From Streptococcus suis (GTDB lineage: Bacteria > Bacillota > Bacilli > Lactobacillales > Streptococcaceae): a stretch of DNA of 64,000 nt. A model generated the notes under the pieces. It made no database searches. It was given only the letters and a program-made list of their open reading frames with translations, and had not been told where the DNA came from. Shown here one piece after another: positions 1 through 64,000 of this stretch. Location of the stretch: the NCBI RefSeq assembly GCF_902702775.1, contig NZ_LR738724.1, positions 1,984,001-2,048,000 on the forward strand, in the 5' to 3' direction. Positions within the stretch are counted from its first letter, which is position 1. The number at the start of each line of letters is the position of its first letter. The position numbers and the translations under genes were made by a program.

Positions 1-645
1 ACCATTCCCAAAATAGGCGTTATTGAGATACATGGTCAAAATTTCTTGCTTGCTGTACTTTTTATTGATTTCCAGAGCCAAAAAGAATTCTCGAGCCTTT
101 CGACTGATGGTCTGATCCTGAGTTAGAAAGGCATTTTTTGCCAATTGCTGGGTAATAGTTGAACCACCTCCAGACCGACCTAACGTCAAGGCAGCCAAAA
201 TTGTACGCTGGTAATTAATGCCTGAATTTTTGTAGAAGCTCCGATCTTCTGTAGCGATGACGGCATTCTCTAAATTATCGGAGACAGCATCCAGCTCTAC
301 ATAGGTCCCCTTCTGACCTGACAATGTCCCAGCTTCCGCACCATCTTTATCATAAATAATCGTTGTGGCTTTTAGCGCCTGCTGTAAATCACCAACATTA
401 GCTGTCTTTGCAAGGAAAAATAGATAGCCACCTACTGTAAGAACTGTCAGGACCATTAAAATGATTAAAATTTTAGTCAGTTGGTAACGCCGCCAAAATT
501 TACGAATCGGCTCCGGAATACGTGATTTTTTCTTTGGTTTATCAACAGAGCCACGATTTCCCCTGCGGCGACGGCTAGGTAGGTCTTCATGATCAATTTG
601 GAAATCTTCTGGAACTTCAATCGGCTGATGTTGCAAATCGTCCAT
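1..645 (-). CDS. pbp2a: Class A penicillin-binding protein 2a, N-terminal part (cut by window edge)
   Basis: Bifunctional peptidoglycan glycosyltransferase/transpeptidase at the outer face of the membrane; only the first 215 codons are in the window. The start at 645 follows a good ribosome site (AAGAGG). Residues 1-50 are cytoplasmic and rich in Arg/Lys, about 56-79 form one membrane anchor, and the GT51 glycosyltransferase domain follows with ATEDRSF (catalytic Glu near 133) and GGGSTITQQLAKN near 159. The sequence around IRKFWRRY and the anchor matches streptococcal PBP2a as I recall it. The transpeptidase domain lies outside the window. Confidence 0.9.
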   Translation of the reverse strand, partial: MDDLQHQPIEVPEDFQIDHEDLPSRRRRGNRGSVDKPKKKSRIPEPIRKFWRRYQLTKILIILMVLTVLTVGGYLFFLAKTANVGDLQQALKATTIIYDKDGAEAGTLSGQKGTYVELDAVSDNLENAVIATEDRSFYKNSGINYQRTILAALTLGRSGGGSTITQQLAKNAFLTQDQTISRKAREFFLALEINKKYSKQEILTMYLNNAYFGNG

Positions 646-675
646 ACTTTACCTCTTTCTAGTGAATTTTGTACC

Positions 676-681
676 ATTATA
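676..681 (-). promoter_or_regulatory. -10 element of the pbp2a promoter
   Basis: TATAAT on the minus strand, 31 bases upstream of the pbp2a start codon. No convincing -35 is seen 17 bases further up. Confidence 0.5.
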
Positions 682-797
682 CACCATTTCGTAAAAACTA
701 GCAGAAAAAAGCCTGCGATAACTTGTGATAACAGACAGGGAATTTTTTCAAAAAATATGATAAAATAGGGTCATTCTGAACAAAGAAGAGGATTCCC

Positions 798-1766
798 ATG
801 ACACAAGTATATGATATTACCATCATCGGTGGCGGACCTGTCGGTCTCTTCGCCGCCTTCTACGCCCACCTCCGTCAAGCCAAGGTCAAAATCATTGACT
901 CCCTTCCCCAACTGGGTGGCCAGCCTGCCATTCTCTATCCCGAAAAGGCCATTTTAGACATTCCCGCCTTTCCCAGCCTGACAGGACAGGAGTTGACCGA
1001 CAACCTCCTCGCCCAGCTGGCTCCATTTGACACCACCATCTGCCTCAATGAAACCCTGACTGCTATTGAACCTGGGGAAACCATTACCCTAAGGACCAAC
1101 AAGGGCAGCCACCAGACCAAGACCCTGATTATCGCTATGGGTGGCGGGGCCTTCAAGCCACGTCCGCTGGAGATTGATGGTGCTGACAGATTTGACAACG
1201 TCCACTACCACGTGTCCAACATCCAGCAGTATGCCGACAAGGACATCGTCGTCTTGGGTGGCGGTGACTCTGCGGTCGATTGGTCCCTGGCCTTTGAAAA
1301 AATCGCCAAGACCACTCACATCGTCCACCGTCGTGACAACTTCCGAGCCCTCGAGCACAGCGTGGAAGAGCTCAAGCAGTCCAGCGTCAGCATCCACACA
1401 CCTTTTGTCCCTAAAGAGCTTTCTGGGGGAAATGGCAGAGCTTCTAGCATTCATTTTGACAAGGTTAAGAGCGAGGACAAGCTCAGCCTGTCTTTCGACC
1501 ACCTCTTTGTCAACTACGGTTTCAAATCATCTGTCGGTACGCTGAAAGAATGGGGACTGGAACTCAATCGCCACCGCATCGTGGTCAACAGCAAGCAAGA
1601 AACTTCTGTTCCTGGTATCTATGCCATCGGTGACTGTTGTTTCTATGAAGGAAAGGTTGATCTGATTGCGACTGGACTGGGCGAAGCCCCAACCGCCGTC
1701 AACAATGCCATGAACTACCTCAATCCAAATGAAAAAGTGCAACCCAAGCACTCAACCAGCCTATAA
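798..1766 (+). CDS. Ferredoxin/flavodoxin--NADP reductase, thioredoxin-reductase-like
   Basis: Flavoenzyme of 322 residues moving electrons between NADPH and ferredoxin or flavodoxin (type 2 FNR). It has an N-terminal FAD-binding Rossmann motif (IIGGGPVGLFAA, about 9-20), a central NADP-binding motif (VVLGGGDSAVDW, about 152) and the C-terminal FAD motif IYAIGDC near 275. The redox-active CxxC of true thioredoxin reductases is absent, which separates it from TrxB. The start follows GAAGAGG. The next gene begins one base after its stop, so the two are probably co-transcribed. Confidence 0.88.
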   Translation: MTQVYDITIIGGGPVGLFAAFYAHLRQAKVKIIDSLPQLGGQPAILYPEKAILDIPAFPSLTGQELTDNLLAQLAPFDTTICLNETLTAIEPGETITLRTNKGSHQTKTLIIAMGGGAFKPRPLEIDGADRFDNVHYHVSNIQQYADKDIVVLGGGDSAVDWSLAFEKIAKTTHIVHRRDNFRALEHSVEELKQSSVSIHTPFVPKELSGGNGRASSIHFDKVKSEDKLSLSFDHLFVNYGFKSSVGTLKEWGLELNRHRIVVNSKQETSVPGIYAIGDCCFYEGKVDLIATGLGEAPTAVNNAMNYLNPNEKVQPKHSTSL

Positions 1767-1767
1767 G

Positions 1768-2634
1768 ATGAAAATTGACATTCGCATTCCCCAAGCCTTT
1801 CCACAACTGACTGTTAAGGAAGTCTTGGAAGATTATTTTCTCATTCCCAGAAAAATCCGCCACTTCCTCCGCACCAAGAAGCATGTCCGTGTCAACGGCG
1901 AACTGATTAACTGGCAGAGTCCGATTGCTGCAGGCGACCTGCTAGAATTGACCTTTGACCAGGAAGATTATCCTGAAAAAAGTATTCCTCTAGGACAGGC
2001 GGACTTGGTAGAGGAACTCTATCAAGATGAGCATTTGATTATCGTCAACAAGCCCGAAGGCATGAAAACCCACGGCAATGAGCCTACTGAAATCGCCCTG
2101 CTCAACCATGTATCTGCCTATGTCGGTCAGACCTGCTATGTGGTCCACAGGCTGGATATGGAAACCAGCGGAGCCATTCTCTTTGCCAAAAATCCTTTTA
2201 TCCTGCCCATTCTCAATCGGATTTTGGAAGACAAGGTCATCTACCGTGACTATCTGGCCCTCTGCCAAGGGCAGCTAAGAAAGACAGACTGGACTATCAC
2301 TGATAAAATCGGACGGGACCGACACGACCGCAGAAAGCGGGTGGTCGACAACCGCAAGGGACAGGCTGCTTTGACCCAAGTCCATCTCTTGAAGACCCTT
2401 GGCAAAAATAGTTTGGTTACCTGTCGCCTCCAGACAGGGCGGACACATCAGATTCGGGTGCATTTGTCCCATCATGGTCATGCCCTAATCGGAGACCCTC
2501 TTTACAGTCGAATCACAGCACCCCGCCTCATGCTCCATGCCCAAAAACTCAGCTTGACCCACCCGCTGACCCTCGAAGAAATCAGCGTGGAAGCACGGTC
2601 GGAGAGTTTTGAAAGAATAGTAAAAAAGAGCTGA
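1768..2634 (+). CDS. RluA-family RNA pseudouridine synthase
   Basis: Converts uridine to pseudouridine in structured RNA, probably rRNA. It is 288 residues from the ATG at 1768, which lies one base past the stop of the reductase gene; no independent ribosome site is evident, so translation is probably coupled. A start at 1729 would overlap the upstream gene by 38 bases and also lacks a site. The N-terminal part looks S4-like (RHFLRTKKHVRVNGE). The catalytic motif is HRLDMETSG with the essential Asp near residue 129, and GRTHQIRVHLSHHGHALIGD follows near 225. RluD, RluA and YlyB-type specificity cannot be separated by eye. Confidence 0.88.
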   Translation: MKIDIRIPQAFPQLTVKEVLEDYFLIPRKIRHFLRTKKHVRVNGELINWQSPIAAGDLLELTFDQEDYPEKSIPLGQADLVEELYQDEHLIIVNKPEGMKTHGNEPTEIALLNHVSAYVGQTCYVVHRLDMETSGAILFAKNPFILPILNRILEDKVIYRDYLALCQGQLRKTDWTITDKIGRDRHDRRKRVVDNRKGQAALTQVHLLKTLGKNSLVTCRLQTGRTHQIRVHLSHHGHALIGDPLYSRITAPRLMLHAQKLSLTHPLTLEEISVEARSESFERIVKKS

Positions 2635-2650
2635 AAACCAGCTCTTTTTT
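2622..2650. terminator. Bidirectional terminator between the pseudouridine synthase gene and purR
   Basis: AAAAGAGCTG and CAGCTCTTTT form a 10-bp stem with a 5-base loop. It has a T run on the plus side and an A run on the other, so it can serve both convergent genes. It overlaps the stop codon of the plus-strand gene. Confidence 0.85.
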
Positions 2651-2659
2651 GCATGTATG

Positions 2660-3472
2660 TTATTCAAAAATATTTCCCAACTCTACATCAACTCGGTTTT
2701 CCTTGACATTGATGTCGGTCACAGCGAGCAAAGATTTGTAGTTAGCTACGCTACGGTCCCCTTTTTGGTTTTCCGCAAAGACAGCCACGCCTACCAAGGT
2801 TGAGTCAAACTCAGACAAAAGGCTAATCATACCATTGATGGTGCCACCATTTTTCAAGAAGTCATCGACGATTAAGACACGGCTTCCTGCCTTCAAACTA
2901 CGCTTGGACAGAAACATCTTTTCGATACGGTCGCTAGATCCTGACACATAGTTGACAGAAACGGTTGAACCTTCTGTGATTTTCAAATCACGGCGCACAA
3001 TAACAAACGGTACATTAAGGACATTGGCAACAGCATTGGCCAAAGGGACACCCTTAGTCGCAACTGTCATGACCGCATCAATCTTTTCATCTTTGAAAGC
3101 ATCTGCAATGATACGACCGACATTTTTCAAAATATGTGGTGTAGACAGCAAGTCAGATGAATAGATATAACCGCCTGGCAAGATACGATTACTTTCGGCC
3201 ATCTGATCACGAAGGGCCTGTGCAATTTCGACGGACTCTGCCTTAGAGATCGATGGAGTAAAAACAACTCCTCCACTGGCACCAGTAATGGTTTCAATAT
3301 GCCCGATAGAGCTTTCCTCAAAAGCCTTTTTAATGATGGCAATATCCTCTGAGATAGATGACTTGGCAGATTCATACTTTTCCGCAAAGGTATTCAAACT
3401 AGTTAATTCATAAGGGTGGTTGATGAGGTAATTGGAAATGACAACCATACGCTCACTTCTTCTTAATTTCAT
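2660..3472 (-). CDS. purR: Purine operon regulator PurR
   Basis: DNA-binding regulator of purine synthesis in Gram-positive bacteria, 270 residues. It combines an N-terminal winged helix (about 1-75, MKLRRSERMVVISNYL) with a C-terminal phosphoribosyltransferase-like domain that senses PRPP (VLIVDDFLKNGGT near 205, the PRPP loop). I chose the start at 3472 because GAGGATG lies 5-6 bases upstream; an in-frame start at 3490 would precede that site. A PurBox-like sequence lies about 50 bases upstream (3520-3535), which suggests autoregulation. Confidence 0.93.
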   Translation of the reverse strand: MKLRRSERMVVISNYLINHPYELTSLNTFAEKYESAKSSISEDIAIIKKAFEESSIGHIETITGASGGVVFTPSISKAESVEIAQALRDQMAESNRILPGGYIYSSDLLSTPHILKNVGRIIADAFKDEKIDAVMTVATKGVPLANAVANVLNVPFVIVRRDLKITEGSTVSVNYVSGSSDRIEKMFLSKRSLKAGSRVLIVDDFLKNGGTINGMISLLSEFDSTLVGVAVFAENQKGDRSVANYKSLLAVTDINVKENRVDVELGNIFE

Positions 3473-3498
3473 AAAATCATCCTCTTTCACTTTTTTCT

Positions 3499-3535
3499 AT
3501 TATATCACAATAAACTACAAAAAGCGAACTTTTTT
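3499..3535 (-). promoter_or_regulatory. purR promoter -10 with a PurBox-like site upstream
   Basis: A TATAAT hexamer occupies 3499-3504 on the minus strand. At 3520-3535 the plus strand reads AAAAGCGAACTTTTTT, with the CGAAC core and A/T flanks expected of streptococcal PurBoxes. Only one clear half-site is present; PurR normally prefers paired sites, so this is tentative. Confidence 0.4.
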
Positions 3536-3573
3536 GATTAAAAAGTCCGTCTTTTTCGTATTTTGTTTATCGC

Positions 3574-4440
3574 TTACATATACCACTTTGGAAGATGATG
3601 ATTAAAATATTCATACCATTCAGAAATCTTCTGCGCTTGCAACTTCATCAATGAAATTTGTTCGGAATCTACTTGTTCTGCCCAAGAAAGAGCGCCTAGA
3701 CTGTTTACTGTTAAGTATAGAGCTAAAAGTCTCCAAAATTCCTCTGGAATAACGCCGTCAAAATAGGCATCTACCTGACCACGCGCAAAGGCTGGAGACA
3801 AATCTGCCGTGAAAATCAAACGGTTGAATTCTTCCCAGGGATCTCCTATGTCGTAGCGATCAAAGTCTAAGATTTTTAGCTTTCCATCTCTTCCCAGTAG
3901 AAAATTCCCTGTATGAAAATCTCCATGATGGTAGGCAATCTGTCTCCCTTCAAGCAAGTGACGATTGGCCTGGACAAAGTCTATCATAGCTTGACCATTT
4001 GGATAGGAATGACTAGTTGCTTGGTAGGCCTTGATTTTACTGTCAATCTTAGCCTGATAAAAACTGTTCCAGTCCCGTTGACTTTGGTCAATCGGTAGGG
4101 CATGCAAGGTTCGCAAAAACTGTCCAGCCTGACAGCCCAAATCATACAAGACAGAATCAGACAGATCGGAAGCCACTTCATTCATGTCCTGACCTTCCAC
4201 CCATTCATAGAGGGTGTAGACTGACAAGTCATCCGCCCAAAAACTTAGTGGCTCTGCCACAGGCAAACCTAGACCAAACAGGTTTTCAACTAACTGAAAC
4301 TCTAATCGCTTAGCCTCATAGGCTGGTCGCTCTGCTATTCTCAACAGACCAAAGCGACCATCTTCTAGCTGGACCTTGTACTTTTGGTCCGTGGACCAGC
4401 CTTTGGTGAGGGGCTGTCGAGACACTATCCTAACTGCCAT
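3574..4440 (-). CDS. Aminoglycoside-phosphotransferase-family kinase
   Basis: Predicted small-molecule kinase of 288 residues with the APH/choline-kinase fold. The catalytic loop YHHGDFHTGNF (about 189-199) and the metal-binding DFDRYD (about 212) are intact. Its ATG overlaps the stop of yhaM by one base (TGATG), so it is translationally coupled as the last gene of the rsgA-rpe-thiN-rmuC-yhaM operon. The family includes antibiotic kinases and metabolic kinases (fructosamine, choline, homoserine type); the housekeeping context argues for a metabolic role. The substrate is unknown. Confidence 0.8.
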   Translation of the reverse strand: MAVRIVSRQPLTKGWSTDQKYKVQLEDGRFGLLRIAERPAYEAKRLEFQLVENLFGLGLPVAEPLSFWADDLSVYTLYEWVEGQDMNEVASDLSDSVLYDLGCQAGQFLRTLHALPIDQSQRDWNSFYQAKIDSKIKAYQATSHSYPNGQAMIDFVQANRHLLEGRQIAYHHGDFHTGNFLLGRDGKLKILDFDRYDIGDPWEEFNRLIFTADLSPAFARGQVDAYFDGVIPEEFWRLLALYLTVNSLGALSWAEQVDSEQISLMKLQAQKISEWYEYFNHHLPKWYM

Positions 4441-5381
4441 CAGTCGATATTGGGCTTATAAAAGGCTCGGTTATCCATGGCAAAGATGCGGTTGGTCATC
4501 TCACCTGGGCCGACCTTGTCCAAGGCCGATAGCATCATCATCATTTCCGCATCAATGTTGTCAATCATGTGGAGGATTTCCGCCTCCATAATCTGCGGAC
4601 GGACTGGGCTACCATATTCCAAGAGACCGTGGTGGCTGAGGATAACGTGACGCAGAACAGTCACTTCCTCCAGACTGTCATCGATGCCCAATTCCATCAA
4701 GACCTTGGTAATCTCTTCATCAATCAAGGAAATGTGTCCAATCAAATTGCCACGGACAGTGTAGCCTGTGTTATCAGGACCTGTCAGTTCAATCACTTTG
4801 GCTAGATCATGAAGCATGATTCCTGCAAAGAGCAGGCTCTTGTTGAGCTGAGGATAGATGTCACCAATTTTATCTGCCAAGCGGACCATGGTCGCTGTAT
4901 GGAAGGACAAACCTGAATAGAAGGCATGGTGATTGGTCTTGGCCGCTGGATAGGAATAAAATTCCTTGTCGTACTTGCTGTAAAGAGCACGGACAATCCT
5001 CTGCCAAGTGGCATTTTCAATACGGAAAATCATCTGGCTCAGATAGTCCTTGGTGTCATTGACATCCACCGGTGGCTTTTCCTTGAAATCAGCAGGGTCA
5101 TTGGGTTCGCCAGCTTTTGGCAAACGGAGAACCAATTGATTGACTTGCGGGGTATTGTTATAAACTTCACGGCGTCCCTGCACGTGAACAACTGTCCCAG
5201 CAGTAAAATCCTTGATTTTCCCTGGCTGGGCGTCCCAGACCTTGCCTTCAATTTCACCAGTATCATCCTGGAAGGTCAGGGCGAGGTAATCTTTGCCAGC
5301 TCGTGTTTGACGGACATCAGCTGTTTTAATAAGATAAAATCCTTCGAAGAATTCATCTTTTTTCATTTGGTTAATTTTCAT
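4440..5381 (-). CDS. yhaM: 3'-5' exoribonuclease YhaM (Cbf-type)
   Basis: Exoribonuclease of 313 residues that trims RNA 3' ends in Firmicutes. An N-terminal OB-fold (about 12-90, DYLALTFQDDTGEIEGKVW) binds nucleic acid and a central HD domain (HAFYSGLSFHTATM near 155; MLHDLAKVIE near 190) carries the metal ligands. I chose the ATG at 5381 because GAGGAAG lies 3-4 bases upstream; an in-frame start at 5393 is possible. Its 5' end overlaps the end of rmuC and its 3' end overlaps the kinase gene, so the whole block is coupled. Confidence 0.9.
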   Translation of the reverse strand: MKINQMKKDEFFEGFYLIKTADVRQTRAGKDYLALTFQDDTGEIEGKVWDAQPGKIKDFTAGTVVHVQGRREVYNNTPQVNQLVLRLPKAGEPNDPADFKEKPPVDVNDTKDYLSQMIFRIENATWQRIVRALYSKYDKEFYSYPAAKTNHHAFYSGLSFHTATMVRLADKIGDIYPQLNKSLLFAGIMLHDLAKVIELTGPDNTGYTVRGNLIGHISLIDEEITKVLMELGIDDSLEEVTVLRHVILSHHGLLEYGSPVRPQIMEAEILHMIDNIDAEMMMMLSALDKVGPGEMTNRIFAMDNRAFYKPNID

Positions 5382-6609
5382 TATCTTCCTCATCTAATGG
5401 GGACAGGCCAAGCAGTCCCTTGGTTTGGTCATCTTCGTACAGGTCAATGGTACGAAGACTACGCTCGATAGCGTTGGTGCGAGTGGTTAGGAGTTTGTCA
5501 ATATTGCTGCTGGCTTGATTGAGTTGTTTCTGAGCCTTAAGTAAGAGGTCAGAAAACTTGCCAAATTCCAGCTTGACATTGCCCAAGACCTTGGAAATAT
5601 CATCGGCCGACCGTTGAATGTTGAGGGTCTTAAAGCCGACGGAGAGGGAATTGAGCAGGGCAGAAAGGGTAGTCGGTCCTGCTACCACGATATTTTCCTG
5701 ACGGCGTAGGTCATCAAAGAAAATGGGATTGCGGACCACCTCTGAATACAGCCCTTCGGTTGGCAGAAAGAGCACACCAAAATTAGTCGTTTCAGGCGGA
5801 TTGAGGTACTTGCTCTGAATATCCTTGGCAAAACGTTTAATAGCCGCCAAGAGATTTTTGCGATGGAGGTCAATCTGGTCCTTGTCCCCACTTTCGTAAG
5901 CATCCTCCAAGCGGTAGTAATCCGCCAGCGGAAACTTGGAATCGATTGGCAAGTAAATATAATCTCCTTCCGTCCGTCCTGGTAGCTTGACCGCATACTC
6001 CACGCGCTCACTAGAGCCTGAAACCGTGGCAAACTCTCGCTCATATTGGCTAGGTGTCAAAATATCCTCGATAATCTGTCCCAGCTGCAATTCACCCATG
6101 ATGCCACGGGTTTTGGTGCCAGACAGCACCTTGTTAAGACTACCCACATCACGCGCCACCGTCTGCATTTCGCCCAGACCACGATTGACTGACTCCAACT
6201 GCTTGGACACCGTTTCAAAGGAGGCTTGTAGGCGGGTTTGCAGGGTTTTCTCCAGCTTTTCCTCGACCGTCTGCCGCATCTCTTCCAGGCGTTTTTCATT
6301 GGACTCCTGAATGGCCTGCAAACGGCGGTCGGTGGCATCTCGCGTTTCCAAGTGGCTCTTATTCAGCTCTTGACGGATGTCGGTTAGCTGTTGGTAAAGC
6401 TCCGTGCGGAGTCTTTCCACTTCCTGATGAATGGCTTGCTGCTGTTTGAGAGTTGCATTTTCTAGTTGATAGCTGAGCTGATCAGACAAGTTGTCTGCTG
6501 TGTCTTCTGCCTGATCTTGCAAAAGCAGGGCCAAGCTCTGCCATTTTCCATAAAGAAAAACCAAGGCAATCAAGACCAGTATCAGCAAAATAAGTAATAC
6601 AATATCCAT
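5371..6609 (-). CDS. rmuC: DNA recombination protein RmuC homologue
   Basis: Membrane-anchored protein of 412 residues. Residues 1-25 form a transmembrane segment, about 35-165 are a long charged coiled coil (QQQAIHQEVERLRTELYQQL), and the C-terminal two thirds carry the RmuC nuclease-like domain (GIMGELQLGQIIEDIL; IYLPIDSKFPLADYYRL near 225). In E. coli RmuC limits inversions at short repeats; the exact biochemical role is unsettled. Its start codon abuts the thiN stop, and its own stop lies inside the start region of yhaM. Confidence 0.88.
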   Translation of the reverse strand: MDIVLLILLILVLIALVFLYGKWQSLALLLQDQAEDTADNLSDQLSYQLENATLKQQQAIHQEVERLRTELYQQLTDIRQELNKSHLETRDATDRRLQAIQESNEKRLEEMRQTVEEKLEKTLQTRLQASFETVSKQLESVNRGLGEMQTVARDVGSLNKVLSGTKTRGIMGELQLGQIIEDILTPSQYEREFATVSGSSERVEYAVKLPGRTEGDYIYLPIDSKFPLADYYRLEDAYESGDKDQIDLHRKNLLAAIKRFAKDIQSKYLNPPETTNFGVLFLPTEGLYSEVVRNPIFFDDLRRQENIVVAGPTTLSALLNSLSVGFKTLNIQRSADDISKVLGNVKLEFGKFSDLLLKAQKQLNQASSNIDKLLTTRTNAIERSLRTIDLYEDDQTKGLLGLSPLDEEDNEN

Positions 6610-7242
6610 CTAATTCTTATCCTTACTGTAGATAAGGACCACGTAGCCCTTATCCAGTTGAATGTCTATATCTCTATCTATAAATTCGTTAGAGGAATAG
6701 CATTTTTTGAAAAAATAATTGCTGGCATCCAGCGGGTACTTGGCATGACGAATGGTCAGGCGGCTCTGGTCCGACGGCATAAAGGAAATGTACTTCATAC
6801 CAGCAATCGGTGACAAACGGTGCTGACCTGCAGGTCGAAAACGGACGATGTTCTGACTGTCCACCAATTCAATCTGCTCCATATAGGTTGCCAAGTCAGG
6901 CTCTGCAGCCAGAAAGAGATTGGCCATCATATGATCCATGCGGCCACCCAAGGCACCGTATATGCGAACCTGGGCCTGCGGATATGCCTTGAAGATTTCC
7001 TTTAAAGCCAGCTCCAAATCTGTATCATCTTTTTCAGCAGGAGCTTGCAAAAAACACTCTGCTTGATCCTTTATCCACCCTAACTCTTCAGGCGTCACCG
7101 AGTCAAAATCACCCATGGCCCAGTCAAGAGGCAGGGAATGGTCCAGAAGACGAAGAGAGCCTGCATCTACCCCCACATAGAGGTCGGCAGGCTCAGGAAG
7201 GCAGTCAAAGGAACCGCCTGCAATAACAGCAATCTTAATCAT
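6610..7242 (-). CDS. thiN: Thiamine pyrophosphokinase
   Basis: Transfers pyrophosphate from ATP to thiamine to give thiamine diphosphate; 210 residues, normal for the bacterial ThiN type. Characteristic segments are VGVDAGSLRLL (22-32), AMGDFDSVTPEEL (42-54), EKDDTDLELAL (70-80) and GALGGRMDHMMANL (about 95-108). It overlaps the end of rpe by eight bases and touches rmuC, so it is in the middle of the coupled operon. Confidence 0.9.
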   Translation of the reverse strand: MIKIAVIAGGSFDCLPEPADLYVGVDAGSLRLLDHSLPLDWAMGDFDSVTPEELGWIKDQAECFLQAPAEKDDTDLELALKEIFKAYPQAQVRIYGALGGRMDHMMANLFLAAEPDLATYMEQIELVDSQNIVRFRPAGQHRLSPIAGMKYISFMPSDQSRLTIRHAKYPLDASNYFFKKCYSSNEFIDRDIDIQLDKGYVVLIYSKDKN

Positions 7243-7894
7243 GGAGGGCCGCTCTCAATTTGGCAACGTTGGCATCCAAGTCTCCTTTGAAGAGATAGGA
7301 ACCAGCCACAAAGACATTGGCACCCGCATTTTTGGCTGAATGAATGGTCTTGTCGTCAATCCCGCCGTCCACTTCGATGTCAAAGTTCAAGCCTTTGGCT
7401 TCACGGAGTTTGACCAAGGCCTCAATCTTCTCAGCCACTTCTGGGATGTAGGCTTGTCCACCAAAACCTGGGTTGACCGTCATGAGCAGAACCTGATCCA
7501 CCAAGTTAAGCACAGGCTCAATGGTCACAAGAGGTGTACCTGGATTGATGACCACACCCACCTTCATACCAGCGGCACGGATTTTCTGCAAGGTCCCATG
7601 CAGGTGAACCGTTGCTTCTGCATGAATGGTTAAAATATCTGCACCCGCACGTGCAAAGGTCTCAATATGATTTTCAGGATTGGACACCATGAGATGGCAA
7701 TCAAAAACCAGCTTGCTGTGGGGACGCATAGCCGCAACCACATCCGCCCCAAAGCTAATATTTGGCACAAAATGACCGTCCATGACATCAATGTGCACAT
7801 ACTCCACACCTGTCTTTTCTAGACGTTTGAGCTCTTTTTCAAAATTTGCATAATCTGCCGCCAAAATAGACGGTGCAATCTTATAATGTGACAT
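7235..7894 (-). CDS. rpe: Ribulose-phosphate 3-epimerase
   Basis: Interconverts ribulose-5-phosphate and xylulose-5-phosphate in the pentose phosphate pathway. It is 219 residues with the complete TIM-barrel: KIAPSILAADYANFEKEL (N-terminus), HIDVMDGHFVPNISFG near 35-50 (metal-binding His/Asp), HLMVSNPENHI near 67, MTVNPGFGGQAYIPEV near 138 and EVDGGI near 175. It lies 14 bases downstream of rsgA. Confidence 0.96.
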   Translation of the reverse strand: MSHYKIAPSILAADYANFEKELKRLEKTGVEYVHIDVMDGHFVPNISFGADVVAAMRPHSKLVFDCHLMVSNPENHIETFARAGADILTIHAEATVHLHGTLQKIRAAGMKVGVVINPGTPLVTIEPVLNLVDQVLLMTVNPGFGGQAYIPEVAEKIEALVKLREAKGLNFDIEVDGGIDDKTIHSAKNAGANVFVAGSYLFKGDLDANVAKLRAALHD

Positions 7895-7908
7895 ACAGAA
7901 CCAACTTT

Positions 7909-8784
7909 CTATTTGAATTTCTTACTTACCTTGGTATAGGTTTCGCGCTGATTTTGGATTTCGCTGAGGAATTGGAGATAATTGTCAAAGCGACTTTGGG
8001 AAATGGCAGAGCTGGCAACAGCTTCCTTGACCGCACAATCCGGCTCATGGGTATGGGTACAGGTCCTAAATTTGCAGTCCTGGCTGCTTTCCGCAATCTC
8101 TGGGAAACAATCTGTCAGAGCCTCAGCCTCCTTGACTTCATAGTCTAAGGATGAAAAACCTGGCGTATCCGCAATTTTCCCACCGAAGACATTGTAGAAG
8201 CTGACCGCACGAGTGGTATGACGACCACGCCCCAGACTATCTGAAATCGCCCCTGTTTCCAAGGCTAATTCTGGTGCAATGCGGTTGAGTAGGGTTGATT
8301 TTCCAACCCCTGTCTGCCCCATAAAGACCGTCACCTTATCCTGCAATAATGGCGTCAATTCCTCCAAACTATAGACAAATGGATAGCCAATTTTCTCATA
8401 GATAGCCTTGAAGGCATCCATCTCCGCCCGATCTTCTACCAAGTCCATCTTAGAGATATAGATAATGGGATCCATGTCCTTCTGTTCCAAAAGCACTAGG
8501 AAACGATCTAGTAGATTGGCATTAAAATCAGGCTCCTTGGCCGACATGATAACCACCGCCTGATCAATATTGACGATAGGAGGTCGAACCAAGCTATTTT
8601 TTCGCTCATGAATCTTTAAAATGTAGCCTTCTGAATTTTCCTCCGCAGAAAAGTCCACAAAATCACCCACATAGGGCGTTTGGCCTTTCTTACGAAAATT
8701 TCCTCTGGCTCTGGTTTGATAAATCTGTCCATTCGCCTCGACATAGTAAAAACCAGCCAAGGCCTTGATTATTCTTCCTTGCAA
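7909..8784 (-). CDS. rsgA: Ribosome small subunit GTPase RsgA
   Basis: Circularly permuted GTPase that checks late 30S assembly; 291 residues. It has an N-terminal OB-fold ([23 protein letters not shown]), G4-like YISKMDL near 114, the P-loop [14 protein letters not shown] near 160, the G3 element DTPGFSSLD near 200 and a C-terminal zinc finger [14 protein letters not shown] near 240. The start codon is TTG, with AAAGGAG six bases upstream; no ATG fits. First gene of the housekeeping operon running to 3574. Confidence 0.94.
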
Positions 8785-8906
8785 TGAAGACTCCTTTGTG
8801 TGTACTTGTTCCTATTATACCAAATTTCCTAGGAAAAAAGGAGCAGGAAAGAACTCGAACCTTAATAAAAGAGCGCGTCACCCATTTCACGTTTCAAGTT
8901 GTTGAG

Positions 8907-9103
8907 CTGAAACAGTCTATTCCCAGACTGTTTCAGTCCCACCCCCGCACAGCTCAAACTGTCTGGGAGACAGTTTGAGGTTGGAGATAAGGCGAACTTT
9001 GTTCGCAGCAGTCGTAATGGTTAGATTTGGAGTGTAAAACACGAACTGCTGAGATTTGCTTTGCAAATCTTATCTCCAACCTCTAACAATCAATCTGATT
9101 GTT
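8907..9103. repeat. Array of stem-loops including a three-armed palindromic element
   Basis: Consecutive inverted repeats fill the rsgA/tRNA-Leu gap. They are a 12-bp stem at 8907-8918/8925-8936, a 12-bp stem at 8953-8964/8968-8979 and an 8-bp stem at 9085-9092/9096-9103. Between the last two, a perfect 13-bp outer stem (8977-8989 with 9071-9083) encloses three arms: 8992-8997/9001-9006, 9007-9012/9045-9050 and 9052-9059/9063-9070. The outer stem competes with the second hairpin for 8977-8979. No open reading frame is convincing. It may be a modular intergenic repeat or a structured RNA. Confidence 0.7.
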
Positions 9104-9107
9104 GGAG

Positions 9108-9180
9108 CAATCAACCACTGCGCTGAGATGTTGACTCTAACCTTATGAAGTGGGATGGTCTTTTACCCAGACTCTGAGAT
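9108..9180. repeat. Copy A of an intergenic repeat (second copy near 62056)
   Basis: The stretch from CAATCAACCACTGCGCTGAG through AGATGTTGAC and GAAGTGG to CCCAGACTCT closely matches 62056-62126, with the same order of blocks and scattered substitutions. Both copies are intergenic and in the same orientation. Confidence 0.7.
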
Positions 9181-9232
9181 TTTACACTTTACTCTAGTCA
9201 TTTCAATTTAAAAATAGTATAATAAAAAGCAA

Positions 9233-9314
9233 GCGGAGGTGGTGGAACGGCAGACACGCATGCTTCAGGCGCATGTGCCCATCGGGTGTGAGGGTTCAAA
9301 TCCCTTCCTCCGCA
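9233..9314 (+). tRNA. tRNA-Leu, anticodon CAG
   Basis: Cloverleaf of 82 bases. The acceptor stem GCGGAGG (9233-9239) pairs with CCTCCGC (9307-9313), with discriminator A at 9314. The anticodon stem CATGC/GCATG carries the loop TTCAGGC with anticodon CAG at 9266-9268. The long variable arm and the T-arm GGGTTCAAATCCC are as expected for a class II leucine tRNA. No CCA is encoded. Confidence 0.96.
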
Positions 9315-9329
9315 TTATTTATAAAGGAT

Positions 9330-9366
9330 AACCCCAAGTCAAAATTATTGGCTTGGGGTCATTTTT
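9330..9366 (+). terminator. Terminator downstream of tRNA-Leu
   Basis: ACCCCAAG (9331-9338) pairs with CTTGGGGT (9352-9359), followed by CATTTTT. It runs up to the end of the convergent ABC transporter gene. Confidence 0.8.
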
Positions 9367-10957
9367 ATATCTTCTCGCTCAATTTTCCATCACGCATTTC
9401 CAAAACCACATCAAACATGTCTAGGATGGCTGGGTCTGATTGGTGCAAGATGGTAACGATGAGTTTGTCCTCCAGCTGCAAGAGGTTGGTCAAGACCTGC
9501 TTGGTCAGGGCAGGGTCTAAATGGGCGGTCGGTTCATCCAAGAGCAAGATGTCCTTGCCACTCATCAGGGCACGGAGCAGACACAGGATATTTTTTTCGC
9601 CACCACTCAAGAGACTGGGGTCTGTTGTTGTACGCAAGGTGTCCTGTAAACTCTTTGGCAAGCTCCTTAACAAGCCAAGCATGACATCTCTTCCCTTCTC
9701 ATAGGTTCCAAAAACAGACACATTGCTTTCAAAATCGGTATGGTAAAGATGCTCAAACTGGCTGAGATAGAAGGCGGTAGCTGCTTCCATTTCATGTGAA
9801 ACATCGTTTTCCAGATAGGAAACACTTCCCTTGTCCAGAGCTAGTTCTCCTGCCAACACTCGTAGAAAAGTGGATTTTCCGCTGGCTGACGGACCAATGA
9901 TGGCATACTTTTTCCCCTTGTCAAACCGATAGGAAAAATCGGTGACCGCTAATTCTCCCACATGATAAGCTACATCTTTCACTTCCAAGGCTGTCACATT
10001 GGGATAGCTTAGCACTTGCTCAGGCAAGACCTGACCAGCAAGATAGTCTTCTAAATTGGCAACTGTTTCCTTGGTCGAATGGATATAATTGACATCCAAG
10101 AGGATGTATTTCATAGGATAGATGAAATTTTCAACATAGCTAAAAGTCGCAATGGCTGCACCGATGGTCAGCTCTTTTTGTAGCAAGAGGTAGCCGACCA
10201 AGCCAAAAGCTGTTAATTGCACCAAAAACATGGAAAATCCATTGACGACATTAGCCAGGGTCTTGAATTGCCCAAAGCGAAAACGGGCCTGTTCACTTTC
10301 TACTACTGACCGATGGTGGACACGACTGATGGAGCCGAAGGTTTCGGTATTAACGCGATTCTTAGCAGAAAAGAGGTCTGTCACCACCTGAAAATAACTT
10401 TCCAAACTCTGTAAAAATGCCCGCTGCCGCTGAGAAAGAGGACCGGAAATCCACTTGGGAATGAAGACCGCCAAGGCAGACGACAGAATAATCCCAACCG
10501 CAACCAGGGGATGAACAAAGAGAAAGAGGGAAACCGCATAGATGAGCATGCTCAAACTAGAGCGGATAATGTCCATGAGAGGACTCAGATAACTCTCCTC
10601 AATGGTTTCCAAATCGTTGTCAAAAATGGACAGATAGGCAGAGACATTCTTCTCTGAAAATTTGGATAAAGGCTGAGATAACAAGCTGTTTGCTAGGCCT
10701 TTTTTAGCATTGACATAGAAGCCCTGAGACACCTTCCACTCATAAACTTGGGAAATGTACTGAAAGACTGAATTGGCAATGATGGTCAAAGCATAGGCCA
10801 ACAAGAGCCAGACAAGCCCTGACCAGCCCATCTGAAAAATATGGTCAAAAAGATACTTATTTAACTCCGGCAAAACGACATTGGTCAAACTATATAAGAT
10901 ATGGAAAACCAACTGAATGGCAATAACAAATCGCAATTGATAGATGATTTTTTTCAT
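9365..10957 (-). CDS. ABC exporter half-transporter, second gene of a pair
   Basis: Fused membrane and ATPase half-transporter of 530 residues. Six hydrophobic segments occupy roughly 1-300 and the ATPase domain follows with Walker A GPSASGKST, signature LLSGGEKN and Walker B DILLLDEPT. The ATG at 10957 has AGGGGGAG immediately upstream; the in-frame extension to 10987 lacks a site. The gene lies 33 bases after its partner (10991-12568), so they very likely form one heterodimeric exporter. The LSGGE signature is slightly degenerate, as in the non-canonical half of such pairs. Substrate unknown. Confidence 0.85.
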   Translation of the reverse strand: MKKIIYQLRFVIAIQLVFHILYSLTNVVLPELNKYLFDHIFQMGWSGLVWLLLAYALTIIANSVFQYISQVYEWKVSQGFYVNAKKGLANSLLSQPLSKFSEKNVSAYLSIFDNDLETIEESYLSPLMDIIRSSLSMLIYAVSLFLFVHPLVAVGIILSSALAVFIPKWISGPLSQRQRAFLQSLESYFQVVTDLFSAKNRVNTETFGSISRVHHRSVVESEQARFRFGQFKTLANVVNGFSMFLVQLTAFGLVGYLLLQKELTIGAAIATFSYVENFIYPMKYILLDVNYIHSTKETVANLEDYLAGQVLPEQVLSYPNVTALEVKDVAYHVGELAVTDFSYRFDKGKKYAIIGPSASGKSTFLRVLAGELALDKGSVSYLENDVSHEMEAATAFYLSQFEHLYHTDFESNVSVFGTYEKGRDVMLGLLRSLPKSLQDTLRTTTDPSLLSGGEKNILCLLRALMSGKDILLLDEPTAHLDPALTKQVLTNLLQLEDKLIVTILHQSDPAILDMFDVVLEMRDGKLSEKI

Positions 10958-10990
10958 AACTCCCCCTAGATAGGAACATTCTGACAAAAA

Positions 10991-12568
10991 TTAATTACTC
11001 TCCCCAATCTGTACCACCCCATCATAACGAGAAAGGACCTCATCGGACACACGGTGGGAAATATGAATGAGCGTCTTATCTGCTAGTGAGGTAAGGTAGG
11101 CTTCAATTACTGTATAGGTTTCCTGATCCAAGGCAGACAGACTTTCATCCAGCAACAAGACCTCCTTATCTTGTAGCAAGGCACGAATCAAGAGCAGGCG
11201 TTGCTTTTGTCCGCCAGACAGTCCACTATCGTCACTGATTTCCTCGCTCAAAGAAGCATAACTTGGAAAACGACTGTCAAGATTCATGGTCTTAATGAGA
11301 AACATCAGCCTATCTTCTGAAACAACCTGTCCCATGGTCAAGTTGTAAAGTACAGTATCATGGAAAAGGGCTCCCTCTTGTGGCAGATAGGCAATCTTGT
11401 CTTGAATGGCTTGGTAGGACAAGTCTGCAAGAGAGGTTTTATCAAAGTAAATATCCCCTGCTTGCAGTTGGCTATTCTTGGTCAAAATAAGAGCCAAAGA
11501 AGATTTGCCAGAACCACTTTCCCCAAGAATCAGGTACTTCTTGCCACGCTCAAACGCTACTGTCAGGTCTTCAAAGACCTGCTTCTCACCGATGGCATAA
11601 CTAGCCTTGACCAGTTGCATGCTCTGGAAAGCTGAAGCTAGTTCCTGTCCCTTCGCTTCTTGCCCCAAAGTAGATAGCTCAAACTCTTGCTTCAATTCCT
11701 TAACGGCATGCCTGTCCAAAAAGGCTGCCGCAATGCTATTAATAGGATCCACCAACTGCTCTGAAATGGTCAGAATAGCTGTCAAGCCACCGATGGTCAA
11801 GGCTCCAGAAAAGACTTGAAAACCACCGATAAAGATAATCGAAAGAGTGGTCAGATAAAAGACGAAACCGACTAAGAGCCGCATGGTTACTGTCGTTCGA
11901 TTGGCCTGATTGACCTTATCATTGACTGCTTGATAGCGATCGTTCAGCCCATCTAAAACTTGCTGTCTTTGGCGGCTATTTTTCACTTGCAAATAACTCA
12001 GAAAGACATCTGAAACCCTTGTATTATAGACCTGCTGACTGTCCGAAATCGCCTCCTGATTGAGCCTTCTCCGCTTTTTAAACAAATAGGGAATCACAAC
12101 TGGCAAGAATGAAATCAGAATCAAGAAAATAGCGGTCAGACCATCCAAGCTAAGAAGGGCCAAACTGGCAATACCAAAGGTACAAGCACCTTGAAAAATA
12201 GTAAAGAAAGCGTCGTAATAATCTTCTTTCACCGTCTCCAAATCATTATTGAGCTGGGAAATATAGGCTCCCGCCCCCTGCTCAACAAACTGCCTAAAAG
12301 GTAAATTAAAAATTTTCCCAATAAAGGTCGCCTGCAATTGGAAACCTACTTGATTGAGATAGCTGACATTGGCAATCTGACGAATGTATTCAAAGACCAG
12401 CATGACAAGGACAGTTAGCCCCATCAGCACAAAACAAGACACAAAGGCCTGTCTATCTCCAGCCGCAATAGCATCAATAATATAGCGATATTGGTACAGA
12501 AAGCCAACATTGAGCAGGGCTACTGTAAAAATACAAGATAAGGTTAGCCAAAAATTCCTCTTTTTCAT
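10991..12568 (-). CDS. ABC exporter half-transporter, first gene of a pair
   Basis: Type IV ABC half-exporter of 525 residues. Membrane segments lie in the first 290 residues. The ATPase domain has Walker A LGESGSGKSS, signature LSGGQKQR and Walker B VLLLDESLSALD, all intact. The catalytic Glu follows the Walker B Asp, so this is probably the canonical ATP-hydrolysing site of the pair. GGAGAAGAA precedes the ATG. The pair lies next to a tRNA gene, between genes that are usually close in other streptococci, consistent with a variable block. Drug or peptide export is likely but unproven. Confidence 0.85.
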   Translation of the reverse strand: MKKRNFWLTLSCIFTVALLNVGFLYQYRYIIDAIAAGDRQAFVSCFVLMGLTVLVMLVFEYIRQIANVSYLNQVGFQLQATFIGKIFNLPFRQFVEQGAGAYISQLNNDLETVKEDYYDAFFTIFQGACTFGIASLALLSLDGLTAIFLILISFLPVVIPYLFKKRRRLNQEAISDSQQVYNTRVSDVFLSYLQVKNSRQRQQVLDGLNDRYQAVNDKVNQANRTTVTMRLLVGFVFYLTTLSIIFIGGFQVFSGALTIGGLTAILTISEQLVDPINSIAAAFLDRHAVKELKQEFELSTLGQEAKGQELASAFQSMQLVKASYAIGEKQVFEDLTVAFERGKKYLILGESGSGKSSLALILTKNSQLQAGDIYFDKTSLADLSYQAIQDKIAYLPQEGALFHDTVLYNLTMGQVVSEDRLMFLIKTMNLDSRFPSYASLSEEISDDSGLSGGQKQRLLLIRALLQDKEVLLLDESLSALDQETYTVIEAYLTSLADKTLIHISHRVSDEVLSRYDGVVQIGESN

Positions 12569-12710
12569 TTCTTCTCCACCATTTGATAGATTTCTAAGTA
12601 AAACAATAAAAAATCTGTATTAAACAAAGTTATTATACCACAACTCGCCATGTTTGTGTCCTTTTTCACATAAAGAAGAAACCAAGCCAGCTATCTGACT
12701 TGGTCTATTT

Positions 12711-15155
12711 TTATTCTGTCGTTTCAGTCGCTACTTTGAAAAAATCTTTGTATTTCAAAAGGTAGCCTTTTCCTGTGGATAGGTCATATTGGACCAGTTT
12801 GAGTTCTTCTGCAACTTTCGCATCCCGCTCAGCCTGCCCTACACGGTCCTTATGAAGCACTTCTGTCAGGAGAGCATAGTAAGGACTGACCTTGTTATTG
12901 GTCGTCTCCAGCATAAGAGCATTCATGTCGCTAGAATTGACCAAATCATAATGGTAGTCTTCTGTTTCAAAATTACTCCACACGAAATAATCTGTCTTGT
13001 ACTGCGCGCTTGGGTCCGTCACGAAAGCAGACTCTGGATACAAACCTGGTAGGTGGTCCCCGTAAAAAACAACTGTCACTTTCTTATCCAAGGTCTTAAG
13101 CTGGTCTAGAAAATCCCTTGTTGCCTGATCCGTAAAGGATAGGAGGCGAACATAGCTGGTCAAGTTTTCATTTTCCTCAGCCGTGAAGCCCTCACCCGAA
13201 GCTGTTATACCTGCAGGCTCTAGAGAATTCCACTGAACATGGTTCTGCATGGTAATAGCAGAGACAAATGTATTTGTTCCTGAACGTACCTGATCCAAAA
13301 TCAAGTCATAGGTCTTCTTGTCACTGACAAAATTCCCCTGATAATCCTCAGCCGTCACAGTAAGAGGATACTTGGCACTATTGAGCGTGTAGAATTGCTC
13401 AATCCCCAGCTGCTTATAGATAGAATTTCGGTTGTAACTGGTATCGTAGTAAGGATGGATAGCGATACGATTATCTGCCGGATAGAGGTCACTGATACTT
13501 GGCAACTTCTTCATATTAGGCGCCACATCCAGATAGACTGAAGAAATGGATGAGCTGTAATTGTAGAAGGGCAGACCACTGTAGACCTGAAACTCGATAT
13601 TAGCCGTACCACCACCATAGTGGTCACTCTTCATCAAGCCACTGGTAGTCTGGCTCATGATGTACTCAATATTTGGAAGGACATTTTGACTAAGGGTCAC
13701 GCCTGGAATTCGACGCGGGTCAGCCAAACTCTCACTAAGAATGTAGATTACCGTCTGGTCAGTCAATTGACCTGTCCGTTCTGCATTGATTTCCTCAGCC
13801 AAGGCGGTGTACTTCTTCACAATAGCCTTCATGGTCTTCTCAGAGTAATTCTCAGGCATTTCCATACTGGTCTTGCTGAGTTGCTGCAACCAGAGGAATG
13901 AAAGAGTGCGATAACGAGCTACAAAAGCATATCCCTTCCAGTCCACGTTACGCCAGTTATTAACCTGAGAAAGAATAGGAATCCAACCAACAATCTTGTG
14001 GTCTTTTTCATTGCGAATTGCCCAGCCCATTCCCAAAATTAGGGATACGATGACTGAAATTCCTGCCAGCCGTTTCCAGATAGAAGCGACGATCCTCCCT
14101 TGGAAGTACTTTTTGTGAATACGTCGGTAGATAAACACAAGGAGGACTATAAAGACGAGCGATACCAAGACAACACGTAGACTGATGAAACTGAGAATCA
14201 TCCCCATATTCCCAATCCATTTGAAATCATTGGGCGTCATTGGCTCTGAACGGTAGCGGAATTTGAGAAAATTGGCCGTAACCAAAATGACGTTTAGACT
14301 AGCAATCACGGCAACAGATAAGATTTGACGGTTGATAACTAGGCTAATGATGACATTGAGGAAAAAGAGGCAGGCAATTTGGAAGACAATGGCTCCTGGA
14401 AAGAGGTGGCGTGTGAAATAAGAACCCGTTCCCCCAGCCATAGAAGCCTGATAACCAATATGCGACAAGGTAGCCAGTGCCAAACTGATAAAGAGCATGC
14501 TGTGGACATTCGTCCGATTGGCCTTAAACTCTACAAATGCCTTATGAAGATAGCGAAGAAAAATGTAGGTCCCTATAAAATGAATAGGTGCAAACAAGGG
14601 AGTCTGGCTGAAAAACTCTATGTAAGAACCTTTCTCAACCAAACTCTCATAATGGCTATCTTTCCAATAAGATATAGCTAGTGGACTGAGAGAAAGCAAG
14701 CTGGTCAAGAGCAAATAGCTATCCGGCACCAAATGACTGGCTGACCACTTACTTAATTTTTCTCTGATTCCTGCATTCTTCCGCCACAAAAATGCCAACA
14801 ATACTGGAAGAAGCAACATCAATAGAAGTTCAAACTGAAAGAGATTATTACGGAAAATATTCCAGGGTTGATACTTCTTGGCATTGAGCCGATAAACCAG
14901 GTTGACAAGATATAGAAAACCTAGAAAATAACCGACATACTTGGCAAAGGTTTTGGTCTTTACAAACTTCTCATATTTATCAAGCAAGGCCAATACATAA
15001 AAGGTAAAAATAGAATAGGCAAGCAGGGGCAGAGGAATAAACCAGAGCGGAAAAGATACACCGCTTAACAAAAGGGCCCGCCCCATCGCCAGCAAAACGG
15101 TCATAATCATAACCAGAATAAATTGCTTGCTTGCCTTGGGATTGATTTGTTTCAT
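12711..15155 (-). CDS. LtaS-like phosphoglycerol transferase family membrane protein
   Basis: Large membrane enzyme of 814 residues with the lipoteichoic-acid-synthase/sulfatase architecture. About eleven hydrophobic segments fill residues 10-400; an extracellular sulfatase-fold domain follows from about 455. TVIYILSESLADPRRIPG sits at the place of the catalytic Thr/metal site, GGGTANIEFQVYSGLPF matches the conserved LtaS segment, and VVFYGDHLPGLYPE is the C-terminal metal-binding motif. It is longer than typical LtaS, with extra membrane segments, so the substrate may be a wall glycan instead of polyglycerol phosphate. It starts 12 bases after the upstream membrane-protein gene, so the two are one transcription unit. 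Confidence 0.82.
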   Translation of the reverse strand: MKQINPKASKQFILVMIMTVLLAMGRALLLSGVSFPLWFIPLPLLAYSIFTFYVLALLDKYEKFVKTKTFAKYVGYFLGFLYLVNLVYRLNAKKYQPWNIFRNNLFQFELLLMLLLPVLLAFLWRKNAGIREKLSKWSASHLVPDSYLLLTSLLSLSPLAISYWKDSHYESLVEKGSYIEFFSQTPLFAPIHFIGTYIFLRYLHKAFVEFKANRTNVHSMLFISLALATLSHIGYQASMAGGTGSYFTRHLFPGAIVFQIACLFFLNVIISLVINRQILSVAVIASLNVILVTANFLKFRYRSEPMTPNDFKWIGNMGMILSFISLRVVLVSLVFIVLLVFIYRRIHKKYFQGRIVASIWKRLAGISVIVSLILGMGWAIRNEKDHKIVGWIPILSQVNNWRNVDWKGYAFVARYRTLSFLWLQQLSKTSMEMPENYSEKTMKAIVKKYTALAEEINAERTGQLTDQTVIYILSESLADPRRIPGVTLSQNVLPNIEYIMSQTTSGLMKSDHYGGGTANIEFQVYSGLPFYNYSSSISSVYLDVAPNMKKLPSISDLYPADNRIAIHPYYDTSYNRNSIYKQLGIEQFYTLNSAKYPLTVTAEDYQGNFVSDKKTYDLILDQVRSGTNTFVSAITMQNHVQWNSLEPAGITASGEGFTAEENENLTSYVRLLSFTDQATRDFLDQLKTLDKKVTVVFYGDHLPGLYPESAFVTDPSAQYKTDYFVWSNFETEDYHYDLVNSSDMNALMLETTNNKVSPYYALLTEVLHKDRVGQAERDAKVAEELKLVQYDLSTGKGYLLKYKDFFKVATETTE

Positions 15156-15167
15156 AACATTTCTCTC

Positions 15168-16898
15168 TTAGGAAAGATTTGATTTTCGATAGGCAAAAAT
15201 ATAGTAAATCAACCAGAGTAGCCATCCAGTCAAACTGATAAAGATAACTGGCGATAACCACCACTGTTGCTTGTAGGATAGGACAAGGGTATTCTGCCCT
15301 GTTTGGCTGGTAACCGTTGGTACACCAATTGTGGAAAGCTCCATTCCTTCTCTATCCAAGACCTGATCATTCAAAACGAGCTGACTATCTTGGTAGACAA
15401 TAATTGGCACAGCTGTTTCTTCTGCTTCCGACGCCGTCCAAGTCACCACCAGCTGATCACCATCAACTTCTTTGGTAAAGTCTTGATTTGGTAAAATCAC
15501 TTGGTCACGATAGGTAAAATAGGTATTATCCGACTCTTCATTGGTGATGTGACCTGTGCTATCTGACAAGTCTGGTACATAGTCTGGCGTTGATTTCTGA
15601 GCAATGTGGATAAATTCGCCCAAGTCTTTAGAATGGAAAGAAGCCCGTAACTCTTCCGTTGTACCGTACAGAGTCGTATGAATTCTTTTTTGCAGGAAGG
15701 TATCGCTATAGTAATGCCCATTGATTTCCTTAAAACTCTGATTCCAGAGGAAACCAACCGAAATAAGCAAGGAGGCAAGAGCCACACCTGAAAAGATTTT
15801 CTGCAGTTTGTCGGACAAGCCAGACACCTGGACTCCTACGACTGCCAGTAAAAGAGCATTGGCGTAGAGGAAAAAGCGGAAGGGAAATTGAATCAATTCG
15901 ACGAGTGTAATTCCTTTCCCAGCAAACAACTGCCAAGGGAAGAGGTTGGTTGACAAAATCAAAAACACTGCGTAGGTCAGAGCAAGACCACCCAAAACCA
16001 GCGATTGTTTCTTCCAATTTTTCACCAAGAAATAGAGATAGATTCCAAAGAAAATTGGCAAGGGATAGGGATAGTATAGAAAGGCTGTTTTGAGCCATGT
16101 TACGGTATTGAGGACAAATTTCTTGTTAACAAATGGTGGCACCAAGGTGTTGGTCGCGTTGATATAGACAAGTGGCAACCAGATGTTGATGGTCAGAAGC
16201 AAGAAAATGCACACCGAAAGGGCTACTTGTCCAATAATCTTCATTTTTTGGTCTGATTTCCACCAACCAATCAGGAAGAGAACACCATAGGCAATGACCA
16301 AGAACAAGGTTGATAGCATATGAACCTGCAACATGAGCCCTACCGCTCCTGCCATGAGGAATATCGGTACTTTTTTGGTCTGTAGGAAACGAACCGCAGG
16401 AATCAAACAAAGTGGAAAAAGGGCCACACCCCAGCTGGTAAATCCTTGAGTTGCCCACCAATACTGGATGGAGTAGGTCGTTACAAAGAAGAGGGACAAG
16501 AGGATGGAATGAGCATATTTGACCTTGACCTCACGCATGAGGAGATAGAGGGAAGTCGCACTCAGAGTGCCCAAAAGAAGGTTGGACAAAATCTGATAGC
16601 GGAACCAGGTCCCACTTAAAAGAACTAGCGCTCCTTGTAGATAGGCAAAATAAGGCCCGTAGAGAGCATTGACAATCCGTCCTGACTGTTGATAGCCATA
16701 CAAACTGATAATATAGGAGAAATTCCCCTCCTTCATCTGCATAGCCGCATCATAGAAACGATTGTAGTGGAAAATCAAGTCCGCACCTGTCACCATGCCC
16801 TTGGTCAGCAAGTGAGGAACCAATAATAATAAAGAAAAGCCCACAAATAGGCCAATGGCAACTAGATGGGGATGCTTTTTTAACATGTTTTTAAACAT
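15168..16898 (-). CDS. Polytopic membrane protein, GT-C/PTPS-related type
   Basis: Integral membrane protein of 576 residues with about twelve hydrophobic segments and an extracytoplasmic C-terminal domain before a last membrane helix (VIFISLTGWLLWLIYYIFA). It resembles the streptococcal proteins annotated as 6-pyruvoyl-tetrahydropterin-synthase-related or YfhO-like, which share the GT-C topology (ADLIFHYNRFYDAAMQMKEG in the first loop). A role in glycan or lipid-linked sugar transfer is inferred, also from the LtaS-like partner 12 bases downstream. I chose the ATG at 16898 (GAAGG upstream); the longer frame from a TTG at 16979 would read through a terminator hairpin. Confidence 0.72.
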   Translation of the reverse strand: MFKNMLKKHPHLVAIGLFVGFSLLLLVPHLLTKGMVTGADLIFHYNRFYDAAMQMKEGNFSYIISLYGYQQSGRIVNALYGPYFAYLQGALVLLSGTWFRYQILSNLLLGTLSATSLYLLMREVKVKYAHSILLSLFFVTTYSIQYWWATQGFTSWGVALFPLCLIPAVRFLQTKKVPIFLMAGAVGLMLQVHMLSTLFLVIAYGVLFLIGWWKSDQKMKIIGQVALSVCIFLLLTINIWLPLVYINATNTLVPPFVNKKFVLNTVTWLKTAFLYYPYPLPIFFGIYLYFLVKNWKKQSLVLGGLALTYAVFLILSTNLFPWQLFAGKGITLVELIQFPFRFFLYANALLLAVVGVQVSGLSDKLQKIFSGVALASLLISVGFLWNQSFKEINGHYYSDTFLQKRIHTTLYGTTEELRASFHSKDLGEFIHIAQKSTPDYVPDLSDSTGHITNEESDNTYFTYRDQVILPNQDFTKEVDGDQLVVTWTASEAEETAVPIIVYQDSQLVLNDQVLDREGMELSTIGVPTVTSQTGQNTLVLSYKQQWWLSPVIFISLTGWLLWLIYYIFAYRKSNLS

Positions 16899-16912
16899 AA
16901 GGATACCTTCAT

Positions 16913-17024
16913 AAAAAAAGAGGGAAACCCTCTCTTGTTTTTGTAAATATTCTGCCAATTTGCAGACAATATTTTTCAAAAGTTAGTTACATTTCAGTAT
17001 AGCAAGCTTTCTCCCCACTGTCAA
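16913..17024 (-). promoter_or_regulatory. Promoter plus attenuator-like leader of the membrane-protein operon
   Basis: On the minus strand TTGACA (17019-17024), a 17-base spacer and TATACT (16996-17001) form a near-consensus promoter. The leader then contains an 11-bp stem with a 2-base bulge (16945-16955/16962-16974) and an intrinsic terminator (AGAGGG/CCCTCT at 16919-16933 followed by seven T). The terminator ends about 15 bases before the start codon. Transcription must pass it to reach the gene, so conditional read-through is expected. Confidence 0.7.
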
Positions 17025-17105
17025 CGAACAAGGCAAGTAGAAAACTACTATAATTCTAAATAAACTAAATATTGATTGCAGATTTCTCCACAATCAAATA
17101 TTTTT

Positions 17106-17978
17106 TTATAAGCCTACTTCCTGAAGGCTGTCAGACAAACGCGCGAAGTCAGCCATAGAAAGTGCTTCTCCACGGACACTGGCTTCCAGCTCTGCCATGC
17201 CAAGTGCCTGCGTCAGCTTGTCCTTGACTTCTTCGGACTTACCGAAATGGTTGGTCAGGTTGTTCCACAGGGTCTTGCGGCGATGCACAAAGCTGGCCTT
17301 GGACACCCGGAAGAAGAAATCTTCATCCTTGACGCTCACCAGAGGTTGCTCGCGGCGGACCATTTTGAGAATGGCGGAGTCCACGTTGGGTGTGGGCACA
17401 AAGACGGTGCGAGGCACGATGAAAGCCACCTTGGCAGTCATGTAGTACTGGACCGCAATGGACAGGCTGCCGTAAGCTTTGGTGTTTGGCTCGGCAGAAA
17501 TGCGGTCGGCAACCTCCCGTTGCATCATGACCACGAACTCGCTGAAGGGAATCTTGCTCTCAATCAGGTGCATGAGGATAGGAGTTGTGATGTAGTAAGG
17601 CAGGTTGGCCACGACCTTGATGGGCAGGTCAGGATTCTTGAAATTCTGAATCTGGGTCTGCAGGTCGGTTTTCAGGATGTCTTGGTTGACCACGGTCACA
17701 TTGTCAAAGCGGCCCAAGGTGTCCGCCAAAATCGGAATCAGGCGGTCGTCAATCTCAAAGGCCATGACCTCAGCAGCATTTTCTGCCAAAAACTCGGTCA
17801 AGGCCCCGATTCCAGGACCAATCTCGATGACATTGACATTCTGGTCAATCTCTGCCGTGTCCACAATCTTCTGTAAAATATTGGTATCGGTCAAAAAGTT
17901 CTGACCGAAGGATTTCTTAAAGGTAAACCCGTGGCGTTCAAGGACGGCCCGAGTAACGTTTTTGTCTGCGATTCTCAT
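17106..17978 (-). CDS. rsmA: 16S rRNA dimethyladenosine transferase RsmA (KsgA)
   Basis: Dimethylates two adjacent adenosines near the 3' end of 16S rRNA; 290 residues from the ATG at 17978. The SAM site reads [16 protein letters not shown] near 50, followed by FEIDDRL and the catalytic NLPYYITTP near 126. The C-terminal rRNA-binding part is complete. Longer in-frame starts up to 18044 are not conserved in the family. It usually follows tatD-rnmV; here several accessory genes and a repeat region separate them. Confidence 0.95.
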
Positions 17979-18093
17979 GTGTGTTCTTTCTTGTTTTTTT
18001 ATTTCTAAGCAAGCTTCAGATAGACAGCGAGGTAACAAAATCAATTTTTGTCAGTTTGATTATCTGCATCTTTTATCTCAGTTTCTTCTACTC

Positions 18094-18351
18094 TCACCCA
18101 TAATGGTCCTTTAGCGACAGGATGCACAACCGATCAGCCTCCACCATATAAATCAACCGATTCTCCGCATCAATCCTCCTTGACCAAGCACCTTGATAAT
18201 CATACTTCAAAGGTTCTGGTTTGGCAATGCCTTCAAAAGGATGTCGCTGCATATCCTTGATAATTTTATTGATTCTCTTCAGTGTTTTCTTATCCTGACC
18301 TTGCCAATAAAGATAGTCTTCCCAAGCATCCTCTGTAAAATGGATTCCCAT
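18094..18351 (-). CDS. yoeB: YoeB-type mRNA interferase toxin
   Basis: Ribosome-dependent endoribonuclease toxin of 85 residues. The residues known as catalytic in E. coli YoeB are present at the same positions: Glu46, Arg65, His83 and Tyr84 (LKDHYG at the C-terminus). The gene starts one base after the antitoxin stop, the usual coupled arrangement. It looks intact and active. Confidence 0.94.
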   Translation of the reverse strand: MGIHFTEDAWEDYLYWQGQDKKTLKRINKIIKDMQRHPFEGIAKPEPLKYDYQGAWSRRIDAENRLIYMVEADRLCILSLKDHYG

Positions 18352-18352
18352 G

Positions 18353-18613
18353 CTAGTCGGCCTCTATCAGGTTTCGTTCTTGGGTTTGCCCTGCTTTGAC
18401 TTGAGCCATACCACGCAAAACTTTTTGAGACAGATAGGTGTTCCGAGCAACAGTGAGGGTTTCTTGTAAACTATCCCACTCGCTCTTTGAGAGTACAACA
18501 ATATCTTCCTCTGGATTTTTATTAACCACGACCAAAGGCTCAAACTCATCATTGACCTTTTTCATATAGTCCTTTAAGTGATTTCGAAAATGGGAATATA
18601 CAATAGCTTCCAT
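18353..18613 (-). CDS. yefM: YefM-type antitoxin (Phd/YefM family)
   Basis: Antitoxin and autorepressor of 86 residues: an N-terminal Phd/YefM fold (MEAIVYSHFRNHLKDYMKKV, then VVVNKNPEEDIVVLSKSEWDSL) and a C-terminal tail that would wrap YoeB. The ATG at 18613 has AGAGG nine bases upstream; the TTG two codons earlier is a worse fit. Promoter and overlapping hairpin lie just upstream. Confidence 0.93.
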   Translation of the reverse strand: MEAIVYSHFRNHLKDYMKKVNDEFEPLVVVNKNPEEDIVVLSKSEWDSLQETLTVARNTYLSQKVLRGMAQVKAGQTQERNLIEAD

Positions 18614-18642
18614 AAGCAATACCTCTCATCATTTCTAGGCTT

Positions 18643-18690
18643 ACTATAGCATAGAAAAAAAGAGTTGTCAAACTTATTGTACAACTCTTT
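18643..18690 (-). promoter_or_regulatory. yefM-yoeB promoter overlapping a terminator-like hairpin
   Basis: TTGACA (18666-18671), a 17-base spacer and TATAGT (18643-18648) form a near-consensus promoter on the minus strand. The -35 lies in one arm of an inverted repeat (AAAGAGTTGT/ACAACTCTTT, 18681-18690 with 18659-18668) followed by a run of T. That structure can terminate transcription from upstream and could also be the YefM operator. Confidence 0.7.
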
Positions 18691-18787
18691 AGCGATTCTT
18701 ATGTGTGTTTCTCATTTTTTTGCCTTTTATTTTAAAAAGGCGGAACAAAATGCTTGTTGTTTTCCGAATTAATCTAGTGTAGGGAAG

Positions 18788-18907
18788 TTCCGAAGGCGGG
18801 ACGGAAATCTGATGCAGGAGGTGAGACCATGGCACAACTCCTTAGAAAAGGTGACCGTCAATGTCCGTTTACGAAGCGATTGATCTAATGATAAACTTCG
18901 GCATTTT
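18788..18907. repeat. Nested palindromic element with a buried ribosome site
   Basis: Three nested helices share one centre: CCGAAG 18790-18795 with CTTCGG 18896-18901, ACGGA 18801-18805 with TCCGT 18864-18868, and AGGAG 18816-18820 with CTCCT 18838-18842. The plus side ends in CATTTTTT, like a terminator. The innermost helix covers a perfect Shine-Dalgarno sequence. I cannot assign it to a known RNA family. Confidence 0.55.
18829..18888 (+). CDS. Possible 19-residue small ORF with perfect ribosome site
   Basis: ATG at 18829 is preceded by AGGAGG with a seven-base spacer, an optimal arrangement. The product would be MAQLLRKGDRQCPFTKRLI, basic with one Cys. The ribosome site can pair with CTCCT inside the ORF, so translation would depend on opening the hairpin. 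Because the element is palindromic, the opposite strand offers a similar 18-codon frame, which lowers confidence that either is a real gene. Confidence 0.25.
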   Translation: MAQLLRKGDRQCPFTKRLI

Positions 18908-18920
18908 TTACTGGCTATTT

Positions 18921-19084
18921 TAAGAACCTGTATTCACAAGTGAAGTACTTTTATATAAGAGATAGTTTTTAGTTAATCAAGGCAGTTTTTTGAGGGAATA
19001 CGACTGTATTTTGAAAAAAACTAACGATGAGTAGCTGAAAACTAGCCTTAGGTGGAAGTGCTGAACTGTGAATATAGGTTCTAA
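18921..19084. mobile_element. About 164-bp inverted-repeat element, MITE-like
   Basis: The ends are imperfect inverted repeats: AAGAACCTGTATTCACAAGT at 18922-18941, and the complement of 19065-19084 reads TTAGAACCTATATTCACAGT. Inner parts also match (ATAGTTTTTAG versus CTAGTTTTCAG in the complement). There is no transposase. A third related end lies at 47379-47400. This fits a small non-autonomous element of about 160 bp, although target duplications are not clear. Confidence 0.5.
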
Positions 19085-19194
19085 TATTTCAACGAAAAAA
19101 ATAAACAGTAAAACCGCACTTCCAACTTTGACCGGTCTGTAAGTAGCGGTTTTTCTGTTATCTGCAAATCCGTCCCGTCTTTAAAACGGTCCTA

Positions 19195-19227
19195 TTGGTC
19201 CTCAAGTGAAAACTTGAGGACCTTTCT
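19195..19227 (+). terminator. Strong hairpin with T run in the rsmA/Nudix gap
   Basis: GGTCCTCAAGT and ACTTGAGGACC form an 11-bp stem with a GAAA tetraloop followed by TTTCTATTT. No annotated gene ends here on the plus strand, so it probably belongs to the unexplained element upstream. The remainder of 18691-19288 holds no gene I can support. Confidence 0.65.
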
Positions 19228-19288
19228 ATTTATATTCTAGGATTTTTAAGTAAAATTGTCAAGTCTATCGGCAGTTTGCTTCTACATC

Positions 19289-19744
19289 CTACTTGTTATC
19301 AATCTTCCACTCGCCGTCTTCAAACCAGTAATAATTCTCCGTCAGTTGTGGTTGTTCAAAGATTTCCAACATAAATTCAAAACCGTCTGCCAGCGGAATA
19401 TTCTTCAGCTCCGCACGATTAATCCAGAAGACCTCGCCCTCATCTGAAGATTGAATAGAACCTGCAAAATGGCTGGTTTTGTAGCAAAATACCAGATAGC
19501 GATAGTGGTCAATAGGGTCCGTCCAGTTTTGAATGCCACAGAGTTCGAGATTGGATACTGCCAAACCTGTTTCTTCTTTGACCTCACGAATGACGGAGGA
19601 AACAATTGACTCATTTGGCTCGACATGGCCACCAGGGAATGTAATTCCAGGCCATTTTTTTGACTTCCTATCCTGGACCAATACCTGCTGCCCGTCTGTA
19701 ATCATGCACATATTGGTTAGGATGACGTGCTCTGTCCTACTCAT
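19289..19744 (-). CDS. Nudix hydrolase
   Basis: Pyrophosphohydrolase of 151 residues acting on a nucleotide-like X-diphosphate. The full Nudix box is present: GHVEPNESIVSSVIREVKEE starting near residue 38, followed by TGL. The C-terminal half contains WINRAELKNIPLADGFEFML, often seen in 8-oxo-dGTP-diphosphatase-like members. The substrate cannot be deduced. It is 19 bases downstream of the DUF3916-like gene. Confidence 0.88.
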   Translation of the reverse strand: MSRTEHVILTNMCMITDGQQVLVQDRKSKKWPGITFPGGHVEPNESIVSSVIREVKEETGLAVSNLELCGIQNWTDPIDHYRYLVFCYKTSHFAGSIQSSDEGEVFWINRAELKNIPLADGFEFMLEIFEQPQLTENYYWFEDGEWKIDNK

Positions 19745-19763
19745 ACTCCCTCACTTCAATAAT

Positions 19764-20282
19764 TTATTCGTTATACCTTTCACCTATCCAACTAGGAAAC
19801 TCTCCTAAAAAAATTGCTTCTCCTTGGAGGAACGTTCCATCATCAGCCTGCAATTCATCTGCAGCGATGCATTTATCTACCGATGTCAGCCACCGATTTC
19901 TTGTATTTATAAGAATAGACTGATCCAGATTTCGATGCCATCTTGGATTCTTAAAAAATCGTTCATAGTAATCTTGGTCATAAAACACAATCAACTGCGA
20001 ACTCCACAACTCTGGTAGGCACAAAATTGATACGACCTTACAAAAGCGGAGCTCTTCTGGTTTGCCAGCTATAAACCGCTCCGTCAACATCTCCCACCCC
20101 TGACAAAACTGTCTTTTGATTGCTGGTCTAGTTTTCGTTGATTGTATGAATGGGCTACTTGGCACATGGAAATGATCGTATAGAGCATCTTCCGAGCACA
20201 TCGACCAAGAAATATAACTCATAGCTTTCAATAGATTCTGAAGCTTACGATGTTGACCCCGCTCTTTTTTCAACCGCTTCAT
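19764..20282 (-). CDS. DUF3916-like hypothetical protein
   Basis: Protein of 172 residues, soluble, rich in Trp and basic residues. The segment RFCKVVSILCLPELWSSQLI followed by VFYDQDYYERFF resembles the DUF3916 family as I recall it; no function is known. Its start overlaps the last codon of rnmV, so it is coupled to the tatD-rnmV operon although it is not part of the usual core set, suggesting a lineage-specific insertion. Confidence 0.6.
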   Translation of the reverse strand: MKRLKKERGQHRKLQNLLKAMSYISWSMCSEDALYDHFHVPSSPFIQSTKTRPAIKRQFCQGWEMLTERFIAGKPEELRFCKVVSILCLPELWSSQLIVFYDQDYYERFFKNPRWHRNLDQSILINTRNRWLTSVDKCIAADELQADDGTFLQGEAIFLGEFPSWIGERYNE

Positions 20283-20860
20283 TTCTTACTCCCTTCAACG
20301 AAAGTCTCCATTGCCTCCTCAACTTCCGCCAGACCAATCCCAAACAGCTCCAAGCGTTTAAGCAGTTGCTTGCCGTTGCAATAGCCGATGCGGAGCTTTT
20401 CTCCCAGATACTCCCTCCGCTTGCGACTGTCTCCGCCCATAAGCAAGCCTAGGCGCATCAGATCTGACTTAGTGATGTCAAAGTTATTTTCATCATCGTA
20501 GTAACCACGCACGCCTGCGAGGGCTTTTTCCAAGTCCTCAAAGCTGGCGTGCTCAATACCCAAGGACCGCCCTTTTGTTTTTGACTGGGGCCGAGCCTCG
20601 TCCCGCTGTAAGAAGGCGTGTTTGACCGTGGGAATGGCTTGCATAATCATCTTCCGAATCCGCTCCCCATTGTAGTCTGGGTCAGTAAAGACAATGACGC
20701 CACGCAGGTCATGGAGTTTCTCGATGCGTTCCAAGTCATCGTCTGATATGGCAGAGCCTCTGGTTTCGTAGGTATCCACCTCGTAAAATCGTTTTAGGTT
20801 TGCTGTATCGTCTTTTCCCTCAACAACGAGGACTTCCTGTATCTTAATTTTCTGAGTCAA
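20279..20860 (-). CDS. rnmV: Ribonuclease M5
   Basis: Toprim-domain nuclease that finishes 5S rRNA maturation in low-GC Gram-positives; 193 residues. VVEGKDDTANLKRFYEVDTY at the N-terminus gives the Toprim Glu, and IVFTDPDYNGERIRKMI near 63 gives the DxD. I place the start at a TTG (20860) inside the last codons of tatD: no ATG lies between the end of tatD and the Toprim motif, GGAG lies 11 bases upstream, and the ATGs further up would encode out-of-frame shadow of tatD. Confidence 0.9.
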   Translation of the reverse strand: MTQKIKIQEVLVVEGKDDTANLKRFYEVDTYETRGSAISDDDLERIEKLHDLRGVIVFTDPDYNGERIRKMIMQAIPTVKHAFLQRDEARPQSKTKGRSLGIEHASFEDLEKALAGVRGYYDDENNFDITKSDLMRLGLLMGGDSRKRREYLGEKLRIGYCNGKQLLKRLELFGIGLAEVEEAMETFVEGSKK

Positions 20861-21626
20861 TTCTGAACAAGCTCCTTGCATTCTCGTAGGTCGCTTTCGC
20901 CACTTCTTCGACCGACTGGTTGCGAAGCTGGGCCAGCATATCCACCACATATCTGGTGTAGCCGGTGCGATTTTCCCGACCACGCTTAGGAACTGGGGCC
21001 AGGTAGGGCGCATCTGTTTCGACTAGGATTTTTTCTAGGGGCAATGCTTGCGCCGCTTCCTGAAGTTCGACGGCTTTCTTGAAGGTCACCACTCCCGAGA
21101 AGGAGATGTGCATACCCAAGTCCATGAAGGCCTGAGCCTCCTCCAGCGTACCAGAGAAGGAATGCATGATGCCTCCACGCGGACCGACGCCGACTTCCTT
21201 GATGATCTGGTAAGTATCTTCCAAAGCATCGCGAGTATGAACCACAAAGGGCAAATCCAACTGCTTGGCCAACTCCATCTGTCGCTTGAAAACACGAGCC
21301 TGGGTTTCCTTGTCCGCTGTCATCCAGTAGTAGTCCAGCCCAATCTCCCCCAGGGCAATGACCTTGGGATGTTTGAGTGCCTCAAGCAAGTAGCTTTCTA
21401 CTTCCTCATCATAGGTGCCAGCCTCTGTCGGATGCCAGCCCAGTGTCAGATAAATTTCAGGATGCTGGTCAGCCAGTTCCATAGCCTTGTCAATGGTTGC
21501 TCGGTCAAAACCGACCACATTGTGGAGGGTGACCCCCATTTCCTTGGCAAAGTCTAATTCTTCTTGGACCCGACCGTCAAACTGCTCTACGTTGAGGTGG
21601 GTGTGGGTGTCAAAAATTTGTATCAT
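20844..21626 (-). CDS. TatD-family metal-dependent hydrolase (YabD/YcfH)
   Basis: Predicted DNase/hydrolase of 260 residues with a TIM-barrel metallo-hydrolase fold. IFDTHTHLNVEQFDG (metal-binding HTH) opens the protein, GEIGLDYYW near 93 gives the Glu, HTRDALEDT near 128 and MHSFSGTLEEA near 153 give His ligands, and ETDAPYLAPVPKRGRENR near 203 gives the Asp. It overlaps rnmV by 17 bases. Confidence 0.92.
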   Translation of the reverse strand: MIQIFDTHTHLNVEQFDGRVQEELDFAKEMGVTLHNVVGFDRATIDKAMELADQHPEIYLTLGWHPTEAGTYDEEVESYLLEALKHPKVIALGEIGLDYYWMTADKETQARVFKRQMELAKQLDLPFVVHTRDALEDTYQIIKEVGVGPRGGIMHSFSGTLEEAQAFMDLGMHISFSGVVTFKKAVELQEAAQALPLEKILVETDAPYLAPVPKRGRENRTGYTRYVVDMLAQLRNQSVEEVAKATYENARSLFRIDSEN

Positions 21627-21691
21627 CGTTCCATCACTTTCTTTCCTACTATTGTAACATATTTCAGAAGATTCTTATGAGAAGAAAAAAA

Positions 21692-21715
21692 CCAGCAGAC
21701 TCGAGTTTCTGCTGG
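21692..21715 (-). terminator. Terminator of rpmH
   Basis: CCAGCAGA and TCTGCTGG form an 8-bp stem with an 8-base loop. On the minus strand it is followed by a run of T (21683-21691). Confidence 0.85.
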
Positions 21716-21732
21716 CTTCTCTTTTCATCTTC

Positions 21733-21870
21733 TTATGCTACTGTAAGAACTTTACGTCCCTTACGGCGACGAGCAGCTAACACGCGACGGCCGTTTTTAG
21801 TTGCCATACGGCTACGGAAACCGTGTTTACGCGCGCGACGGATTTTACTTGGTTGAAAAGTACGTTTCAC
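21733..21870 (-). CDS. rpmH: 50S ribosomal protein L34
   Basis: Small basic ribosomal protein of 45 residues, too short for a length-filtered ORF list. [20 protein letters not shown] and [20 protein letters not shown] are typical L34. The start is GTG at 21870, with AGGAGG eight bases upstream. The C-terminus VLTVA is one residue longer than common streptococcal L34. It is expressed from its own promoter in a different transcript from rnpA, which lies 1.9 kb away, unlike the classical rpmH-rnpA pair. Confidence 0.97.
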
Positions 21871-21944
21871 GATGAATACCTCCTCTTAGATTCTTGTATT
21901 CGTTTAGCCGGCTAGTTTTGATCAGTTACTAAACATACTAAACT

Positions 21945-21973
21945 ATTTTATATAAATTCTGTTCGTTTGTCAA
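21945..21973 (-). promoter_or_regulatory. rpmH promoter
   Basis: TTGACA (21968-21973), a 17-base spacer and TAAAAT (21945-21950) on the minus strand, leaving a leader of about 70 bases before the GTG start. Confidence 0.8.
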
Positions 21974-22014
21974 GCTATTCTACCATACTTTTAGGAAAGA
22001 ATCAGAAAATCATT

Positions 22015-22039
22015 GAAAAAAGAGGACTAGCCTCTTTTT
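22015..22039 (-). terminator. Terminator of the rnpA-yidC-khpB operon
   Basis: AAAAAGAGG and CCTCTTTTT flank a 5-base loop and overlap the khpB stop codon. The T run is on the minus strand. Confidence 0.8.
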
Positions 22040-23033
22040 AATCATGATTCCCTTCAATATCTACAACGACATATCGGTTCGGCTCGCTACCTTCTGAATA
22101 GCTTGTCAAACCGTCCATTTTAGAGATAATGCGGTGGATAATTTTACGTTCGCTACTTGACATCGGATCTGTATGGTAGGCTTCCTGCTCTGCCAAAACA
22201 CGTTCTGCCAATTTTTGTGCGTAGCCTTGAAGAACCTCTGCGCGGTGTTCTACATAATCATTCACATTGATTGTAATATAGAAATTACGCTCATAACGGT
22301 TGTATAAGAAGTTCTGAGCCAAAAGTTGCAAAGCCTTTAAGACTTTTCCGTGATAACCGATAACACGACCTGGTTCATTGGTATCCACTTGAATATTGAT
22401 TGTACGGCGATTATGACTTGTATCAATACGCGCCTCAACATCCATATCATCCAGAATTTCTTGTACATAAGCTGTCACTTCTGAAACAACTTGTTCAATA
22501 TCATACTGAGGCTCAATCTTAATATCTAAATCAGCAAAATTATCTGCTTGATTTTCTGAGACGACTTCTTGATTTACGTCTTCCTTAGCAGATGTTGTTG
22601 CATCTGTAGTAGTTAGTAAATCTTCTGAAAGAATTTCAATCCGACCTGTTTCTTCCAAAATCGTTGTCGCTTCTTTTTCATTTTTCAAGATCTGCGCTTT
22701 AATATCATCATCAAGCGTTTGACCAGACTTTTCAAATTCTTTCACCGCTGCAACAACTTTTCCTAGGTCAATCGTAGCCTCTGAAACGCTTTTTACTGGT
22801 TCATTGAGGTCATTAATTTCACTTGGAACGCCACGAACTGCTTTCTGATTAGCCTTAACAACCGTTGTTTCATTGATGACATCAATATCCACAATCGCTG
22901 GCTTTTTACCGAAACCAAGGAAACCTTTCTTCTCACGCGCAACCACAGTAATATGTGCTTTTTTTCGAGGAATATTCAGCTCTACCAAGCCATTCTGGAT
23001 GGCCTCTTCAACACTTGCTCCTGTAAATTTCAT
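22038..23033 (-). CDS. khpB: RNA-binding protein KhpB (Jag/EloR)
   Basis: Cytoplasmic RNA-binding regulator of cell elongation in streptococci, 331 residues. It has an N-terminal Jag_N domain (MKFTGASVEEAIQNGLVELN; GFLGFGKKPAIVDI near 47), a long acidic linker (about 85-200), a KH-like domain (NEPGRVIGYHGKVLKALQLL near 225) and an R3H domain (MSSSERKIIHRIISKM near 300). The ATG at 23033 has GGAGAGAGAAG upstream; earlier in-frame starts overlap yidC. Third gene of rnpA-yidC-khpB. Confidence 0.94.
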   Translation of the reverse strand: MKFTGASVEEAIQNGLVELNIPRKKAHITVVAREKKGFLGFGKKPAIVDIDVINETTVVKANQKAVRGVPSEINDLNEPVKSVSEATIDLGKVVAAVKEFEKSGQTLDDDIKAQILKNEKEATTILEETGRIEILSEDLLTTTDATTSAKEDVNQEVVSENQADNFADLDIKIEPQYDIEQVVSEVTAYVQEILDDMDVEARIDTSHNRRTINIQVDTNEPGRVIGYHGKVLKALQLLAQNFLYNRYERNFYITINVNDYVEHRAEVLQGYAQKLAERVLAEQEAYHTDPMSSSERKIIHRIISKMDGLTSYSEGSEPNRYVVVDIEGNHD

Positions 23034-23052
23034 CTTCTCTCTCCTAGTTTTC

Positions 23053-23865
23053 CTATTTCTTTTTCTGTGCTTTTTTCTGTGCCCGTCGGATTTTTGCCTG
23101 ACGTTCTTTTTCCGCAGCAATTTTCGCTTGACGCTCTGCTATTATTTTAAACGGATTATTGAACACCAAGGTTTGAGCAACCTGATAGGCATTTGACACC
23201 GTCCAATACAAAGCCACCCCACTAGCAGCTGCCACAGCAAAGAAAAAGATTATCACGGGCATGACATAGGTCATAATTGTCATAGCCATATTCTTCTCAA
23301 TTGCTGATTTATTGGTCAACCATGAGCTAAGGAATGTAAACACTGCAGCCAGAATCGGCAAAATAAAGAACGGATCCGGCTCCCCAAGATTTAACCAAAG
23401 GAAGTGACCTACTTTCAAGGCTTCAACACGTGTCAGAGCTTGAAAGAGGGCCAAAAGGATTGGCATTTGAATAAAGAGCGGAATCATGGACGCCCTCATG
23501 CTGACACCATTCTCTTTGTAGAGAGCTTGCGTTGCTTCATAGAGCTGCTGGCGACTTTCCATATCCGTTCCTGGATACTCCGCTTGCAACTTTTTCAGCT
23601 GAGGTTGAAGCTCCTGCATCTTCCGTGAGGAATTCATCTGTATTTGGAACAAAGGCAACAGAAGGGTTCGAATTAAAATGGTAAAAAGTATAATACCGAT
23701 TCCAATTTGACCGTTGATAGATAGGAACTGAATAATGCTGGCAAACCAGTAAATTAATCTATCCCACGCATCTGTAGATTGACTGGTCACTGGCCCTGTT
23801 CCGCAGGCTGTTAAAACAATTAGAGATACTACCAGTAGACCTGCCCATTTAACTTTCTTTTTCAA
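23053..23865 (-). CDS. yidC: Membrane insertase YidC/OxaA
   Basis: Lipoprotein insertase of 270 residues that places proteins in the cytoplasmic membrane. The N-terminus is a lipoprotein signal with lipobox LTAC (Cys near 21). Five membrane segments follow, with the hydrophilic-groove Arg in [20 protein letters not shown], and the C-terminus is a strongly basic tail ([18 protein letters not shown]) that binds the ribosome. The start overlaps rnpA by 17 bases. Confidence 0.95.
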
Positions 23866-24208
23866 TCACAACACCTTCCTGGTATAGTTTAGCTAGTTTC
23901 AAAACATGGATGAGGTTTTGCTTCATTTCTTGATAGGACAATTCCTCTACACCTTTTCGAGCAATGATAACAAAGTCATCTGCTACCAGTTGATGTTGGC
24001 ATTCAATTAAGATGTGACGAATCCTGCGCTTAATCTTATTTCGCATGACAGCGTTTCCCAATTTTTTGCTGACAGATAAACCTACTCGGAAATGCTTCTG
24101 CTCTTTAGGTAATCGGTAGACAACAAACCTCCGATTGGCGACATTGTTTCCTTTTGTAAAAATGTCATTAAAATCTCGTTCACGCTTGACACGATAGCTT
24201 TTTTTCAA
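23849..24208 (-). CDS. rnpA: Ribonuclease P protein component
   Basis: Protein subunit of RNase P, 119 residues. [20 protein letters not shown] at the N-terminus and the RNR-type motif [13 protein letters not shown] near 60 are typical. The start is TTG at 24208, with GGAG seven bases upstream; the in-frame ATG at 24250 would add 14 residues not found in homologues. It overlaps yidC at its 3' end. Confidence 0.94.
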
Positions 24209-24278
24209 ACTGCCACTCCATCTTTCAAAATTACTTCTATTATACCACAAAATTCAAAAAAGCCAATAAACATACCGT

Positions 24279-25673
24279 TTATAGGCTTTTTGCGTTCTGA
24301 ATTTCCTCTTTGGCACTTTTCAACTGGTCTGTAATCGATTCAAAACCTGTCCCGCCAAGGGAATTTCTGCGACTGACAGCAACTTTGGAGGACAAGGCAT
24401 CATAAATATCTGCTTGAATAAGAGGCGAAATAGCCTGATAGGTCTCAAACGATACATCCTGGAGATAGTGTCCTGCCTTGCTACATTCCAAGACCAGTTT
24501 TCCAACAATCTCATGCGCTTGGCGGAAGGGCATACCCTTGTTTGCTAGATAGTCTGCCAATTCAGTCGCATTGGAAAAGTCCTTCTCTGTCGATTGAGCC
24601 ATCCTTTCCTTATGGACCGTCATCGATTGCAACATCCCTGCCAAAATATCGATAGATACTAAAATCGTTTCTGCCGTGTCAAACATGCCTTCCTTGTCTT
24701 CCTGCAAGTCCTTGTTATAGGTTAAAGGCAGGGATTTCATGACCGTCAGTAGACCAACTAAGTTCCCATAAACTCTACCTGTTTTCCCCCGAATCAGCTC
24801 AGCCATATCTGGATTTTTCTTCTGAGGCATGATGGAAGAACCTGTTGAAAAGGTATCGGATAGGGTGACAAATTGGTATTCATGTGAACACCAGTTAATG
24901 ATTTCTTCACACAAACGCGACATGTGCATCATGAGGATACTGGCATTTGACAGAAATTCCAGGATAAAATCACGGTCAGACACAGCATCAAGAGAATTAC
25001 TATAAGGCTTGGCAAATCCCATCAAATCAGAGGTCATCTGACGGTCAATCGGAAAGGTCGTCCCTGCCAAGGCCGCCGCACCAAGTGGGGATAGATCTGT
25101 ATGCTGCATGTTGAATGTAAAACGGTCACTGTCTCGGCTGAACATGTTGTAATAGGCCAACAAGTGCTGAGCAAAACTGATAGGCTGGGCATGTTGCAAG
25201 TGGGTATAGCCGGGCATGATAGTTTCCACATGTTCCTGTGCAAGATCTACTAAAATCTGACGTAGGTTGGTCAATTTGTCTACCACTTGAAAGAGGGTAT
25301 CCTTCAGATAAAGGTGCATATCGGTCGCTACTTGATCGTTACGAGAACGAGCTGTGTGGAGTTTACCTGCAACTGGACCAATTTTCTCCGTCAATAGACT
25401 TTCAATATTCATGTGAATGTCTTCGTTTCGAATATCAAACACCAACTTGCCAGCCTCATAGTCTGCTAACAATTCTTCCAGACCAGTTTGAATAGCCTGG
25501 GCTTCTTCAAGCTTGATAATCCCTGTGGCTCCAAGCATCTTGACATGGGCTAAAGACCCCTGAATATCATACTTGGCCAATTTTTGGTCAAAGCGAATGG
25601 AGGCTCCGAATTCTTCAACCCATTCCTCAAGACTGGCTTCAAAGCGACCTCCCCATAATTTCTTTGCTTCCAT
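24279..25673 (-). CDS. argH: Argininosuccinate lyase
   Basis: Cleaves argininosuccinate to arginine and fumarate, last step of arginine synthesis. It is 464 residues with the fumarase-superfamily signature [12 protein letters not shown] near 278-289 and [17 protein letters not shown] near 106. It lies 13 bases downstream of argG; no other arginine biosynthesis gene is in the window, so the strain may rely on citrulline. Confidence 0.97.
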
Positions 25674-25686
25674 AAGCTCCTACTTT

Positions 25687-26880
25687 CTAGCTCTTTTTAT
25701 GAATTTCCGCATTGACCTTGGTTGGTAATCCCCAAAGCTTGATGAAACCAACTGCTGCATCTTGGTCAAAAGTATCTGCACTGGTATAGGTTGCCAAATA
25801 TTCATTATAAAGGGAATTTGGAGATTTCCGAGCAACTACTTTGGCTGATCCCTTATACAATTTCACTTTTGCGGTGCCATTAACAACTGCCTGGGTCTGA
25901 GCAAGATAGGCCTTCAAGGCATCTGTTGCAGGATTGAACCACAAACCATTGTAAATCAAGTTAGAGAGTTCATTTGAAACAATCGGTTTGAAATGCGATA
26001 CTTCCCGTACCAAGGTCAAATCTTCAATTTCCTTGTGGGCTGTCAGAAGGGTAATAGCACCTGGACACTCATAAATTTCACGTGACTTGATTCCGACTAA
26101 ACGATTTTCCACGTGGTCAATCCGTCCCACACCATGCTTACCAGCAATGACATTGAGTTTTTGAATGAGATTAGCCAGACTTAACTCTTCACCATTCACA
26201 GCAACGGGAATCCCTGCTTTAAACTCAATATCGACATACTCAGGAGTATCTGGTGCATTTTCTGGAGAAGTAGTGATGCCAAAAGCATCTTCTGGCGCTT
26301 CATTCCATGGATTTTCTAAAACTCCGCACTCATTGGCACGACCCCAAAGGTTTTGGTCAACTGAGTAAGGACTGTCCAGGTCAGCAGGGACTGGTACACC
26401 ATTTTCCTTGGCGAAGATAATTTCCTCTTCACGCGCCCACTTCCATTCACGGACAGGAGCCACGACTTTCAAGCTTGGATCCAGGGCTGCAATGGCTACC
26501 TCAAACCGCACCTGGTCATTGCCCTTACCAGTACAGCCGTGAGCGATAGTGGTTGCTCCTGTCTTATGAGCCATTTCCACCAACTTTTTAGAAATCAAAG
26601 GACGGCTGAGAGCCGATACCAGCGGATATTTTTGCTCATAGTAGGCATGGGCTTGTAGGGCTGGTAGGACATATTCTTGGGCGAATTCTTCTTTTACATC
26701 CAATACATGGGACTCAATAGCACCGATTGATAAGGCCTTATCATGAATAAAGTCGAGGTCCTTACCCTCTCCAACATCCATACAAACCGCAATGACATCA
26801 TAGTCTTTCTTCAACCAAGCAATTGCAACTGAAGTATCCAGGCCACCTGAATAAGCTAAGATTAATTTTTCTTTTGTCAT
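25687..26880 (-). CDS. argG: Argininosuccinate synthase
   Basis: ATP-dependent ligation of citrulline and aspartate; 397 residues. The N-terminal ATP-pyrophosphatase loop [15 protein letters not shown] is present and [13 protein letters not shown] near 115 binds substrates. I chose the ATG at 26880 from conservation ([13 protein letters not shown]); the extra ten residues up to 26910 lack a ribosome site. A promoter with operator-like palindromes lies upstream. Confidence 0.97.
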
Positions 26881-26926
26881 AAACTTTCTCATTTCTATAT
26901 ATATTAGCAAATAAAACTTAGTGACT

Positions 26927-26955
26927 ATTATAGTGTATATTTATACTTTTTGCAA
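26927..26955 (-). promoter_or_regulatory. argGH promoter with an ARG-box-like palindrome in its spacer
   Basis: TTGCAA (26950-26955), a 17-base spacer and TATAAT (26927-26932) on the minus strand. The spacer contains the interrupted palindrome GTATA-TT-TATAC (26935-26946), similar to ArgR/AhrC boxes. Further A/T-rich half-sites (TATTTATTCAT in the complement near 26981) lie upstream. Regulation by an ArgR-type protein is inferred. Confidence 0.65.
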
Positions 26956-27072
26956 CATATTTATGCAAATTTTCTTAAAAAATGAATAAATATCGTACAT
27001 TTCCAGAAAAATTTCCAAAAAAAGCTAGAGAATATTCTCCAGCTTCTAAAATATATTCCTCATCATAACTGA

Positions 27073-27621
27073 TTATGGTTGATAAATTTTCCGTTCTTTT
27101 AACATTTTCCAGAAATAATAAGCTAAACTAAAATCAAGCAATCCATGAATAGCCGAACCAACACCCACCAAGCCAAGCATCGTTATCCAGTAGGTAGCAG
27201 AAGTTTGTTCCCCCGACGTAAGTACCATCACCACAATATATTCTCCTAGACCATGCAGGAGATTAAGCCCGATTCCTAATAGTAAAAAGCGCTTAGAATC
27301 CATAAGAATCGGAAATCGCTTGACCAAGACCGCACCTAAGGTAAGGAAGAACAGATGCGTAAGCGCCCGAAATACAATAACGATTGGAAAACCAGCGAGG
27401 AAAAATCCCAAACTAGAACCTAAAGCAACAAAAATAGCAGTAGCTGGTGAAATAAACATGGCTATAAACAAAGGAATGTGACTAGCAAGTGTATAGGATG
27501 CTGGGCCAATAATGATTTTAATCGGCATCATTAAAGGTATTAAAATGGCAAATGCGGTTAAAATTGCACTAATTGATAGCTGCTTAACTGAATTTTTAGA
27601 TGATAGTGTTAATTGGGACAT
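27073..27621 (-). CDS. niaX: Niacin ECF transporter S component NiaX
   Basis: Membrane substrate-binding subunit of an energy-coupling-factor transporter, 182 residues, six hydrophobic segments. IKIIIGPASYTLASHIPLFI and FPIVIVFRALTHLFF match NiaX-type proteins as I recall them. It sits directly behind niaR with a NiaR-type palindrome between, which supports niacin as substrate. The shared EcfAAT module is not in the window. RBS GAGAGGTG. Confidence 0.87.
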   Translation of the reverse strand: MSQLTLSSKNSVKQLSISAILTAFAILIPLMMPIKIIIGPASYTLASHIPLFIAMFISPATAIFVALGSSLGFFLAGFPIVIVFRALTHLFFLTLGAVLVKRFPILMDSKRFLLLGIGLNLLHGLGEYIVVMVLTSGEQTSATYWITMLGLVGVGSAIHGLLDFSLAYYFWKMLKERKIYQP

Positions 27622-27647
27622 TAGGCACCTCTCTTTCTATTGGTTTG

Positions 27648-27676
27648 ATTATAAAACAAAACCTTACAGGTGTCAA
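27648..27676 (-). promoter_or_regulatory. Consensus promoter of niaX
   Basis: TTGACA (27671-27676), exactly 17 bases, TATAAT (27648-27653). The -35 hexamer is the centre of the 34-base NiaR-type palindrome, so a bound repressor would block RNA polymerase. Confidence 0.85.
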
Positions 27677-27692
27677 GACACCTGTAAGGTTT
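27659..27692. promoter_or_regulatory. NiaR operator palindrome between niaR and niaX
   Basis: Perfect 16-bp inverted repeat AAACCTTACAGGTGTC / GACACCTGTAAGGTTT around a 2-base centre. The core ACAGGTGTC/GACACCTGT fits the NiaR (YrxA) box. On the minus strand it is followed by TGTTTTAT, so the same sequence may also end niaR transcripts. Confidence 0.85.
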
Positions 27693-27697
27693 AAGGT

Positions 27698-28225
27698 TTA
27701 TTGATTTTCTAGTAAAATACCTGCATGTTTTAAAGCTACTGAAAGTTCATTATAGGCTTGCACAGATGGGAAAGAGACTGTATGTGTATGAACTCCTTCT
27801 GTTAAATTACTCAGTAACACACCTTGGTATTGACCCAAGGCATCCAAAAAATGATCCCTATCTTCTAAACTTGCAATATTCAGCTTGCCGGATAATAAGC
27901 CGTAAATGGGATGCTCAATTTCAACATCTAATATTTGAGCTCCACCCTCTAGCAAGATTGTCAACTCTCTTTCTACCTCTTCTGGACCATGTTGACAAGC
28001 TATCTTTCGAATGTAGGCTCCTTCAGTAGATGGCAAAGAAGATTGGAGCAAGTACCCTCTCGGAGTTGCCAAGACAGCTTCTCCCTCCGCACGAAGCAAG
28101 GCTACATCTCCAACAATTACTTGCCGACTCACTCCAAATTCTTTCGCCAGATAATTAGCTGCAAGGGGATCGAGGCTTTCTCGTAAAAGGGATAGGATTT
28201 TCTTACGTCGTTCTGTTGCTTTCAT
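27698..28225 (-). CDS. niaR: Niacin-responsive repressor NiaR (YrxA)
   Basis: Represses NAD-salvage genes when niacin is present; 175 residues. An N-terminal HTH_11 domain (RRKKILSLLRESLDPLAANY, about 7-60) is followed by the 3H niacin/metal-binding domain, named for its conserved His residues, visible here as CQHGPEEVE, VEIEHPIYG and GVHTHTVSFP. I prefer the ATG at 28225 (AAAGGA six bases upstream) over the ATG two codons earlier, which would lie too close to that site. Confidence 0.9.
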   Translation of the reverse strand: MKATERRKKILSLLRESLDPLAANYLAKEFGVSRQVIVGDVALLRAEGEAVLATPRGYLLQSSLPSTEGAYIRKIACQHGPEEVERELTILLEGGAQILDVEIEHPIYGLLSGKLNIASLEDRDHFLDALGQYQGVLLSNLTEGVHTHTVSFPSVQAYNELSVALKHAGILLENQ

Positions 28226-28291
28226 ACACATTCCTTTCGTACACTTTTTTCCATTATATCAAAATTCCTGTAAATCAACCTTTCCTCAACC

Positions 28292-28322
28292 AAAAAACGG
28301 AAACTGCAGAACAGTCTCCGTT
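28292..28322 (-). terminator. Terminator of the VOC-protein gene
   Basis: AACGGA-GACTG and CAGTT-TCCGTT form a stem with one mismatch pair, followed by six T on the minus strand. Confidence 0.8.
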
Positions 28323-28330
28323 ATCATCTG

Positions 28331-29206
28331 CTAGTTTAGCAATGCTTGAATAGCCGCAATGTCCAAACGCTTCATGGTCATCACAGCCGCGTTGACTGCC
28401 TTGACCTTTTCTGGACTTGCCATATCGTATGCCTCCATCAAAATCCGCGGCACAATTTGCCAGGAAATCCCAAACTGATCCTTGGCCCAACCGCAAATCT
28501 CCGCTTCTAGAACTGCCGATACCTTCTCATACCAGCTCTCCGCTTCTTCCTGACTATCTACATAAACCATGAAGGAGAAGGCTTCGTTGAAAGAGGCCTC
28601 ACCGCCATAGCCGTGGTCCATAGCGATGATTTTTTGATCTCCGATTAAAAGCTCCGCATAATTCAACTTGGCAGCAGCCACCGCAGCCTCACCTTCGCCA
28701 TAGTAAGACAAGCGACCAAGACGAGCTTGAGGCAGCTTATCCTTGTAATAATCTAGCATAGGTTGGGCTAAACCAACCTGGTCCTGGGAGAAGAGCAGGC
28801 AGATGTCAAAGCTATAGGGCTTGTCCAAGTCCGGTGCATAGGACAGTTGCCAAGACAGACCAAAGCGGTCTTCCAGCCAGACATAGTAAGGACTGAAGGG
28901 ATATTCTGCCAATGGCATAAGCACACGACCACCGTCTGACAGGGCTTCGTAGAGGCGAGTCACATCCGCCTTGTCAGCCACCGACACCATGAGGGACATG
29001 GACTCATTGAGCTTGAAATAAGGCCCCGCGCTAATCGCCGCCAGGGTCATGTCCCCCAGTTGGAATTGGACCAAGTCAGAGTCGCCAGAAGGCGTATCTG
29101 TAATGGTATAGGTCCAGTCAATCTTGCCGCCGAAAAGGTCCACATAGAACTCTACAGCTTCTTTTGCCTCTGTATTGTACCAGAGATGTGGGATTATGGT
29201 TTGCAT
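28331..29206 (-). CDS. Two-domain VOC family protein (PhnB/glyoxalase-like)
   Basis: Protein of 291 residues made of two PhnB-type vicinal-oxygen-chelate halves: IIPHLWYNTEAKEAVEFYVD to about 135, and DICLLFSQDQVGLAQPMLDY onwards from about 140. Each half ends with the FGLSWQL/FGISWQIVP motif. Members are often annotated as 3-demethylubiquinone methyltransferase-like, a misnomer; enzymatic function is unknown. AGGAGAAATCA precedes the ATG at 29206. Confidence 0.82.
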   Translation of the reverse strand: MQTIIPHLWYNTEAKEAVEFYVDLFGGKIDWTYTITDTPSGDSDLVQFQLGDMTLAAISAGPYFKLNESMSLMVSVADKADVTRLYEALSDGGRVLMPLAEYPFSPYYVWLEDRFGLSWQLSYAPDLDKPYSFDICLLFSQDQVGLAQPMLDYYKDKLPQARLGRLSYYGEGEAAVAAAKLNYAELLIGDQKIIAMDHGYGGEASFNEAFSFMVYVDSQEEAESWYEKVSAVLEAEICGWAKDQFGISWQIVPRILMEAYDMASPEKVKAVNAAVMTMKRLDIAAIQALLN

Positions 29207-29233
29207 TGATTTCTCCTTTGAGTTAGTAGCCCC

Positions 29234-29296
29234 AGTATAACATTTGTCCGTACAAAAACAAAACACGTTGCTTTACACTTATAGATATGCTATACT
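29234..29296. promoter_or_regulatory. Divergent promoters of the VOC and Nudix genes
   Basis: Plus strand: TTGCTT (29268-29273), 17 bases, TATACT (29291-29296), driving the Nudix gene. Minus strand: TATACT (29234-29239) with TTGTTT 16 bases upstream, driving the VOC gene. Confidence 0.6.
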
Positions 29297-29326
29297 GAAT
29301 AACTACAAAATTGACAGGAGAATGAA

Positions 29327-29827
29327 ATGGAAACTTGGAACGCCTACACAGCCGACGGTCACTTGACCGACCACACCCTCATACGCGGAGAAGCCATTCC
29401 CGATGGTCTCTACCACCTAGTCGTCGAGTGCATCGTCCGCCACCGTGACGGCAGCACCCTCTTCATGAAACGCGACAGCACCAAGCCCTCCTACCCTGAC
29501 TATTATGAAGCGACAGCAGGAGGCTCGGCTTTATTTGGGGAAATAGCAGAGCAGGCCATTTTACGCGAAGTCCGCGAAGAGACAGGCATTGAACTGACAG
29601 CGACCCAACTCCGCCACCATACACACTTTGTTGCCCATGACGACCAGTGTATCTTCCACTGCTACTGGGCTGAAACCGACTGGGACAAATCTGCCATCCA
29701 ACTCCAAGCCGACGAAACCAGCCACTACATCTGGGTCCCACAGGAAAAACTGAAAGATTTCTTGGAAAATGAACAGGTTATCCCAAGACAGAAAGACTAT
29801 GTGGAGAGGTTGTTTTTAGAAAACTAA
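29327..29827 (+). CDS. Nudix hydrolase, IDI-like
   Basis: Nudix pyrophosphohydrolase of 166 residues with an intact box GSALFGEIAEQAILREVREE near 66-85, followed by TGI. The N-terminus (TADGHLTDHTLIRGEAIPDG) resembles the Nudix hydrolases related to isopentenyl-diphosphate isomerase and YfcD, which are of uncertain substrate. Codon choice near the start is C-rich (ACC, GCC, CTC), unlike most neighbours. Monocistronic on the plus strand. Confidence 0.87.
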   Translation: METWNAYTADGHLTDHTLIRGEAIPDGLYHLVVECIVRHRDGSTLFMKRDSTKPSYPDYYEATAGGSALFGEIAEQAILREVREETGIELTATQLRHHTHFVAHDDQCIFHCYWAETDWDKSAIQLQADETSHYIWVPQEKLKDFLENEQVIPRQKDYVERLFLEN

Positions 29828-29843
29828 GTCCGAATAAGAAACA

Positions 29844-29873
29844 AATCCCCACCGTCACAGGACAGCGGGGATT
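29844..29873. terminator. Bidirectional terminator between the Nudix gene and mmuM
   Basis: AATCCCC and GGGGATT pair around a 16-base loop (ACCGTCACAGGACAGC), followed by CATTTATTT. The nearly identical sequence recurs at 33087-33120 behind gltX. Confidence 0.7.
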
Positions 29874-29876
29874 CAT

Positions 29877-30824
29877 TTATTTCAATCCTGCGACAAGACT
29901 TTCAATATCAGCTGGTCGGGTTCGGCAACAACCTCCAACCACTTTAGCTCCTAGCTTATGCCAAGCAAGAGTATTGTCCAAAAGGCTGTGGCTATGGTCA
30001 GCTTCTTCTTTCCAGGTTTGAGTGGCTCCATCATAGACCTCACCCGAATTTGGATAGGTGACAAATGGTTTATCCGTTTTCTCTCTCAACTGACTGAGAA
30101 AGGCTGGGTAAAGAGACGGTGCTGTACAGTTAAGACCAACTGCTAAAACCTGCTCGCTGCTGTTAATCAGCTCTGCTATTTTCTCAATTGATGTTCCGTC
30201 AGAAATCGACTGACCGTCCTGCGAGGTGAAGCTGATATAGGCTTCGAAATTTGGGAAATCATCTGCCAGCAACTCTACCAAAGCTTGTGTTTCAAGAAAA
30301 TTTGGAATGGTCTCCAAGGCCAAGAGTTCTGCCCCCTGTTCTAAGAGGAGCTCCATCCGACGACGGTGAAAGTCCTTCAACTCCACTAAACCGATGTTGC
30401 CATAATCACCTGTGTACTCCGAACCATTGGCTAGATAAGCCGCATAAGGACCAACGTCACCTGAAATAAGGGGATAGGTTCGTTGTCCTTTTTCAGCCTC
30501 CGACAAGTCAGCCCAAACCTCGTCTCGAGCCTCCTTAGCCAAATCAACTGTCAGACGAATCAACTTTTCAGCCTCAGCCTGTGACAAACCAGCTTCCGCC
30601 AAACCTTCAAAAGTCGCCTGATAGGTTGATGTCGTGACCAAATCTGCTCCAGCACAAATATAATCCTTGTGAATATCCTTGATATACTGAGGATTTTCCA
30701 AAAGATATTTGGCAGACCAAAGCTTACCTGATACATCATGACCGCGAAATTCCAATTCCGTTCCCAGAGCACCATGTAAAATGACAAACTCTTGATTTTC
30801 TAATAGTTCCTTAAAACGACCCAT
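29877..30824 (-). CDS. mmuM: Homocysteine S-methyltransferase
   Basis: Methylates homocysteine with S-methylmethionine to give two methionines; 315 residues. GALGTELEFRG near 18 and the zinc site (GLNCTAPSLY near 228, GGCCRTRPADI at the C-terminus) are complete. It follows mmuP by 12 bases; together they import and use S-methylmethionine. Confidence 0.93.
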   Translation of the reverse strand: MGRFKELLENQEFVILHGALGTELEFRGHDVSGKLWSAKYLLENPQYIKDIHKDYICAGADLVTTSTYQATFEGLAEAGLSQAEAEKLIRLTVDLAKEARDEVWADLSEAEKGQRTYPLISGDVGPYAAYLANGSEYTGDYGNIGLVELKDFHRRRMELLLEQGAELLALETIPNFLETQALVELLADDFPNFEAYISFTSQDGQSISDGTSIEKIAELINSSEQVLAVGLNCTAPSLYPAFLSQLREKTDKPFVTYPNSGEVYDGATQTWKEEADHSHSLLDNTLAWHKLGAKVVGGCCRTRPADIESLVAGLK

Positions 30825-30836
30825 ACGAGTTTCTCC

Positions 30837-32213
30837 TTACCACTTTTTAAAGCGAATGTAATGATACGCATAGCAACCAATCATAAAGGGTACACCAAAG
30901 TAGAGGCCGGCACGCTGAGAAGGATCCCAGCCAATTCCGATGATGGAAATAACCAGCAAAACAACTGTAATCCATGGCAAAGTCGGTGAAAATGGTGTCT
31001 TGTATTCCAATTCATCTACACTATTGTTTTTCAAAAATTCACGTCGGAAGCCGATTTGTGCCAATGGAATAGCCAACCAAGCAATGACGACTGCAAAACC
31101 AGCGATAGAAACCAAGGCCAGGAAGATGGTGTCTTCTGCATAAATTGAGGCAATCAAGGCAACGACAACACCAATCATGGACAAAATCATCCCACGCATG
31201 GGAACGCCGTGCTTATTGATTTTAACCAATTCCTTGCTAATCATGCCTTCATTGGCCAAGGACCAAAGCATACGACTTGAAGCGTAAAGTCCTGAAGTTG
31301 AGGCTGATAAGATAGCTGTCAAAATGATGAAGTTCATAATGTCTGCAGCGTACGGAAAACCGATTTTATCCAATACAAGCACGAATGGTGCTTCTGTCAC
31401 GCCTGCTTCCGACATGGGAAGCAAAGCTGCTAAGACCACGATAGTCAAAACAAAGAAGATAACCAAGAGACCGATGGTCGATTTAATAGCTTGCGGCACG
31501 GCTTTCTTAGGATTATCTGTCTCCCCTGCAGCAATTCCAATCATTTCCACACCTGAGAAGGCATAGTTAACGGATAGCATGACCGAAATAAAACCAACCA
31601 AACCGTTAGGAAGCAAACCTTGGGCTGTAATGTTATTAAAGAGAGGTGTAGCATTGGTTCCCTCAAAAGGCAAGACGCCAAAAATCGCCAAGGTTCCTAA
31701 AATGATGAATGCCATAATGGCATAGACTTTGACAGAAGAAAGGGCGTCCTCTGCTCGAGCAAACCAGCCGACAGACAGCGTGTTCAAACCAAAGACAACG
31801 ACCGCGAAAATCGTTGCAAAAATCCAAATTGGCACACTAGGAAACCAACGTTGCATGAGTTGAGCTGCTCCTACAAACTGAGAAGCCAAAGCGACTACCC
31901 AGCACAACCAATACATCCAGGCCACCATAAAACCAGTACCAGGACTGATAAACTTGGTCGCGTAGGTATGGAAAGATCCAGTCACCGGCATTGCCACCGA
32001 CAATTCACCCAAAGAAAACATAACCAAATAGACCATAACAGCTCCGAAAAGATAGGCTGCAACAGCTCCAAATGGACCAGCCTGTGCAATGGTATAGCCT
32101 GAACTCAAAAACAATCCTGTCCCGATAACCCCACCGATGGACAACATCTGCAAATGACGGCTGTTCATTTCACGGTTAAAGGTGCCTTGATTTTCAAAAT
32201 TATGATTTTCCAT
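30837..32213 (-). CDS. mmuP: Amino acid permease, S-methylmethionine type
   Basis: APC-superfamily transporter of 458 residues with twelve membrane segments. The N-terminal signature GGVIGTGLFLSSGYTIAQAGP (about 27-47) is typical of LysP/AroP/MmuP-type permeases. Coupling to mmuM supports S-methylmethionine, but other amino acids cannot be excluded. AGGAGAG precedes the ATG. An IS200-type element ends about 100 bases upstream of the start. Confidence 0.85.
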   Translation of the reverse strand: MENHNFENQGTFNREMNSRHLQMLSIGGVIGTGLFLSSGYTIAQAGPFGAVAAYLFGAVMVYLVMFSLGELSVAMPVTGSFHTYATKFISPGTGFMVAWMYWLCWVVALASQFVGAAQLMQRWFPSVPIWIFATIFAVVVFGLNTLSVGWFARAEDALSSVKVYAIMAFIILGTLAIFGVLPFEGTNATPLFNNITAQGLLPNGLVGFISVMLSVNYAFSGVEMIGIAAGETDNPKKAVPQAIKSTIGLLVIFFVLTIVVLAALLPMSEAGVTEAPFVLVLDKIGFPYAADIMNFIILTAILSASTSGLYASSRMLWSLANEGMISKELVKINKHGVPMRGMILSMIGVVVALIASIYAEDTIFLALVSIAGFAVVIAWLAIPLAQIGFRREFLKNNSVDELEYKTPFSPTLPWITVVLLVISIIGIGWDPSQRAGLYFGVPFMIGCYAYHYIRFKKW

Positions 32214-32339
32214 AAACTCTCCTAAATAGTAATGATTTATTTATGATAACACAGTTTTTCAGAAAATCGTTATACCGTTTTCAACGCGAGTGTTATAGTT
32301 ATCAGTTATAGTCATAACCACCCGTGAAAACGGGTGGCT

Positions 32340-32460
32340 TGTACACCGGCTATAAGCCGTTTCTCTCCAGCGACGTCTAAAGACGTTCGCTGAACTTCGT
32401 TCAGGTTAGTGCTATAATTGCTTGACTAATGCCCGTAACAACGGGCTTTTATCTTGTTCT
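32340..32460 (-). other. Structured non-coding 3' region of the IS200-type element
   Basis: Between the truncated tnpA and the right-end hairpin, about 120 bases carry several short stems: GCCCGT/ACGGGC, CTGAAC/GTTCAG, ACGTCTTTAGACGT and CGGCTTATAGCCG. It has no reading frame. In related elements with tnpB this position encodes a guide-type RNA; here no tnpB exists, so it may be a remnant. Confidence 0.4.
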
Positions 32461-32526
32461 AAAACTGCCATCTGAAAATGGATCTTCATACTCTTTGACG
32501 CTCAATTTATCAAGTGCAATGTCATT

Positions 32527-32553
32527 GAACAACTAATCTCCCAGATTAGTTGT
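32527..32553. repeat. Palindrome interrupting the tnpA reading frame
   Basis: AACAACTAATCT and AGATTAGTTGTT are perfect 12-base arms around a 3-base centre. The palindrome brings in-frame TAA and TAG codons, and the usual TnpA C-terminal sequence resumes in the same frame behind it. Confidence 0.8.
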
Positions 32554-32943
32554 TTACTCGCGAATGTATTTCGCAACTGTCTTTTCGTTCAGCCCAACGG
32601 TACTAACATAGTAGCCTCTAGCCCAAAACTTTCGATTTCCATACTTATATTTCAAATTAGCGTGTTTATCAAATATCATTAGAGCACTTTTACTTTTCAA
32701 ATATCCCATAGAATCGGAAATCGAAAGTTTTGGGGGTATCAAGACAAGCATATGAACATGGTCTGGCAGCATGTGTCCCTCAATAATTTCCACGCCTTTG
32801 TATCGACATAGATGACGGAAAATATCAATTAAGCCCTGCCTTATTTTGTAGTAAATGGATTTTCTACGGTACTTAGGTGTGAAAACTATGTGATATTTGC
32901 ACATCCATTTGGTATGTGATAAACTGTAACTGGTTTTAGCCAT
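32554..32943 (-). pseudogene. tnpA: IS200-type transposase TnpA, C-terminally interrupted
   Basis: HUH-Y1 transposase of 129 residues. The HUH motif is intact (His62, His64 in PDHVHML) and the catalytic Tyr126 is present in KYIRE. The stop replaces codon 130, the place of the conserved Gln in the YxxxQ motif that completes the metal site. Ten codons later, in the same frame, the typical tail resumes (NDIALDKLSVKEYEDPFSDG). The protein is therefore probably inactive. AAAGGAGG precedes the ATG. Confidence 0.85.
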
Positions 32944-33086
32944 TTCTTTTTCCTCCTTTATCTAACCTGAACAATTAGATTATATCAGGAAAAAGAAATG
33001 GAAGCTCAAAGCCTTGTAAGCCACCAGCATAGCTGGTGGTTTTCTTGTTTTTCTCTACGAGAAAAACTGGCTCGAAGCCATAACAA

Positions 33087-33120
33087 AATCCCCGCCGTCA
33101 CGAGACAGCGGGGATTATTT
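33087..33120 (-). terminator. Terminator behind gltX
   Basis: AATCCCC and GGGGATT with an intervening GCCGTCACGAGACAGC. It is almost identical to the terminator at 29844-29873. Confidence 0.65.
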
Positions 33121-33123
33121 ATC

Positions 33124-34578
33124 TTACAAACTCTTCAACATATTATCAATATGCTGGATGGATTTTTCACGGCCGAGTAGGTAAATGGTATTTGGCAACT
33201 CTGGTCCGTGCATTTCACCTGAAACGGCGATACGGATTGGCATGAAGAGGTTTTTGCCCTTGATGCCTGTTTCTTTTTGAACAGCCTTGATTTGTGGGAA
33301 GATGTTGTCTGGTTGGAAATCTTCGTCCGTCATGGCTTCCAATTTTTCCTTGAGGGCATTGAGGACAGTCGGTACCGTTTCGCCTGCCATGACTTCTTTT
33401 TCTTCATCAGTCAATTCTGGGAAATCAGAGAAGAAAAGGTCTGTCAGCGGAACGATTTCATCCGCAGATGACATTTGTGGCTTGTAAAGTTCCACCAATT
33501 TTTCTGCCTTGTCTGTCAAGCGACCCGCTTCTTCCAAGAATGGTTTGGCAAGGTTGAAAATAGTTTCCAAATCAGCATTTTTGATGTACTCATTGCTCAT
33601 CCAGTCCATTTTCTTCTGGTCAAATGCTGCTGGTGATTTGCTGAGGCGATTTTCATCGAAGAGTTGGATAAATTGCTCACGAGAGAAGATTTCCTCTTCA
33701 CCACCAGGGTTCCAACCCAAGAGACCGATAAAGTTGAAAACAGCTTCAGGCATGTACCCTTTACGACGGTAATCTTCGATAAACTGAAGGGTGTTGGTAT
33801 CACGTTTGGACAGTTTTTTACCAGTCTCAGAGTTGATAATCAAAGTCATATGACCAAATTCTGGTGCTTCCCAACCAAGTGCTTCATAGACCATGAGTTG
33901 CTTGGGTGTATTGGCAATGTGGTCGTCCCCACGGATAACGTGCGAGATTTCCATGAGATGATCGTCTACCACCACGGCAAAGTTGTAGGTTGGATAGCCG
34001 TCACGTTTCTGGATAACCCAGTCACCACCGATGTTGCCACCTTCGAACTCGATTTCGCCCTTAACCATGTCATTCCATTTGTAGATACCTGTTTCGTTGA
34101 CAGCTAAGCGAACCGTTGGGACAATGCCAGCCGCCTCACGCTCTGCGATGTAGGCTGCTTTTTCATCTTCAGACATACCCAGGTATTCGTTGATGTAGCG
34201 AGGTGTTTCGCCCGCAGCTTCCTGACGCTCACGCTCCGCCGCCAATTCTTCTTCTGTCACGTAAGACTTATAGGCCTTGCCTTCTGCCAAGAGCTGATCA
34301 ACATACTTTTGGTAAATATCCAAACGCTCTGATTGACGGTATTGCTCATGAGTTTCTGGACTCTCATCCCAATCAATACCCAACCAACGCAGGTTTTCAA
34401 GCTGAGAACGCTCGCCGTCTTCCACATGGCGTTTGCGGTCTGTGTCTTCGATACGAATAAGGAAAGTACCGCCGTGATGACGGGCAAAAAGATAGTTGAA
34501 CAATGCTGTACGGGCATTTCCGATATGCAAAAGTCCCGTTGGACTTGGTGCGTAACGCACACGAATTGGTTTAGTCAT
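33124..34578 (-). CDS. gltX: Glutamyl-tRNA synthetase
   Basis: Charges tRNA-Glu (and probably tRNA-Gln for the transamidation pathway); 484 residues. Class I signatures are present: [20 protein letters not shown] (HIGH motif) and [13 protein letters not shown] (KMSKS-type) near 252. The ATG at 34578 follows CAGGAGAG; the ORF extension to 34611 is not needed. Confidence 0.97.
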
Positions 34579-34640
34579 GTTTCTCTCCTGTAAAATTTCA
34601 ATCAAGAACATTATAGCACAGAACGTAATAAGAAGATAGA

Positions 34641-34666
34641 AAAATCAGCCTAAGCAGACTGATTTT
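34641..34666 (-). terminator. Terminator of the MFS-permease gene
   Basis: AAAATCAG and CTGATTTT enclose a 10-base loop that contains the stop codon. T-rich sequence follows on the minus strand. Confidence 0.65.
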
Positions 34667-35930
34667 GAGGTGTTTTTTGATTACGTGCCAGCCAGTAGAG
34701 GACATAGAGGACCAACAAGCCAGTTGCCGTTAGGAAAAGTCCGCTAATCTGATCGACGGCTAATACCAAGACCAAACCTGATACCAGTAGTCGAGTAAAG
34801 GCTTGACCTAGCATAAAATAGGTCGATACCGCTCCGCCGATAGTTGCCAGCTGCTCCTCTGGCATGGAATTAACAAACTTGGCATTAAACTTAGGGCCAC
34901 TAGCTCCAGAACTAATCCCCATTGTAGTAAGGAAGAAGAAAATAATTGGCAGTTGATGTAGCAACATTCCGACAAAAACGCCAAGAAGAGAGAAAGTGGC
35001 TGCCACTTCAAGCGTCACCATGCTGGTCTTTTTGAAAAGGGTAAAGACCAAGGTCGAACCCAAGATGTTGCCGACAAAGAAAATCAGAATGGTCAGGGCA
35101 AGAGTTGTTTCAACATTGAGGAAGACAAGATTTGGGTCTTCGCTAATCAGCAGGACCAGAATAGGATACAGAATCGCTCCGCAAGCATTGATTATGGGGC
35201 TGGTAATCAGGACCAGGCGAAACTCAGGGATCTTGCGCAGCTCCACGATGGCTTGCTTGAAAGAAGCTAGAATGCCCGGACCCTTGGTTGCCTGCTCAGG
35301 CTGGCTCGGCTGCTCTGCTATTTTCAAAGGCTGCTCCGTCAGGAGTTGGCGAAAGGCTGGCGTCAGCAGCTGCATGATGAGGAGGGAGGCTAAAAAGGTG
35401 CCGGCGTTGAGAAAGGCAAGGTTTTGATAGGAGAGGAGGCCGACCAAGAGGGCAGAGAGGGCCTGAAAGGCGATGTTGAGGAGGCTGGTCACGGTCTGGC
35501 GAAAAGCCGAGTACTGCTCCCGCTCTTCTTTGGGCGCTACGCGTAATCCCAGAGGTGTATAGAGGCCGTTTTCATAGAAGCCAGCGAAGTCTGCAAAGAC
35601 ATTGAAAGTTGCAGCCACCACGACAATCCAGAGGGCTGGCTCAAAGCCCATGCAGAATCCGAGGATGAGGTAGAGAAGGACACGGAAGAGAAGGGTCAGC
35701 TTGATAGTACTGATTTTGTTGACCGTCTTGTCTGCCAGATAGCCTGTGAAGAGGCCCATAAAGCTAGGAAAGATTTCTGAGAAAGTCACAATCGCCAGCG
35801 CCAGACGGCTGTTTGGCACCAGCAAGACATAGTTCATCAGGGCCAGATAATAGACCACATCGCCAAAATTGGACAGCATATCCGCAGTCAGTACCCAGAG
35901 GTAAGTCGCATTTTTCAAAATCTTTTTCAT
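34650..35930 (-). CDS. Major facilitator superfamily transporter
   Basis: Polytopic membrane protein of 426 residues with about eleven to twelve hydrophobic segments and a charged central loop (EQPLKIAEQPSQPEQATKGP near 195). FTGYLADKTVNKIS near 62 fits the MFS loop 2-3 motif loosely. It resembles MFS multidrug or macrolide-efflux-like proteins of streptococci. The substrate is unknown; it stands alone between gltX and the LiaF-like gene. Confidence 0.78.
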   Translation of the reverse strand: MKKILKNATYLWVLTADMLSNFGDVVYYLALMNYVLLVPNSRLALAIVTFSEIFPSFMGLFTGYLADKTVNKISTIKLTLLFRVLLYLILGFCMGFEPALWIVVVAATFNVFADFAGFYENGLYTPLGLRVAPKEEREQYSAFRQTVTSLLNIAFQALSALLVGLLSYQNLAFLNAGTFLASLLIMQLLTPAFRQLLTEQPLKIAEQPSQPEQATKGPGILASFKQAIVELRKIPEFRLVLITSPIINACGAILYPILVLLISEDPNLVFLNVETTLALTILIFFVGNILGSTLVFTLFKKTSMVTLEVAATFSLLGVFVGMLLHQLPIIFFFLTTMGISSGASGPKFNAKFVNSMPEEQLATIGGAVSTYFMLGQAFTRLLVSGLVLVLAVDQISGLFLTATGLLVLYVLYWLARNQKTPQNQSA

Positions 35931-36020
35931 GATAATCCCTTTCTTTGTTTAATTTTCGGAATATTCAGACGATTCATCTTACAGAGGAGCCTGGATAGAC
36001 TTTCCTCTGTGATTATTCTT

Positions 36021-36680
36021 TTACATAGAGTAAATATTTAATGTAGAAAATGCCATATCACCCGTCACCAAGAGAACCTTTTCTTTTGGCTCAGATGCAT
36101 AATTGTTAGTTGTTGACATGGCGCTATCCAACTCTACTACCGCTTGCCAGTCAGCAGGCAGGTAGAGTGTGATATTTGAAAAGGCCGCATCGATATAAAA
36201 ATCTGCCTTATCACCTAGAATCACCGCCTGATCAAAATAGATCGTACTAGATCCAAAGGCTACATCAACACTGTCATGAATAAAATTCTCCTCATGGATA
36301 TAACGAGTCGAGGAACCAAAAGCTGTATCACGCCCCTTATCGCCAATCACTCCTGTACCAACTCCATGTGCCAGTCTACGCTTCTTCGGCTTAAGCATCA
36401 GTTTCAAGCCAAGGCAAAGAAGAACAAGCGATAGAACCATATTCCAAGTCCCAAACTTCACCCAATCGTAAACTGAGTTCACCGCTATAAAAGCCAGACC
36501 GAAACAAAAGATACTGGCAAGCCAATCCTGCTTCACCAAACGGTGAAAACCCGTCACAAAGGTTAAAACAAACCAAACAGTTGTCCAAAACGGCATGGCC
36601 AGATGTAAGCCTAAGGAATCCCTTAGCAATACCAAGACCGCTAATCCAATCACTAAACAACCTATCATAAAACGTTTCAT
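36021..36680 (-). CDS. LiaF-like membrane protein
   Basis: Protein of 219 residues: three to four N-terminal membrane segments (about 5-95) followed by a cytoplasmic beta-rich domain of the LiaF/DUF2154 type (DTAFGSSTRYIHEENF; DVAFGSSTIYFDQAVILGDK; AFSNITLYLPADWQ). Such proteins sense or damp cell-envelope stress systems. It follows the LytTR regulator gene by four bases, so the pair forms an operon and the membrane protein probably modulates the regulator. Confidence 0.8.
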   Translation of the reverse strand: MKRFMIGCLVIGLAVLVLLRDSLGLHLAMPFWTTVWFVLTFVTGFHRLVKQDWLASIFCFGLAFIAVNSVYDWVKFGTWNMVLSLVLLCLGLKLMLKPKKRRLAHGVGTGVIGDKGRDTAFGSSTRYIHEENFIHDSVDVAFGSSTIYFDQAVILGDKADFYIDAAFSNITLYLPADWQAVVELDSAMSTTNNYASEPKEKVLLVTGDMAFSTLNIYSM

Positions 36681-36684
36681 CTTC

Positions 36685-37131
36685 CTACCTCATTTCCTGT
36701 AACTTTTCTTTTAATAAATGGTAATAATGTCGCGACACGTGAACTTCCTTGTGAGTCTTATAGAAGGAAATCCGACTGGTGCCTGAGAAGGACTTATCTA
36801 GCGAATAAACTACCTTGCTATTGACAATAGTTGACTTAGCTACCCGACAAAAGTAGATAGGCAAATACTCCTCAAGTTCATAGAGTTTCATCTTAACCTC
36901 GTAGGCATCATCGCTTGTATGAGCAAAAATCTTGGTTCCGTCCGTTTCAAAGAAAAGTATGTCACCCAATGACAGAAAATACTCGCTGCTCCCCTTGTAA
37001 AAAACAAGCGAGGGACGACTAACTTGTTGCAAAGCTTGCTGAATCTGTTCAATCTCTGGCCCCAGCTGACTGGTTCGGATAACAACTTCAACCTGATCTA
37101 AGCTGTCATCAAATTCAACCCTAACTTTCAT
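36685..37131 (-). CDS. LytTR-family DNA-binding regulator
   Basis: Transcription factor of 148 residues with a C-terminal LytTR domain (about 50-145: YFLSLGDILFFETDGTKIFA; FCRVAKSTIVNSKVVYSLDK) and a short N-terminal region without a receiver domain. It therefore needs no histidine kinase in cis. The ATG at 37131 follows AGGAGGGAG. Partner of the LiaF-like gene downstream. Confidence 0.87.
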   Translation of the reverse strand: MKVRVEFDDSLDQVEVVIRTSQLGPEIEQIQQALQQVSRPSLVFYKGSSEYFLSLGDILFFETDGTKIFAHTSDDAYEVKMKLYELEEYLPIYFCRVAKSTIVNSKVVYSLDKSFSGTSRISFYKTHKEVHVSRHYYHLLKEKLQEMR

Positions 37132-37241
37132 AGCTCCCTCCTTTTTGATAGCTCTATTATACCAGTTCGACATCCAATTACAAGGGCATTTCAGTAAGTG
37201 GCAAAATTAGATAGGTAAGTGGTAGAAATAAACTAAGAAAA

Positions 37242-37264
37242 GTCCCTTGCATTACGCGAGGGAC
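37242..37264. terminator. Terminator behind the AIM24 gene
   Basis: GTCCCTTGC and GCGAGGGAC form a 9-bp stem (one T/G-type mismatch) with a 5-base loop and T-rich sequence on both sides, so it may act in both directions. Confidence 0.7.
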
Positions 37265-37308
37265 CTTATTTTTATTATATGATTTTGAAAATTGCAGAGT
37301 TTTTCTTC

Positions 37309-38067
37309 TTAAAAAATCGCATCCAGCAATGATGTGCTTCCACCACCACCGTCACCACCTGCACCGACAATATGATTGCCAATGACCTGAGCAAAGGTTT
37401 CAATGTTCAAGCTCTGTACATAGATTTCTCCATAACCTGTAAAGGTATTAACGATTCCTTCACCTGTACCAATAGATTGGAGGAAACCATTTTCCATATG
37501 GATATTGTAGTCCAAATCACGACTCCACGCAACCACATGAGCATTGTCAATGGTGATACTTCCACCATCTAAAGTTAGCTTCTTAATAGAACCAAACGCA
37601 TTCGCCAAAAGTGTTCCGCGCCCCTCTGTAGTCATCACAAAGAGTCCACCCTGACCACCAAAGAAAGCTTTCCCAACACTCTGGCGTTCCATTTTATATT
37701 GGGCAGAACCATCTAGGGCAAGGAAAGCACCATCATTGAGGCGGTATTGCTCTGCCCCCAGTTCCAAGGCAATAACCTGACCTGGCGTTGAAGGCGCAAG
37801 TGCAATTTTTCCGTCGTCGCTATTGGAAATGGCTTGCGTGATAAACATAGATTCGCCTGATACCATTGACCGACCGATGGCCCCCATCAATTTACCAAAA
37901 CCTGAACCACCACGCGCATTGAGCTTGGTATTCAAGGTCACACTCGGCGTATGGTAGACCATGCTCCCTTGTTGAATATAAGCTGATTCACCAGCTTCCA
38001 AGGCGATTTCCACCAAAGGAAACTGCATATTACTATCGATAGTATATTTCATCCGATTGTCTGACAT
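37309..38067 (-). CDS. TIGR00266/AIM24 family protein
   Basis: Beta-rich protein of 252 residues (AIM24-like double beta-barrel). GSMVYHTPSVTLNTKL near 34, GESMFITQAISN near 71 and TGEGIVNTFTGYGEIYVQSL near 203 are typical. The C-terminus is a Gly-rich tail (GAGGDGGGGSTSLLDAIF) common in this family. Function is unknown in bacteria. Monocistronic. The 207 bases between it and the next gene upstream (38068-38274) hold no gene. Confidence 0.85.
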   Translation of the reverse strand: MSDNRMKYTIDSNMQFPLVEIALEAGESAYIQQGSMVYHTPSVTLNTKLNARGGSGFGKLMGAIGRSMVSGESMFITQAISNSDDGKIALAPSTPGQVIALELGAEQYRLNDGAFLALDGSAQYKMERQSVGKAFFGGQGGLFVMTTEGRGTLLANAFGSIKKLTLDGGSITIDNAHVVAWSRDLDYNIHMENGFLQSIGTGEGIVNTFTGYGEIYVQSLNIETFAQVIGNHIVGAGGDGGGGSTSLLDAIF

Positions 38068-38274
38068 AGTTGACTCCTATTTTTTACGAAAGGTCCTGTT
38101 AACCACAGGATAGCCATAATAAACTTAGAACAAGCTAAAATAAACCAAGTATCATTTATCTCTTTGTTTGTTCTGTTGTGATAATACAATTTTATCTCAT
38201 TCAAAAAAACTTGTCAAGGATTTCTCGGCCATTCAGATAAAATTTACAGGAAAAACCGAATTTCCTGAGCATTC

Positions 38275-38769
38275 CTATATAACTTCTATCATACGACCCG
38301 TATCCACATCATAAACCGCACCAGAAATTTCAATGTCGTCAGGTATGAGCGGAGATTGTTTCAAGAGAGCAATATCCTCCCGCACGCTTTCTTCAATGTC
38401 TGTAAAAGGAAGAAAGTCCTGACCAGCCACATCCACTCCCAGATCCCGCTTGAGTTGGACCGCAAAGTCCTCATTGATAAAGGTCTGGGCACCGCAGTCT
38501 GTATGGTGGAGCACCACGATTTCCCTTGTGCCGAGCTGCTGCTGGGAAATGACTAGCGAACGAATCATGTCCTCCGTCACGCGCCCACCCGCATTCCGCA
38601 AAATGTGGGCATCACCCAGAGCCAAGCCCAAGGCCTGCGCCACGTGAAGCCGTGAGTCCATACAGGTCACGATAGCCACCTTTGTCTTTGGACGAAGAGG
38701 CAAATGGTAATCACCATGCAGATCAACATAGGCCTTGTTGGCCTTCATAAAGTTTTGAAAATAAGACAT
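38275..38769 (-). CDS. Beta-class carbonic anhydrase
   Basis: Interconverts CO2 and bicarbonate; 164 residues. Zinc ligands and catalytic Asp/Arg are visible in VTCMDSRLH near 35 and VLHHTDCGA near 87-95. This short form is typical of streptococci, where it supports growth at low CO2. Monocistronic. Confidence 0.93.
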   Translation of the reverse strand: MSYFQNFMKANKAYVDLHGDYHLPLRPKTKVAIVTCMDSRLHVAQALGLALGDAHILRNAGGRVTEDMIRSLVISQQQLGTREIVVLHHTDCGAQTFINEDFAVQLKRDLGVDVAGQDFLPFTDIEESVREDIALLKQSPLIPDDIEISGAVYDVDTGRMIEVI

Positions 38770-38892
38770 AGGACCTCCTTGTCTGATGAGAATTTCTGAA
38801 ATTTTCAGAAATAGGTTAGACCTAGCTTATCACATTCCCGACTATTTGTCGCAAAAAGAGGAGCGACTAACTGTCACTCCCGAATGATTTCA

Positions 38893-40260
38893 TCAGTTGA
38901 ACACTTTCTGCAAGACTTCGCCAATGGTGGTCACGCCGATAACGGTGATTTCCTTGGGCACCTTGATACCGGTCAGAGAATTTTTGGGGGCATAGACCTT
39001 GGTAAAGCCCAATTTAGCGGCTTCGTTAATCCGTTGTTCAATCCGATTGACGCGGCGGATTTCACCTGTCAGACCGATTTCGCCTATAAAGCACTCTTGT
39101 GGGTTGGTCGGCTTATCCTTATAACTGGAGGCAAGGGCAACTGCGACCGCTAGGTCAATAGCTGGCTCATCCAGTTTGACACCGCCTGCCGACTTGAGGT
39201 AGGCATCTTGGTTTTGGAGGAGCAGGCCTGCCCGTTTTTCCAAAACCGCCATAATCAAGCTGGCACGGTTGAAGTCCAAGCCTGTCGTGGTCCGCTTGGC
39301 ATTGCCAAACATGGTCGGCGTCACCAGGGCCTGCACTTCTGCAAGGATAGGGCGGGTGCCCTCCATGGTCACGACAATAGCAGAGCCTGTCGCCCCGTCC
39401 AGACGCTCTTCTAGAAAGACTTCACTAGGATTGAGGACTTCGACCAAGCCCTGTGACTGCATTTCAAAAATGCCGATTTCGTTGGTGGAGCCAAAGCGGT
39501 TTTTGACCGCCCGCAAGATACGGAAGGTGTGCTGTCGCTCGCCCTCAAAATAGAGAACGGTGTCCACCATGTGCTCCAGGGTCCGCGGTCCAGCCAAGGT
39601 GCCTTCCTTGGTCATGTGGCCGACGATGAAGGTTGCGATGTTGTTGGTCTTGGCAATCTGCATGAGTTCATTGGTTACTTCACGGACCTGACTGACAGAG
39701 CCTTGCACGCTGGAGATGTCAGGGCTCATAATGGTCTGGATAGAGTCGATAATCAGGAAATCTGGTTTTATCTTCTCAATCTCGGTCCGAATGCTCTGCA
39801 TATTGGTCTCCGCATAGAGATAGAACTCGCTGTCGATGTCGCCCAAACGCTCCGCCCGCAACTTAATCTGCTGGGCAGACTCTTCCCCCGACACATAGAG
39901 GACCGTGCCAATGGTCGAAAGCTGGGTAGAAACCTGCAAGAGCAGGGTGGATTTGCCAATCCCTGGATCGCCTCCGATCAAGACCAGACTTCCTGGTACC
40001 ACACCGCCACCGAGGACGCGGTTGAACTCTTCCATGTTGGTCTTGGTGCGGGCCACTTGAATGGAGGAAACTTCATTGAGTTTCATGGGACGGGTCTTCT
40101 CACCTGTCAGGCTGACCCGCTCGTTCTTGACTTCTGCAACTTCCACTTCCTCGACAAAGCTAGACCAGGAGCCACAGTTTGGACAACGGCCCAGATACTT
40201 GGGCGAGTGGTACTCGCAGGATTGACAGACAAAGGTTGTTTTTTTCTTAGCGATGATGAT
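38893..40260 (-). CDS. radA: DNA repair protein RadA with an AUC start codon
   Basis: Branch-migration helicase of recombination and transformation, 455 residues: N-terminal C4 zinc finger (CQSC and CPNC near 12-32), RecA-like core with Walker [11 protein letters not shown] near 98, the RadA-specific KNRFG near 260 and a Lon-like C-terminal domain. The zinc finger is encoded in frame upstream of the first ATG (40146). The frame has a stop at 40267-40269 and, between it and the finger, no ATG, GTG, TTG or CTG; AGGAGG sits 3-5 bases before an ATC codon at 40258-40260. The start is therefore most likely AUC. Confidence 0.93.
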
Positions 40261-40266
40261 TTCCTC

Positions 40267-40800
40267 CTATATAGTGTATTCTAGGATTTCGCAGTAGGCT
40301 ATGGTTTCTTTGGGGACAAACTGGCGTATCAGCATACCGTGACAGACGATAACGATTCGGTCATAGGCTTTGTATTTTTCAAGGGCCTGTAAAAATCGCT
40401 CTTTCATCTCCGCAGCAGTCTCATAACGAACAGGAGAAGACTCAGGCACCGCTCCGCTATTTTCCAAAAATAATCGATGAGCTAAGATAGCCTCATCTTG
40501 ACTGGCATTTTGTCCCAGTAGGTCTGGTCGCCACTCATGAAAAAAGGGCTCGACCAGAAGAGGTAGTTGCTGGGCATGAGCAATGTAAGTTGCAGTCTCC
40601 AAGGCCCGCGTGACGCTTGAAGCGATAACCACCTTAGCCTGAGCAAAAACAGAACTGCTGGCAACTTTCTGGGCCAAAGCCCTTCCCTTTTCAGTCAGGG
40701 GAGCCAGATCCCGTCCAAAACCTGCGTACAGCCGAGGGTTGTCAGGCTGGTCAAACATACTGTAGTCAGGCTCGGAATGCCGCACAAAGAGAATCTGCAT
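40267..40800 (-). CDS. Histidine phosphatase family protein
   Basis: Phosphoglycerate-mutase-like phosphatase of 177 residues. The catalytic His lies in ILFVRHSEPDY (RHG-type motif as RHS), and the second His in VIVCHGMLIRQF near 152. It lies between dut and radA, ending two codons before the radA start, in the same frame. The substrate is unknown. Confidence 0.85.
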   Translation of the reverse strand: MQILFVRHSEPDYSMFDQPDNPRLYAGFGRDLAPLTEKGRALAQKVASSSVFAQAKVVIASSVTRALETATYIAHAQQLPLLVEPFFHEWRPDLLGQNASQDEAILAHRLFLENSGAVPESSPVRYETAAEMKERFLQALEKYKAYDRIVIVCHGMLIRQFVPKETIAYCEILEYTI

Positions 40801-40806
40801 AGTAGT

Positions 40807-41250
40807 CTATTTCCCCGTCGAGCCAAATCCGCCCGTCCGAACGCCGTCGGCCTGGTCGCCGTCAGCCAAGAGGAAGGGGGCAAAAACAGCCTGTACAATC
40901 CGCTCGCCAGCTTCCACCACGACGGTTTCCTCTGTGATATTTCGCATCTGGGCAAAGATATGACCTTCATTAGCTGGATTGCCATAGTAGTCTCCGTCGA
41001 TAACCCCAACCGAGTTAATCAGGACCAGGCCCTTCTTGCGAGGGTTGGACGAACGGTCGTAGAGATAGAGGACCTCGTTGGCCTGCATATAGGCCTTGAC
41101 ACCTGTTGGAACCAACTTAATCTCTCCTGGCTCCAAGCTGACGGTTTCTGCAGCCTTCAGGTCGTAACCTGCTGCGTGGGCTGTCTCTCGTTTTGGCAAT
41201 AAATTTTCATCTGTGAACTGGCTGACCAGTTCGAATCCACGGATTTTCAT
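40807..41250 (-). CDS. dut: dUTP diphosphatase
   Basis: Hydrolyses dUTP to dUMP, keeping uracil out of DNA; 147 residues. The trimeric dUTPase motifs are present: AAGYDLKAAE, DRSSNPRKKGLVLINSVGVI, GDYYGN, and the C-terminal P-loop-like GGFGSTGK. First gene of dut-phosphatase-radA, with only six bases to the next gene. Confidence 0.95.
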   Translation of the reverse strand: MKIRGFELVSQFTDENLLPKRETAHAAGYDLKAAETVSLEPGEIKLVPTGVKAYMQANEVLYLYDRSSNPRKKGLVLINSVGVIDGDYYGNPANEGHIFAQMRNITEETVVVEAGERIVQAVFAPFLLADGDQADGVRTGGFGSTGK

Positions 41251-41268
41251 ATTTTTCCTTTCGAATGC

Positions 41269-42255
41269 TTATTTTGAGGATAAATCTTCTAGTAATTTTT
41301 CAAAATCAGAATTTATCTTTTGGGTTTTATTAAAAATTGCATATTCTGACCGAGCTTTCTCCTTGGCTGACTGCCTTGTAATTTGACCATACCCCTCTAA
41401 AAGTTCATAATCTTGAAAGGCTAAAAATCGGTCAATACTATCTGCCAAATCTTGCATGGTCTGAGTTTTTCCTTGCTCAATTTGTCGCTCCAGATAGTCA
41501 AAGTAGCCCGAAATACTACGTTCCAGCGAACGAATTTCCTTTTCGTTCAGATAATTTTTAGCCACAAGAGCGTCCGATTGCAAAATACGTCCGTCAGGAG
41601 AGTGCTTCCAGGTTACCAACCCCATGTTCGCTTTGGTGTGGTCTGCCTTTTCATAAATAATTTCTGCAGCTGTTTTACCTGTAATCGCATAATGAAATTT
41701 ATTTTGCACATGAGCATAGAATTGCTTAGTCATCAAGCTATTAGCGTCATAATCAATCGCAATCTCTGCAAAAATATCTGTGATTTGTAACCAAATTCGT
41801 CGTTCACTAGCACGGATAGAACGAACTCGTTCTAAGAGCTCACGGAAATAATCTTTTTCCAACAGGTTTTCGCCTTGCTTCAAACGCTCATCATCCATGG
41901 CAAAACCTTTAATCATGTATTCTCGAAGCACAGTTGTTGCCCACTGCCTAAACTTAGTAGCCTTTTGAGAATTGACACGATAACCGACGGAAATGATGGC
42001 ATCGAGATTGTAATAGCTAGTTAGATAATTTTTACCATCACTTGCAGTTGTTTCCATTTTGGAAATAACTGAATGCTCATCTAGTTCGCCTTCTTCAAAA
42101 ATATTTTTCAAATGTTTGCTGATAGCTGGCACACCAACATCAAATAGTCTTGCCATTTCCTTTTGACTGGCCCAAATCGTCTCGTCACTGACAATAACAC
42201 TAGCCTTTTCTTGGTCATTTTCTGCTCGGTAAATTAAAAATTGTAATTCCTTCAT
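41269..42255 (-). CDS. RhuM-family protein
   Basis: Protein of 328 residues of the virulence-RhuM family: VSDETIWASQKEMARLFDVG and a helix-turn-helix-like stretch at the N-terminus (about 20-60), YYNLDAIISVGYRVNSQKAT near 84, and a Fic-related C-terminal part (KADHTKANMGLVTW, about 205). First described in Salmonella SPI-3; the biochemical function is not known. In many genomes it accompanies mobile or defence loci. It is an orphan between dut and an unknown gene, an indication of a variable spot. Confidence 0.85.
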   Translation of the reverse strand: MKELQFLIYRAENDQEKASVIVSDETIWASQKEMARLFDVGVPAISKHLKNIFEEGELDEHSVISKMETTASDGKNYLTSYYNLDAIISVGYRVNSQKATKFRQWATTVLREYMIKGFAMDDERLKQGENLLEKDYFRELLERVRSIRASERRIWLQITDIFAEIAIDYDANSLMTKQFYAHVQNKFHYAITGKTAAEIIYEKADHTKANMGLVTWKHSPDGRILQSDALVAKNYLNEKEIRSLERSISGYFDYLERQIEQGKTQTMQDLADSIDRFLAFQDYELLEGYGQITRQSAKEKARSEYAIFNKTQKINSDFEKLLEDLSSK

Positions 42256-42273
42256 ATTTGCCTCTTTAATTAT

Positions 42274-42810
42274 TTAGGGCTCACTCCCCACTACAAATTC
42301 ATCCGCATTTTTCGTCACAAATGCAAAAAGTGTTGTTAAGGGAAAGGCGTACTCGTCATCAAAGCGGGCTGCACGTAGCCACAAGTCTTGGTCAACCTTA
42401 CGGAGATAGACACTGCGAGGGAAGGCGAATTCTTCTTCCAACTGAGGCGATAGCAGGCAAATGGCTCCGTCTGGTGATTTTCCTTGGGACAGAATATTAT
42501 CTTGACTAACTTCCTGTTTCAACAAGGCCAGCCGAAGATAAACTCCCAGATGAGCTGGTGGTAATTGATAACCAATCTCCACGGCTCTCTCCTCTATCTG
42601 AGGAGCAGTTGCTTCCCGATCAAATCCCATATCAGCTAGACTGACAATCTCAACTAAACACTTCTGTTTCTCCACCACTTCTTGATAAGTTGGATGAGCT
42701 AGGTAGGTCTTGAAATAGGCATTTACCAAAATCCCCTTGTCATCTAAGTAGGCAAGGATTTCTTCTTTTTTTAGGGGAAATAATTCAACTCGAACGCTCA
42801 GTCTTTTCAT
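42274..42810 (-). CDS. Hypothetical protein, possibly leaderless transcript
   Basis: Soluble protein of 178 residues that I do not recognise. KRLSVRVELFPLKKEEILAY at the N-terminus and GKSPDGAICLLSPQLEEEFA near 120 suggest a mixed alpha/beta protein. No Shine-Dalgarno sequence precedes the ATG at 42810. Instead TATAAT lies six bases upstream, which would place transcription start at the ATG. The longer frame to 42966 runs through the rgg terminator and is unlikely. Confidence 0.65.
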   Translation of the reverse strand: MKRLSVRVELFPLKKEEILAYLDDKGILVNAYFKTYLAHPTYQEVVEKQKCLVEIVSLADMGFDREATAPQIEERAVEIGYQLPPAHLGVYLRLALLKQEVSQDNILSQGKSPDGAICLLSPQLEEEFAFPRSVYLRKVDQDLWLRAARFDDEYAFPLTTLFAFVTKNADEFVVGSEP

Positions 42811-42853
42811 AGGTCTATTATACACTAATTCATCAAAGGCTGCGATTTTCAGC

Positions 42854-42877
42854 AAAAAAACACCTGACCTACAGGTG
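42854..42877 (-). terminator. Terminator of rgg
   Basis: CACCTG and CAGGTG form a 6-bp stem with a 5-base loop followed by seven T on the minus strand. Confidence 0.85.
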
Positions 42878-42904
42878 CTACAAATATAAACTAGCTCAAG
42901 CAGT

Positions 42905-43771
42905 TCAAACCTCTTCCGAGCCAAAAATCTCCCAATACTTCTCGACTTCTTGCTCCAACTGTTCAACCATCTCTAGCAAGTCTGCGGCTCGGAGAATGGT
43001 AAGCCCCTTGTCCACCATCTCTCTATCCTGTTGAAAGATGCCCATACGGACATTGGCCATGCCTACATAATCAATCCGCATACTTTCCTGAGCCATGGCA
43101 TAAACTCTCTCCATAACAGGATGACACAAGCCATACTTTTCTTTTCTCAACAAGACAGTTGATAGGTTATAGAGAAAAGTCAAATGACTAACATGAATGT
43201 CTCTGAAATTCTTATATTTGTCCAAGGAAAGCAAAATTTTATCTACAAAATTTTCCAAATGGACTACAGGAATAATCGGAAGAATAAGACTTAGCTTACG
43301 AAAATCAGCCAGATACCAAGTATCTGACTTTTCTAGCTCTTGCCAGAGTTCCTGAGCTAGCTGCTTTGTTTGTTGCCCATCTCCTACCTGAAGGATAGAT
43401 AGCAACAAACGTAATTGTTTTTCTATCCGCTGAACCCGTATATCTTCATGCTTCTTCAAATACTGCTCTACTTGGTACAAAAAATCCCGACAGTTTGATT
43501 CAGAAAAAAATAGTCCTCTCAGATTTTCAAAGCGATGGATGATAGAAGAACGCTCCGAAGGCTGATAGGCATGGCAGATATAGTCAAACTCTGCAAAGGT
43601 CATATCCAGCTGACGAAGAATATGGGAAAAGTGAGCAATGGTCGGGTACTCTTTGTTGTTTTCAATTTTTGATAGGGTCGTCCGTGACAAGGCATCTCCA
43701 CAAACTTCCTGCTGGCTAAGCCCTTTTGATTTGCGAATCTCTTTTAAGACTGTTCCAAAATCCCACTTCAT
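42905..43771 (-). CDS. rgg: Rgg/GadR/MutR-family peptide-responsive regulator
   Basis: Cytoplasmic transcription factor of 288 residues. An N-terminal XRE helix-turn-helix (about 5-62: VLKEIRKSKGLSQQEVCGDA, SRTTLSKIENNKEYPTIAHF) is followed by an all-helical tetratricopeptide-like domain to the C-terminus that binds imported peptide in this family. ATG at 43771 has GGAGG five bases upstream; the preceding ATG at 43774 is also possible. The gene is divergent from the Trp-rich peptide gene, with an inverted repeat between, the usual Rgg/SHP layout. It is not a ComR by its sequence. Confidence 0.92.
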   Translation of the reverse strand: MKWDFGTVLKEIRKSKGLSQQEVCGDALSRTTLSKIENNKEYPTIAHFSHILRQLDMTFAEFDYICHAYQPSERSSIIHRFENLRGLFFSESNCRDFLYQVEQYLKKHEDIRVQRIEKQLRLLLSILQVGDGQQTKQLAQELWQELEKSDTWYLADFRKLSLILPIIPVVHLENFVDKILLSLDKYKNFRDIHVSHLTFLYNLSTVLLRKEKYGLCHPVMERVYAMAQESMRIDYVGMANVRMGIFQQDREMVDKGLTILRAADLLEMVEQLEQEVEKYWEIFGSEEV

Positions 43772-43782
43772 CATAACCTCCC

Positions 43783-43807
43783 AAAACGTGAGAAATGTTT
43801 ACGTTTT
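43783..43807. promoter_or_regulatory. Candidate Rgg operator
   Basis: AAAACGTGA (43783-43791) and TTACGTTTT (43799-43807) form an inverted repeat, 8 of 9 positions paired, spaced by 7 bases. It lies between the two divergent genes, just upstream of a plus-strand promoter (CATAAT at 43834-43839 or TATGAT at 43826-43831) without a good -35, as expected for an activated promoter. Confidence 0.6.
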
Positions 43808-43877
43808 CAACAATTGCACTTATTCTATGATACCATAATAGTAAATAAAAACAAACAAAATGATAGGAGGTCCTCTT

Positions 43878-43991
43878 ATGAAAACTTGGAAAAACTATCT
43901 CTTGCTTTTAGCTTACCTAGCAATCCTCATGGTTCCACACCTCCTAGGCGGTGGCTGGTGGTCATGGCCGTTACCAATTATCAACAAATAA
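43878..43991 (+). CDS. Trp-rich short hydrophobic peptide, candidate pheromone precursor
   Basis: Peptide of 37 residues: MKTWKNYLLLLAYLAILM followed by VPHLLGGGWWSWPLPIINK. It has a basic N-terminus, a hydrophobic core and a short C-terminal tail with WWSW, the layout of SHP and double-Trp pheromone precursors. AGGAGG precedes the ATG with a seven-base spacer, the best ribosome site in the region. The gene is divergent from rgg, with an inverted repeat between them. No Gly-Gly leader processing peptidase is nearby, so export/processing would use general factors. An alternative is a small membrane-active or immunity peptide. Confidence 0.72.
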   Translation: MKTWKNYLLLLAYLAILMVPHLLGGGWWSWPLPIINK

Positions 43992-44112
43992 ATAAGATAC
44001 CACCATCTCACCACTCTGGAAAGGAGGAAAAAGACTGGAAACTATATGTTGAGTGGAGGGGGTGGGAAAGCTAATCTTAAAAATAAAAATACACTTAGGA
44101 AGGAAAATTATC

Positions 44113-44397
44113 ATGAAAAAGTTTGCTAAATTAGGTTTTGCCTTGGGAATTGCTTGTAGTTTAATGGTATCCACAGTCGCCTTTGCAGATTTTGTCGATG
44201 GTGGCGAATGGCATTATGGAGTTGGATGGACAGGAACCTACGGGTATTCCAACTACCATCATCCAACACGTTCTCATACCGCTACTGTAAAAAATGGGCA
44301 ACATGAAAACCGTCAACGCCAAGGCGCAGGTATTTGGGCAAAAGCATCTATTACCAAAATCCCACCAACTGGCATGGAATATTTCTATGGTTTTTGA
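44113..44397 (+). CDS. Lactococcin-972-family bacteriocin
   Basis: Secreted protein of 94 residues. Signal peptide MKKFAKLGFALGIACSLM continues to STVAFA, with cleavage expected near residue 25, leaving about 69 residues. The mature part (EWHYGVGWTGTYGYSNYHHP; SHTATVKNG; GAGIWAKASITKIPPTG; FYGF end) carries the aromatic/Gly pattern of the lactococcin 972 family, whose founder binds lipid II and blocks septum formation. There is no Cys. GGAAGG precedes the ATG. The two genes behind it are the usual partners of this family. Confidence 0.86.
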   Translation: MKKFAKLGFALGIACSLMVSTVAFADFVDGGEWHYGVGWTGTYGYSNYHHPTRSHTATVKNGQHENRQRQGAGIWAKASITKIPPTGMEYFYGF

Positions 44398-44545
44398 TAT
44401 GCACTAAAATTAGTTTTCCACAGACCATGAAATTAAGAGAAAAACGATTACCATGCTCAGAAATGTTTGATAGTAGGGTAATCGGGAACAACTGTTACTC
44501 ATCAATTGCTAAATGACTGATAGTCAAATTCAAAAAGATAGTTAG

Positions 44546-44580
44546 TTTCCGACCAGCTCTATTGGTGTGCTGGTCGGAAA
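44546..44580 (+). other. 12-bp perfect stem-loop between bacteriocin and membrane-protein genes
   Basis: TTTCCGACCAGC and GCTGGTCGGAAA enclose an 11-base loop. No T run follows, so it is a poor terminator. It could protect the bacteriocin mRNA from 3' decay or reduce read-through, giving more bacteriocin than immunity transcript. Confidence 0.6.
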
Positions 44581-44602
44581 ACGTTTATAAGGAGGTGTTC
44601 AG

Positions 44603-46711
44603 ATGAAAAGGCTAAACCATTTCTGTATGATTCTACTTCTGTGTTGTGTCAGTTTTATCGTTGTAAATCTACACTATACAAAGGAAATCAATCGCATACG
44701 TGAATTAGGAACGACTGACTATTCATTTCAATTTTATTTACGCGATAGTGCCGTTCCTTCACAGGATTTACTGCATTTTTTTGAAAAAATTGCTGATAAA
44801 TACGACGTTTCAATTGTCAAAACAGATAGCAACACCGAGATAATAAAAGCAGGTGTTTTTTCTCATGAGACCTTTCCTTATAAAGATTTTGGAATCCAGC
44901 AACTTACTTTTAACGAAGACGGAAGTGGATCTTATACAAATATACAATCCTCCGACAAACTAGGGCATATCCCAACATTTTTGCAGGCCAAGACGATACG
45001 GCTCATCACTTTAAAAAACTATTTTCAAGATACATCCCATACACTAAATGGTCAGTATACCGTCACATCAACAAAATCCATAAACGGCACTGAAATCGTA
45101 CAGGAATTAAGTCATTTTTTCAATATTGATTCTTCTACACTATTGACTCCAACCTTTGAAACAGCAGTAGAATTAATAAACAGAGACTTGCTACTAGTAG
45201 CACTCATCTGCTGTATCGCATTTTTACTCCTTTCATTAACTTCTGTGTACCAACCAATTTTAGATATCAAACATATCGGCGTTGAAAAAATACTTGGATA
45301 CAGTAACTTAGAGATTTTCTATCGCTATGTAAAACAAAATATACTAATCATAGGAATCGGTAGTATCATTCTAAATAGTTTATCGTTTCTGTTTTTTGAC
45401 TACATGCCTCAAGGTTTTACAACTATGATGCTGTTAGCGCATTTTATCCTCCTTCAAGTCTATCTACTCATCAACATTTTAGTCATCACAATTATCCAAC
45501 GCATTAATGCCGCATCTATCATAAAAGGATTTGTTTCCTTCAAAACAGGATTCTATATCAATAATTTCTTCAAATGTTGTCTCACACTTCTTATCACTAT
45601 ATTGATGATTGGTGTCGGAAATAGCATTTATGAGGAACACCAAGAATTGAACTATCAAGAACAATGGGAAAAACAGGGAGATTTCCTAACACTCGAAACC
45701 GTAAAATCAGGAAATCAACTCTGGCAAGATAGCCTGTCTGGTTCCGACAAAGCTCATCAATATTATTACTCCTTATATAAGAATTTGACAGAAAATCTTC
45801 CAACTTACTATATTCGTTCTAGTATCATAAACCCTGGCAATTTCTCACATCTTAAAGAATTTGAACATTCAACATTGGCTAATGACATCCCTGTTCTATA
45901 CGCCAACAAAACCTATCTAGAAAGTATAGGATTTCCGATTCCACATACAAGTAAACAATTGACTGTACTCTTTCCAGCATCAATGAAAGAGAATGAAGAG
46001 TCTAACAAAAATCTAGCAAAATTGATTGGTTTTCTGTCACTGAAATATGAAGAACAAGTGGCAAAAACAGTCAGCGAGGTAGATGTTGAATACATTTATT
46101 ATGACGGCGACTGGACATTCTTCCCATACAATGAAACCTTATCCAACAATTTCACTAATCCAATGATTAGCCTGGTCAATGACAATGATATGTCGTGGGA
46201 AGATAAAGCACACCTATCAAATACTGGACTAAGTAGCCCAATCAAAATTGCAAATTCCCCTCAACATCAACAAAAAATCGAACAAATTCTTCAGAAATTA
46301 CCTGATGATAGCTATTTCAAGTTCTCGTCAATAAAATCTATTCAACAAGGACGTGTAGATAGTTTCCGAGACGCTAGTCGTAACTTCGTCACCCTGTTTG
46401 CGATTATCTGCTTACTGAGCATTGTTGTTTCCTATTTTATTGTAAAAAGTATGTTTCTTTGGAGAAAATCTCATATCATCACTATGAAATTTTTAGGATG
46501 GTCACTTTTTGACCGCTACAAACCTATTCTAATCGGACTAACTCTACTATATTTGCTACCTCTTCCAGTTATTTTGATAGCTGGTAAGTCACTATTTCCT
46601 CTTGCACTTTTTTTACTATTTGCCATTGCTGATGGGGGTATTTTCCTATTTACATCACTGCGCATGGAGCAAAAAAATCTTGTACAATACTTGAAAGGAG
46701 AGAACCTATGA
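44603..46711 (+). CDS. Bacteriocin-associated integral membrane protein (DUF1430)
   Basis: Membrane protein of 702 residues with the FtsX/MacB-like topology of the lactococcin-972-associated family: one N-terminal membrane helix (about 6-24), an extracellular domain (25-190), four helices (about 193-345), a second extracellular domain (350-590) and three C-terminal helices (about 592-685). It is thought to give immunity or export with its ATPase partner. AAGGAGG precedes the ATG. It overlaps the next gene by four bases (ATGA). Confidence 0.85.
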   Translation: MKRLNHFCMILLLCCVSFIVVNLHYTKEINRIRELGTTDYSFQFYLRDSAVPSQDLLHFFEKIADKYDVSIVKTDSNTEIIKAGVFSHETFPYKDFGIQQLTFNEDGSGSYTNIQSSDKLGHIPTFLQAKTIRLITLKNYFQDTSHTLNGQYTVTSTKSINGTEIVQELSHFFNIDSSTLLTPTFETAVELINRDLLLVALICCIAFLLLSLTSVYQPILDIKHIGVEKILGYSNLEIFYRYVKQNILIIGIGSIILNSLSFLFFDYMPQGFTTMMLLAHFILLQVYLLINILVITIIQRINAASIIKGFVSFKTGFYINNFFKCCLTLLITILMIGVGNSIYEEHQELNYQEQWEKQGDFLTLETVKSGNQLWQDSLSGSDKAHQYYYSLYKNLTENLPTYYIRSSIINPGNFSHLKEFEHSTLANDIPVLYANKTYLESIGFPIPHTSKQLTVLFPASMKENEESNKNLAKLIGFLSLKYEEQVAKTVSEVDVEYIYYDGDWTFFPYNETLSNNFTNPMISLVNDNDMSWEDKAHLSNTGLSSPIKIANSPQHQQKIEQILQKLPDDSYFKFSSIKSIQQGRVDSFRDASRNFVTLFAIICLLSIVVSYFIVKSMFLWRKSHIITMKFLGWSLFDRYKPILIGLTLLYLLPLPVILIAGKSLFPLALFLLFAIADGGIFLFTSLRMEQKNLVQYLKGENL

Positions 46712-47337
46712 TTCATTTAGAACATATCTTTAAAAAGATTGGTCAAAAACATATCCTACATGATTTTTCCCTCAACATTGAACAAGGTGAACTAGTCGCA
46801 ATTGTTGGAAAAAGTGGTAGCGGAAAAACAACATTACTAAACATCATTGGCTTGCTTGACGGTGAATACGAAGGAAATTACCTCCTATTTGGTCATTCAA
46901 ACGTACCTGTAAACACTAGGACATCTCAAAAAATAATTCGGGAACAAATTTCCTATCTATTCCAAAATTTTGCTCTAATTGAGAACGAAAGCGTCGAGTA
47001 TAATCTCCTGATGGCATTAAAATATACCAGATTATCAAAAAAGGAAAAGGAAGAGTCCATAAAAAATATACTAGAAAAAATCGGACTAGCAAACACGCTA
47101 AAACAAAAAATTTCCGAGCTGTCTGGAGGAGAACAACAGCGAATTGCTATCGCTCGTGCTCTACTCAAACCAAGCAATCTTATCTTGGCAGATGAGCCAA
47201 CGGGATCATTAGATCAGGAAAATAGGGACTTAATCCTGCAATTTCTCATAGAAATGAATAATAGTGGAAAAACAGTAATTATCGTCACACACGATCCATA
47301 TATTGCCGATAAGTGTCAGCGGATTGTTCGTTTATGA
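46708..47337 (+). CDS. ABC transporter ATPase of the bacteriocin locus
   Basis: ATPase subunit of 209 residues, MacB/LolD type. Walker A GKSGSGKTT near 35, signature LSGGEQQR near 138, Walker B LILADEPTGSLD near 158 and H-loop VIIVTHD are intact. Start overlaps the DUF1430 gene; together they form the putative immunity/efflux complex. Confidence 0.93.
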   Translation: MIHLEHIFKKIGQKHILHDFSLNIEQGELVAIVGKSGSGKTTLLNIIGLLDGEYEGNYLLFGHSNVPVNTRTSQKIIREQISYLFQNFALIENESVEYNLLMALKYTRLSKKEKEESIKNILEKIGLANTLKQKISELSGGEQQRIAIARALLKPSNLILADEPTGSLDQENRDLILQFLIEMNNSGKTVIIVTHDPYIADKCQRIVRL

Positions 47338-47378
47338 TTTAGATAGTTTCTACACCCTTTGCGAATAAGCTTTCCGCT

Positions 47379-47400
47379 AAGAACCTACATTCACAAGTGA
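47379..47400 (+). repeat. Third copy of the 18.9-kb inverted-repeat end
   Basis: AAGAACCTACATTCACAAGT is 18/20 identical to the left end at 18922-18941, and the following GAGGTACTTCCAC is also related. It lies just behind the bacteriocin ATPase gene. Confidence 0.6.
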
Positions 47401-47500
47401 GGTACTTCCACACCCAGAAGCAGGTCGTCTATGGCCTGACCCGAATACGGCATTGACTCTGCCGAGGTTATCATATTCAAGAACAATTTAGATACAACAA

Positions 47501-47543
47501 GAAAAGGTCTGAAAACCAGCTCATCTGGTTTTCAGACCTTTTC
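47501..47543. terminator. Strong bidirectional terminator behind the bacteriocin operon
   Basis: Perfect 19-bp stem (47501-47519 with 47525-47543; outer part GAAAAGGTCTG, inner AAAACCAG) and a 5-base loop, T-rich on both outer sides. Confidence 0.85.
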
Positions 47544-47551
47544 TATCTTCC

Positions 47552-47671
47552 CTATTCAAACACAAACTGGTTGTGGTAGAGTTCGGCGTAGAAGCTATTG
47601 AGTTTAAGGAGCTGGCTGTGGTTGCCTTGCTCGATAACTTTTCCGTCTTTGAGGACGATGATTTCATCCGC
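47552..47671 (-). pseudogene. 3' fragment of the ABC exporter gene at 50982-52766
   Basis: The minus strand encodes the last 39 codons of the ABC half-transporter, [20 protein letters not shown] through to QFVFE and a stop, nearly identical to the end of the gene at 50982. There is no upstream part. The fragment and the intact gene have the same orientation and flank 3.3 kb. Confidence 0.88.
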
Positions 47672-47681
47672 AAGTCTGGAT

Positions 47682-48041
47682 CTATTTCTCTGGTATAACC
47701 CAAAACAGATAGTAAGTAATAAAGACTGTCAGCAAGCCAAGTCCAATTTTGACAAATAATACAGGAGCCAACCAAATGGAAATCCCCATGAGTATGTAGA
47801 TTTGCCAGATAATTTGTTTTTTCCGTTTACGGGAAATGGCTTTGGTTTCAGCATAATCCGCTACGTAAAATTTATAAATTTTTGTATTGCGTAGCCATTT
47901 TTCAAAATTTTTAGAGCTTCTAGCAAAACAAAATCCAGCCAAAAGTAAAAGAGGCGTTGTTGGAATTATAGGTAGAACAATCCCAATCATGCCAATAGCA
48001 AGACTAACAAAACCAGCTACTAGATAAACAATTTTTTTCAT
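47682..48041 (-). CDS. DUF454 (YbaN-family) membrane protein
   Basis: Small membrane protein of 119 residues. [20 protein letters not shown] followed by [20 protein letters not shown] is the hallmark of DUF454, with two further hydrophobic stretches at the C-terminus. I chose the ATG at 48041; longer frames overlap the divergent reductase gene. Function unknown. Its stop lies 11 bases from the truncated ABC fragment. Confidence 0.85.
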
Positions 48042-48168
48042 AATACTATTATACCAAAAGAGTTCGTGATTTTTTGAACATTTTCTGTATAGTTTAGGAA
48101 AGCGCTCGCTTTCCACCCTGTAAACTGGTATGATAAGGATATTACATTTAGAAAAGAGAGAAGATGCT

Positions 48169-48771
48169 ATGAAACTTCTAGGACTTGTCGGAACCAACTC
48201 CGCTCGCTCAACCAACCGCAAACTCTTGCAGTACATCAAACAGCATTTCGCAGACAAGGCTGATATTGAATTGGTTGAAATCAAGGACCTTCCAGTCTTC
48301 AATAAACCGGCTAATCGTGAACTGCCAGAAAGTGTTAAAGAATTAGTTGCAAAGATTGAAAGTGCTGATGGTGTCATCATCGGAACACCTGAGTATGACC
48401 ACTCGATCCCCGCTGTTCTTATGAATGCACTAGCTTGGGTATCATATGGAGTCTACCCTATGCTTAACAAGCCGGTTATGATTACAGGTGCCTCATACGG
48501 AACACTCGGTTCGTCCCGTGCTCAATTGCAACTACGCCAAATTCTCAATGCTCCTGAACTCAAAGCTACTGTTTTACCAGATGAGTTCTTACTATCTCAT
48601 TCCATGAAAGCCTTTGATACAAACGGTGAGCTTATTGATTTAGAAATCAGTCAAAAACTGGATGCCATCTTTGATGACTTCCGTCTCTTTGTCAAGATGA
48701 CAAGTAACCTGTCTAGCGCCAAAGAGTTACTTCAAAAAGAAGCTGAAAACTTTGACTGGGAAAACTTGTAA
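48169..48771 (+). CDS. NADPH-dependent FMN reductase
   Basis: Flavodoxin-like reductase of 200 residues. LGLVGTNSARSTNRKLLQYI is the N-terminal FMN phosphate loop, GVIIGTPEYDHSIPAVLMNA near 65 the classical NADPH:FMN reductase motif and ITGASYGTLGSSRAQLQLRQ near 105 completes the flavin pocket. GAGAGAAGA precedes the ATG at 48169. It leads a unit with a second paralogous reductase and an FNT channel. Confidence 0.9.
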   Translation: MKLLGLVGTNSARSTNRKLLQYIKQHFADKADIELVEIKDLPVFNKPANRELPESVKELVAKIESADGVIIGTPEYDHSIPAVLMNALAWVSYGVYPMLNKPVMITGASYGTLGSSRAQLQLRQILNAPELKATVLPDEFLLSHSMKAFDTNGELIDLEISQKLDAIFDDFRLFVKMTSNLSSAKELLQKEAENFDWENL

Positions 48772-48786
48772 GAGAGGAGAACAATC

Positions 48787-50022
48787 ATGAAATTTGTCGG
48801 AATTGTCGGGTCTAATGCAGACCAATCTTATAACCGCATGCTATTGCAATTTATTCAACGCCACTTTAAAGTAAAATTTGAATTAGAGCTTTTGGAAATC
48901 AAAAATGTCCCAATGTTCAATCAGGACGAAGACCAGTCTAATAGTTTTGCGATCCAATACCTTTACAACAAAATCACACGTGCTGATGGTGTCATCATTG
49001 CTACACCTGAGCACAACCACACCATCACACCTGCTCTTAAGAGTACTCTAGAGTGGCTAAGTTTCAATTTACATCCATTTGAAAATAAACCAGTTATGAT
49101 TATCGGGGCTTCTTACTACGACCAAGGAACGTCTCGTGCTCAAGTCCACTTGAGAAAAATTTTGGACGCTCCAGGTGTCAATGCCTATACACTACCAGGT
49201 AATGAATTCCTCCTTGGTAAAGCGAAAGAAGCTTTTGATGATAAAGGGAACATTATCAATGAAGGGACTGTAAAATTCTTGGAAAGCTGTCTAGACAACT
49301 TTATCAAGTATGTCGGCGTTGTATCTAAATTGAAACAACCCAAGCCAATTGCACCCGAAGATTTAGACTGTACCCATCCAATCGCAACGACCATCACAGG
49401 TGTGGACCCAGATGACCCAGACTGGCTGGATAAGGCTTCTAAATTGGTCAACGCTGTCGAGGGAGATACGTATGTTAAATTAGATAACGGTCTTTTAACA
49501 GTTAACCAACTCAATATGTTCCTCAACGCCATGCCATTTGAGTTGACCTATGCAGATGATAACAATTAGTTCCTCTATTACAACAATAGCCACCAAGAGC
49601 CTGATACTATGTTAGGTAAGCGGGTCCCAGAGCAAGTAGGAAACCGCTTGTCAACCGTTCACGGCACTTTACCACCTGCTCGTATGAAGAATGTCGAATG
49701 GGTTGTTGGAACCTTACGTAATGGTGACCAAGAGTACGTTCGAACAATCGTCCCGGGCACACCACCTGAAATTATCAATACTCATAACTACCAAGCTATG
49801 TACTATCCTGACGGGTCCTACGCTGGTATCAATGAAATTATCTTTAATTTTAAGCCATGGTTAGATTGGTATCTTGAAACCACTGGACAACGCTTGGTGG
49901 GGGGTGCAGGAAACACCGCATCTCCTGCCCATGTTGATGCAACCTCTGGCGCTTCAGATACAGGTAGTACCCATACAGCTTCCACACCGACAGATGCCAA
50001 TTCTGGTGCATCTGCTCACTAA
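48787..50022 (+). pseudogene. Two-domain FMN reductase split by an in-frame amber codon
   Basis: Codons 1-260 encode a flavodoxin-like reductase (FVGIVGSNADQSYNRMLLQF; GVIIATPEHNHTITPALKST) with an extra C-terminal region. A TAG at 49567-49569 ends it, but the frame continues without a further stop for 150 codons: FLYYNNSHQEPDTMLGKRVP, RLSTVHGTLPPARMKNVEWV, a PAS-like module, and a Ser/Thr/Ala-rich tail. The two parts look like one gene of about 411 residues in which one base changed (for instance CAG to TAG). The downstream part may restart at ATG 49609, but no ribosome site precedes it. Confidence 0.75.
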
Positions 50023-50104
50023 CAAATAAAAACTAGTGGGAAGGGGCTCCCTTTCCACTATATTTTTCAATAAATTTTTGATGATTATGTCACAAGGAGG
50101 CCCC

Positions 50105-50899
50105 ATGTCCCCATTTCAAGAAAAAATTTCGGTTGCAGTTTCAAAAAAAGAATCCCTTTTTGATGAAAGTCTAAGCCGTTACGCCTTACGCTCCATGTAT
50201 GCAGGAGCTTATTTGACCATGTCAACAGCTGTTGGTATTATTGGAGCTGATGTCATCTCCAGTCAATTCCCAAGTCTATCGCGTTTTGTTTTTACCTTTA
50301 TCTTTGCTATCGGACTGATTTTTGTTCTTATTTTTGGTGGCGAGTTGGCTACATCTAATATGATGTATCTAACGACTGGTGCCTATTATAAGCAAATTAC
50401 TTGGAAAAAAGTAACGCTGATGTTACTTTACTGCACCTTCTTCAACTTTGTAGGTGCTACCATTCTGGCTTGGCTTTTCAATCAGTCCTTCTCCTACCTT
50501 AACTTATCTAACGAAAGTTTTGTTGTCAACGCTGTCACCATCAAACTAGGAAAATCCGACTGGAGTAACTTCTTTGAGGGAATTACTGCCAATATGTTTG
50601 TGAATATGGCTATCCTTGGGTATATGCTACTCAAGGAACAATCCGCCAAATTCTTTGTTATTGTATCTGCTATTTTTATGTTTGTTTTCCTTATCAACGA
50701 ACACTTAGTTGCTAATTTCGCATCATTCATGCTCTTAGCCTTTAATGCTGCTCGTACTAATGTAGATACCTTTACTATGGTAAATATTCTTCGTCAGTGG
50801 ATTGTTGTTTTCTTTGGAAATTGGCTTGGAGCCGGACTCTTTATTGGAATTGCTTATGCTTGGCTCAATCAGACCAAAACCAACCATCTTGAACAGTAA
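50105..50899 (+). CDS. Formate/nitrite transporter (FNT) family channel
   Basis: Membrane channel of 264 residues with six hydrophobic segments. SMYAGAYLTMSTAVGIIGAD near 27 and FGGELATSNMMYLTTGAYYK near 80 fit FNT proteins, and INEHLVANFASF near 200 is the second pore region (normally Asn/His). AAGGAGG precedes the ATG at 50105; the ORF could extend to 50036 without a site. The anion (formate, nitrite, hydrosulfide or lactate) is not determinable. Located with flavin reductases. Confidence 0.84.
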   Translation: MSPFQEKISVAVSKKESLFDESLSRYALRSMYAGAYLTMSTAVGIIGADVISSQFPSLSRFVFTFIFAIGLIFVLIFGGELATSNMMYLTTGAYYKQITWKKVTLMLLYCTFFNFVGATILAWLFNQSFSYLNLSNESFVVNAVTIKLGKSDWSNFFEGITANMFVNMAILGYMLLKEQSAKFFVIVSAIFMFVFLINEHLVANFASFMLLAFNAARTNVDTFTMVNILRQWIVVFFGNWLGAGLFIGIAYAWLNQTKTNHLEQ

Positions 50900-50910
50900 T
50901 GATACTACAA

Positions 50911-50978
50911 AAACAGCCAAGATAAACCACATCCTAAAAGTTTAAGGATTGTGGCCTGCTTATCTTGGCTGTTATTTT
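50911..50978. terminator. Terminator between the FNT gene and the ABC exporter operon
   Basis: AACAGCCAAGATAA pairs with TTATCTTGGCTGTT around a 36-base loop, then ATTTTTT. It probably serves both convergent units. Confidence 0.75.
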
Positions 50979-50981
50979 TTA

Positions 50982-52766
50982 CTATTCAAACACAAACTGG
51001 TTGTGGTAGAGCTCAGCGTAAAAGCCGTTAAGTTTAAGAAGTTGGCTGTGGTTGCCTTGCTCGATAACTTTTCCGTCTTTGAGGACGATAATTTCATCCG
51101 CATTGAGAATGGTTTTGAGGCGGTGGGCAATGACGAAGCTGGTCCGTCCTGCAATAATGGCCTCCATAGCCTTTTGAATTTTGGCTTCCGTTACGGTATC
51201 GACGTTAGACGTTGCTTCGTCCAAAATCAAGACCTGTGGATCTGTCAAGAGCGTACGGGCAATAGAAATCAGCTGTTTCTGACCTGTGGAGAAGACATTC
51301 TCATCATCGGTCACATAGGTTTCATAACCCTCTGGCAAGCTCATGATAAAGTCGTGGATATGGGTGGCACGAGCTGCGGTTTCCACCATTTCCTGCGAAA
51401 TGCTCTCATCACCAAAGCGGATATTGTCCGCAATGGTACCAGAGAATAGGACCGACTCCTGCAAGACAATACCGACCTTATCCCGCAAACTATCCAAATC
51501 ATATTCCCGAATATCGCGACCGTCAAAGGCCACGCTACCACCATTGACATCGTAGAAGCGGTTGATCAAATTCATAATGGTAGTCTTACCAGATCCCGTC
51601 GGACCAACGACCGCCACCATTTTACCCTTAGGAGCTGAAATGGACACCTTGTCCAAGACCTTCTGACCTGGCAGGTAGCCAAAGTCGATGTCCTTGATTT
51701 CAACACCTTCTTTTAATTCGGTAAATAGCGGAGCGTTTTGAGGACGAACTTCCTCAGGCTCATCAAACATTTCCTGAATACGATGAGCACCTGTGAAAGC
51801 CAACTGCAATTCTGCCCAGCTAGATGCAATCTGCATGATAGGCTGGTAATACTGTTGCGAATATTGAACAAAGGTCACGACCAAACCAAGTGCGGCAGCT
51901 GTTTCCAGCGAGCTATCATTTAGGACAATGCTGGAGCCTGCAAAGATAACAATGGCAGTATTGACCAGACTCATCCCGTTCATAAATGGAAAGAGAATCC
52001 CACCAAACAAACGGCCCTTGAAAGTTGTGCGACGAACTTCTTCATTGAGCTCTAAGAAACCATCAATAGTCTCTTCCTGCACACCCTGTACAATAATCGC
52101 TTTTTGCCCTGAAATCTTCTCATCCATGTAGGCATTGAGTTTAGACACCGCAGCCTGTTGCTTGTCAGTATATTTCCGTGACAGGCGAATGATAATCACT
52201 AGGGCAATCAAGGCAACTGGCGTGGATGCCACAGTTACCAGAGCCAAGCGAGTATCCTGACGGAACATCATGATAACCATACCGATGTAAAGAGCAATAT
52301 TGGTCACTACCTGAGTCAAGGACTGATTAAAAGCATTTTGGATATTGTCCAAATCACTGGTAAAACGAGAAAGAATATCCCCATCCTTGTGGCTGTCAAA
52401 GAAGGCAACTGTCAAGCGTTCCAACTTGCCAAACAGACCTTTTCGCATCCGGTTGGTTGAATGTGCAACGATGCGTGTAAAGAGCAGGGTATAAATCAAG
52501 GTTGATACCACAGTCGCCACATAGGCCAACAAGAGATTGAGCATAACCCCATTAAAATCAGCTAGGTCAGGCTTGAAATCTGACTGACCCATTTGCACCG
52601 AAGCAAAATAAGCCTGCCCAATTTTCCCCATCTCTGCAATCGCATTACCTAGGAAAACAGGCGTCTTCACCTGCAAATAAGTCGCCGTCACAATGGCTAG
52701 AAAAATCACAGCAAAGGACAGCTTATAGCGTTTAAAATAAAACCAGAAAAATCTAAGTGTTTTCAT
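50982..52766 (-). CDS. ABC exporter half-transporter, second gene of MarR operon
   Basis: Half-transporter of 594 residues, fused membrane (about 15-320) and ATPase domains with Walker [10 protein letters not shown], Walker [13 protein letters not shown] and H-loop AHR. The signature is degenerate (FSTGQKQL instead of LSGGQ), typical of one partner in heterodimeric exporters such as PatAB or LmrCD. With the gene at 52967 it forms one exporter, probably for drugs or peptides. Its 3' end is duplicated at 47552. Confidence 0.88.
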
Positions 52767-52854
52767 AACATGATACTAAGGTCGCCCAGAAAGCGACCGA
52801 AAAATAGGAAACCAACGCCGCGTTCCGAAACGCTAGGAGGTTTATCTTTTTTCG

Positions 52855-52969
52855 AAGCTTTCCGACCGAGTTCAAATACAATCGTACTATATAGACTGCA
52901 CTTGCTTCTCCGTTGGAAAGCTTTTCGCTTTCTAAATCTCCCACCTTAAAAGGTCCACCGGACCTTTTA
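52855..52969. repeat. Inverted-repeat element in the ABC intercistronic gap
   Basis: AAGCTTTCC (52855-52863) and GGAAAGCTT (52915-52923) flank a 50-base interior; a second perfect palindrome CTTAAAAGGTCC/GGACCTTTTAAG lies at 52945-52971. A short hairpin GGTCGC/GCGACC is near 52773. The 200-base gap is unusual in an otherwise overlapping operon. Confidence 0.55.
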
Positions 52970-54673
52970 AGCCTCCTTTCCTTTCTGTGTTTCGTAAATT
53001 TCTCGGTAGACGTCATTTGTCGCTACCAATTCTGCGTGTGTTCCCTGACCAATCAAGCGACCTTCATCAAGAACCAATATCTTATCAGCTTTGACAACAG
53101 AAGAAATCTTCTGAGCAACGATGACCGTCGTTGTCCCCTTCAAGTCATGGTTGAGGGCCTCTTGGACCAGCTTCTCAGACTTGGCATCCAGGGCTGATGT
53201 CGAATCATCTAGCACCAAGACTTTAGGATCACTAATCACCCCACGCGCAATGGACATCCGCTGTTTCTGACCACCTGAGAAGTTATTTCCACGTTCTTCT
53301 ACTTGGCTCTCATAGGTATCATCCAAGCGGTCGATAAATTCTTTGGCTTGGGCAATACCTGCGGCCCGCTCCAAACGTTCCAAATCTGCACCAGGTGCAC
53401 CTTGACGCAGGTTGTCTGCAATGGTCCCTGAGAAGAGAATAGCTTTTTGCAAAACGATAGACACTGTATCTCTCAAGGTTTCCTGACTGATGTCTCTCAA
53501 ATCACGACCGCCAATTGACACAGTCCCTTCCTGTGGATCAAACAAACGCGGAATGAGCTGAGCTAGTGTTGATTTACCCGCACCCGTTGCACCGACCACA
53601 CCGACCATCTGACCAGACTCAATCTCAAAGGAGATATTTTTCAAGGTCGGCTCGGTATCATGCGGATAGGTGAAGCTGACATTGTCAAAGACAATCCGTC
53701 CATCCAAGTCCTCTTTTGCACCTTCTTTAAAGGTCATCGCTGGCTCTGTATCTAAAACCTCACTCAAACGTTTAATGGAAATAGCAGCACGTGAAGCCTG
53801 CATCCCCATAAAGCTAGTCATGATAATGGCAAACATGATTTGCATGAGATAGCTCATAAAGGAAGTAAAGCCCCCAACTGCTTCGATATTAGTGTCTAAC
53901 ATCCCTGAAACGAGATAAAGCGACACAAAAATCGCCATGTAGGAGATAAACATCATCAAAGGTTGCAAGATAGAAAAACCATAACCAATAAAGAGGTTAA
54001 GATCCAAAAGCTCATTGGATACTTCTTTAAATTTAGCGTATTGATTCTTCTCCTGTACAAAGGACTTAACCACACGAATCCCACGGAGGTTTTCCTTTGC
54101 AATGCTGTTCATCCTGTCCATCAGGGACTGGAATTTACCAAAGCGCGGTCCCATCAAGCCCATCACGACTGCCATGATTCCCATGATGATGATGACCATG
54201 AGCACGATAATCCACCAAAGTTCTGGCAAAGTGCGCACTGCCATGATAAAGGCACCAACAAAGAGCAGAGGTACCCGCATCAAGATCGTAAAGAGCATCA
54301 TGACAAGGTTCTGAATTTGGTTGACGTCGTTGGTCATACGAACCACCAAATTCCCTGCGTTAAATTCCTCTACATTGGCATAAGAAAAGCTCTGAATTTT
54401 TCGAAAGGTCTTCTCACGAATATCCGCAGATACTCCCTGAGAAATCTTAGCTGCCATGATTGTATTTGTCAGACCAGCCAAGAGACCGATTCCCGCAATC
54501 AGCAAGAGGAACTTACCGACACGGACAATTTCTTCCTTATCATTGGCCAAGACAGCAGTCAATACATCCTGTAAATAACTAGGTTGCATCAAGGTCGTTG
54601 CTACGACAATAGACGTCAACAAGACCGATGCCAAGGCATACCATTTGTAACGTAAAATGGCTTCTTTAAACAT
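52967..54673 (-). CDS. ABC exporter half-transporter, first gene of MarR operon
   Basis: Half-transporter of 568 residues with six membrane segments (about 12-310) and an ATPase domain with Walker A GATGAGKST, signature FSGGQKQR and Walker B VLVLDDSTSALD. The Walker B is followed by Asp, not Glu, so this is likely the non-catalytic site; the partner has the Glu but a degenerate signature, complementary as in known heterodimers. Start overlaps marR by eight bases. Confidence 0.88.
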   Translation of the reverse strand: MFKEAILRYKWYALASVLLTSIVVATTLMQPSYLQDVLTAVLANDKEEIVRVGKFLLLIAGIGLLAGLTNTIMAAKISQGVSADIREKTFRKIQSFSYANVEEFNAGNLVVRMTNDVNQIQNLVMMLFTILMRVPLLFVGAFIMAVRTLPELWWIIVLMVIIIMGIMAVVMGLMGPRFGKFQSLMDRMNSIAKENLRGIRVVKSFVQEKNQYAKFKEVSNELLDLNLFIGYGFSILQPLMMFISYMAIFVSLYLVSGMLDTNIEAVGGFTSFMSYLMQIMFAIIMTSFMGMQASRAAISIKRLSEVLDTEPAMTFKEGAKEDLDGRIVFDNVSFTYPHDTEPTLKNISFEIESGQMVGVVGATGAGKSTLAQLIPRLFDPQEGTVSIGGRDLRDISQETLRDTVSIVLQKAILFSGTIADNLRQGAPGADLERLERAAGIAQAKEFIDRLDDTYESQVEERGNNFSGGQKQRMSIARGVISDPKVLVLDDSTSALDAKSEKLVQEALNHDLKGTTTVIVAQKISSVVKADKILVLDEGRLIGQGTHAELVATNDVYREIYETQKGKEA

Positions 54674-55115
54674 GATTCTTCTCCTTATAGTGTTGAATAT
54701 TTTCTTTTAATTGATCGGCCACCTGTCTGATCAAATCAAATTCTTCCTTTTGAATACCTCGAAAGAGAGAATGGTGCATCTCCTCATGGAAGGATTTTAG
54801 GTGACAAATCTTGCTCCGACCTTTCTCTGTCAAGACCAACTGCTTATAGCGTCTGTCAAACTGAGAAGGTAAAACCCGAATAAAGTCATTTTTCTCCATT
54901 CGCTTAACTAGATTGCTGGCAACGGATTTGGAAATCCTCAACTCCGCTTCAATGTCTTTGACAAAGGTTTCAACTTCAGACCGTTCTGCTATGAAACGCA
55001 GAGCCCATCCCTGTGGTCCAGCTAGGTGCTCCACATCATATTCCTTTGCAATGGTTTCACTGATTTGTTCAATCTGATTTAATAAATTCCGAAAATCTGC
55101 AATAGTATGTCCCAT
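54666..55115 (-). CDS. MarR-family regulator of the ABC exporter
   Basis: Winged-helix repressor of 149 residues. The recognition part reads AELRISKSVASNLVKRMEKN and the wing LPSQFDRRYKQLVLTEKGRS (about 65-110). It heads an operon with the two ABC half-transporters. The promoter is covered by palindromes made of repeated AGTTCT half-sites, so autorepression is likely. The ligand is unknown. Confidence 0.9.
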   Translation of the reverse strand: MGHTIADFRNLLNQIEQISETIAKEYDVEHLAGPQGWALRFIAERSEVETFVKDIEAELRISKSVASNLVKRMEKNDFIRVLPSQFDRRYKQLVLTEKGRSKICHLKSFHEEMHHSLFRGIQKEEFDLIRQVADQLKENIQHYKEKNHV

Positions 55116-55146
55116 AATAGCTCCTTTCTACGAAAATAATTACCAT

Positions 55147-55182
55147 GAGAACTATTATAGTTCTCTTAAGAACTATTGTCAA
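55147..55182 (-). promoter_or_regulatory. marR-ABC promoter and operator
   Basis: TTGACA (55177-55182), 17 bases, TATAAT (55154-55159) on the minus strand. A perfect 19-base palindrome GAGAACTATTATAGTTCTC (55147-55165) covers the -10, and AGTTCT/AGAACT (55159-55174) fills the spacer, sharing one half-site. This makes three half-sites in a row. Confidence 0.85.
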
Positions 55183-55336
55183 TTATTCCGTTTGCTCTTT
55201 TCTGAAAATATTTTGTTGTTTCAGCACCATTACTTACTCGAAAACTATAATATATATACTACATAACTTATATAAGATTTTATGTATCAATTATGGTATA
55301 ATATTTCTAAATTACACCAACTAGAAAGGATTTTTC

Positions 55337-56353
55337 ATGACCAAACAAACCATTGCCATCTTGGGACCCGGTTCATGGGGCACCGCCCTAGGACAAGTTC
55401 TCAACGACAACGGTCATACTGTCCGTATTTGGGGAAATGTCCCCGAACAAATCGACGAAATCAATAAAGAACATACAAATAAGCGCTATTTCAAGGATGT
55501 TATCCTAGATGAAAACATCAAGGGCTATAAGGATTTGACTGAAGCCTTGGACGGTGTTGACGCTATTCTTTTCGTTGTACCAACCAAGGTAACACGTCTC
55601 GTTGCCAAGCAAGTCGCACAAGCTCTCAAACACAAGGTAGTTGTCATGCACGCTTCAAAAGGCTTAGAGCCTGATAGTCACAAGCGCTTGTCTGAGGTAC
55701 TGGAGGAAGAAATTCCTGCTGAACTCCGTTCTGAAATCGTCGTGGTTTCAGGGCCAAGTCATGCAGAAGAGACTATCGTCCGTGATTTGACCTTGATTTC
55801 TGCAGCTTCAAAAGACTTGGAAACAGCCAGCTACGTCCAAAATCTTTTCAGCAACCACTACTTCCGACTTTATACAAATAATGATGTCATCGGTGTAGAA
55901 ACAGCAGGTGCCCTTAAAAATATTATTGCTGTCGGCGCTGGCGCTTTACACGGACTTGGTTATGGTGATAATGCCAAGGCAGCTATTATCGCTCGCGGTT
56001 TGACAGAAATCACACGTCTAGGCGTTGCTATGGGCGCAAATCCTCTGACTTACAGCGGTCTTTCTGGTGTTGGTGATTTGATTGTTACCGGTACATCTGT
56101 CCACTCCCGCAACTGGAGAGCTGGAGATCAGCTCGGTCGCGGTGAAAAACTCGAAGATGTAGAACACAATATGGGAATGGTGATTGAAGGTATTTCAACA
56201 ACTAAGGCAGCCTATGAGTTGGCTCAAGAATTAGATGTTTACATGCCTATTACCCAAGCCATCTACAAGGTCATCTACCAAGGTGCGGGTATTGAAGATG
56301 CCATCAAAGAAATCATGACGGGTGAATTCCGCCATGAAAATGAATGGCATTGA
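55337..56353 (+). CDS. gpsA: Glycerol-3-phosphate dehydrogenase (NAD(P)+)
   Basis: Makes sn-glycerol-3-phosphate for lipids and teichoic acids; 338 residues. [15 protein letters not shown] is the nucleotide-binding loop, and [20 protein letters not shown] near 196 the catalytic region. AGAAAGGA precedes the ATG. An extended -10 (TGGTATAAT near 55293) lies upstream. Confidence 0.96.
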
Positions 56354-56398
56354 TTCTTATTAAACACAAAAAAATAAATTATAAAGGATTACATACTT

Positions 56399-57298
56399 AT
56401 GAAAAAAGTTAGAAAAGCCGTTATCCCAGCTGCAGGTTTGGGAACACGTTTCTTGCCTGCTACTAAGGCTCTTGCCAAAGAAATGTTGCCAATCGTTGAC
56501 AAGCCAACCATCCAATTTATCGTTGAAGAAGCCCTCCGTTCGGGTATTGAAGATATTTTGGTGGTCACTGGTAAGTCAAAACGTTCTATCGAAGATCACT
56601 TTGATTCAAACTTTGAATTGGAATACAACCTCAAAGAAAAAGGCAAAAATGACTTGTTGAAACTGGTTGATGAGACAACAGGCATTCGACTACACTTCAT
56701 TCGTCAAAGCCATCCACGTGGACTTGGTGATGCCGTTCTTCAAGCTAAAGCATTTGTCGGGAATGAGCCTTTTGTTGTCATGCTCGGCGATGACTTGATG
56801 GACATCACAGATACAAAAGCTGTCCCATTGACCAAGCAACTCATGAACGACTATGAAAAAACACATGCTTCAACCATTGCTGTTATGCCTGTTCCTCATG
56901 AAGAAGTTTCTGCATACGGTGTTATCGCTCCACAAGGTGAAGGTGTCAACGGTCTCTATAGTGTGGAAACCTTTGTGGAAAAACCAAAACCAGAAGATGC
57001 TCCTTCTGACCTTGCTATTATCGGACGCTACTTACTCACTCCTGAAATCTTTGAGATTTTAGAAAACCAAAAACCAGGTGCCGGGAACGAGATTCAATTG
57101 ACAGATGCCATTGATACTCTGAACAAAACGCAACGTGTTTTCGCTCGTGAATTCAAAGGTAACCGTTACGATGTTGGGGATAAGTTCGGTTTCATGAAAA
57201 CTTCTATCGACTACGCCCTCCAACACCCTCAAGTAAAAGATGATTTGAAACAATATTTGATCAATCTTGGTAAAAAATTAGATACAAAGAAAAACTAG
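56399..57298 (+). CDS. galU: UTP--glucose-1-phosphate uridylyltransferase
   Basis: Makes UDP-glucose for capsule and glycolipids; 299 residues. [20 protein letters not shown] is the nucleotide-binding motif, [20 protein letters not shown] near 190 is conserved. It lies 45 bases behind gpsA, the common streptococcal pair. Confidence 0.97.
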
Positions 57299-57315
57299 CA
57301 ATCGCTAGTTTTTTT
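57291..57315 (+). terminator. Terminator of gpsA-galU
   Basis: ACTAGC and GCTAGT enclose AATC, followed by seven T. It overlaps the galU stop and the end of the convergent rhomboid gene is two bases away. Confidence 0.9.
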
Positions 57316-57316
57316 C

Positions 57317-57994
57317 TTATATCAAATAGAATATCCCTAGTAGAAAAACAATCAAGCTCATATAGCCAATGAAGCTGAAAAAAATCTGTCTTCCTGTAAA
57401 GAGATCCTTTTCCACAAGAGGTGGAAGGAAAATCACAACCAAGCATCCTCCAATAGCTCCTCCAATATGTCCTGCCATACTAATGGTTGGATTAAAAAGT
57501 CCCAAGACCAAGTTCAATCCCAAAAGGACCATATAACGTTGACCGAGAACCTGTAGATAAGGGCTACGACTAAATTTTCTCAAAAGAGCCATGGCTGCAA
57601 ATAGACCAAAGAGCGAGGTCGACGCACCTGCGCCAACTACATCTGGTGTAAAGAAGAGAACAAAAAGGTTCCCCATTATCCCAGACAAGAGATAGAGGAG
57701 AAAGAAGCGCCGTGACCCAAACAGTCCTTCTAATTGATAACCCAAACCAAGCAAGGTAATGCTGTTAAAGATAAAATGTTCCCAACCAATGTGGACAAAG
57801 ATAGGAGAAATCAAGCGCCACAACTGAGTCGGATCATAACGTACCACTTGGCCATACATACCACCGAATTCAAAAATCGTATAGGCTGTAGTGGTCTGCC
57901 CAAATCGAAATATTTGTATCAAAAGAAAAACAAGAGCCGTGACTGCCAACAAGGCATTGGTCACAGGATAGCGCTTATCAAAAAAGTTCTTCAA
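57317..57994 (-). CDS. Rhomboid-family intramembrane serine protease
   Basis: Six-helix membrane protease of 225 residues. The catalytic Ser is in GAGASTSLFG near 128 and the His in AGHIGGAIGG near 180; HIGWEHFIFNSITLLGLG near 68 carries the conserved HxxxN-type region. Its start overlaps the cyclo-ligase gene by 17 bases, the arrangement seen in other streptococci. Confidence 0.92.
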   Translation of the reverse strand: MKNFFDKRYPVTNALLAVTALVFLLIQIFRFGQTTTAYTIFEFGGMYGQVVRYDPTQLWRLISPIFVHIGWEHFIFNSITLLGLGYQLEGLFGSRRFFLLYLLSGIMGNLFVLFFTPDVVGAGASTSLFGLFAAMALLRKFSRSPYLQVLGQRYMVLLGLNLVLGLFNPTISMAGHIGGAIGGCLVVIFLPPLVEKDLFTGRQIFFSFIGYMSLIVFLLGIFYLI

Positions 57995-58520
57995 AAATCA
58001 ACAACTCCTTTACTGGAATATCAAATACATCTGGTTCAAAATCATAGACTTGAAAGTCTGCCAAGGTCGATACCGTCTCTCCCTGATAATCTGCTAGGTA
58101 GCGATCATAAAAACCACCTCCATAGCCCACTCGAAAACCCGCTTGATTCCAAGCTAAACCAGGAACATGGATCAACTTAACCACAGACTTATCCACAGGT
58201 TGTGAATAAGTACCAGGTTCCCAAACTCCAAACCTAGATTTCACCAAATCATCAGGATTATATTCTACAAAATCCATACGACCTTGTGAATAGGTCTTAG
58301 GGATGAAAATCTGCTTGCCATCCTTTTGAGCCTGCTCAATCAGGTAAGAAGTGTCAAACTCATGGGGCATGGAAAGGTAGGTCCCAAGCGACTTTGAGCA
58401 CTTATAGGTGTCAGATAAAAGGAGCATTTCTGTTAGTTGCTGACTCCATCTTGCTCGCTGGCTACTAGTCAGGGCTTTCAATCTCTGCAAGACCTCTTGC
58501 CGAATTTCTTTTTTATCCAC
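57978..58520 (-). CDS. 5-formyltetrahydrofolate cyclo-ligase
   Basis: Converts 5-formyl-THF to 5,10-methenyl-THF with ATP; 180 residues. RVGYGGGFYDRYLADY near 131 is the family signature, and KKEIRQEVLQRLKALTSSQR the usual N-terminus. Coupled with the rhomboid gene. Confidence 0.94.
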   Translation of the reverse strand: MDKKEIRQEVLQRLKALTSSQRARWSQQLTEMLLLSDTYKCSKSLGTYLSMPHEFDTSYLIEQAQKDGKQIFIPKTYSQGRMDFVEYNPDDLVKSRFGVWEPGTYSQPVDKSVVKLIHVPGLAWNQAGFRVGYGGGFYDRYLADYQGETVSTLADFQVYDFEPDVFDIPVKELLIFEELF

Positions 58521-58561
58521 AGAAACTCCTTTCTTTTCAGAAAAAGACTGGAAAACCCAGT

Positions 58562-59689
58562 CTAGTTTGCTTTCATTTTCAAAAAATCACTCAACTTATC
58601 CACAGCAAAGGGAAGAACTTCCTCTTTGGGGCTGAGACGAGGATTGTGAAGCGGATAAGGCGTATCCACACCCAACCAGAACATAACACCTGGAACCTTG
58701 TTGAGAAGGTAGCCGAAGTCCTCTCCCGTCATGGCAGGTGGACAGTCAATCATCTCCACACCATCAACCTGTTCAAAATAAGTCATTAGTTCATCAGCCA
58801 GCTGGGGATTGTTCTCCACAGGCAGATAGCCGCTTGGATTGAGCTCGATCTCCAAGTCCACTCCAAAGGACAAGGCAATCCCTTCTGCCACTTCCCGCAC
58901 CCGTTTTTGCACCAAGAGGCTCATGTTCTGAGTCAGAGCCCGAATGGTGCCGTGCAAAAAGGCCGTTTCAGCAATGACATTGTTGGTCGTGCCTGCGTGC
59001 ATAGAGCCGAAGGTCACCACAGCCCCCTCGATTGGATCGACATTGCGGCTGACCACCGACTGCACCTGGGTCACAAAGTAGCTGGCTGCCACCAAGGCGT
59101 CATTGGCGGTATGGGGAAATGCTGCGTGGCCACCCTTTCCTGTAAACCGTATCTTGACTTCACAGGTCCCAGCAAAGAGGGTCGCACGGTTGGTGGCTAT
59201 TTGACCGACTTTGAGGTCTGGTCGGACATGGAGCCCATAAAATTCATCTGGCAACCAATCCCCAAAGGCACCCGCTTCATACATAAGCATGCCACCTGCT
59301 AGGTTTTCCTCCGCAGGCTGAAACAAGAAGAGAAGGTTGTTTCTCGGTTGCTGCTCTGCCATTTTCTCCAAAAGCCCCAGGGCAATGGTCATGTGGAAAT
59401 CATGTCCGCAAGCGTGCATCCGGTCTGGGTGGAGGGACTTGAAGTCCAGGCCCGTCTCCTCCACGATCGGCAAGCCGTCAATATCTGCCCGCCAACCAAT
59501 CGTTTTTTCAGGAGCAGAACCTGTCAGATAGACCAGGATACCTGTCTTCCATGTACGGACTTGGGCAAAAGAGCAATCTTCCAGCAAGTTCTCAATAGTT
59601 TCCATAAGAAAGGCGTGGGTCTTGAACTCCTCCATGCCCAGCTCTGGAATCTGGTGGAGGGACCGGCGTGTCGCGATTAAATCTAGCAT
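58562..59689 (-). CDS. N-acetyldiaminopimelate deacetylase (M20D)
   Basis: Metallopeptidase-family deacetylase of 375 residues in the acetyl branch of lysine/diaminopimelate synthesis. [16 protein letters not shown] near 64 and [14 protein letters not shown] near 92 hold metal ligands, [10 protein letters not shown] the catalytic Glu, and [15 protein letters not shown] near 315 is conserved. It follows dapH by nine bases, which supports this role over a general aminoacylase. Confidence 0.9.
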
Positions 59690-59698
59690 AGCTACCTC

Positions 59699-60397
59699 TT
59701 AGAGTGTCCGCAAAGCCTCTTCCAAGGCTGTTTTTTGTTGGGTTTGAGCGTCGATTTCCTTGATGATGCGGGCTGGCACACCTGCCACCACAACATTTTC
59801 AGGGACGTCTTGGGTCACAATAGCACCCGCCGCGACAACAGAGCCGCTACCGATTTGCACTCCTTCGATGACAACGGCATTGGCACCGACCAAAACATTG
59901 TCGCCAACACGCACTGGCTCAGCCGAAGCTGGCTCGATAACACCTGCAAGAACCGCTCCTGCACCGATGTGGCTGTTTTTACCAACCGTCGCACGACCAC
60001 CAAGGATAGCACCCATGTCAATCATAGTACCTGAACCGATTTCCGCACCGATGTTAATCACCGCCCCCATCATGATAACGGCATTATCGCCAATGGTCAC
60101 TTGGTCGCGGATAATGGCACCTGGCTCGATACGGGCATTGATATTACGCTTGTCCAGCAAAGGCACAGCCGAATTGCGGCCGTCTTGCTCAACCACGTAG
60201 TCTACATTTTCAGTCAAGTTTGCCAAAAGTGCCTCGACATCCTTCCAGTCACCGAAGAGGACATTGCCAAGCTTTGTTACCTCAGCAGGAACAGGCCCAG
60301 CCAATTCACCTTCAAATGTCACCTTAACAGTCGTTTTTTTCACAGCATTACCGATAAAGGCAATGATTTCTTGTGCAGTCATTTTTTGTGCAGTCAT
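59699..60397 (-). CDS. dapH: Tetrahydrodipicolinate N-acetyltransferase
   Basis: Acetylates tetrahydrodipicolinate; 232 residues. An N-terminal domain (about 1-85) precedes a left-handed beta-helix of hexapeptide repeats ([54 protein letters not shown]). The first ten codons are a near-perfect duplication, MTAQK then MTAQE, so two start codons 15 bases apart are available. Operon with the deacetylase. Confidence 0.93.
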
Positions 60398-60475
60398 AAT
60401 GATTCCAATCTAAAAATAATATTTTTTCTATTATATCAAAATTTTCTGAAAATTTGGGAAGAAATGCAAAAAAAT

Positions 60476-60498
60476 GAAAAAGAGGCTAAGTTAGCCTC
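60476..60498 (-). terminator. Terminator of the lipoprotein gene
   Basis: GAGGCTAA and TTAGCCTC separated by one base (larger effective loop), then TTTTTC on the minus strand. Confidence 0.75.
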
Positions 60499-60504
60499 CT
60501 AAAG

Positions 60505-61029
60505 TTATTGTGGTAAATCAAATTTTACAATTGCTGGTTTTATATCTGTACTAAACTGGAACCCTGGTTTAACCTCTAACTCAGAAGTTCCCTCTTCGTT
60601 TACTGCAAAGGCGGTTGTTGCGCCTTCTATACTTCTACCAGGTGCGATTGTTTCGAGTATTGTTCCAACTGGGTAGCCTTCAGTCACTTTATTGTTTACA
60701 TACAAATCCATATCTTCACCGACAACATAATCTTTATCAGTCAAGTTAGTGACATTATAGGTTACCAAAAGTACTTTATTCGCAACAATATCGCTCACTT
60801 CATTTCGTTCGTCAGTCCATGCAATATTCGTAATTGTAATTTCTGCTACATCTTTAAATACAATTGTATCTCCTACCTTGTAGCTTGTACTAGTTGCTTG
60901 TTCAGAACTAGACTGCGCAACACTGCCAGAAGTATCCGTAGCTTCTTTTTTACTTGGTTCAGTAGTAGAACACGCAGCAAGTGCAAACACTGACAGTACA
61001 GTCAAAGTTAGGAAAGTAAGTTTTTTCAT
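60505..61029 (-). CDS. DUF4352/DUF5067-like lipoprotein
   Basis: Surface lipoprotein of 174 residues. Signal MKKLTFLTLTVLSVFALAAC ends at the lipobox Cys20, followed by a Ser/Thr-rich linker (about 21-50) and a beta-rich domain (VGDTIVFKDVAEITITNIAW; KVLLVTYNVTNLTDKDYVVG) that resembles the Ig-like DUF4352/DUF5067 group. Function unknown. GGAGG precedes the ATG at 61029. Its promoter contains a dinucleotide repeat. Confidence 0.8.
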   Translation of the reverse strand: MKKLTFLTLTVLSVFALAACSTTEPSKKEATDTSGSVAQSSSEQATSTSYKVGDTIVFKDVAEITITNIAWTDERNEVSDIVANKVLLVTYNVTNLTDKDYVVGEDMDLYVNNKVTEGYPVGTILETIAPGRSIEGATTAFAVNEEGTSELEVKPGFQFSTDIKPAIVKFDLPQ

Positions 61030-61059
61030 ATAAACCTCCAAAAAATGTTTTACACTACC

Positions 61060-61090
61060 ATTATATATATATATATATATGCGTTGTCAA
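61060..61090 (-). promoter_or_regulatory. Lipoprotein promoter with a (TA)n tract in the spacer
   Basis: TTGACA (61085-61090) and TATAAT (61060-61065) on the minus strand are 19 bases apart. The spacer and the -10 are made almost wholly of TA repeats (61062-61080), so repeat-number changes alter spacing by two bases per step. Confidence 0.75.
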
Positions 61091-61141
61091 GTATAAAAAT
61101 AAAAAAATTAGAAGTTTTACCTCCTAATTTTCAATCATTAT

Positions 61142-61882
61142 CTAATCTTCAATTTCTTTTCTCGGATTGACATATCCGACGATGTAATCCTGTACCAGAC
61201 CCGTATCATCCAGTACAATCCCATGGAGAACTCCGCCGTAAACAGCTCCTCCGTCAATTCCCATTTTCCCATCTGGACTGGTCCAGATTTGACTAATGCG
61301 AAGTTGAGTTTGAAAGAGGTTATACACAGGTGTATGTCCAAAGACAATTATTTTTCCTGTGGTATTTTCAGCCTCATGGAAAGGGGTGCGTAACCAAACC
61401 TTATCATGATTATTGGTTTCACGCCAATCTGGTAAGGTCAAATCAACTCCTGCATGGACGAAGATATAGCGCTCAGTCTCCATATGATAGGGGCAAGATT
61501 TGACAAAATCAATCAGGTCCTCATATTGTTCCATCACTGTATTGGCATCCACCAGGCCATCTACCGGTGCATCCAAGGGACGCCCCAGCAAGGAATTGAT
61601 GGTCGTATCTCCACCATTTCTCCGATAGTGATCGTAGCGGTCCAAGGGGTCACGTAGCCAAGCCAAAAACATTCGTTCATGATTCCCAGTCAGGCAGATA
61701 GCACCTTTTTCTCGGACTAATTGCCAAACCAACTCTAGACAAGCCTTTGAATTTTCTCCACGGTCAATTAAATCCCCAAGAAAAATCAGCTGTTGTCGCT
61801 CTTCATCCCATTTCTTCAAAATATCAAGTAGCAGTTCAAATTTTCCATGGACATCACCGATTACAAAAAAATCTTTTTTCAT
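61142..61882 (-). CDS. Metallophosphoesterase (PPP/ApaH-like)
   Basis: Calcineurin-like phosphatase of 246 residues. Metal-binding motifs are complete: GDVHGKFELL (8-17), GDLIDRGENS near 36, GNHERMFLAW near 66, then HAGVDL and GHTPVYN. Members hydrolyse phosphoserine/threonine or Ap4A; choice not possible here. Confidence 0.88.
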   Translation of the reverse strand: MKKDFFVIGDVHGKFELLLDILKKWDEERQQLIFLGDLIDRGENSKACLELVWQLVREKGAICLTGNHERMFLAWLRDPLDRYDHYRRNGGDTTINSLLGRPLDAPVDGLVDANTVMEQYEDLIDFVKSCPYHMETERYIFVHAGVDLTLPDWRETNNHDKVWLRTPFHEAENTTGKIIVFGHTPVYNLFQTQLRISQIWTSPDGKMGIDGGAVYGGVLHGIVLDDTGLVQDYIVGYVNPRKEIED

Positions 61883-62055
61883 ATCATCTCCGCCTACTTT
61901 CTATCTCCTTCACCTTATTGAACCGAAATAAGGGAGCGGAAAAGAATTCGACTAGTCAAAAAAGAGTCCCCCTCACTTCCAAACATGTAGGTTCGGCTTC
62001 TGTGGTCACTTTCTAGTTTTAGGGTGACCAGCTCACTCCACTGGATCGTTAAACC

Positions 62056-62126
62056 CAATCAACCACTACGCTGAGATGTTGACACGAACTCTGAGAAGTG
62101 GCTTTGGACTTTTTTCCCAGCCTCTT
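62056..62126. repeat. Copy B of the intergenic repeat (first copy near 9108)
   Basis: CAATCAACCACTACGCTGAG, then AGATGTTGAC, GAAGTGG and CCCAGCCTCT, matching 9108-9180 block by block. The rest of the 61883-62139 gap holds no gene. Confidence 0.7.
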
Positions 62127-62139
62127 CTAAAACGATTGA

Positions 62140-63105
62140 CTAAAAACCGGTGCCATACTCTCTGTAGGCAGACGCTACTCCTGTTGCAAAAGTTTGGATT
62201 AACTCTGGATCTCGTAATAATTCTGCGACAGGCTGTCCATTTAAGAAACCTTTTTTATTCTTAAATCCTGTAAAAGCTTGACATCTATCTTCAAGATTTT
62301 TTCTAGCTTCTAGAAATTCTGTTGGATTTTCTTTAGGATTATTAATATCGTAATCACCTGTACCCGACATGAATTCATCTAAGGTCATATGATTGGCAAG
62401 TTCCCGTAAACTACCAAAACGTTCTGGTTCAAAATTTGGTAATTCGATATTTAAAACAGAAGTTCCTAGAGCAAGGCACGGAAGAGTCGCATGAAGTCGT
62501 GTAGTAACAACTAAACGAGCTGATTGGTACAAATAAAGATAATATTTTGCTAACTTCATTCTACGTGTATCAGACATATATTTATGATTTGTATAAACAC
62601 TTAGTCGGATAACTGGTAATTTCGATTCTTTCTCTAACTTTTGACAAGCTTCCTCAGGAAGATCAATAGCCAGCACAAAGTCTTGTTTCTTAATATATTT
62701 CTCTGGTTGGAGGGTAAGAGTCATACAGCCAGACCAGTAAGATTCAACTCCCAAAGATTCCATATATTCCTTTGTGTCCGCACTTCTGGCACCAACTGGA
62801 CCATATTTTTTAAAGAACGCAACGTTTTCCTCTGATGAAAATGGTACTTTAGCGCGTCCAGTAACAAACATTGAAATTAATAGCGGAGTAATCTGTTCAT
62901 TTTTTAGTGGAAAATTTTGAGGTCTATGAGAGTACCAACCGTTCATGATCAGTTTAATTTGTTCATCGGTGTCTGGTTTAAAATCATTCATATAATCCCT
63001 GTTTATATAATAATCAATCTGTGGCAAGAAACGACTCGCCGCAATAGATTGGATTTCATCGCCGATGTTTTCTGTCGAATAACTGAACAATGCATACTTT
63101 ACCAT
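62140..63105 (-). CDS. Polysaccharide pyruvyl transferase family protein
   Basis: Protein of 321 residues of the PF04230 type: FSYSTENIGDEIQSIAASRF near the N-terminus, NGWYSHRPQNFP near 55, and SARLVVTTRLHATLPCLALG near 193, the donor-binding region. Members add ketal pyruvate to cell-surface glycans. It stands alone, without a capsule gene cluster nearby. The 293-base gap upstream (63106-63398) contains only the pgi terminator. Confidence 0.82.
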   Translation of the reverse strand: MVKYALFSYSTENIGDEIQSIAASRFLPQIDYYINRDYMNDFKPDTDEQIKLIMNGWYSHRPQNFPLKNEQITPLLISMFVTGRAKVPFSSEENVAFFKKYGPVGARSADTKEYMESLGVESYWSGCMTLTLQPEKYIKKQDFVLAIDLPEEACQKLEKESKLPVIRLSVYTNHKYMSDTRRMKLAKYYLYLYQSARLVVTTRLHATLPCLALGTSVLNIELPNFEPERFGSLRELANHMTLDEFMSGTGDYDINNPKENPTEFLEARKNLEDRCQAFTGFKNKKGFLNGQPVAELLRDPELIQTFATGVASAYREYGTGF

Positions 63106-63317
63106 AAATACCTCTTTTTAAAACTATATTAGTAACTATTATATCTAGTCCAAGGTAGTCTCGTCAATAGAAAAACTAAAAAAACATAGATTTTCAATAG
63201 AATTCTTACAACAAATACCTCAACACATTAGCACAAGACACATTGCTTATATAAAACAGCTGCAAAATATACCAACAATTTTTTTACCAATAGTTCCAAA
63301 TAGCGATTTAGATCGAT

Positions 63318-63346
63318 AAAAAAAGAACGATACCCTAGTATCGTTC
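63318..63346 (-). terminator. Terminator of pgi
   Basis: GAACGATAC and GTATCGTTC form a 9-bp stem with a CCTA loop, followed by seven T on the minus strand. Confidence 0.9.
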
Positions 63347-63398
63347 AAATCGTCTCGTTTTCTTTAGACGCACCACTATCTCTAGTGGAATGATTTTC

Positions 63399-64000
63399 TT
63401 ACAAACGTGCGTTCAATTCTGCACCGAGTTCTTCAAATCCTGGCTTACCAAGAAGAGCGAACATATTTTTCTTGTAGGCTTCTACACCTGGTTGGTCAAA
63501 TGGATTGATCGCATTGAGGTAACCAGAGATAGCAATCGCCAACTCGAAGAAGTAGAAGGTATAACCAAGTGTGAACTCATCTTGTTGTGGAAGGGTCACA
63601 AACATGTTTGGTACGCCACCATCTGTGTGAGCAAGAAGTACGCCGTCCGTTGCTTTTTTGTTTACAAAGTCAACATCCTTACCTTGCAAGTAGCCAAGGC
63701 CATCAAGGTCTTCTGCCATTTCAGGAATCAAGATATTTTTTCTTGGCTTGTCAACACGAACCACTGTCTCAAAGATGTTGCGGTTTCCTTCTTGGATGAA
63801 TTGTCCAAGAGAGTGCAAGTCTGTTGAGAAGTTAGCAGATGTTGGGTTGATACCTTTTTGGTCCTTACCTTCTGACTCGCCCGCCAATTGTTTCCACCAC
63901 TCGCTGAAGTATTGAAGCGATGGCTCGTAGTTAGCCAAGATTTCTGTTACATAGCCTTTTCTGTAAAGGATGTTACGAACAGCTGCATATTGGTATGCTT
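63399..64000 (-). CDS. pgi: Glucose-6-phosphate isomerase, C-terminal part (cut by window edge)
   Basis: Glycolytic interconversion of glucose-6-phosphate and fructose-6-phosphate. The last 200 codons are present and open to the window edge ([20 protein letters not shown] reads in). Conserved segments are [33 protein letters not shown] and [20 protein letters not shown]. The N-terminal half is outside. Confidence 0.95.

Follow-up and report, generated by a model that had tools for sequence, protein, structure and literature searches.

The locus described here, in a 64,000-nucleotide stretch of the genome of the pig-associated Streptococcus suis (the window; GCF_902702775.1, NZ_LR738724.1), most probably forms a quorum-sensing circuit of the Rgg/WxW kind that is complete in itself and drives a bacteriocin operon of lactococcin-972 type. 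The module is not confined to the window locus, and several cargoes, lcn972 among them, occupy this site. The analysis establishes which genes are present, how they are conserved and linked, that an operator-like repeat exists, and that the cargoes at the one site differ.

Gene layout and the lactococcin-972-type operon

All genes of the locus lay at the coordinates given earlier, and the arrangement given in the original prediction (rgg, a peptide ORF, an lcn972-like gene, then genes for a membrane protein and an ABC ATPase) proved to be real (Table 1). The optimal ribosome site ascribed to the 37-codon ORF was likewise found.

Table 1. Features of the rgg/lcn972 locus, in window coordinates.
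Feature	Position	Strand	Basis
Intrinsic-terminator-like site behind rgg	42859..42879	-	pattern match alone (consensus scan)
RtgR-like Rgg-type peptide-responsive transcriptional regulator, 289 aa	42905..43774	-	HTH_3, homologues, fold model
Operator-like inverted repeat GTGAGAAATGTTTAC, rgg/peptide-promoter interval	43788..43802	.	same-shape box count; exact-site count
Promoter-like TTTTCA-16-TATGAT of peptide gene, abutting the operator-like repeat	43804..43831	+	consensus match only
Ribosome-binding site of peptide gene, AGGAGG, perfect	43865..43870	+	sequence
Putative pheromone precursor, RtgS-like, 37 aa (37 codons + stop), tail GGGWWSWPLPIINK	43878..43991	+	conserved divergent ORF, purifying selection
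121-bp spacer, pheromone stop to bacteriocin start; foldable as hairpin, without T-run	43992..44112	+	gap and folding analysis
Lactococcin 972 family bacteriocin precursor, 94 aa	44113..44397	+	PF09683, TIGR01653, 2lgn
Strong stem-loop between bacteriocin and transporter genes	44546..44580	+	folding vs shuffles
TIGR01654 bacteriocin-associated integral membrane protein (DUF1430 region), 702 aa	44603..46711	+	TIGR01654 profile
TIGR03608 lactococcin-972-type ABC transporter ATPase, 209 aa	46708..47337	+	TIGR03608 profile
121-bp copy (93%) of ABC exporter gene 3' end (50982-51102); far edge of cargo slot	47552..47672	.	sequence comparison

Lactococcin 972 bacteriocins kill sensitive cells via lipid II and the septum. 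The precursor in the window matched PF09683 (E 1.9e-22), TIGR01653 (56.5 bits against a cut-off of 32.1) and the solved Lcn972 structure 2lgn (E 1.5e-8), and a Sec-type signal peptide of about 25 aa was recognised by eye. The membrane protein scored 337.9 bits with TIGR01654 (cut-off 189.35), its score with DUF1430 itself, 22.9 bits, lying under the cut-off of 28.2. The ABC ATPase reached 290.8 bits with TIGR03608 (cut-off 254.85). The family profile and the TIGR01654 and TIGR03608 genes that together mark a lactococcin 972 locus are all present.

The predicted co-occurrence of the rgg/peptide pair with lcn972 held up as a real and recurrent one. Of 27 close lcn972 homologues, each species being represented by one genome, 14 had a divergent RtgR-like rgg directly upstream, and in 13 of these 14 an intact peptide was found between rgg and lcn972. 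The remaining 13 had no rgg directly upstream: it lay 1.4-4.6 kb off in six (with a peptide found in three of them), the operon stood behind rgg in one, and rgg was absent from the fetched stretch in six. When all lcn972-like places were counted, an Rgg of RtgR-like type was directly upstream in only 18/74. Two loci, L035 and L098, have a codon other than ATG where the bacteriocin usually starts, so these copies may start elsewhere or be impaired.

The regulator and its candidate pheromone

The window regulator matched HTH_3 (1.9e-8) at its N-terminal HTH. Pfam Rgg_C (PF21259) gave no match on it, and was detected in 6 of 49 homologous proteins (33-100% identity). Its predicted model was all-helical (pLDDT 85.6) and resembled the structures of Rgg2, Rgg144, Rgg3, ComR, PlcR and PrgX, with TM of about 0.4-0.6. 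HTH_3 match and model indicate the N-terminal HTH and the helical repeat peptide-binding domain of the Rgg family. In one quick tree, an S. suis-type clade (12 rows, SH-aLRT 100) stood apart from the RtgR clade (22 rows, 99); the window regulator fell in the clade of its own type, and its identity to members of the RtgR set did not exceed about 39%. Among the 14 loci with rgg directly upstream of lcn972, L092 has an RtgR that shares 91% identity with its counterpart in L104, where the peptide ends in the published RtgS type A sequence, AIIFPWGWPI.

Conservation of the peptide beside homologous rgg genes had been set beforehand as a test that could refute the pairing, and the pairing survived it. 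Position and leader were kept while the tail varied, and the ORF was intact in 8/9 S. suis-type loci. The pN/pS of the peptide gene (0.33-0.58) indicates purifying selection. A filter composed after the peptides had been seen selected ORFs of 20-42 aa that start basic, have a hydrophobic core and a good ribosome site, and carry two or more Trp among their final 14 residues; it returned 34 rows, or 32 distinct ORFs by recount, from both strands of 63 loci (1.09 Mb), and 29 of the 32 lay no more than 250 bp from an RtgR-like start codon. A protein-database search with the peptide added one more relative, P0050.

The window peptide is a divergent hydrophobic precursor with a WxW motif (WSW) near its C terminus, as expected of an Rgg/WxW pair; some S. 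suis-type tails have no WxW, for example GWNLIIPIVNK. The SHP layout originally ascribed to it stands for the gene arrangement and fails for the peptide sequence: no Asp or Glu occurs among its 37 aa, and it is not a canonical SHP because the conserved acidic residue at the mature peptide start is absent. Nor is it a double-glycine PCAT peptide, as GG is inconstant (GD in L035, L036 and L040; SG in L039) and the leader is a membrane-type segment. The ComRS arrangement is also excluded, the peptide being divergent from its regulator whereas comS lies downstream of comR on the same strand. As judged from sequence, the pair falls among the Rgg/WxW pairs, of which pneumococcal RtgR/RtgS is the type example.

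Operator-like repeat, spacer and probable mode of control

A box of the same shape as the operator-like 15-bp inverted repeat was found in 37/56 rgg upstream regions (the window and 36 others) and in 51/10607 control stretches (0.5%), the pattern having been derived from the same sequences in which it was counted. It was missing from the other 19 regions; L035 and L036 were off by one base. The window thus has the inverted repeat before the pheromone gene seen in Rgg/WxW systems. In the whole genome, the exact sequence of the site is present a single time. When up to 3 mismatches were allowed, 67 matches were obtained against 105 for the reversed control, which gives no sign of more operator sites; a regulon beyond the locus was rejected on both counts. 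Consensus scans yielded 11 promoter-like matches (14.2 expected from shuffles) and 5 terminator-like sites (3.2 in shuffles), and the TATGATA stretch was largely conserved in the upstream alignment.

The consensus scan detected no terminator-like site in the window spacer between the peptide and bacteriocin genes. The hairpin in this spacer is kept in 7/9 S. suis-type loci. With a z of only -1.71, 11/200 shuffles equally stable and no two-sided pair changes found, a structured element is unproven and we do not claim one. The stem-loop before the transporter genes was more stable than every shuffle (z -3.35; 0/200 equally stable) and may possibly act as an attenuator or mRNA stabiliser. Rfam gave no match at E 1 over positions 42000-48500.

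The most probable reading is that the peptide, acting through Rgg, induces its own operon and thereby switches the bacteriocin on. The steps of this loop, from export and processing through import and binding to activation, are inferred, as is its dependence on density. The 37-aa precursor would be exported (by PptAB in related systems) and trimmed to a Trp-rich C-terminal peptide, which would be re-imported through the Ami oligopeptide permease and bound by Rgg. The complex would then bind the inverted repeat and activate the peptide-gene promoter. Positive feedback and induction of the bacteriocin, membrane protein and ABC ATPase genes would be expected because the peptide gene is first in the operon and no terminator-like site precedes the bacteriocin gene. 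At the family level, the genome contains an EcsB-family (PptB-like) protein, an M50 protease and oligopeptide-binding proteins.

The same peptide-receptor pair could instead work through an Rgg repressor lifted by the peptide, or one that both represses and activates. Rgg3-type repression is known, and the operator-like repeat is also close before rgg, so auto-repression is possible. However, the promoter directly next to the repeat has a poor -35 (TTTTCA), a position suiting an activator, and in the nearest studied system RtgR is needed for activation (PMC7018657); we consider this alternative unlikely. Slightly more doubtful still is that the pair governs only itself or other genes while the bacteriocin operon has its own promoter. 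Five S. suis-type loci (L036, L037, L039, L040 and L088) do carry the pair without lcn972, and the six lcn972 homologues whose fetched stretch holds no rgg fit separate control as well. Against it, the genes keep a same-strand order with a peptide-lcn gap of 110-121 bp in 13/14 lcn-linked loci, the same adjacency is seen again in separate Rgg clades and also where lcn972 is of a different subfamily, and both the window spacer, in which no terminator-like site was detected, and the single exact operator-like site speak for joint control. That the short ORF is a membrane-active microprotein of the cluster, a bacteriocin or immunity peptide, is very improbable: its hydrophobic core and Trp-rich end would fit a membrane peptide too, but it stays with the regulator while the cargo differs, its tail is variable and its leader mostly conserved, and its location is of the kind described for the RtgS pheromone.

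Interchangeable cargo and known systems

The cargo slot of S. suis-type genomes is filled by lcn972 in some cases and in others by a PLA2-like protein, by a C92 amidase, or by an unknown protein accompanied by a MacAB-like exporter. The BLASTP match of the PLA2-like cargo to EntV spanned only 38 residues (E 0.004), and we do not claim descent from EntV. Tails and cargo combined in several ways, and no strict tracking of receptor with pherotype was seen in these loci. In other strains, the slot behind the peptide gene carries different secreted proteins. A signal module kept while weapon genes are swapped points to density-controlled killing that uses a known type of signalling with variable signal and weapon. 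A more tentative reading, to which we give somewhat less than even weight, is that the S. suis complex uses the site as a combinatorial locus for signal and weapon, in which one Rgg/operator chassis is combined with pheromone types differing in a short tail and with interchangeable effector cassettes that recombine independently of pheromone type.

RtgR/RtgS of S. pneumoniae shares with the window a short hydrophobic precursor that has a Trp-X-Trp tail and is divergent from its Rgg, an inverted repeat before the peptide gene and, in close RtgR relatives from other genomes, lcn972 as cargo; the absence of Asp and Glu also likens the window peptide to RtgS. In published experiments on that system, RtgR, RtgS, PptAB, Ami and an inverted repeat were all required (PMC7018657). 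The window differs in a tail that runs seven residues beyond WxW and in a single operator box, rtgS1 reportedly having two promoters each with a repeat, and the cargo described for rtg consists of a PCAT with GG peptides. Rgg/SHP and ComRS share the receptor fold and the expected export/import logic.

Streptococcin B (scbABC/ScbR) resembles the window in its lcn972-type bacteriocin, two partner genes and adjoining RRNPP regulator, and a double-Trp peptide is described in S. pseudopneumoniae. Unlike the window regulator, ScbR is of ComR type with scb directly downstream, and scb is controlled through ComE in most pneumococci; the authors of that work regard it as unclear how streptococcins A, C and D are controlled (PMC11796350). 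The streptococcin B bacteriocin probably belongs to another lcn972 subfamily. Lcn351 of S. suis WUSS351, which may or may not be the window locus, is lcn972-like, more expressed in stationary phase and active against S. suis and B. subtilis (PMC9067509); the main text of that paper does not contain the word Rgg.

Earlier publications already describe ComR-type control of an lcn972 locus as well as the switching of bacteriocins beside Rgg. Among the papers listed by searches of open-licence PMC full texts on Rgg with lcn972 or with S. suis bacteriocins, none linking an Rgg/WxW pair to lcn972 was seen. The first description of the system as of an unrecognised kind was too strong, since the pair falls with the Rgg/WxW group (PMC7018657) and a ComR-type lcn972 locus is on record (PMC11796350). 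The linkage suggests that an lcn972 bacteriocin subfamily in S. suis and other streptococci is under Rgg/WxW pheromone control. Such control is testable with short synthetic peptides and may explain the stationary-phase expression of S. suis lcn972-type bacteriocins. A defined site with separately varying signal and weapon types offers a natural setting for studying how bacteria match both. If the combinatorial reading is true, neighbours could share the signal but not the weapon and immunity, or the reverse, and signal-mute or receptor-broken alleles would arise as social cheats or eavesdroppers.

Layout of the locus and identity of the regulator

All gene positions of the original prediction were reproduced when we re-read the window sequence (see table). 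The membrane protein had been called DUF1430; its TIGR01654 match lies far over that model's own cut-off, and the DUF1430 match itself falls below the Pfam cut-off. The bacteriocin matched the solved Lcn972 chain 2lgn (E 1.5e-8).

Features of the rgg–lactococcin 972 locus, in window positions
Feature	Position	Strand	Basis or remark
Rgg-type regulator	43774 down to 42905	-	sequence and HTH domain match
Operator-like box	43788-43802		directly before promoter-like TTTTCA-16-TATGAT
Ribosome-binding site AGGAGG of peptide	43865-43870	+	sequence
Peptide, 37 codons	43878-43991	+	sequence
Lactococcin 972 family precursor	44113-44397	+	profile match
TIGR01654 membrane protein	44603-46711	+	profile match
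TIGR03608 ATPase	46708-47337	+	profile match
Direct repeat, 121 bp, 93%	47552-47672		far edge of cargo slot
Source of the repeat	50982-51102		3' end of neighbouring ABC exporter gene

A profile search detected an HTH domain in the regulator; Pfam Rgg_C gave no direct match to it and matched 6 of its 49 homologues. The named relatives that share 97-98% identity with it come from S. suis, which makes the source this species or one very close to it. Its AlphaFold model (mean pLDDT 85.6, pTM 0.65) had 53 Foldseek matches at E <=0.001, 50 of them listed, the best two being 4ryk, a regulator from Listeria, and 9lth, the S. salivarius protein NrpR; Rgg2, Rgg144, Rgg3, ComR, PlcR and PrgX were among the matches, with TM-scores of about 0.4-0.6. 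By homology and predicted fold, the window regulator is an Rgg. The genome (2.19 Mb) encodes a second Rgg, 35% identical, outside the window (L032, C1:1932239-1933075 of source genome G000); an lcn972 gene adjoins similar regulators (loci L177 and L152), but none was seen next to this one.

Many of the peptide genes are preceded by a box with the pattern GTRA-N7-TWAC. Of 56 regions of 110 bp upstream of rgg, 37 contain it, against 51 of 10607 control stretches, the pattern having been derived from the same sequences in which it was counted. One of the 37, in L165, overlaps a ribosome site and is probably due to chance, and L103, scored as a miss, has a box further out. The exact box sequence of the window occurs once in the genome.

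The peptide and its relation to RtgS

The window peptide contains neither Asp nor Glu and thus fails the definition of an SHP, which rules out that identity. It resembles RtgS of S. pneumoniae in having WSW close to the C terminus and in being encoded divergently from its regulator. PMC7018657 proposes Rgg/WxW pairs as a distinct group whose members are left to future work. In a quick tree of 53 regulators, for which only SH-aLRT support was calculated and several long branches were flagged, a clade of 12 (SH-aLRT 100) united the S. suis-type rows with L041, L089, L090 and L091, while a separate clade of 22 (SH-aLRT 99), here named the RtgR clade, contained L104; its genomes presumably belong to mitis-group species. 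On these grounds the window regulator and peptide are kin to RtgR/S, the regulator itself probably being no RtgR orthologue. The peptide of L104 ends in AIIFPWGWPI, the RtgS type A sequence published in PMC13361665, and the RtgR of this locus shares 91% identity with that of L092, which stands before lcn972. These two loci tie the lcn972 linkage directly to an experimentally studied system. In the 15 RtgR-clade loci scanned, two boxes were found in 7 and one in 8; the published rtgS1 region has two promoters, each with a required inverted repeat (PMC7018657). At L115:2410, an ORF ending in AIIFPWGWSI (published RtgS type B) lies about 2.4 kb past the ATPase end of an lcn972 operon; no intact RtgR was present in the stretch fetched.

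We compared nine S. suis-type loci, namely the window, L035-L040 (S. suis), L087 and L088, the regulators of the last two being 84-85% identical to that of the window. The peptide ORF proved to be conserved beside homologous rgg genes, the divergent short ORF being intact in 8 of the 9. The leader MK.WKNYLLLL.Y.AIL is kept in seven (L039 and L088 deviate) and is followed by variable tails: WWSWPLPIINK, WWDWPLPIINK, WGDWPLPIINK, GWNLIIPIVNK, GWNLIVPIINK, GWVIIWPVINK, GWILIWPIINK and GWIWIATGINK. In the ninth, L038, the first tail codon is a stop; there (7700-7900, S. suis HN129) the receptor frame and bacteriocin operon look intact, and this single assembly may represent a signal-mute strain. 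S. suis 2256 has a disrupted receptor frame (L040:8001-8866) but retains the pheromone gene and cargo. Because pN/pS was 0.33-0.58 in leader and tail alike and in both length groups, the peptide ORF looks translated and constrained; these counts gave no sign of positive selection.

A mechanical peptide filter, designed only once the peptides had been seen, was run over 63 loci (1.09 Mb). Its 34 rows came to 32 distinct ORFs on recount, as one ORF appeared under two starts and L094 duplicates the contig of L044. For 29 of the 32, the start codon of an RtgR-like gene is no more than 250 bp away. Beside several RtgR-like rgg genes no peptide was detected. Away from the rgg start, a Trp-rich pheromone-like ORF lies behind the cargo at L041:5182, and a second copy of such an ORF at L043:5220.

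Linkage of the pair to lactococcin 972 genes

We searched one genome for each of 284 species of the genus; 58 had an lcn972-like match, at 74 places (75 rows, two being pieces of one place). This sampling of species clusters gives counts that are not population frequencies. Close homologues (>=56% identity over >=63 residues) numbered 27. The co-occurrence that the original prediction proposed to check was borne out: an RtgR-like rgg is directly divergent upstream in 14 of them (4 S. suis-type, 10 RtgR clade), with an intact peptide in between in 13. In six others rgg is 1.4-4.6 kb away, with a peptide in three and intervening genes in the four with ORFs listed; in L104 the operon lies behind rgg, and in the remaining six no rgg was present in the stretch fetched. 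One further place is a fragment (genome G151).

At the other 46 places, up to 5 kb was examined on each side. In four (L152, L165, L171, L177) a divergent Rgg with a strong match lies at a distance of 326-367 bp. Nine have an HTH regulator of weak score upstream in the same orientation, within 500 bp in eight; these nine are presumably ScbR/ComR-type, as expected of such loci. The L171 peptide is of the Trp type. L152, L165 and L177 (around 5000-6500) represent a second type of pairing between Rgg and lcn972, the latter from a different subfamily; the divergent peptides of L152 and L177 have a Trp-free ending, ETQPATHLVG, and for L165 the scan listed no peptide, the same ending being readable by eye.

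Overall, Rgg stands directly upstream at 18 of 74 places, most places being without such a regulator there, and these counts are of non-independent events since the genomes are related. The linkage recurs in two separate Rgg clades and with the second lcn972 subfamily. By our own arithmetic, with 3 Rgg-like matches in the 2.19 Mb of this genome, chance alone would put a given gene no more than 500 bp from one in about 0.1-0.2% of cases.

Variable cargo and the proposed circuit

The rgg-side flank of the window is common to the other eight S. suis-type loci. The far flank sets in no later than window position 47.55 kb in six loci (L035-L038, L040 and L087) and at the exporter gene itself in L039 and L088; in L088 a rearrangement places the intervening genes across rgg, on its opposite side. 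Between these flanks, the window, L035, L038 and L087 carry lcn972 and its two partners. L036 carries a phospholipase-A2-like protein (PF00068 profile match, 7080-7637, CLWHDACF; signal peptide by eye), and L037 and L040 the same ORF, judged by its first residues, with an Enterocin-A-immunity match in L040, where that profile was tested. L088 carries a C92 amidase, and L039 an unknown protein, a MacA-like protein under the family cut-off, and an ATPase and permease by eye. The tails WWxWPLPIINK and GWNLI(I/V)P each occur with both lcn972 and PLA2-like cargo, and lcn972 with three intact tail types, although nine loci do not suffice to test for independence. Receptor sequences do not group according to peptide type, the receptor of L037 (WWDWPLPIINK) being of the other type from that of the window. 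The principle of cargo switching is already known, as bacteriocin switching with the regulator kept is described beside TprA and Rgg in pneumococcus (PMC6120550); the present case is a new instance, with variable pheromones.

We infer all functional steps of the proposed circuit. The genome encodes EcsB-family (PptB-like), M50 protease and oligopeptide-binding proteins, family-level evidence that the peptide could be exported, processed and imported. In a scheme modelled on RtgR/S, the mature tail would re-enter via Ami and bind Rgg, and the complex would activate the peptide promoter. Of the 14 lcn-linked loci, 13 have 110-121 bp between the peptide gene and the start of the bacteriocin gene, and L038 has 65 bp; a consensus scan found no terminator-like site in the spacer of the window, so transcription would be expected to read through into the bacteriocin gene. 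A strong stem-loop (z -3.35) between the bacteriocin and transporter genes might work in favour of the bacteriocin relative to its partners. In L035 (near 7660) and L098 (near 8080), a codon other than ATG stands at the usual lcn972 start. Outside S. suis a similar short GGTGAGTCCAATGG-like element follows the pheromone stop, by eye, in L092, L097, L028 and L043.

The conserved Rgg/WxW pheromone module is real, and it most likely controls the lactococcin 972 operon. Its interest is moderate, and would be greater should signal and weapon turn out to recombine without constraint.
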